Virus record (IMG/VR): IMGVR_UViG_3300034407_002452
Coordinates: 1 to 24,672 of that record
Reading direction: 5' to 3' (one strand)
DNA from: a virus
Length of the DNA stretch: 24,672 nucleotides
A program made the position numbers and the translations under genes. Below, piece by piece: positions 1 through 24,672 of this stretch; the first letter of the stretch is position 1; the number at the start of each line of letters is the position of its first letter. The notes under the pieces are model-generated. The model was not told the DNA's origin. It saw nothing but the letters and a program-made list of their open reading frames with translations, and searched no databases.

Positions 1-2
1 AA

Positions 3-425
3 TCAGATGTAGAACAGAAAGCGTCTGGTGTAGAAGAACCAAACGAAACTAAGTTGCAACGTCATAAACGTATTCGTGAAGAAGCTACTAAACTGGTTCG
101 CTGTCGTATCACTAACATGAATCCTTCTAAGAAGAACATGCAAGGTGAAATCTTCTCGGTAGGTAACAAGGTTATTGGTACTCATAAGAAGTTTATCCCA
201 TATAACCCTTCAAGCCATGAAGATGGTTATCATATTCCAAATACTATTTACCAGACTCTTAAGACTCGTAAGTACCAGTTCTTCAAACCTGTTAAACACC
301 CTAACGGTGAAACTACTCAAGAATCTGTATTGGTTAATGAGTTTGCAATTGAGATTCTTCCACCTTTAACACAAGAAGAAATTAAAGAACTGTCTAAAGC
401 CCAAGCTGCTAAAGGCGGTCTGTAA
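3..425 (+). CDS. N4 gp55-like virion-associated protein, 3' part
   Basis: The reading frame is open to the left edge of the window, so the start lies outside; about 140 residues are visible. The visible N-terminal part is charged (many Lys, Arg, Glu). It is followed by a compact region (ITNMNPSKKNMQGEIFSVGN, then a hydrophilic stretch ending in NEFAIEILPPLTQEEIKEL) that resembles a small conserved protein encoded just after the major capsid gene in N4-like phages. No enzymatic motif is visible. It is followed 23 bases later by the next late gene, which has its own ribosome binding site (GAGGT), so the two are almost certainly co-transcribed. The gp55 assignment rests on position and remembered family likeness, not on a search. 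The alternative is the C-terminus of another head protein. Confidence 0.6.
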   Translation, partial: SDVEQKASGVEEPNETKLQRHKRIREEATKLVRCRITNMNPSKKNMQGEIFSVGNKVIGTHKKFIPYNPSSHEDGYHIPNTIYQTLKTRKYQFFKPVKHPNGETTQESVLVNEFAIEILPPLTQEEIKELSKAQAAKGGL

Positions 426-448
426 GACTAACACTGAGGTAGACAATA

Positions 449-1180
449 ATGATTGATGTAACAAGCCTAACAGATGGTTCAATTAACGGTGATGGTGTTT
501 TCGATAAGTTAATGACCTCAGTAACAGCCCATGTAGAACGTCAATATAGTAACTCCCGTATTACGGGTGCTGACTATGCTAATGTCTACCTTGGTTCTCT
601 TACTACTGTACTCAACCAATCGTCTTCATTCCTATTACAGTCTGAGCAGCTCAATAAGCAGCTTCTCTTACTTGATGAACAGATTGCTAACGTTCAAGCT
701 AACTCAGAGCTTGTAGCTGCACAGAAAGCCAAAATGGAAGCTGATACAGCTTTGTCCGTTAAACAGCTTGAAGTGTTACAGGCTCAGATTGAACAGAGTA
801 ATGCTAGTACCCAGTTGACTAACCAACAGAAGACGAATGCTGAAGCTCAGTATGACTTGATTCTGAAGCAACAAGACAAAGCAGATAAAGAAACTGCTTT
901 ACTAGAACAGAAACTTACTACTGAGATTGCACAAACAGTTGGTGATGAGACTACAGTTAAAGGTATCCTAGGCAAGCAGATGGAACTTATCCAAAAGCAA
1001 GCTGAAGGTTTCGACCGTAACTCTGAACAGAAACTTGTTAAGATGATGATTGATACTTGGACAGTGAGACAAAGTACTGATGGAGCTGATACACTTAACA
1101 ATGGTTTATCAGATGACCAAATCAACAATGTCCTCAACATAGCTAAAACAGGTATTGGTGCTCCCACCTATAACCCATAA
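449..1180 (+). CDS. N4 gp54-like virion protein, coiled coil
   Basis: The product has 243 residues, close to the size of N4 gp54 (about 30 kDa), and sits in the same place relative to the virion RNA polymerase. The N-terminal 60 residues contain the pattern ITGADYANVYLGSLTTVL, which recurs in virion proteins of short-tailed phages. From about residue 65 to 190 the sequence is rich in Gln, Glu, Lys, Ala and Leu with heptad-like spacing and no proline, so it is very probably a long coiled coil. The end is Pro-terminated (GAPTYNP). A GAGGT Shine-Dalgarno sequence lies about 8 bases before the ATG. A rho-independent terminator follows the gene, so this gene and those upstream are probably made at a higher level than the next gene. 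The structural role is inferred from context. Confidence 0.65.
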   Translation: MIDVTSLTDGSINGDGVFDKLMTSVTAHVERQYSNSRITGADYANVYLGSLTTVLNQSSSFLLQSEQLNKQLLLLDEQIANVQANSELVAAQKAKMEADTALSVKQLEVLQAQIEQSNASTQLTNQQKTNAEAQYDLILKQQDKADKETALLEQKLTTEIAQTVGDETTVKGILGKQMELIQKQAEGFDRNSEQKLVKMMIDTWTVRQSTDGADTLNNGLSDDQINNVLNIAKTGIGAPTYNP

Positions 1181-1204
1181 AGCATGTTTGATTAATTTAG
1201 GAGG

Positions 1205-1227
1205 AGGGAGCTTATGCTCCCTTTTTT
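1205..1227 (+). terminator. Intrinsic terminator between gp54-like and gp53-like genes
   Basis: A perfect 7-bp stem AGGGAGC / GCTCCCT with loop TTAT is followed by six T residues (1222-1227). It lies only three bases before the ATG of the next gene. Because the following genes belong to the same late set, it probably acts as a partial terminator that sets a lower transcript level downstream. It also lies between the only good Shine-Dalgarno sequence (AGGAGG, 1199-1204) and the ATG at 1231. Confidence 0.8.
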
Positions 1228-1230
1228 ATT

Positions 1231-3360
1231 ATGGGTCTATTTAGTAAAAAGAAAACATTCATAGAATCATCTTCCCAGCTACTGTTAGAGGAAACCCCTA
1301 ACCTCATCAAAGACAGTATCTTCACCTCTGTAATGAATAACACTAATATCCCTGAAGACCTTACAGCCAACTATCTAGGTAGTTTGTATGTCAAAGGTAG
1401 ACGTATGAGAAAGTATGCAGAGGATCATTACCCTTATGGTTTACCTGATGGAACACTTAACTACCCTACTGCCAGTAATAGGGCAGTTAAGGCTGTACTA
1501 GAAGCTGAGTTGGGTATTACTGTTTTGGTTACCAGTACTGTAATAGACCTTGCTTCGTCGTTACGTAACTCAACTGAGTTCTTGGTGAATACAAGGGAAT
1601 GGGATGAGTCAACCAATGAGGTAGCTAACCCACCGAGCAGTATAGGGGTAGGTAGAACAGTATTTTTAGATGATACTGAATTTATAAGTAATACCCAGAC
1701 AAAAATTACCTATGTTTACTATACGGATGTTGGTTGGCCGATACCTAGTGAGCAACCTGTATATGTAGATGAGGTAGTAACTCATGATGCTGTAGTACAA
1801 GAACATCTCTACTACTACGTTACTTATTATGAAACTATCTATAACGACGTAACAGAAGAGTATGAAATAACAGGCGACTTACTATTCTGGACATACGAAG
1901 CAGCTCTAGGTACATACCCTAGTTTGGATATTACTACAGGTACAGAACAGAACAGTCGTTATTACCCTATAGTACCTATCAGACGTAACAAAAACGATTT
2001 AACAGACCCTAGCTTACACGGTACTGAACTCTACAAAACGAGTAAGCGTATGCTTAAGATGTGGAATGTAGATATAGATGAGTTAGCAGAGGGGGTAAAT
2101 GCTTCACCTAATATTAATGATGTAGACCATGCTTATGTCATAACCGCTATAGATATAGCTGCTGATTCTCAATCAGTATACAGCTACTTGTATGAATATT
2201 TTATATACTTAAGTGATAGGTCTGACTACTTCAAAGGTGACTTTGATACTTGGTTATTAGAGGGTTTAGAAGAGAATGAAACCCCACCAGTAAATACTAT
2301 AACGGTATCAGATGCCGGATACAGAATGGACTTGTCTTACAACTATATAACAACAGAAATAAAATCAGGTTCAATAGGTGACGTAGGCTTATATGAAAGG
2401 GAAGTGATTGCTTCGAATAGAGCTAGTTCTGATTACTTTGACTATGAAACAAGTCAATTCATTATTCGTAAGCAGTTGACAACCAACTTTTATCAAGAGG
2501 TACTTGTTTATGGCTTATACCATATCAACTACGTTTACCCGAATGCTACAGTCGATACATCCCTTCAAGATGCGTTCAACTCCGAAGACGAGAAGAACAA
2601 CTTTCTTATTCCTCTTAATGTGGATGTTTCTGACAATGTTAGCAGGTACTACTCTAACGAGCTTGTGTATTACTCACTTCGTATTGTCTTTAACAGTAAG
2701 ATAACCAAGAAGTTAAAATGGTATGAAACAGGGTTCTTCCAAGTAGTTATCAAGATAGTAGCTGTAGTACTTACTGTCTACGGTTTGTACCAAGTAGGTG
2801 CTGCATTAGTTGCTGCTACAGCAGTAGGGGTAATAGCCGTAGCTCAGGTAATAATAACCGCTATATTAGTCAGTATCGCCGTAAACTATGTCTTAGATTT
2901 CTTGGTTAGTGTTATTGGTTTGGAAGGTGTTTTTGTAGTAATCCTTGCTGCGGTAGCTGCTGCGTATGGTGGGTACAACCCAAGTATAGGTAGTATTGGT
3001 TACTATGAACTACCTACTGCTATTGATTTTATGCAAGTAACTAACGTAGCTCTAAGTGAGTTCCAAACAGTTATTCAGGAATCCGTTCAGGATGTGATGG
3101 ATGAGATAGAGAACTTTGCTAACTATGCAGAAGATTTAATAGAGGATTTAGATGAAGAGTATGGGTTTGAAAACTTTGACTTGTATTCCCTAGATGTATT
3201 TCAATCTTCTATGACGGCTACTGAAACTCCTGAAGAATTTTTAACTAGAACCACATATAATGATAATGTAGGCGTACTAGCGTTAGAAACCCCATCTACA
3301 TTTGTAGATAGAATGCTTAAATTCGATATACCTTCTAACGACATTAACTTAGATATATAA
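1231..3360 (+). CDS. N4 gp53-like virion protein with hydrophobic segment
   Basis: The product has 709 residues; N4 gp53 is about 79 kDa and occupies the same position, so this is the probable counterpart. Residues 1-500 are polar and Tyr/Asp/Glu/Thr rich, suggesting a beta-rich virion protein. Residues about 503-580 are a long run of Val, Ala, Ile and Gly broken by few polar residues, ending in a Tyr-Gly-Gly turn (AAYGGYN). This looks like two or three membrane-capable helices or a buried hydrophobic core. An acidic helical stretch follows (about 620-660, many Glu/Asp). The hydrophobic part fits a protein that enters or crosses a membrane during DNA ejection, but this is inference. No ribosome binding site is directly next to the ATG; see the terminator entry. 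The next gene starts 9 bases after the stop. Confidence 0.65.
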   Translation: MGLFSKKKTFIESSSQLLLEETPNLIKDSIFTSVMNNTNIPEDLTANYLGSLYVKGRRMRKYAEDHYPYGLPDGTLNYPTASNRAVKAVLEAELGITVLVTSTVIDLASSLRNSTEFLVNTREWDESTNEVANPPSSIGVGRTVFLDDTEFISNTQTKITYVYYTDVGWPIPSEQPVYVDEVVTHDAVVQEHLYYYVTYYETIYNDVTEEYEITGDLLFWTYEAALGTYPSLDITTGTEQNSRYYPIVPIRRNKNDLTDPSLHGTELYKTSKRMLKMWNVDIDELAEGVNASPNINDVDHAYVITAIDIAADSQSVYSYLYEYFIYLSDRSDYFKGDFDTWLLEGLEENETPPVNTITVSDAGYRMDLSYNYITTEIKSGSIGDVGLYEREVIASNRASSDYFDYETSQFIIRKQLTTNFYQEVLVYGLYHINYVYPNATVDTSLQDAFNSEDEKNNFLIPLNVDVSDNVSRYYSNELVYYSLRIVFNSKITKKLKWYETGFFQVVIKIVAVVLTVYGLYQVGAALVAATAVGVIAVAQVIITAILVSIAVNYVLDFLVSVIGLEGVFVVILAAVAAAYGGYNPSIGSIGYYELPTAIDFMQVTNVALSEFQTVIQESVQDVMDEIENFANYAEDLIEDLDEEYGFENFDLYSLDVFQSSMTATETPEEFLTRTTYNDNVGVLALETPSTFVDRMLKFDIPSNDINLDI

Positions 3361-3369
3361 GAGGAACAC

Positions 3370-3807
3370 ATGGCATATTCAATTTGGGATACTAACAATC
3401 AATCCAACCAAGTAAATCCAATTACAGGTTTACCTATGGTTAATGAACAACTTACCTCTCAACCTAATATTTGGGGTGAATCAGGTAACCCTTTTGGTCA
3501 AGGAGATACCAATAACATTGCCGGTTTGTCCGGTACAGATTCTAATGCTATAGCTACTCTTGGAGGTAACGAAGGGAATAGTTTCTGGGGTAGTGCTGAT
3601 ACGTGGAATAATGTTAGCCAAGGTATAGGTGCTGTAGGTAGTTTGGCTAATACCTATTTAGGTTTCCAACAACTAGGTCAAGCAGAAGACCAACTAGCTT
3701 TTCAAAAAGAAGCCTTTTGGTCAAACTACAACCAACAGGTTGCAGACCGTGAAGAATCAGCAAGACGTAGAGCCATTGCATCAACAGGTGAAGACCCTAC
3801 AGCCTAA
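3370..3807 (+). CDS. N4 gp52-like virion protein
   Basis: The product has 145 residues (about 16 kDa), matching N4 gp52 in size and order. The first 75 residues are low in charge and rich in Asn, Gly, Ser, Gln and Pro, suggesting a flexible region. The second half (about 75-135) is a predicted helix: GIGAVGSLANTYLGFQQLGQ, then a Gln/Glu/Arg-rich amphipathic part with EESARRRA. This layout recurs in internal or ejected proteins of short-tailed phages. The ATG is preceded by GAGGA at a good distance. No known enzymatic motif is visible. The function as an internal virion component is inferred from neighbours. Confidence 0.6.
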   Translation: MAYSIWDTNNQSNQVNPITGLPMVNEQLTSQPNIWGESGNPFGQGDTNNIAGLSGTDSNAIATLGGNEGNSFWGSADTWNNVSQGIGAVGSLANTYLGFQQLGQAEDQLAFQKEAFWSNYNQQVADREESARRRAIASTGEDPTA

Positions 3808-3829
3808 TTGGTAGGTATCATTAATTAAT

Positions 3830-3851
3830 TAGCAGTTAACCTGCTAGGAGG
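3830..3851 (+). promoter_or_regulatory. Small hairpin abutting Shine-Dalgarno of TTG-started gene
   Basis: The inverted repeat TAGCAG - TTAAC - CTGCTA (3830-3846) shares its last base with the strong Shine-Dalgarno sequence AGGAGG (3846-3851), which lies 8 bases before the TTG start at 3860. There is no T run, so it is not a typical terminator. It may protect or tune the initiation site. The repeat is short and could be chance. Confidence 0.35.
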
Positions 3852-3859
3852 CTAATAAC

Positions 3860-5122
3860 TTGGCTATTACGTGGAAAAATATAAATGCCCCATCCTTTGG
3901 TGCAGCTAACCTACTCTCTCAATCAGCAGGTAATCGAATCTCTGAAGGTATTGAGGGATTACGTGACCTTGCACAAGGACAGGCTAACAACATCCGTACA
4001 GAAGAAGCAGAGCTTACTGAGAACAACACTCAGGATGTACTGAATCAAGTGTACGGGCTTCAATCAATGGAAGATTATAACTCCGCTGTAAGTGAAGGTA
4101 CGTTTGACCTAGAGGCTTTGGATAATACCTACGGCGGTAAGGTTGATGTAGGTCAGATTCGAAATGCTTTATTGGCTCAGGATAACACTATCCAAGACCA
4201 AGAGAACACACGTCTAACATATGAGAATAATGTTAGACAACGTAAAGACACACCCATAGCTAACCAGTTCACTCAGGACTTATATAATGCTAAGACATTA
4301 GGACAAGTAGATAGTCTTATTACTAACCTAGAGGATATTGGGTTATCTGAAGCCGGTCAGACTGCTGCAATTAAAACAGCCAATGATTACAAACAGTCAT
4401 TACTTGACCAAAGCTACCAAGCAACACAAAGACAACAAAACCAACTTCTCTTTGACCAGTCTCAGGATGATAGAACATATAACCTTGAGCAGCGTTTTAT
4501 TAAGGACTACAACCCTGAGAAGACTCGTACAGTTGTTGGTTTGGATGGTAAAGAACGAACTGAAACTTACTACCCTAAATTGGATACTCAGAATACAATT
4601 TCAAGTGCAACATCTAAGTTGGCTGAACTTCCTACTAAATATGCTATTCCTGATAACTTTGATGATGTTATCCAGAGTGGTACTGCTTCAGATGCAGTAA
4701 GTTCTTTTATTCAATCACAAGATAGAAATGATATTGCTGTACAAGATGTACATAACGATATTACTACAGCACTGAAAGAGAACACATTCACAGATAGCCA
4801 AGGGAAAGGTTATACCTACTCATCATTACCTAAGTGGGTAGTAGAGCAAGCATTGCAGGAAGTGACTCTTACAGACTCTGATTGGAAGTTCACTGACTGG
4901 GGTAAGGGTGATATTAGTGGTAGTCAAGTAGATAGTTTAGTAAAAAGTGTAAACAAGAACTTGGAACTCTATGGTACTCTGACTGAGAAGAAACAACTAA
5001 TGGATGCTGAAAAAGCTCTTTTAAGTGCTCAAATCAACGATGCACAGGTAAAACAGTTAAAACTCATCCAAGAGGCTAGAGAAGATTTCAGCAAATCTAC
5101 GTCTAAGAATAGGAATATGTAA
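3860..5122 (+). CDS. N4 gp51-position virion protein, TTG start
   Basis: The product has 420 residues and lies immediately before the virion RNA polymerase gene, the position of gp51 in N4, although it is longer than N4 gp51 (about 27 kDa). The start is TTG, chosen because a consensus AGGAGG lies 8 bases upstream and the protein then begins MAITWKNINAPSFG, a plausible virion-protein start. The sequence is rich in Gln, Asn, Asp and Thr with long helical stretches, for example residues about 185-205 and a C-terminal helix of about 365-415 (Lys/Ala/Gln rich). No catalytic motif is seen. Two bases separate its stop from the next ATG, so translation is probably coupled to the giant gene. The function is unknown; a companion packaged or ejected with the RNA polymerase is a reasonable guess. 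Confidence 0.6.
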   Translation: MAITWKNINAPSFGAANLLSQSAGNRISEGIEGLRDLAQGQANNIRTEEAELTENNTQDVLNQVYGLQSMEDYNSAVSEGTFDLEALDNTYGGKVDVGQIRNALLAQDNTIQDQENTRLTYENNVRQRKDTPIANQFTQDLYNAKTLGQVDSLITNLEDIGLSEAGQTAAIKTANDYKQSLLDQSYQATQRQQNQLLFDQSQDDRTYNLEQRFIKDYNPEKTRTVVGLDGKERTETYYPKLDTQNTISSATSKLAELPTKYAIPDNFDDVIQSGTASDAVSSFIQSQDRNDIAVQDVHNDITTALKENTFTDSQGKGYTYSSLPKWVVEQALQEVTLTDSDWKFTDWGKGDISGSQVDSLVKSVNKNLELYGTLTEKKQLMDAEKALLSAQINDAQVKQLKLIQEAREDFSKSTSKNRNM

Positions 5123-5124
5123 CC

Positions 5125-8100
5125 ATGGCATTAGACCCTAAATCATCTACCGCTATTGCATTAGAGCAAGCAACAGTAGATTTCAAAAATAACCTACTAA
5201 CCACCAGTCGTTCTCAAAAGGAACGACTTGATGCTATTAGCTCAATGGATAAAGACAGAAGTACTAGTCCTGATGCTGTGGTTAGTGATAGTGGGTTAGA
5301 GTCATTCACAGGAGCTTCTCAGAATATTGGCATCTCATTAGGTAGTAAAGCACTACAACAAGTAGGTAACATTCTAAGTACGTTACCTACAGCACTCAAT
5401 GAGTTTGATGTAAGTCGAGGTGACTTTACTGAATCTGATTTAGCTACCTATAAGAGTATCCAAGATAAACAGAAGCTTTCTGATACTCCTGAATACACAG
5501 CAGAGGAGGAAGCATTCCTACAGCCTTGGGTTAAAGAAGTAGAACCTAAAGGTACTCAAGGCTATGTTGAATATGCTGAATCTCTTCTAGAGTCAGCAGG
5601 TAGAGAACCTGTTAAACCTACATTGGATATGGAACCTAAGAAAGAACTCTTAGACCGATTCTTTACTAATAGTGAACGTCTTGATTCATTCAATGAAGTC
5701 TTTAGTACTGGTGAACAGTATGTGAATACGTCTAAGACTCAAGAAGCTTTTGATGAGGCTGCTGATGTATACAACAACAATGTAGGTACTATCAACCAAG
5801 GTATTGAGAAGTTACAAGCTGATGACATCTCTGGTGTATCTGATTTACTTGAAGGTGCTAAGGATTTCACTGCTGAAGGTTTGTATACATTATTTACTAA
5901 CCCTCAAGCGGTAACCCAAGTAACAGTAGAGTCTATCCCTGCTATGTTAACTGCTGCCCGTAGTATTGTGGTTGGTGCAGGTGCTTTGGGTAATCAGAAC
6001 TACCAAACAGCTTTGGATGCTTATGAGAAAGAATATGGGGATATCCCTGTAGGTGATGCACGTAAGACAGCCCAAGCATATTCAGCTTTGGCCGGTATTG
6101 TAGGTACTTACTCAGATAAGTTCTTGGCTACAGGTGCAAAACTCATCCCTGACCAAGTAGCTAGTATTGCTCCTAGAGCGGCAACTGGTGCAATCACAGA
6201 AGGTATTACTGAGTCTACTGAAGAAGCTCTTACAGCATATGCAGGTGTACAGGATTCAGACAAGATTGACGGTGGTGAAGTATTCACAGCAGGTCTATTC
6301 GGCTTTGGTTCAGGCGGTGCTTTAGCAGGTGGTGTCACAGCAGTAGAAAAGGTGAACAACCTTAAGAAAGGTATCGAAACCAAACAGAATGTAACTGACA
6401 CTATCAATACCGGTACTTCAGAAGTTGATATCGATAACTCAATCATCACTGATGAGACAGTTAAAGAGTCAGTCTCTAACGCTAAATATGATAAAGCATC
6501 TGACTTGGCTAAAGTTCTACGTAATGCTACTAACCTTCAAAAACAAGAGAACACACCAGAGACAGCTAAAGAAGATGCTGCACTCTTAGCTAAGAACACT
6601 CTTAATATTGTGAACTCTCGTATAGAGAATGCTGAAGTAGTATTGGCTGATTTGGACTCTATTGCACAAGATGAGAACACTTCCCCTGAAACATTGGAAG
6701 AAGTAAATAGAACCAAGAAAGAAACCACTACTGAACTTAACCGTCTAACTAAAGTAAAAGACAGTTACACACAATCAGTAGAAAACAGCTTCACTGCTTT
6801 AGCTACTAATCCTGAAAAGATTGAAGAAATTAAGTCTCGTATCCTTGATATTGAATCAGATACTAATCTTCTTGGTTCAGATACTGAAGCATTCAGTCAA
6901 GCCCGTATTGATAAAGATGCTGCTCTATTAAACGAAGCTGCTATCTCTACAGACGTAGTATCTAGTGAAGACTTGGTTAAAGCTTCTACTAACCCTAACG
7001 TAACTCCTCAACGTGCTAATCAACTGCGTCTTACTGCTGAGTTGAATGACTCTCTTAAGAGTGCTAATGAAGTACATAACGATATCGTTAATGGCGGTAA
7101 AGGTTTCATTGGCTTACGTCAGTATCAACAACGTATCAACACAATGTTGAATATGGGGAGTACTACTCAAGCACAACGTCAGTTAGGTTTACTAGGTAAC
7201 TTTGCTAATCACTTAAACACTAAAGCACAGGCTTACCAGACTGCTTATGAGCAAGCTCAGGCTAATCCTCAAGGCGGTAGAGTAGAAGTGGAAGGCTTTG
7301 TTACTCGTGATGGTTCTCCGGCTACTGTAGACGCTAATGCAGGTAAATTAGTAAGTGATATCACACTTGAAGCTAACCTAGCTGCTGAGACTCTTCAGAA
7401 CCTACACAACCAAGTAACAGGGTTTGTTAATCCTACTTCACTTGAGGTTGCCCCTACTCAAGAGACACCAGTAGAGTCAGCTCCTGTGGCTACAGAAGAA
7501 GAGGTACAGACTGAAACGACTGATACTACTTCTGTAGAAGAAACAGCTTCTGAGGCAACTACAGAGCCTGTTACAGAAGCACAAGTTGAAACCAATGAAG
7601 TTACTGAACCAACAGTTACTGAGTCTGCTTCAGATTCAGAGCTTCTGGCTGTCCATAACCTAGACACCGATTCACGTAAAGACATCTCAACACTAGATGC
7701 TAAAGATGAATTGGAATCCCGTGGTTACTCTTTTAATGAAGAGGGTACAGTAACAACTACTCCTGAATTAACTAATCCAGTTGAGTCTATTAATACTGGT
7801 GCAGAGCCGGTATCTAAAAATAAAACCTATGAAGGTGCTGATAAACAGTTCTTATCTACTAACCAAATCAATGAAGTATTTAAGAAGGTTAGACGTGGTC
7901 TTATCTCTAAAGTAGATATCACTAACAGTACTGAAGTAAGTACTGAATTGGGTCGTGAACTTAAACCATCAGAGTCTACTCTCTTAGGTGTACTAGGTAG
8001 TTTCTCCAAAGCCATATCACAAGGCATCAGTTCTAACCTTAAGACACCGGATGAAATACTTAAACGTCGTGGTTTCCAACAACGTTTTCCTTTTGACTAC

Positions 8101-11100
8101 TTCTCACAAGAAGACGGTACTTACTCACAAGAACTACTAGATACTCTAGGTGTTACAGCTATGGAGTACTTAGAGAAGAATGCATCACAACTAAACAGTA
8201 TCAGCAATACCGGTATGGCTACATTATTGAATGTGGATTCATCCAATTTTACTCCTAACACTGAACAGTTTATTGCATTAAATAACGCGGGTTCTCCTTA
8301 CTTAGAAGTAGTTAAAGCTTTGGGTAAGGTAGCACTTAAGAACCTAGGTCTTAAGAAGCTTGATGATGCCTCACTCAATATCCAAAACAAGATTGAGATG
8401 GATTTAGGTCGAGTTATCTATCGTGCTTTAGATGAATCTAATTTAGGTATCATTGAGACTGAGACTTTCACAGGTGCTCAACTGAATGAACTAGGTGGTA
8501 ACTACACTAACCCTAATGCGGTTATCCGTAGTAGCCGTGTAAACGTAGAGGCTTTGGATACTGGTTTTGGTACAGATGCTTTGGAATTGTTTGGTAACTT
8601 GGATGGTTTCATTGAGTCACTAACAAGCAATGTAGTTGAACCAAGTAAAGCTGAGATAGGTAAACGTACTTCTAAAGTGAGTAACCAAGTAAGACGTTCA
8701 GGTGGTCAGGTAGCTTCTAAGAAGTTTGTTGAAGGTGCTAACAAAGATGCAGATATCCCTCACTACATTGATTCAAACATGAATACTGTATTTGATTCTT
8801 TAGGTGATGATGTTATTGCAGAGCTTCTTGGTGAGAAGAGTGAAGAAGGTGTTATCAAAGGGTTATTACCTAAGATTGTAGGTAAGAATAGAACAGTACG
8901 TAGAGACATAAGTACCTACAAACAGTTCCGTAACCGTATGATGGAAGAAGTAGGTCGCTTAGATACTCCTTTCTTCTACAACTACCGTTTTGGTAAACAG
9001 TTACGTTTGTCTGCTATTGGTGCTGACATCAACTACCAAACATCTAAACTACATCGTTACCTAACAGCTATGGATGCTAGTCGAATCGACCCCACTGACA
9101 ATGCCAATGAAAGCTATGTGACTTTCAAACTAGGTGTTGCTCAAGGTATGGGTATTGATATTGATAAGCAAACCTTGGCTAAGACTCTCTATGACTACGA
9201 GATGATGTTAGCTAACCCTGTTATTGATTCAGGTGTTACTGAACTAACTAAACTCCTAAGTAACCAAGAGTTCGATGCAGAGGCTATCAAAGCTGCTGTG
9301 AACGAAGGTGGTGAGAACACACACTCACTTAAATCCTTGGTTGGTATTGCAGAGCTAAGACTAGCTAACGGACAACCATTCGATACTACGGTTACGTATG
9401 AAATTGATGGTATTACTAATGGTCCATTTAATGCTCATATCCAAATGGGTTTGAATGTAGTTGACGGTAAGCTAACTGATGACAGTATTAAACGTATGGC
9501 TCAAGGTGGTTTGTTCTTGGATGGTACTGAGTCTTACACTGACTGGATTAGTAACCCAAGCAACTGGGACATCTACCAAACAACTGCATCTAATGTAGGT
9601 CAGTATGAAACTCAATTACTAGACCCAAATACTACCATTGATGGTGTTACGGCTGAGATGAAATCACAGTACCCTGTATTGAAAAAGTATGTAGGGGAAA
9701 TTGTTACTGTTGATGAAGACACGGGCGAAGTAAGAGAGGTTACATCTAAAGGGCGTAAGCTTACTAAAAACCCTGTAACAGTAACTGTATACGCTGCCGG
9801 TAAAGCATCTATCAGTAATAAGATTGCAGAATCTATTCGAGGTAATATCTTAGAGTCATTACAGGAAGCTGTAGAAACTAATGATACAGCCAAGCTTGGT
9901 GAGATTGCTCAAGACATTATGTACTTAACAGGTGATAACACTATTACCCGTAATCCTGCTAATGAGTTTGAGTTCACTAAGCCGATGATTACAGCTATCA
10001 ATAAACTAACAAGTGCTACTTTAGGTAGTATGGTTAACTTGTCTATTGAAGAGAATTTCCCTACTCAAATTCAGAACACTAAGTTAGTTACTGAGAGTAG
10101 TAACGTTATCTACTTCATGTTTAAAGCTATGTATGACAAAGCAGCAAACGAGAAGTTACTGGAACTAAGAGAGTCCGGTGAACTAAGTAGCTATGAGTAC
10201 CTAAGTACTAAACAACTGGATGAAGTTAAGCAATCTCTTCTTGAGACTATGCCAGTTTACCGTAGCTTCTATGGTGATATATCTAACGGTATCCAAACAG
10301 CCGGTTTTGCTGAAACTAACCAAATACCTGATGACATCAAAGGTTTGTTCTCACTGGGTGACACGATGCAAGGCTTCAGTCTAACTCAGTCTTACATGCC
10401 TACTTACAGTGCTCCTGCTGCTAGTACTATGGCTATGCTTAACATTGGTAATGGTGATGCAACAACCATGGCTAGGGCTACTCAGTATTCATCTACTAAC
10501 ATTGGCCTTAACGTGTTTGATGCTCGTATTGCTCCAATCAGTAATGTAGTGAATGCTTCGTTTGCTCTTAACAGAGCTGCATATGAGGCTGTAGCTGACC
10601 ACAGTATTTTAGAAACTATCAATGAACGTTACACAGAGTCGTTGAAGCAGTTCCTAGCTACTGACTTATCTGATACTGACCCAAGCGTTATTCAGCTTAA
10701 GCACTATGTTGCTGCTGCACAGAAAGACGGCTCTGTTATCAGAGGTAAGGCTACCTTCTTTGTAGACGACAACGTTGAGGTACTGACTGATGAGGAAGTA
10801 TCGAGTGCTATTACTTCTGATATGTTGGCTGACTACCTTAACAGCATTGGTTCTCAGAACAGTACTGCATTGGCTATCAACCAAGAAGCTAAGTCTATCC
10901 TGAATAAAGAACTGACATTCAACCAATTCGAAGCATTAGGTACAGGTGTTAAGTTCAATAATGGTGTTGTTTCAAAAGGTGTTGAACTAACTCCTGAAAT
11001 GCTTACTGAAGCAATTACATCTACTGAAGCTAAACTGATTCAAGCAGCTAAAACACTTCCTGAGTCAGCTAATATAGATACTTCATTGGCTAATGTAGAA

Positions 11101-14100
11101 CAATCAGTAACAGTTAAACCTGCACCAACTAAAGCAATAAACAAAGAAGCTAACCCTACTATGGTTACTTTCTTCAAAGGGCGTACTGAAGCTACCTTAA
11201 CTGATATCCGTGAGTTACTTGCTCAATTAGACCTAAGTGACGTAACACGTACCATCTACGAAAACCTACTAGATAACATTGAATCTACTGGTGGTGTGAA
11301 TGTACGTATTCTTCGCGGTACTAATAACAACAATGTAGTAACCGGCAGAGGTATGGAAAACTCAGATACATTCCGTGGTTATGCACTATCAGGTGAAAAC
11401 ACTGTCTACCTAAATGATGAAGGTAAGACAAACACGGGGATGACTGTAGAAACACTATTCCATGAGTTAGTTCATATCGCTACTTCGGATGCTATTTATA
11501 ATGGTTTAGAACAACTACGTACTGGCGAGAACTATGGTCTAACTAAAACCCAAGAGAAAGCAGTAGGTGATATTGAGAAGCTGTACAACGAAGCTGTTAA
11601 GCGTAATGACTTACCGGCAAATGCTTTAGAGAATATCTATGAGTTTGTTGCTTGGGGTCTAACCAATACTAAAGCTAAGGGTCAGCTCAATAAGAGTAAG
11701 ACTCGACTAAGAGCTTTAGCGAGTTCTATTACTCGTTTGGTTAAGACTATGTTGGGTATGAAAGAGACTGATAATAATGCTCTTATTCAGTTATTGGATA
11801 AAGTATTTACCGCGAGTACTTATGGTAACCGCGTACAAACATCTATCTCTAGTAATCCTAAAGCTACTCCTCAAAGAGCTGCTGATAGTATTAGACAACT
11901 GTCTCTATCACAGGTTTACGATAGTGTTGCTAACCGTAACACAGTAGGTATTACGCGAAGCCATGACCAACATCTACGTAACATCCTAGATGATGCTGTA
12001 GCTAATGTGATTGACCCTACTCTATTGGCTGTACCAGATGTGAACAACTCACTAGCTTCTGAGGATGCACTGTTAATTAGTCGTCTTGACCCTAGTGTAA
12101 ATGACACACTGACTATTCTTGATGGCTTGAACTTCCGTATGAGTGAGCAAGAGAATTTTGTTTACGGTATGTACAGTCACATCATCGATTCAGCACTAAA
12201 TGATTTTGGTTGGAATACACGCGAAATCAGACGTATGTATAACCATGCTGAAAAGAATATGACTTGGGAAGATTTTGTAGATGACCAAAGTGTACTGAAT
12301 ACACCGGAAGATGCTGCACAATCTAAAGTAACTGCTCAAGCTAGATACGATGCTGTATTTGGTAGTGCAAGTGTAGGTATCAATGATTACTTACGTAACT
12401 TCTTAGCATTAGCTGTAACTAATGATGCATTCCGTGAACGTTTAGAAAACCTAGATACACCTAATGCAATCAGTAAAGACATCATTGGTGACTCAGTAAG
12501 AGAGACACTGGATAACCTAATGTCAGCAATCATCAACTGGTTGAACGACTTTGCTATCACGCGTTCTCATGAAACTAACGTACTGTCTAAACTAGATACC
12601 TTAGCTAAGAACATCCGTTACAAAGAGAAAGCAGAAAAGTCTAAGTTACTTAAAGATGCTGAAAGGGTTGGCGGCTTTGCTTCAAATACCCTTAACCGTA
12701 TTAACAACTGGGGTAAAGAACGTATCAATAAGTCTTTGGATATATCTCAAAAAGCTGTAAAAGAGAGAGCTATCCTAAATGCTTCTGTACGTCTTGCAGG
12801 TGTGATTCTTAGTGAAGACCGAGCTAACACCTTTGCAATCGGTTTAGACCGTGTACAAGCACTGAGAGCTAAAGGTAGAGAAGGTTTCATCTCTGCTTTG
12901 TGGTCTGACTTGAAAGGTACTGATGCTAGTAACCAACGAGTACATCAACTATTGGCTATCAAGAATAAGATGGTAGACCAAGAGAATGTACACATTAAAC
13001 AACATACTTCACGTTTGGTTCGTGATGAGTTCCTGAATCCACTAGAAGAGAAAGACAGCCATGCAATGACTAAGGTAGTCCTTAAGTCAGACGTATCAAG
13101 TCTATTAGAGAACGGCTATGACCTAGATACTATCCAGAACCTTATTGGTGACAAGGAAGCACTAAACCAAGAAATCTCTAAACTGACTTCTAAGCTACGT
13201 CAGGATGTTGGTTACAATAACTTCAACTACTTCACTAACATGGCTAAGGCTTTAGGTCGTTACATGGCTAGAGGTGAAGTAACAGTAGATGGAATGGTAT
13301 TCAACACAGATGCAATTGTTTCTCTACACGGTACAGGTAGAACAAACCCTAATGTATCAGATGCTATTAAATCGACTGTAGACAGTCTTGTGACACTTCA
13401 AGCTTTGAAGATGACTCAATATACGGACAGACGTAGAGTTGCTCGTGTGATGGCTACTGAGGCAGCTAGAACTGATAAACGTAATGGTGCTTACTTCCTT
13501 ATGTCTCTACACAATAGAAACAAAAAGGATGCTCTTACTAAGAACTTTGTGAATGCTAACCAGAACTATCAGAAAGGTTACACAAGAGAGATTGTTGACC
13601 CATACCGTAGTATTCAGGTAGCACCTATCAGTGCTGAGTCTGAGCTTAAGTTACAAGGTTATGTTCGTATGCCAACACCTTTAAACTCAGATAAGAATGA
13701 CCCTGTTAAAGACCGTATGTTTATGTACGTATCTGAATATGGTGGTGAGGTTTCATACCTACAAAGTATCTTATCTACTGCTAATAAAGCAGCTAAGGGT
13801 TTCAGTGTTATTGACCGTTTCGCTCAAGCAGGTAACCCATTACCTAGAGCTAGACAGCCTGAAGTAATCTCACAGATTGCAGCATCTAAGAAAGCGAATG
13901 TAGATACACTGTTTACTAACAAACCTAAGCAGGTATTCAACCCGTTAGTTCCTACAACCAACCAAGCAGGTCAAGTAGTGGACTATCGTTATGTAATGGA
14001 TGAATCAATGAAGGATTCATTACTACGTAAAGATAACCGTGTTGATGAAGTTTTTGGCGCAATGGCAGCGGGTATCACACTGAAAGTGAATGGTGAAGAA

Positions 14101-15330
14101 ATTAATAACCAGTTGATTGATGCACTTCATGACCAGTACGTTGAAGATAGAGATTCAAATAACCTAGACCGTTATGTTTTGATTGAACCTAATTCAACAG
14201 ATAACCAGTTGAAGACTACTTGGAACTTGTTACCGGAAGAGGCAAAAGTGAGAGCTAAAGCTAAATTTGGTAAAGAGGTGATATATGTCAGAAATGACTT
14301 AGTGAACGTAGCCTTTGGTTACCGTAAGTGGTCAGTGACTGACTTATGGAATCCAGAAAGTGAATACCCTGCTTTGATTAAAGACATGGCTGTAAAAATG
14401 GCTAGTAGTGTTTATGGGAATAAGGTTGCTAATTACTTAGCTAGAGGAGAGAGGGGTTTACAGGAGTTTGTAAAAGAAGTGAAAGACATTGTTGTAATCA
14501 AGTCTGTACTTGTGATGATTGGTAACGCGGTATCGAACACAGTTCAACTACCAGTGCTACATGGTGTTAGTCCAGTCAAAGCTATAACAGACCAGATAAC
14601 AGCCTTTACAGCAGCTTCTGAGTACCGTAACAACTCACAAGAGATGTTCGACTTACAGACTAAAATTGATGCAGGTTTAGGAACTACTCAGATGGAAAAC
14701 CGTCTGGTTCGCTTGGCTCAAGACCAACAACGTAATCCAGTTAAACCTCTTATGGATGCGGGTATGTTACAAACCATCATCGAAGATTCAGATGGTCAAG
14801 ACAGTATCTATTCTTATAAGAACAGTCTATCTAGTAAGTTACAGAGTGTTACTTCTATGCTCCCTGAATCATTGGTTGAGGGTGCTAAACAGGTAACAAT
14901 TGCACAAGGTTCTATTGCTTATGATGCACTGAGTCAAGCAACACAGTTATCCGACTTTGCAGCAAGATACGCGTTGTATAATCATTACACTAACAATGAG
15001 GGTTATAACCAAGCAGATGCTTTGACTGCAATTACTGAGGCATTCATTAACTATGACTTACCTCCACATAAAGCAATGCAATACATGAATGATGTTGGTT
15101 TAACTTGGTTCTTCAAATACTTCATTCGTATCCAGAAAGTTATCTTGAAAGCTTTCCGTGATAGACCTGCAAGTATCCTAGCGTTACTGGTTGGGCAAAA
15201 CATGATGGATATCGAAGTTGATAACCCGATTAACTCATTCGCCCCTTCAGTGGATTTAGGTGCAAAAATTGGACTAATGGATGGTATTAGTATGGGTACT
15301 AACGCACACCCAATAGCACAATTTTACTAA
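5125..15330 (+). CDS. Giant N4-type virion RNA polymerase with metallopeptidase motif
   Basis: The product has 3,401 residues; N4 gp50 has about 3,500. The family is a T7-like single-subunit RNA polymerase packaged in the virion and ejected to transcribe early genes. Visible order: N-terminal region with glycine-rich hydrophobic stretches (about 269-290 and 390-408); acidic Thr/Glu/Pro linker (about 769-839); polymerase core. In the core a T/DxxGR-like patch ends at Arg1294 (YNYRFGKQLR) and is followed by NYQTSKLHRYL. Motif A has catalytic Asp1428 (EIDGITNG). Motif B is Arg1544-x3-Lys1548-x7-Tyr1556. Motif C has Asp1799 (NVFDARIAP, Phe where T7 has His). Arg-to-Asp spacing is 134, against 135 in N4; Lys-to-Tyr is 8, as in N4. 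HELVH (2113-2117) and a downstream Glu2173 in YEFVAWGLTN form a zinc-peptidase signature. The last 300 residues contain helices like polyvalent-protein C-termini. The stop overlaps the convergent gene. Confidence 0.85.
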   Translation: MALDPKSSTAIALEQATVDFKNNLLTTSRSQKERLDAISSMDKDRSTSPDAVVSDSGLESFTGASQNIGISLGSKALQQVGNILSTLPTALNEFDVSRGDFTESDLATYKSIQDKQKLSDTPEYTAEEEAFLQPWVKEVEPKGTQGYVEYAESLLESAGREPVKPTLDMEPKKELLDRFFTNSERLDSFNEVFSTGEQYVNTSKTQEAFDEAADVYNNNVGTINQGIEKLQADDISGVSDLLEGAKDFTAEGLYTLFTNPQAVTQVTVESIPAMLTAARSIVVGAGALGNQNYQTALDAYEKEYGDIPVGDARKTAQAYSALAGIVGTYSDKFLATGAKLIPDQVASIAPRAATGAITEGITESTEEALTAYAGVQDSDKIDGGEVFTAGLFGFGSGGALAGGVTAVEKVNNLKKGIETKQNVTDTINTGTSEVDIDNSIITDETVKESVSNAKYDKASDLAKVLRNATNLQKQENTPETAKEDAALLAKNTLNIVNSRIENAEVVLADLDSIAQDENTSPETLEEVNRTKKETTTELNRLTKVKDSYTQSVENSFTALATNPEKIEEIKSRILDIESDTNLLGSDTEAFSQARIDKDAALLNEAAISTDVVSSEDLVKASTNPNVTPQRANQLRLTAELNDSLKSANEVHNDIVNGGKGFIGLRQYQQRINTMLNMGSTTQAQRQLGLLGNFANHLNTKAQAYQTAYEQAQANPQGGRVEVEGFVTRDGSPATVDANAGKLVSDITLEANLAAETLQNLHNQVTGFVNPTSLEVAPTQETPVESAPVATEEEVQTETTDTTSVEETASEATTEPVTEAQVETNEVTEPTVTESASDSELLAVHNLDTDSRKDISTLDAKDELESRGYSFNEEGTVTTTPELTNPVESINTGAEPVSKNKTYEGADKQFLSTNQINEVFKKVRRGLISKVDITNSTEVSTELGRELKPSESTLLGVLGSFSKAISQGISSNLKTPDEILKRRGFQQRFPFDYFSQEDGTYSQELLDTLGVTAMEYLEKNASQLNSISNTGMATLLNVDSSNFTPNTEQFIALNNAGSPYLEVVKALGKVALKNLGLKKLDDASLNIQNKIEMDLGRVIYRALDESNLGIIETETFTGAQLNELGGNYTNPNAVIRSSRVNVEALDTGFGTDALELFGNLDGFIESLTSNVVEPSKAEIGKRTSKVSNQVRRSGGQVASKKFVEGANKDADIPHYIDSNMNTVFDSLGDDVIAELLGEKSEEGVIKGLLPKIVGKNRTVRRDISTYKQFRNRMMEEVGRLDTPFFYNYRFGKQLRLSAIGADINYQTSKLHRYLTAMDASRIDPTDNANESYVTFKLGVAQGMGIDIDKQTLAKTLYDYEMMLANPVIDSGVTELTKLLSNQEFDAEAIKAAVNEGGENTHSLKSLVGIAELRLANGQPFDTTVTYEIDGITNGPFNAHIQMGLNVVDGKLTDDSIKRMAQGGLFLDGTESYTDWISNPSNWDIYQTTASNVGQYETQLLDPNTTIDGVTAEMKSQYPVLKKYVGEIVTVDEDTGEVREVTSKGRKLTKNPVTVTVYAAGKASISNKIAESIRGNILESLQEAVETNDTAKLGEIAQDIMYLTGDNTITRNPANEFEFTKPMITAINKLTSATLGSMVNLSIEENFPTQIQNTKLVTESSNVIYFMFKAMYDKAANEKLLELRESGELSSYEYLSTKQLDEVKQSLLETMPVYRSFYGDISNGIQTAGFAETNQIPDDIKGLFSLGDTMQGFSLTQSYMPTYSAPAASTMAMLNIGNGDATTMARATQYSSTNIGLNVFDARIAPISNVVNASFALNRAAYEAVADHSILETINERYTESLKQFLATDLSDTDPSVIQLKHYVAAAQKDGSVIRGKATFFVDDNVEVLTDEEVSSAITSDMLADYLNSIGSQNSTALAINQEAKSILNKELTFNQFEALGTGVKFNNGVVSKGVELTPEMLTEAITSTEAKLIQAAKTLPESANIDTSLANVEQSVTVKPAPTKAINKEANPTMVTFFKGRTEATLTDIRELLAQLDLSDVTRTIYENLLDNIESTGGVNVRILRGTNNNNVVTGRGMENSDTFRGYALSGENTVYLNDEGKTNTGMTVETLFHELVHIATSDAIYNGLEQLRTGENYGLTKTQEKAVGDIEKLYNEAVKRNDLPANALENIYEFVAWGLTNTKAKGQLNKSKTRLRALASSITRLVKTMLGMKETDNNALIQLLDKVFTASTYGNRVQTSISSNPKATPQRAADSIRQLSLSQVYDSVANRNTVGITRSHDQHLRNILDDAVANVIDPTLLAVPDVNNSLASEDALLISRLDPSVNDTLTILDGLNFRMSEQENFVYGMYSHIIDSALNDFGWNTREIRRMYNHAEKNMTWEDFVDDQSVLNTPEDAAQSKVTAQARYDAVFGSASVGINDYLRNFLALAVTNDAFRERLENLDTPNAISKDIIGDSVRETLDNLMSAIINWLNDFAITRSHETNVLSKLDTLAKNIRYKEKAEKSKLLKDAERVGGFASNTLNRINNWGKERINKSLDISQKAVKERAILNASVRLAGVILSEDRANTFAIGLDRVQALRAKGREGFISALWSDLKGTDASNQRVHQLLAIKNKMVDQENVHIKQHTSRLVRDEFLNPLEEKDSHAMTKVVLKSDVSSLLENGYDLDTIQNLIGDKEALNQEISKLTSKLRQDVGYNNFNYFTNMAKALGRYMARGEVTVDGMVFNTDAIVSLHGTGRTNPNVSDAIKSTVDSLVTLQALKMTQYTDRRRVARVMATEAARTDKRNGAYFLMSLHNRNKKDALTKNFVNANQNYQKGYTREIVDPYRSIQVAPISAESELKLQGYVRMPTPLNSDKNDPVKDRMFMYVSEYGGEVSYLQSILSTANKAAKGFSVIDRFAQAGNPLPRARQPEVISQIAASKKANVDTLFTNKPKQVFNPLVPTTNQAGQVVDYRYVMDESMKDSLLRKDNRVDEVFGAMAAGITLKVNGEEINNQLIDALHDQYVEDRDSNNLDRYVLIEPNSTDNQLKTTWNLLPEEAKVRAKAKFGKEVIYVRNDLVNVAFGYRKWSVTDLWNPESEYPALIKDMAVKMASSVYGNKVANYLARGERGLQEFVKEVKDIVVIKSVLVMIGNAVSNTVQLPVLHGVSPVKAITDQITAFTAASEYRNNSQEMFDLQTKIDAGLGTTQMENRLVRLAQDQQRNPVKPLMDAGMLQTIIEDSDGQDSIYSYKNSLSSKLQSVTSMLPESLVEGAKQVTIAQGSIAYDALSQATQLSDFAARYALYNHYTNNEGYNQADALTAITEAFINYDLPPHKAMQYMNDVGLTWFFKYFIRIQKVILKAFRDRPASILALLVGQNMMDIEVDNPINSFAPSVDLGAKIGLMDGISMGTNAHPIAQFY

Positions 15331-15509
15331 GATTCTTTGTCCTCTTCAGACTCAGTGAGTGCAGAGAGGACAAGAATATAGACGATAACACCTACACCGA
15401 TAACTAATAGGATAGTCAGCAAAAAGGGGAGTATGAATAAAAACCATGCTCCCCCTCCTACTATGAGTAGTGTAAGTAGTATTGCTTTAATACTCTTAAG
15501 CACACCCAT
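15327..15509 (-). CDS. Small membrane protein
   Basis: This is a 60-residue product. Residues about 5-50 are almost entirely hydrophobic (Leu, Ile, Val, Phe, Gly), with one Pro near the middle, long enough for two close transmembrane helices forming a hairpin. A short acidic tail (TESEEDKES) follows. The ATG is preceded by AGGTGA, and the stop of the upstream gene is just 10 bases away, so it belongs to the leftward operon as its last gene. Size and topology would fit a holin-like protein, but no lysis enzyme is beside it in this window and many small phage membrane proteins look like this. Its stop TAG overlaps the TAA of the giant polymerase gene by two bases. Confidence 0.6.
   Translation of the reverse strand: MGVLKSIKAILLTLLIVGGGAWFLFILPFLLTILLVIGVGVIVYILVLSALTESEEDKES
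15421..15454 (-). terminator. Possible terminator inside small membrane gene
   Basis: On the minus strand GGGGAGCATG and CATACTCCCC form a stem (one C/A mismatch) with a 9-base loop, followed by TTTTT (complement of 15421-15425). It lies inside the coding sequence of the last leftward gene. On the plus strand the same stem has a G-T wobble instead of the mismatch but no T run. It could stop leftward transcripts before they enter the late operon, or be coincidental. Confidence 0.35.
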
Positions 15510-15519
15510 AATTCACCTA

Positions 15520-15900
15520 TTAATCTCCGAATGGGTCTTCTTCTTCTTCTTCAGGCTCTTCGTCAGTTAGAATATCATCTAGCGACTCGTCAGCTTCTTC
15601 AGCAAGTAACTGACTAGCAGGGTCTAGAACTCCTTCTTCTTCCACTACCTGTTCACCGGTAACTTCTTCCACTACAGCAGTAGCTCCAGTGGTGTTAGTA
15701 CCTGATACAGAAGCATGAGTAGCCCCATCTTCAACATGACCTGTTACAGCTACTTCAATTTCAGTAGGGTTACGGCGTTGTGTAAACTTAATGTCGTCTA
15801 CAGCAATGGCTGGGTTTTGACGAGCAACCTCGTCAATAATTAGTTGCTTAAGACCTTTCTCATCGATTTCAATGTTGATGCTGTGTTGTACTATAAACAT
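15520..15900 (-). CDS. Unknown protein with SSB-like acidic tail
   Basis: The product has 126 residues. The first 55 residues (IEIDEKGLKQLIIDEVARQN, then DIKFTQRRNPTEIEVAVTGH) look like a small alpha/beta fold. The middle is Thr/Gly/Ala rich. The last 40 residues are very acidic and end in EEEEEDPFGD. This ending closely matches that of the SSB encoded two genes upstream (EEEEDPFA), although the rest of the two proteins is unrelated. Acidic tails ending in DPF are the partner-binding tip of SSBs, so this protein may bind the same partners. The ATG overlaps the RusA stop by one base (TAATG) and has AGGAA upstream. No family was recognised. Confidence 0.65.
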   Translation of the reverse strand: MFIVQHSINIEIDEKGLKQLIIDEVARQNPAIAVDDIKFTQRRNPTEIEVAVTGHVEDGATHASVSGTNTTGATAVVEEVTGEQVVEEEGVLDPASQLLAEEADESLDDILTDEEPEEEEEDPFGD

Positions 15901-16310
15901 TAGTCATTTCCTAATTCTTTAATATAGACATCTACTCTAGGGTTGGTCTTATCTACTTCCCCAATAGCATGTCTAGTTTCTTTAACAAATAAGTAGTTAT
16001 CATCCTCTACCTTTCCTGCTTTAACTAAGGCATCTAGGAAAAATTTAGCATGAATACTACAGATATTATCCACATCACAAAGCCGTTTATTACTCGGATA
16101 AAGTACGAACTTAATAATGATGGGGGATTGAAATACAGGTAAGTGTTTCAGTTTTGGAATCATTCTCTCAGTGTATTCAACCTTCATCTTGTTTAATGTT
16201 TGATGATGGGTATTACGATAGACATTGAGGTTGAGGTAGAATTTCTTACCTGTTGTTTTGGTTTGAGGTAACCATAAAGGAGACTCGACCTTATAAAACT
16301 TAGTACTCAT
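15900..16310 (-). CDS. rusA: RusA-like Holliday junction resolvase
   Basis: RusA-family endonucleases cut four-way DNA junctions as dimers, using clustered Asp residues and Mg2+. From the ATG at 16310 the product has 136 residues, usual for RusA (about 120). Key features: CDVDN with Asp79 and Asp81, FFLDALV with Asp93, then GKVEDDNYLFV with Asp103/Asp104, the standard D-x-D-N ... L-D-x-L ... G-x-x-x-D-D pattern. The start was chosen over an in-frame ATG at 16346. AGGAG lies 5 bases before 16310, and the upstream start would place the terminator hairpin in the coding sequence. The gene follows the SSB gene across a terminator and overlaps the next gene by one base. It probably resolves branched replication or recombination intermediates before packaging. 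Confidence 0.85.
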   Translation of the reverse strand: MSTKFYKVESPLWLPQTKTTGKKFYLNLNVYRNTHHQTLNKMKVEYTERMIPKLKHLPVFQSPIIIKFVLYPSNKRLCDVDNICSIHAKFFLDALVKAGKVEDDNYLFVKETRHAIGEVDKTNPRVDVYIKELGND

Positions 16311-16320
16311 TAACGCTCCT

Positions 16321-16343
16321 AAAAAAAGCCCTATATAGGGCTT
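16321..16343 (-). terminator. Intrinsic terminator after SSB gene
   Basis: On the minus strand AAGCCCTATATAGGGCTT is a GC-rich palindromic stem followed by seven T residues. The Shine-Dalgarno sequence AGGAG of RusA starts directly after the T run. It lies 24 bases after the SSB stop, so it should uncouple abundant SSB from lower-level RusA and the two small genes. Confidence 0.85.
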
Positions 16344-16366
16344 CATGTTAGTTGGTTAATGACTCA

Positions 16367-17194
16367 TTAAGCAAACGGGTCTTCTTCTTCTTCGTCTTCT
16401 GCTACGTTAGGTTCTGACTCAGATTCAGCTTCTTCTTCTTCTGAGTCAGTGTCAGTAGAGGTTGAATCATCTGAAGAGTCTTCACCGAATAGGTCAGCAT
16501 CATCAGAGCCAGAATCAGCAAATGGGTTTTCACCTGAGCTTTCTTCTTCCACTTCTTCAACTTCTTTGAAGTCGTCTTTAATACGACCGTCCCAGTACTT
16601 AACCCACTTATCGTGCTGTTTGCACTCTTTGACTTTGTCTTCGACTTCTTTTGGAGTACGCTTATCTTCTTTACGGAAGACCATGTGAATTTCGTTCACT
16701 TCAACCTTTTCGTTGGTTTCTTTACCTTTAACGAACTTGTTCTTCACAATCTTGATTACACCAAGAAGTACTGGTTTCTTAAGCATTGCAGGGAATGTCT
16801 TAACTTCAGTTGGAATCTCTTTACGAGATTCGAAGTCATACAAGTCAATGACCTTATTCTTAGCAGCTTTGTTGACTTCCATGAAAGACTTACCACAGAT
16901 AGCTTTACATAGGTTATCAACTGTCTGGTAACCCGGTAACTTACGCTTCTCTTTGGTTTTCTTGTCGGTGTAGAACACTTCTTTATTACGGTTAGTAAAG
17001 TAGATAGTGTAACGACGTTCATTTTTCTCTTTATCCTGAGTTTGGATATTAAGAGCGTAAGCACCATTTTTTGATTCAGAAAGGTACGCTTCTGTGAGAA
17101 TGACTAGCTGTGTACCAGAGTCGTCAGCAGTCCAACCGCCTACGCCTTCAGTGTTGTCTACTACGTCACCGCCACCAAAATTAATTTCGCTCAT
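16367..17194 (-). CDS. Single-stranded DNA-binding protein, N4 SSB-like
   Basis: The product has 275 residues, near the size of N4 SSB (gp45). The N-terminal 170 residues are rich in Lys and alternate hydrophobic and polar residues as in an OB fold (for example QLVILTEAYLSESKNGAYAL, RRYTIYFTNRNKEVFY). From about residue 210 the chain becomes a long Glu/Asp/Ser tail ending EEEEDPFA, the acidic hydrophobic tip typical of SSBs. In N4 the SSB serves replication and recombination, helps virion RNA polymerase use its promoters, and activates host RNA polymerase at late promoters through its C-terminus. The ATG overlaps the stop of the upstream ATPase gene (TAATG) and a terminator follows. The exact orthology was not tested by search. 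Confidence 0.8.
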   Translation of the reverse strand: MSEINFGGGDVVDNTEGVGGWTADDSGTQLVILTEAYLSESKNGAYALNIQTQDKEKNERRYTIYFTNRNKEVFYTDKKTKEKRKLPGYQTVDNLCKAICGKSFMEVNKAAKNKVIDLYDFESRKEIPTEVKTFPAMLKKPVLLGVIKIVKNKFVKGKETNEKVEVNEIHMVFRKEDKRTPKEVEDKVKECKQHDKWVKYWDGRIKDDFKEVEEVEEESSGENPFADSGSDDADLFGEDSSDDSTSTDTDSEEEEAESESEPNVAEDEEEEDPFA

Positions 17195-17916
17195 TATTTA
17201 TCTCCGTACAGATTTTTTAGTTTGTTAATTACATGCATGATGTTGTTATCTATGAATGTTTCATCGCGAGTCCATAGATTACGAGTTTGGCGAATGTTTA
17301 AGCCTACGCCCATAGCTGTTTTACGTGTTTGGAACACATACTTACCATCATCGATTTTTTCATCTTCGGTGATAACAAGCATGTCATTTTTGTACTCTTC
17401 TAAGTCATCTAGCTCAACGTAATCTGCATAGACAATATTAGTGAAGAAGCTTTCGATACCACGGTTAGCTACTGAGCCTTTGACTGAGATAGCTAACTTA
17501 GAGCGGCCTTTGATATCTTTGGTCATTTCAACGTGACACAGAAAGATAATCGGTTTGTTACAGTTGGCTACACCGTTTTGGAAGATATCAAGCACATAGT
17601 CACGATACATATCCCAAGCCTTATAGCCATCTTCTGCTGTCTTCTTGCCATGCATTTCTTGCATGTCGAAAGCAGAGGTTAGGGTATCAACAATGATACC
17701 CTTACACTTATCGTTGGTAGCACCTGCCTTGATAAGCTGTTTTAGCTTACTAGGGGTAGTTACTACTTTTTCATTGAAATTGTGTACAAACGGTAGAGGC
17801 TTATTAGTCTCACAGTTTAAGTACAGCCATTCCTTTTGATTAGGAATATGTTCGAGTGAAGCTGATTTACCGTTACCGGCCAAACCAACCACAGCAACAA
17901 TTAAGTTATTAGCCAT
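17194..17916 (-). CDS. Sak4-like RecA-fold ATPase
   Basis: The product has 240 residues. Walker A is at residues 11-18 (GLAGNGKS) and Walker B at about 73-78 (GIIVDT, followed by LTSAFD). A later strand has PIIFLCHVEMTKD, with the polar position expected of a RecA-core sensor. This is the short phage P-loop protein group (AAA_24, Sak4-type) that works with SSB in single-strand annealing or recombination; N4-like phages encode one next to primase and SSB. It begins 3 bases after the primase stop, with AGGA inside the end of that gene, and overlaps the SSB start by one base, so the three are translationally linked. The biochemical activity is inferred. Confidence 0.8.
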   Translation of the reverse strand: MANNLIVAVVGLAGNGKSASLEHIPNQKEWLYLNCETNKPLPFVHNFNEKVVTTPSKLKQLIKAGATNDKCKGIIVDTLTSAFDMQEMHGKKTAEDGYKAWDMYRDYVLDIFQNGVANCNKPIIFLCHVEMTKDIKGRSKLAISVKGSVANRGIESFFTNIVYADYVELDDLEEYKNDMLVITEDEKIDDGKYVFQTRKTAMGVGLNIRQTRNLWTRDETFIDNNIMHVINKLKNLYGDK

Positions 17917-17919
17917 GGT

Positions 17920-20073
17920 TTAATCCTTATTAATTGACTTAAGAATGGTTGCATCCAGTTCTTGCTTAGTTAGCGGGTCATCCAACAAATCATTCACTTC
18001 ATTAACTGACTTGATGATTGTTTCTTTACCCACCTTATTCTCACGTAAGAACGCAGCATAACGGAAGATAGTATGGTTACGTTGACCTTCAGTAGCAGTA
18101 CGTACAACCCAACGTTTCATACCATTGACAGAGACCATCTTACCCTTAGTATTCTCTAGATCTTCCGACTGTTGAGTATTAGGGTAGTAAGGCATGACCT
18201 CTAAGCATTCACCATCCAACTTGCTCAGTACCTTAGAGCCCTTGTAGTGACGATACTTACGTTCACGTTGAACAGCAGGTAAGTCTACTTCGACTGGTAA
18301 CCAATAAGCAATGTTCTTGGCTAGTGCTCGATACTGTTCTTCTTCCAACGTCACACGGTGTGATAGAGGGATAATTAGACGGTATCTAGGTTTGTCTTCA
18401 GTATGTTGCTTAGTTGTGTAGATGATATGGTTATAATCACCCATCAACTTATGAAGCATAGCAGGTTTGAGCTTAGTATTATCTACATCAAACACAACCA
18501 TGTTAGTACCTGCAATAGTGGTATTACGGGTACGTTTACCATTAGCCATGTCACCATTCTCAAAGTGGTGATTACAGAAGTTACCTGATTTGGTTTCGAA
18601 TACTTTAATCAACTTATCGAAAGGCACAGAACGGTTACAGTAACCATCTGCCATTTGAGTTGAGGTAGAAATCAACGCACCTGTCATATCGTTTGGTTCA
18701 AGTTTAGTACCACGATAGAACATTACATTTGCTTCTTTATAAGCTGTGATAGCCAAAGCATTCTTATAGCCATATGACATAGCTAGGTTAATCAAATCAC
18801 GTTTGTTTGAAGCAGAACCAGAATAAAAAGGTAGATACTCCACCAAATCTGCTTCTGTTACCGGAGTACCAAAATCAGCTAAGAATTGAGCTAAACGGAT
18901 ATGTGCTCTTGGTTGGTTAAGAATCTTATACAGAGACTCACCAGAACGTTCCGTTAAGGCAATTGCATATTTGATATGGTCTTCAGTTACTTCTGTACTA
19001 CCATCACAGAATGCATAAGCACCTGCTAACTTCAATGCCTTCACATGGCGGTGAGTCATCTCAGTTCGTTCAATAGGTCGGTATTCAGAGATAGCTTCAG
19101 CACGTTCTTTACAGAACTCCTGATAGTCCATACGGAACTTCTCTGCCGCCTCACCTACAAACACTTCCTTCCCTACCTTACCTACGTCAGCAAGCTTACG
19201 GAATCTAGCTCTAAGAGCAGCGAAAGCATTCTGTGTAGTCTTATCAGTAAGTGCGTTGAATATTTCATCACGCGTTTTCTTACCGGTATTCTTTAAGGCA
19301 AGGTCACCATAACCAAAGAAACAACGTCGAGCATACCCAGTCTTACACAACATAAGAAATGCTTCTTCTACCTTACTACCGTCAAATACGTTAACGGGTG
19401 TACCGAAAGCAAATAGGTTAGCAGGAGTACGTCCTTTAACTGGACGAGTACGTTTACTGTCTTTTGTTACTTTAGTCAGCTTATCTTTAGTATGACCTAC
19501 GTCATACAACTCAAGGAATGTAGCTAGAATTTCAGAGTTGTTAAGAAGGTTTGAACCTATCTCATCCATCTCTAAACTAGCTGCACCTGCTTTAGCTAAG
19601 TTAATTGACTTACATAACTGTTTCAATGCAGGTGAAGTACCTTCTGGGAATGAATAAAGGAAGTGACCATTCTGAGTAAAATCAGTAAGTAACTCGCCCT
19701 CAACATCGTTAGGGTCTTCACCAGACTTATGTGAAATCTCCATAGCCAAAGTACTAATAGAATCTTTAGCTTTATTAGGGTAGACAGTGTTTGTGAACTC
19801 ATCTTCAAACTCACTGAATATTTCCTGTTCAATGATGTTCTGAGAGTAGTTCTTACCATAACCAGATTCAGCAAATGCAATGGCAAAAGCATTAATAGGC
19901 ATTTGGTTATTGGTAATAGTACGTACTGATATATGCATACTACTTGCCATTTTGCACAAGTAGTAAGCCATCTCTATTCGGAAGAACGCTCTATCTTGGT
20001 TTTGTACTCTCGTACAAACTAGGTCAACTAGTTTCTCCGAAAGAGGGTGATAAGGAAATGCTGTTACTTTCAT
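17920..20073 (-). CDS. Helicase-primase, DUF3987-like ATPase plus AEP-type primase
   Basis: From the ATG at 20073 the product has 717 residues. A GTG 69 bases upstream (20142) is in frame, but the ATG has AAGGA before it and reduces the overlap with the upstream gene to 50 bases. Near the N-terminus a P-loop-like AESGYGKNYS lies at about residues 68-77, and SLEMDEIGSN at about 166-175 is a Walker B candidate, as in DUF3987-type phage replication ATPases. At about residues 520-570, VVFDVDN and then YTTKQHTEDKPRYRLIIPL match the D-x-D, S/T-x-x-H and basic patch of archaeo-eukaryotic-type primases. A C-terminal helical part follows. The order ATPase then primase is the reverse of T7 gp4. Role: priming and perhaps unwinding at the fork. 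Confidence 0.75.
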   Translation of the reverse strand: MKVTAFPYHPLSEKLVDLVCTRVQNQDRAFFRIEMAYYLCKMASSMHISVRTITNNQMPINAFAIAFAESGYGKNYSQNIIEQEIFSEFEDEFTNTVYPNKAKDSISTLAMEISHKSGEDPNDVEGELLTDFTQNGHFLYSFPEGTSPALKQLCKSINLAKAGAASLEMDEIGSNLLNNSEILATFLELYDVGHTKDKLTKVTKDSKRTRPVKGRTPANLFAFGTPVNVFDGSKVEEAFLMLCKTGYARRCFFGYGDLALKNTGKKTRDEIFNALTDKTTQNAFAALRARFRKLADVGKVGKEVFVGEAAEKFRMDYQEFCKERAEAISEYRPIERTEMTHRHVKALKLAGAYAFCDGSTEVTEDHIKYAIALTERSGESLYKILNQPRAHIRLAQFLADFGTPVTEADLVEYLPFYSGSASNKRDLINLAMSYGYKNALAITAYKEANVMFYRGTKLEPNDMTGALISTSTQMADGYCNRSVPFDKLIKVFETKSGNFCNHHFENGDMANGKRTRNTTIAGTNMVVFDVDNTKLKPAMLHKLMGDYNHIIYTTKQHTEDKPRYRLIIPLSHRVTLEEEQYRALAKNIAYWLPVEVDLPAVQRERKYRHYKGSKVLSKLDGECLEVMPYYPNTQQSEDLENTKGKMVSVNGMKRWVVRTATEGQRNHTIFRYAAFLRENKVGKETIIKSVNEVNDLLDDPLTKQELDATILKSINKD

Positions 20074-21037
20074 TTTCGATGTATCCTTGGTTAACAAGTG
20101 ATTGGTATTGACTACAGATTGCAGAGCCAAAACAGTACTCACATGCTTTAGCTTTACGTGGCTTCTCTTTGATAATACCCACGTTGTTTTTAGATGCTAA
20201 GTAAGCTATTGCTTCAGATTGAGCATTGTCACCAGTGAAGTTCTTAGAAGCCTTTTTATTGGTTTCTTTAGTGAAGTACTGATATTCACCTTTACTCATC
20301 CAGAGGTCTTCCTGAGAACACTGAACCCCATCCACATCTTCAATAGACAAGTCACGACGTTCACGGATGATATTCTTCATCCACATCTCTAATTGAGTGA
20401 ATGGAATCAAACCGACTTCAAAGGCAAGCATTGGAGAAGATGGGTACTTTTCAGGGTCAGCTTTAGCAGCCATACCTTTCATCCAGTTTTGGTAAATAGA
20501 GAAGTAAACCGCTTTAGATGAATCGCACTCTTTACCGTTTTTCCAACATAACCATGCGTAGATAGAAAGTTGGTAGACACGTTCACGCTTCTTGGTTTCA
20601 TCCCCAAAGGAGAAGGTAGATTCTGTCTTCCAGTCATGGAGAATCTTGTCGATGATTGCATCGAACTTACCACTGACTTTGTAGATTTCACCATCCACAT
20701 CCAATTCACCATAGAGGCGCTCCTCCATGGTTACTTCAGGTACAGGAATACCTAACTGTTCAGCAACACGTTGGATAGCAAAGTGGTCTTGATAAGATGC
20801 CTCAATAGCAGCATGTAAATTCTGACCACGGATAGAAGCAAGTTTATCCGATACATCCAAATGAACTTGAATAGTATCAGAGCGTACTACTGCCTGACTC
20901 AATACCGTTTTCTTTGTTGACTTGATTAGTGATGTAGCTGATACAACCATAGGGTCAGGATTGTAATCGTAATCGTCATTAAGTAACCAAGTTACAATAG
21001 GTAGAGGTAAATTTTTCTCATTGGTTATTTTTAACAT
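20024..21037 (-). CDS. PD-(D/E)XK exonuclease, Cas4/RecB-like, with Cys cluster
   Basis: The product has 337 residues. Nuclease motifs appear in order: GQNLHAAIE with His75, GKFDAII with Asp126, HDWKT with Asp135 and Lys137, and QLSIYAW with Gln156 and Tyr160. This is the RecB/Cas4 arrangement. Near the C-terminus Cys299, Cys302 and Cys308 (ACEYCFGSAIC) could hold an iron-sulfur cluster with a fourth Cys, possibly Cys240. Such enzymes chew DNA ends and here probably support recombination or degrade host DNA, together with the Sak4-like ATPase, SSB and RusA downstream. The stop is TGA and lies within the start region of the primase gene, suggesting coupling. The ATG is 8 bases after the previous stop codon. 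Confidence 0.8.
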   Translation of the reverse strand: MLKITNEKNLPLPIVTWLLNDDYDYNPDPMVVSATSLIKSTKKTVLSQAVVRSDTIQVHLDVSDKLASIRGQNLHAAIEASYQDHFAIQRVAEQLGIPVPEVTMEERLYGELDVDGEIYKVSGKFDAIIDKILHDWKTESTFSFGDETKKRERVYQLSIYAWLCWKNGKECDSSKAVYFSIYQNWMKGMAAKADPEKYPSSPMLAFEVGLIPFTQLEMWMKNIIRERRDLSIEDVDGVQCSQEDLWMSKGEYQYFTKETNKKASKNFTGDNAQSEAIAYLASKNNVGIIKEKPRKAKACEYCFGSAICSQYQSLVNQGYIENESNSISLSPSFGETS

Positions 21038-21045
21038 TAGTTAAC

Positions 21046-21393
21046 CTATTTAGTTGAGAATTGAGTAACTGTGCCGTTCTCGAATAGAGTGACAGCACTC
21101 CCAAAAAGACAGTATGAATCCTGCTTTCCGTTAAGCAGCATTACACAATCTAAGTTGATTGGCTGTTCTTGGGATTCGGCAGTATATATATCACCTAACA
21201 GTAGACGCAAGTCTACGTCACCTGTGAATTTACTCAGGTGTGGTTGAATAGATGAGGGTAGATAGTCGGTAGATTCCTGATTACCTTTGATTAATTCAGT
21301 AGGTAGTGCAATCCACCATGTAGCATTAATCGGTGTGAAATACCATTCATCTGGCGATTCAACCACCGTAGCAAACAAGGTGTCGTAGTCCAT
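21046..21393 (-). CDS. Small protein of unknown function
   Basis: The product has 115 residues and starts one base after the polymerase stop. It is acidic to neutral, rich in aromatic residues in the first third (DEWYFTPINATWWIALP), with alternating hydrophobic strands toward the end (PINLDCVMLL, AVTLFENGTVTQF), suggesting a small beta-rich fold. There is no membrane segment or catalytic motif. It lies between DNA polymerase and the nuclease, so a replication role is likely from context only. I do not recognise the family. Confidence 0.6.
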   Translation of the reverse strand: MDYDTLFATVVESPDEWYFTPINATWWIALPTELIKGNQESTDYLPSSIQPHLSKFTGDVDLRLLLGDIYTAESQEQPINLDCVMLLNGKQDSYCLFGSAVTLFENGTVTQFSTK

Positions 21394-21394
21394 A

Positions 21395-21967
21395 TTAATT
21401 CTCTAGTGCTTGGGTGATTTCTAAAGCAGTCATTGTATGACTCTTCAACGTGATAGGTTTATCCCAAGAGGGTGAGTAGATGTCTAAGTTAGCAGGTAAC
21501 GGGATATCCCCCTGTAACTCAGGGTGTTCAGAGACATCCATCATGCAGTCAATTAGGTTGAAGTTAACCCACTCAGTAATCTGAGGGTTATCTGTCCACA
21601 TAAGATAGTCAGCATCGTGAATTGTCGCCACAGAGAAAACATCATTTTGTAACCCTGCATCGTAGACACGGGTTAAGAATTTATAACCTGCATCAACAGT
21701 AAGCTGACCATATGACTGACCACCAATAGCATTACCTAGAGTTCTAATAAACTCTTGGATAGCTTTAGGTGTTCTCTTGGAGTTGAGCATAGCCCGTGAA
21801 ATACCGTAACAGTAAACACGTAAACCATAGGCTACCTCTGCATAACCTTTCTCAGCTACCTCAGCTAGTTGTTCCTCTAGCCATTTGGCTGATACTTTGT
21901 ATAGTTTGTAATAGTTCTCATAGATAGCATCAGCTTCGTGTTGCTCAAATCCACAAGTCATTACCAA
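21395..21967 (-). CDS. DNA polymerase family A, C-terminal part
   Basis: This is the palm/fingers C-terminal part of the split polymerase. The open frame after the in-frame TGA (21995-21997) runs from 21994 to 21395; the coordinates given begin at TTG 21967, the first possible start (ATG at 21961 is next). Upstream in the same frame are LQYLGTAYG codons, the second half of motif B, so translation from TTG would lack them. Motif C is ATIHDADYLMW, with the His-Asp pair typical of family A. The pattern GFEQHEADAIYENYYKLYKV and the end ANLDIYSPSW match N4-like DNA polymerases. How this part is expressed is open: reinitiation would give a protein missing motif B, while a hop over TGA would give a normal one. 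It ends just before the small unknown gene. Confidence 0.75.
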   Translation of the reverse strand: MVMTCGFEQHEADAIYENYYKLYKVSAKWLEEQLAEVAEKGYAEVAYGLRVYCYGISRAMLNSKRTPKAIQEFIRTLGNAIGGQSYGQLTVDAGYKFLTRVYDAGLQNDVFSVATIHDADYLMWTDNPQITEWVNFNLIDCMMDVSEHPELQGDIPLPANLDIYSPSWDKPITLKSHTMTALEITQALEN

Positions 21968-21987
21968 CCCGTATGCAGTACCTAAAT

Positions 21988-22072
21988 ACTGAAGTCAAAG
22001 GAGGAAAGTAGGCGCTTTGCTCTTTCCTCTAACCTCCTTATGCAACTCGGCAATGTTGTTAATGACTTCAGT
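21988..22072 (-). promoter_or_regulatory. 85-nt hairpin containing in-frame TGA in polymerase motif B
   Basis: On the minus strand the contiguous bases 22008-21988 pair completely with three upstream segments: ACTGAAGTCA (22072-22063) with TGACTTCAGT (21997-21988), AAGGA (22039-22035) with TCCTT, and GGAAAG (22027-22022) with CTTTCC. Unpaired bases occur only on the 5' side. The TGA stop is the first three bases of the outer 3' arm. It is flanked on both sides by CTT, so a peptidyl-tRNA could leave one CTT and land on the next, skipping six bases. The consensus of the pairing is read from the sequence; folding energy was not calculated. Confidence 0.6.
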
Positions 22073-22120
22073 CTTTAGTTCTTGATGAGACATAGGGATA
22101 ACCCCTATGTCATCAAATGA
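21995..22120 (-). CDS. DNA polymerase family A, middle fragment ending at TGA
   Basis: After the HNH gene the polymerase frame resumes at TCA 22120 (SFDDIGVIP, then ATG 22093, MSHQELKTEV) and runs to SKAPTFLL before TGA. SKAPTF is the first half of motif B in N4/T5-type DNA polymerases, where the usual continuation is two residues, then Gln or Thr, Tyr, x, Gly, Thr. Here the bases read CTC CTT TGA CTT CAG TAT. Dropping TGA CTT gives FLLQYLGT, the expected spacing. An ATG at 22093 has AGGGG upstream but sits in a hairpin. The fragment alone cannot be a polymerase. It is listed separately because the stop is real in the sequence. Confidence 0.6.
   Translation of the reverse strand, partial: SFDDIGVIPMSHQELKTEVINNIAELHKEVRGKSKAPTFLL
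22082..22116 (-). repeat. 14-bp hairpin just after HNH insertion
   Basis: The inverted repeat pairs TTGATGA (22082-22088) with TCATCAA (22110-22116) and CATAGGG (22091-22097) with CCCTATG (22103-22109). There is a two-base bulge (22089-22090) and a 5-base loop. It begins 4 bases beyond the GTAAAT repeat that follows the HNH stop and lies within resumed polymerase coding sequence. There is no T run on either strand, so it is not a standard terminator. It may act on translation of the polymerase fragment or mark the endonuclease target. Confidence 0.7.
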
Positions 22121-22122
22121 AT

Positions 22123-22827
22123 TTACTTGTATATCCACTTGAATCCTCCACAGGTCTTAGCCCGTCCTTTTAAACAATTAGAGATGTTTCCTGAGTTAAC
22201 CCCTACGTGACTTGCAGCATCGCGCAAACTTGCATAGGTTTTTAGAGGCTTACCTGTTAAATCACATTGAACCACTTTTACTTTCTTGCTTTCGTTAGCT
22301 TGGGTATTCCGTAGTTTCTTCTGATAGGCATAAGCCAGTTGTAGTTTGGTAGTAAGTCCTAAACGAGTAGCAGCTCTGTTCACATAGTTATGTAGGGTGG
22401 TAATCCCTACCCCGTAGAGTTCTGCTAGGGAGGTTAGGGTATAACCCTCAAGTATGTTAAATAAGGCTACCTCTCCTTCATCTACAGTAAGCACTTTCTT
22501 ATATTCTTGTGAGCACAATCCTGTAGCGTAGGCATGAAGCATGTTCTCACTACGGGTTACCCATTCTAGGTTACCCGATGAGGGGTCGGTCTTATCCCCG
22601 TTCTTATGGTTAACCCATTTCTTGTTCAGAGGGTCAGGGTTAGCTACATAATAAGTGGCACAGAGAATATGAGGATAAACAGAGTACCCTTTATTCTCTT
22701 TCCACAAAGAACAGGTCAAATAACCAGTTACTTTATTCTCTACTTGAGCTAGGGGATTAGTACTCCCTTCACGGTATATCTGACCTTCACTGGATATGGA
22801 GTATGGGAAATTAGCTATCTTATGCAT
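22123..22827 (-). CDS. HNH homing endonuclease interrupting DNA polymerase
   Basis: The product has 234 residues. The HNH core spans about 50-100: YPHILCATYY with His53, WVNHKNGDKT with Asn73-His74, then GNLEWVTRSENMLHAY with Asn86, the classical phage HNH layout. A helix-turn-helix-like part follows (about 118-155, SLAELYGVGITTLHNYV). A NUMOD1-type DNA-binding repeat is at about 188-233, ending KTCGGFKWIY. The ATG overlaps the end of the upstream polymerase frame by 8 bases. The ORF, from ATG to TAA, is 705 bases, the same as the whole inserted unit. No group I intron core was seen on either side, so it looks like a free-standing homing gene. Such enzymes cut intron- or insert-less alleles in co-infecting phages and spread by repair. 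Confidence 0.9.
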   Translation of the reverse strand: MHKIANFPYSISSEGQIYREGSTNPLAQVENKVTGYLTCSLWKENKGYSVYPHILCATYYVANPDPLNKKWVNHKNGDKTDPSSGNLEWVTRSENMLHAYATGLCSQEYKKVLTVDEGEVALFNILEGYTLTSLAELYGVGITTLHNYVNRAATRLGLTTKLQLAYAYQKKLRNTQANESKKVKVVQCDLTGKPLKTYASLRDAASHVGVNSGNISNCLKGRAKTCGGFKWIYK

Positions 22828-22831
22828 TCAC
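22127..22831 (-). mobile_element. HNH insertion unit in DNA polymerase gene
   Basis: On the minus strand GTGAAT (22831-22826) and GTAAAT (22126-22121) flank the HNH ORF. Removing 705 bases between equivalent points joins ...PIEDFVN directly to SFDDIGVIPMSHQ in frame. The unit therefore carries no sequence beyond the endonuclease ORF, unlike an intron-borne gene. The 6-base similarity is short, so the exact borders are approximate by a few bases. Confidence 0.65.
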
Positions 22832-24672
22832 AAAATCCTCTATGGGTTTACGATTTCCTGCCGAGTCTACAAGGAAATCTCCCGCTTTTCCACAATAAAT
22901 GAGGCCATTTACTTCTACTTTATATACTTGAACAGTAGTTTCAGTAGTGTCTACCCTATCTATTTGCTCTTTAATTTGAGGAAGTTTCTCAGGAAAGTAA
23001 GCTAGAGCACGATAGCTATGTCCATCATAACCATGGTCATATACAGCACGCTTGTTAGGGTCTTGGGTGAGGATAGTATTAATACGTTCCTCTAGTGATG
23101 CATAATCAGCACCACCCCAAAGAAAACCTTTAGGTGCAATAAATATTGACTTGAATAGTTTAGACAGAGATGAGCCACTAGGTAAATTCTGTAAGTTGGG
23201 GTCACTACTACTCAGACGGCCTGAAACTACTCTAGCGAGGTTATAAGAGCCATGTAGGTAATGCCAACCATTACGTTCCCAATGGTGGTTCTTGAGTGCT
23301 TGGATGAACGTAGACTGCATTTTACTTGCAGCAGCTATTTCTTCCAATGCTGTGAATATCTCTTTAACACTGTCACTGACTTTGACTTTCATCTTCTTCA
23401 ATGAGCCGGAGTCAACAGAAGGGTTACCAGAAGGTGTCTTCTTAACAGGAGTTAATCCTAGTACATCAAACATCAGGATAGATAGATGAGCATTAGAGTT
23501 AGGGTTGAACTTAAGTTCTACTTCCCACTCTTCTATAGGGTTCACACGTTTAGCATTACGTTTCTCAACTTCTGCTGTACGTATTTTACCCATTGCCTCA
23601 ATGACTTCCTTACGCTTCATAAGGGACGTTCTGGCTTTGGTTATAGTATCCGTTAGGATATCGTCAACCTCTTCCATACGAGTCCATGAGAAAGGAATAC
23701 CGGCCAACTCAGTTTGAGTTAGATACCATTGCCATTTCTTCATCTTGTCATAGAGGTACTCAGAATGAATCTGACTACGGTACTTGGTATATAACCAGTA
23801 AGTACCGCGAGCATCATCCAAGTTGTATTCACAGGTCTTAGCTACAGGTACTTCCATCATGTTGGTTATTTCAGCTCTAGTAAGCTTATATTCACCACAT
23901 AAATCGGATACTAGTGTACCTAAATCTCTTGGGAATCTTTCCGGTGAGTTAGTACAAATAAAGTGTAAGAAGATAGTATCTTCATAGGTTCTGAATAGTT
24001 CACGACCATCCCCATTAAAGAGTAGATGGGTCAGTAACTTCAAGTCATAAGAACCACCATGCCAAGCAATACGTCCTTTGAACATCTCAAAGAAAATCTT
24101 TAGATAGGACATGAAATCACAGTTCTTAACATGGAATGTGTAACCGGCTTGTTCACTCACGGCAAAACTAATAGAAACCAGTTTAGCCTTGTAGAAGCGT
24201 AAATCAGTTGCTTCTACATCAGCACCAAGTAAAGGCTGTTTCATCAAATGACGAAATGCTTTCTTTACTTCAGCTTCTGTTTTAGGGGAGATTAACTTAC
24301 GTTCTACTTTAGTAACCATAGGTCTGAGGTTACGTAAGTAATAGGCTACATGTTCTACGCATTTACGGTTGTGATTCAGGTTGGCGTGAAGATATAAAGC
24401 CTTAGAAGAGAAATTAAAGTACTGAATCATCTTATCCCCAAAAGCAGGGGTTAAGATTCCAACAGTCTTAGGTAAAGTCTGCTTGTGTACAATATGTTTA
24501 TACAGCCTTGCATCACTAACAGTGATTACACAGTCTTTAGGTAGCTTTTCTAAGTTAGGGATAATACTGAGATTGGTATCATCATCTTCTAGACAGAGAA
24601 CCACTACTTTCTTACGATATTTCTCCGGTAAAAAGGTAAGTAGGTTAAGCTCAATGTTACGCTTATTGAACT
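22820..24672 (-). CDS. DNA polymerase family A, N-terminal part with exonuclease domain
   Basis: The frame is open to the right edge (22 codons before the GTG at 24604), so the true start lies outside. Counting from that GTG: exonuclease motifs are GADVEATDL (Asp129, Glu131), HGGSYDLKLL (Asp187) and YNLDDARGTYW (Asp263/Asp264). Polymerase motifs are GRLSSSDPNLQNLPS (462-476) and motif A GGADYASLEERI with Asp500 and Glu505. The protein then reads through YDGHSYRALAYFPE and ends at KPIEDFVNA, where the HNH gene begins. It thus has proofreading and half of the palm but lacks motifs B and C. With the downstream fragments, minus the HNH unit and a six-base hop, the visible polymerase would be about 854 residues, close to the N4 enzyme. 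It replicates the phage genome with the adjacent primase and SSB. Confidence 0.85.
   Translation of the reverse strand, partial: FNKRNIELNLLTFLPEKYRKKVVVLCLEDDDTNLSIIPNLEKLPKDCVITVSDARLYKHIVHKQTLPKTVGILTPAFGDKMIQYFNFSSKALYLHANLNHNRKCVEHVAYYLRNLRPMVTKVERKLISPKTEAEVKKAFRHLMKQPLLGADVEATDLRFYKAKLVSISFAVSEQAGYTFHVKNCDFMSYLKIFFEMFKGRIAWHGGSYDLKLLTHLLFNGDGRELFRTYEDTIFLHFICTNSPERFPRDLGTLVSDLCGEYKLTRAEITNMMEVPVAKTCEYNLDDARGTYWLYTKYRSQIHSEYLYDKMKKWQWYLTQTELAGIPFSWTRMEEVDDILTDTITKARTSLMKRKEVIEAMGKIRTAEVEKRNAKRVNPIEEWEVELKFNPNSNAHLSILMFDVLGLTPVKKTPSGNPSVDSGSLKKMKVKVSDSVKEIFTALEEIAAASKMQSTFIQALKNHHWERNGWHYLHGSYNLARVVSGRLSSSDPNLQNLPSGSSLSKLFKSIFIAPKGFLWGGADYASLEERINTILTQDPNKRAVYDHGYDGHSYRALAYFPEKLPQIKEQIDRVDTTETTVQVYKVEVNGLIYCGKAGDFLVDSAGNRKPIEDFVNA

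Follow-up and report, generated by a model that had tools for sequence, protein, structure and literature searches.

A predicted gluzincin domain in an N4-type virion RNA polymerase: conservation of its active site, changes of position and recurrence in non-polymerase ejection proteins

What is the signature of a zinc metallopeptidase doing within a virion RNA polymerase (vRNAP)? The question is raised by a stretch of viral DNA of 24,672 nucleotides (hereafter, the window), in which a single open reading frame (ORF; positions 5125..15330, + strand) encodes an N4 gp50-like vRNAP of 3,401 amino acids. The PHROG 2206 'virion RNA polymerase' profile covers residues 197-3372 of 3401 (E=0), which places the protein among the N4-like vRNAPs. 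Its RNA polymerase module, delineated with Pfam (residues ~1207-1851; 8743..10677, +), includes matches above the cut-off to vRNAP_dom_2 (residues 1207-1311) and N4_RNAP_helical (residues 1509-1632) and one below the cut-off to vRNAP_dom (residues 1769-1851). A candidate HDS-like motif at about residue 1824, which we take to be RNA polymerase motif C, fits the position of the HELVH motif ~300 residues downstream. The gene order in the 24.7-kb window is also N4-like and agrees with the N4 and LUZ7 records: structural genes, including members of PHROG 2050 and PHROG 2220 upstream of the vRNAP gene, are followed by the vRNAP ORF and then, on the convergent, opposite strand, by genes for RusA, SSB, Sak4, primase, exonuclease and DNA polymerase. 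The genes neighbouring the vRNAP gene gave no pointer to a peptidase substrate. The DNA polymerase is apparently split (21395-24604, -), with an HNH endonuclease ORF (22123-22827) lying between the N-terminal (22820-24604, -) and C-terminal (21395-21967, -) parts; Rfam detected no intron RNA around it.

Translation of positions 11461-11643 (+) confirmed the sequence-only reading that HELVHIATSD starts at residue 2113 and that Glu2173 lies 56 residues past His2117. The HELVH motif (residues 2113-2117; 11461..11475, +) contributes two putative zinc ligands, His2113 and His2117, and a putative general base, Glu2114, whereas Glu2173 (11641..11643, +), within EFVAWGLTN, is the putative third ligand, as judged from its conservation and its location in a predicted helix. 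HExxH is expected 0.016 times per chain of this composition and length, and shuffling of the vRNAP yielded the motif in 1.65% of 4,000 sequences, none of which had the second motif 40-110 residues downstream. Given that HExxH alone proves little in a chain of this length, conservation was tested.

Relatives were sampled through the far C-terminal C2 domain (residues 2580-3348; 12862..15168, +), so that they were not chosen by the motif. A scan of viral contigs with the piece containing the putative peptidase domain (C1) as a single protein found no relatives, making the C2 route necessary; a nucleotide search for relatives of the window found none either. With C2 as the query, tblastn matched 468 phage records, 22 of which were taken along with N4, LUZ7 and Pantoea phage G19, and IMG/VR added 152 C2 matches, some of them listed twice. 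C2 itself also matches PHROG 19273 (E 1.3e-47), whose profile of 4,846 residues has no assigned function, although the C2 of N4 has been reported to be without structural relatives (Bellis et al., 2025; PMC12633501).

The sequence-only reading had hinged on conservation of the His and Glu residues among orthologues, and they are indeed kept. His2113, Glu2114, His2117 and Glu2173 are invariant in all 25 aligned C1 domains, in which Asn2181 is conserved 23 times and Glu2109, four residues ahead of HExxH (11449..11451, +), 24 times, the latter also being present in at least 90% of the sequences in a larger alignment of 102 domains. These 102 domains are ~20% identical to that of the window, with a mean column identity of 21%, and the four site residues (102/102) are the only invariant columns; because the rows were located by HExxH, the invariance of this motif holds by construction, but that of Glu2173 does not. 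In the columns of the C1 profile, which were not located by HExxH, H-E-H...E is found in all 132 rows covering the four positions, the other rows being partial matches, frame-split pieces or a weak downstream match. Finally, we tallied the position of C1 as the distance to the C terminus in the 156 vRNAP ORFs long enough to judge. HExxH is at the standard distance in 150 of them, and the motif with the second Glu is likewise present in all 150, recognised by pattern in 144 and by eye in 6. In four vRNAPs (VBP47, phi50-12, D456 and Vibrio 1.169; L009, L010, L013 and L025), HExxH lies ~240 residues closer to C2, the region between C1 and C2 being shorter.

The six exceptions are two frame-broken ORFs (L097 and L111), three with an HExxH domain elsewhere (L064, L100 and L103, discussed below) and AD45-P4 (L024), a distant relative from a 100-kb Alteromonas phage, which has EEVVH and EEFLAKG at the site. 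Judging from this sequence, at least one vRNAP-like protein may manage without an intact site. The AD45-P4 vRNAP-like gene is in two frames, with a break between the polymerase and C1 (~6370-6390), and its depositors flag a potential frameshift.

The structure prediction and comparison with gluzincins suggested by the sequence-only reading point to a zincin arrangement. The AlphaFold2 model, computed from the C1 domain of the window and 101 relatives, has a mean pLDDT of 76, with most ten-residue blocks over residues 2028-2187 at 82-95, and is poor past its residue 190. Delimited by the model, by the VIA-align range (1-192 of the model) and by the C1 HMM, which matches residues 2041-2214 (E 2.8e-29), the domain spans residues ~2028-2219 (11206..11781, +). 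The modelled chain runs from a helix (model residues 12-27) through five strands (32-70) to the active-site helix bearing HELVH (81-106 by DSSP, that is, residues 2108-2133; 11446..11523, +) and then to the helix with Glu2173 (144-153). HExxH on one helix and the Glu on a later one is the layout of the zincin-like metallopeptidase (MPTase) domains of polyvalent proteins, and the predicted zincin fold, HExxH and third-ligand Glu together correspond to the gluzincin clan MA(E). VIA-align superposed the model on the C1 of N4 (9pnt/9pnr; Z 9.1/8.9, rmsd 4.1/4.0 Å, 177/178 residues aligned), on the catalytic domain of lethal factor (Z 8.5-8.8, ~4.0 Å, 152-157 residues; for 4dv8, Z 8.8 and 154 residues aligned), on PPEP-3 (Z 6.1, 4.2 Å, 141 residues) and on the HExxH oxygenase domain of ChlB (8s5f; Z 4.2, 4.8 Å, 130 residues). 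A Foldseek search of the PDB with the C1 model returned nothing significant (best E 0.32), so that the fold match rests on the VIA-align Z of ~9. None of the Pfam and NCBIfam metallopeptidase models matched the C1 of the window above the cut-off, the best scores for its relatives being those of DUF6782 (4e-4) and SprT-like (0.0028). The catalytic-domain fold shared with the model is that of MEROPS family M34, which includes lethal factor and PPEP and has the same HExxH...Glu ligand set as C1. M34 differs from the C1 of the window in that the two show no sequence-profile match and that C1 is phage-delivered. Overall, it is very probable that residues ~2028-2219 adopt a gluzincin fold with an intact site.

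A metallopeptidase domain in N4-type vRNAPs is already known, having been predicted in 2017 and seen in a structure in 2025. Iyer et al. (2017; PMC5512222) described this HEXXH metallopeptidase domain in the N4 vRNAP, suggested that it processes its own chain or attacks host proteins, and arrived at lethal factor independently, via profile searches. A 2021 review places the domain between the polymerase and the C-terminal domain in N4 and Cbunavirus (PMC8472413), and the cryo-EM study of Bellis et al. (2025; PMC12633501) delimits the N4 C1 as residues 2124-2375 with a conserved HExxH (9PNR, 2.8 Å). Thus, the sequence-only reading holds for the zinc-metallopeptidase fold and site, whereas the novelty that it implied for a protease role in N4 gp50 does not stand. 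In the papers considered here, no C1 activity, bound metal or site mutant is reported. The C1 of N4 gp50 resembles that of the window in its location between the polymerase and C2 and in its HELVH and NEFMAWGLAN motifs, and it is matched by the C1 profile (E 1e-78); the two are ~20% identical by structural alignment, and the stretch between the motifs is shorter in the window. Relative to the zincin-like MPTases of polyvalent proteins, which include N4-like vRNAPs and share the motif, the ligands and the functional hypotheses (Iyer et al., 2017; PMC5512222), the window shows no difference in kind and represents one more member. A further case of a polymerase and a metallopeptidase in one virion chain is the P23-45 tail tape measure protein, in which a metallopeptidase is fused to a virion polymerase (PMC10770324); the polymerase type and the tail protein are unrelated to the vRNAP of the window. 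The present analysis adds three relatives in which C1 is absent from its usual place and an HExxH domain precedes the polymerase instead, as well as the occurrence of the C1 domain in the largest ejection proteins of phiKMV-like phages.

The relocation is seen in LUZ7-like vRNAPs from IMG/VR. In two of these (L100 and L103), alignment to LUZ7 shows the polymerase running directly into C2, with no C1 in between, whereas N-terminal to the polymerase the C1 HMM matches a domain (E 3e-10 and 1e-11) that contains HEVVH or HELSH; thus, the domain has been retained but its position has not. The third (L064) also lacks C1 at the usual place and has an HELGH ahead of the polymerase that is unmatched by the C1 HMM. 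These are metagenomic contigs, but misassembly is an unlikely cause because the relocation occurs in three separate contigs. Several other vRNAPs have an additional HExxH ahead of the polymerase, and Iyer et al. (2017; PMC5512222) had previously remarked that vRNAPs contain 'one or more' of these domains. In yet another relative (L139), an insert of ~267 residues with its own HETIH (protein residues ~1288-1554) sits between the two halves of C1, after HExxH and before the second Glu. In the window, residues 2365-2472 (12217..12540, +) weakly resemble the helical half of C1 (FLALAVTN versus EFVAWGLTN), forming a second match of the C1 HMM with an E value of 0.0049 (3e-5 in relatives), the significance of which is not established. 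We do not claim a second, degenerate zincin copy here, given the hhalign probability of 4% and an all-helical model.

Among solved structures, the C1 profile also matched two proteins that are not polymerases, namely, the internal virion protein 9sfn (E 1e-22) and PhiM1 gp48 (8vb2; E 2e-8). Both have a second Glu in addition to HExxH, which reads HEAVH in 9sfn and HEAAH in PhiM1 gp48. LKD16 and other LUZ19-like records contain the 9sfn stretch unchanged in their gp37, and phiKMV has it at 98.6% identity. HExxH and the Glu are likewise kept in the largest internal virion proteins of phiNV3 (L179), LIMElight (L178) and Bolivar (L180), and the largest internal virion protein of PhiM1 (L177; 12198-15989) carries the HExxH...Glu domain; the Bolivar protein has a second motif, HEMGH, ~200 residues further. 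Searched by terms, the PhiM1 structure paper yielded no reference to a zinc site or a peptidase in gp48. Like the vRNAP of the window, phiKMV/LUZ19 gp37 and PhiM1 gp48 are ejected virion proteins with the same profile domain, HExxH and Glu. Unlike it, they are not polymerases, and several gp37 records are annotated with an endolysin or lytic transglycosylase domain. Lysozyme-like domains fused to a zincin-like MPTase domain were mentioned by Iyer et al. (2017; PMC5512222), so that the occurrence in these ejection proteins may have been noticed before.

Given that the domain changes its place and is present in ejection proteins other than polymerases, a job in genome entry is favoured over freeing of the polymerase. 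Specifically, we propose that C1 is a zinc gluzincin-type peptidase acting in trans during genome entry, a statement that, taken as a whole, we consider an even bet. Carried on the ejected polymerase, the domain would bind Zn2+ through His2113, His2117 and Glu2173, with Glu2114 activating water. The peptidase would be silent in the capsid and become active after threading through the tail and refolding in the cell, where its target would be a host-envelope, host-cytoplasmic or ejectosome protein, release of the polymerase not being its main task.

The proposal has to be weighed against triggered self-processing, whereby the vRNAP chain would be cut after ejection, for instance, in the linkers flanking the polymerase, releasing the latter from a membrane anchor or from an inhibitory C-terminal domain. 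This possibility was put forward by Iyer et al. (2017; PMC5512222) by analogy to the processed DdrB of P1, and the N4 vRNAP has both a flexible linker of 23 residues between the polymerase and C1 and a C-terminal domain that represses transcription (PMC12633501). Furthermore, cutting in cis would be compatible with a domain able to operate both N-terminal and C-terminal to the polymerase. However, the N4 vRNAP is packaged unprocessed, according to work cited by Iyer et al. (2017; PMC5512222), recombinant full-length gp50 was purified without evidence of degradation (Bellis et al., 2025; PMC12633501), and the domain resides also in phiKMV-type ejection proteins, which are not polymerases. These three observations weaken the suggestion of the sequence-only reading that the peptidase could free the polymerase, and it is because of them that action in trans is favoured. 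The case for trans action thus draws mainly on negative evidence on self-cleavage, and the recombinant protein may lack the trigger. On balance, we regard self-processing as doubtful, although by no means far-fetched.

The remaining alternatives dispense with proteolysis. If the zinc site were purely structural, holding together a metal-folded domain needed for encapsidation, this would accord with the reported requirement for the C-terminal region of the N4 vRNAP in encapsidation (PMC5512222) and with the contact between C1 and the polymerase in a tight complex (Bellis et al., 2025; PMC12633501). Such a role is nevertheless improbable: Glu2114, which would serve as general base without binding the metal, shows the same invariance as the ligands, and a domain that can lie before or after the polymerase ill suits a fixed structural contact. 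It is also very unlikely that C1 uses its HExxH metal site for chemistry other than proteolysis, as do the zincin-like 2-oxoglutarate-dependent oxygenases. Although Bellis et al. (2025; PMC12633501) cite this class beside zincins for C1, and the ChlB domain 8s5f appears in the VIA-align fold list, its Z of 4.2 is well under those of lethal factor (8.8) and PPEP-3 (6.1), and the Glu on the second helix, typical of gluzincins, is invariant. As for a chance motif, the odds of one HExxH in a protein of this composition and length (3,401 residues) are ~1.6%, but conservation in 150 ORFs, the second motif and the fold refute this explanation, to which we attach a negligible probability.

Returning to a peptidase that acts in trans, each virion ejects ~4 copies of the protein, and the near-universal retention of its active site indicates a genuine function early in infection; the relocation of the domain together with its phiKMV-type occurrence offers a simple way to separate 'frees polymerase' from 'acts on host'. 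More generally, and tentatively, the gluzincin might serve short-tailed phages as a common entry enzyme that does not depend on the polymerase. Lodged in whichever giant protein is ejected, be it a phiKMV-type gp37 or an N4-type vRNAP (before or after the polymerase), it would cleave a protein of the host envelope or cytoplasm within minutes of the onset of infection.
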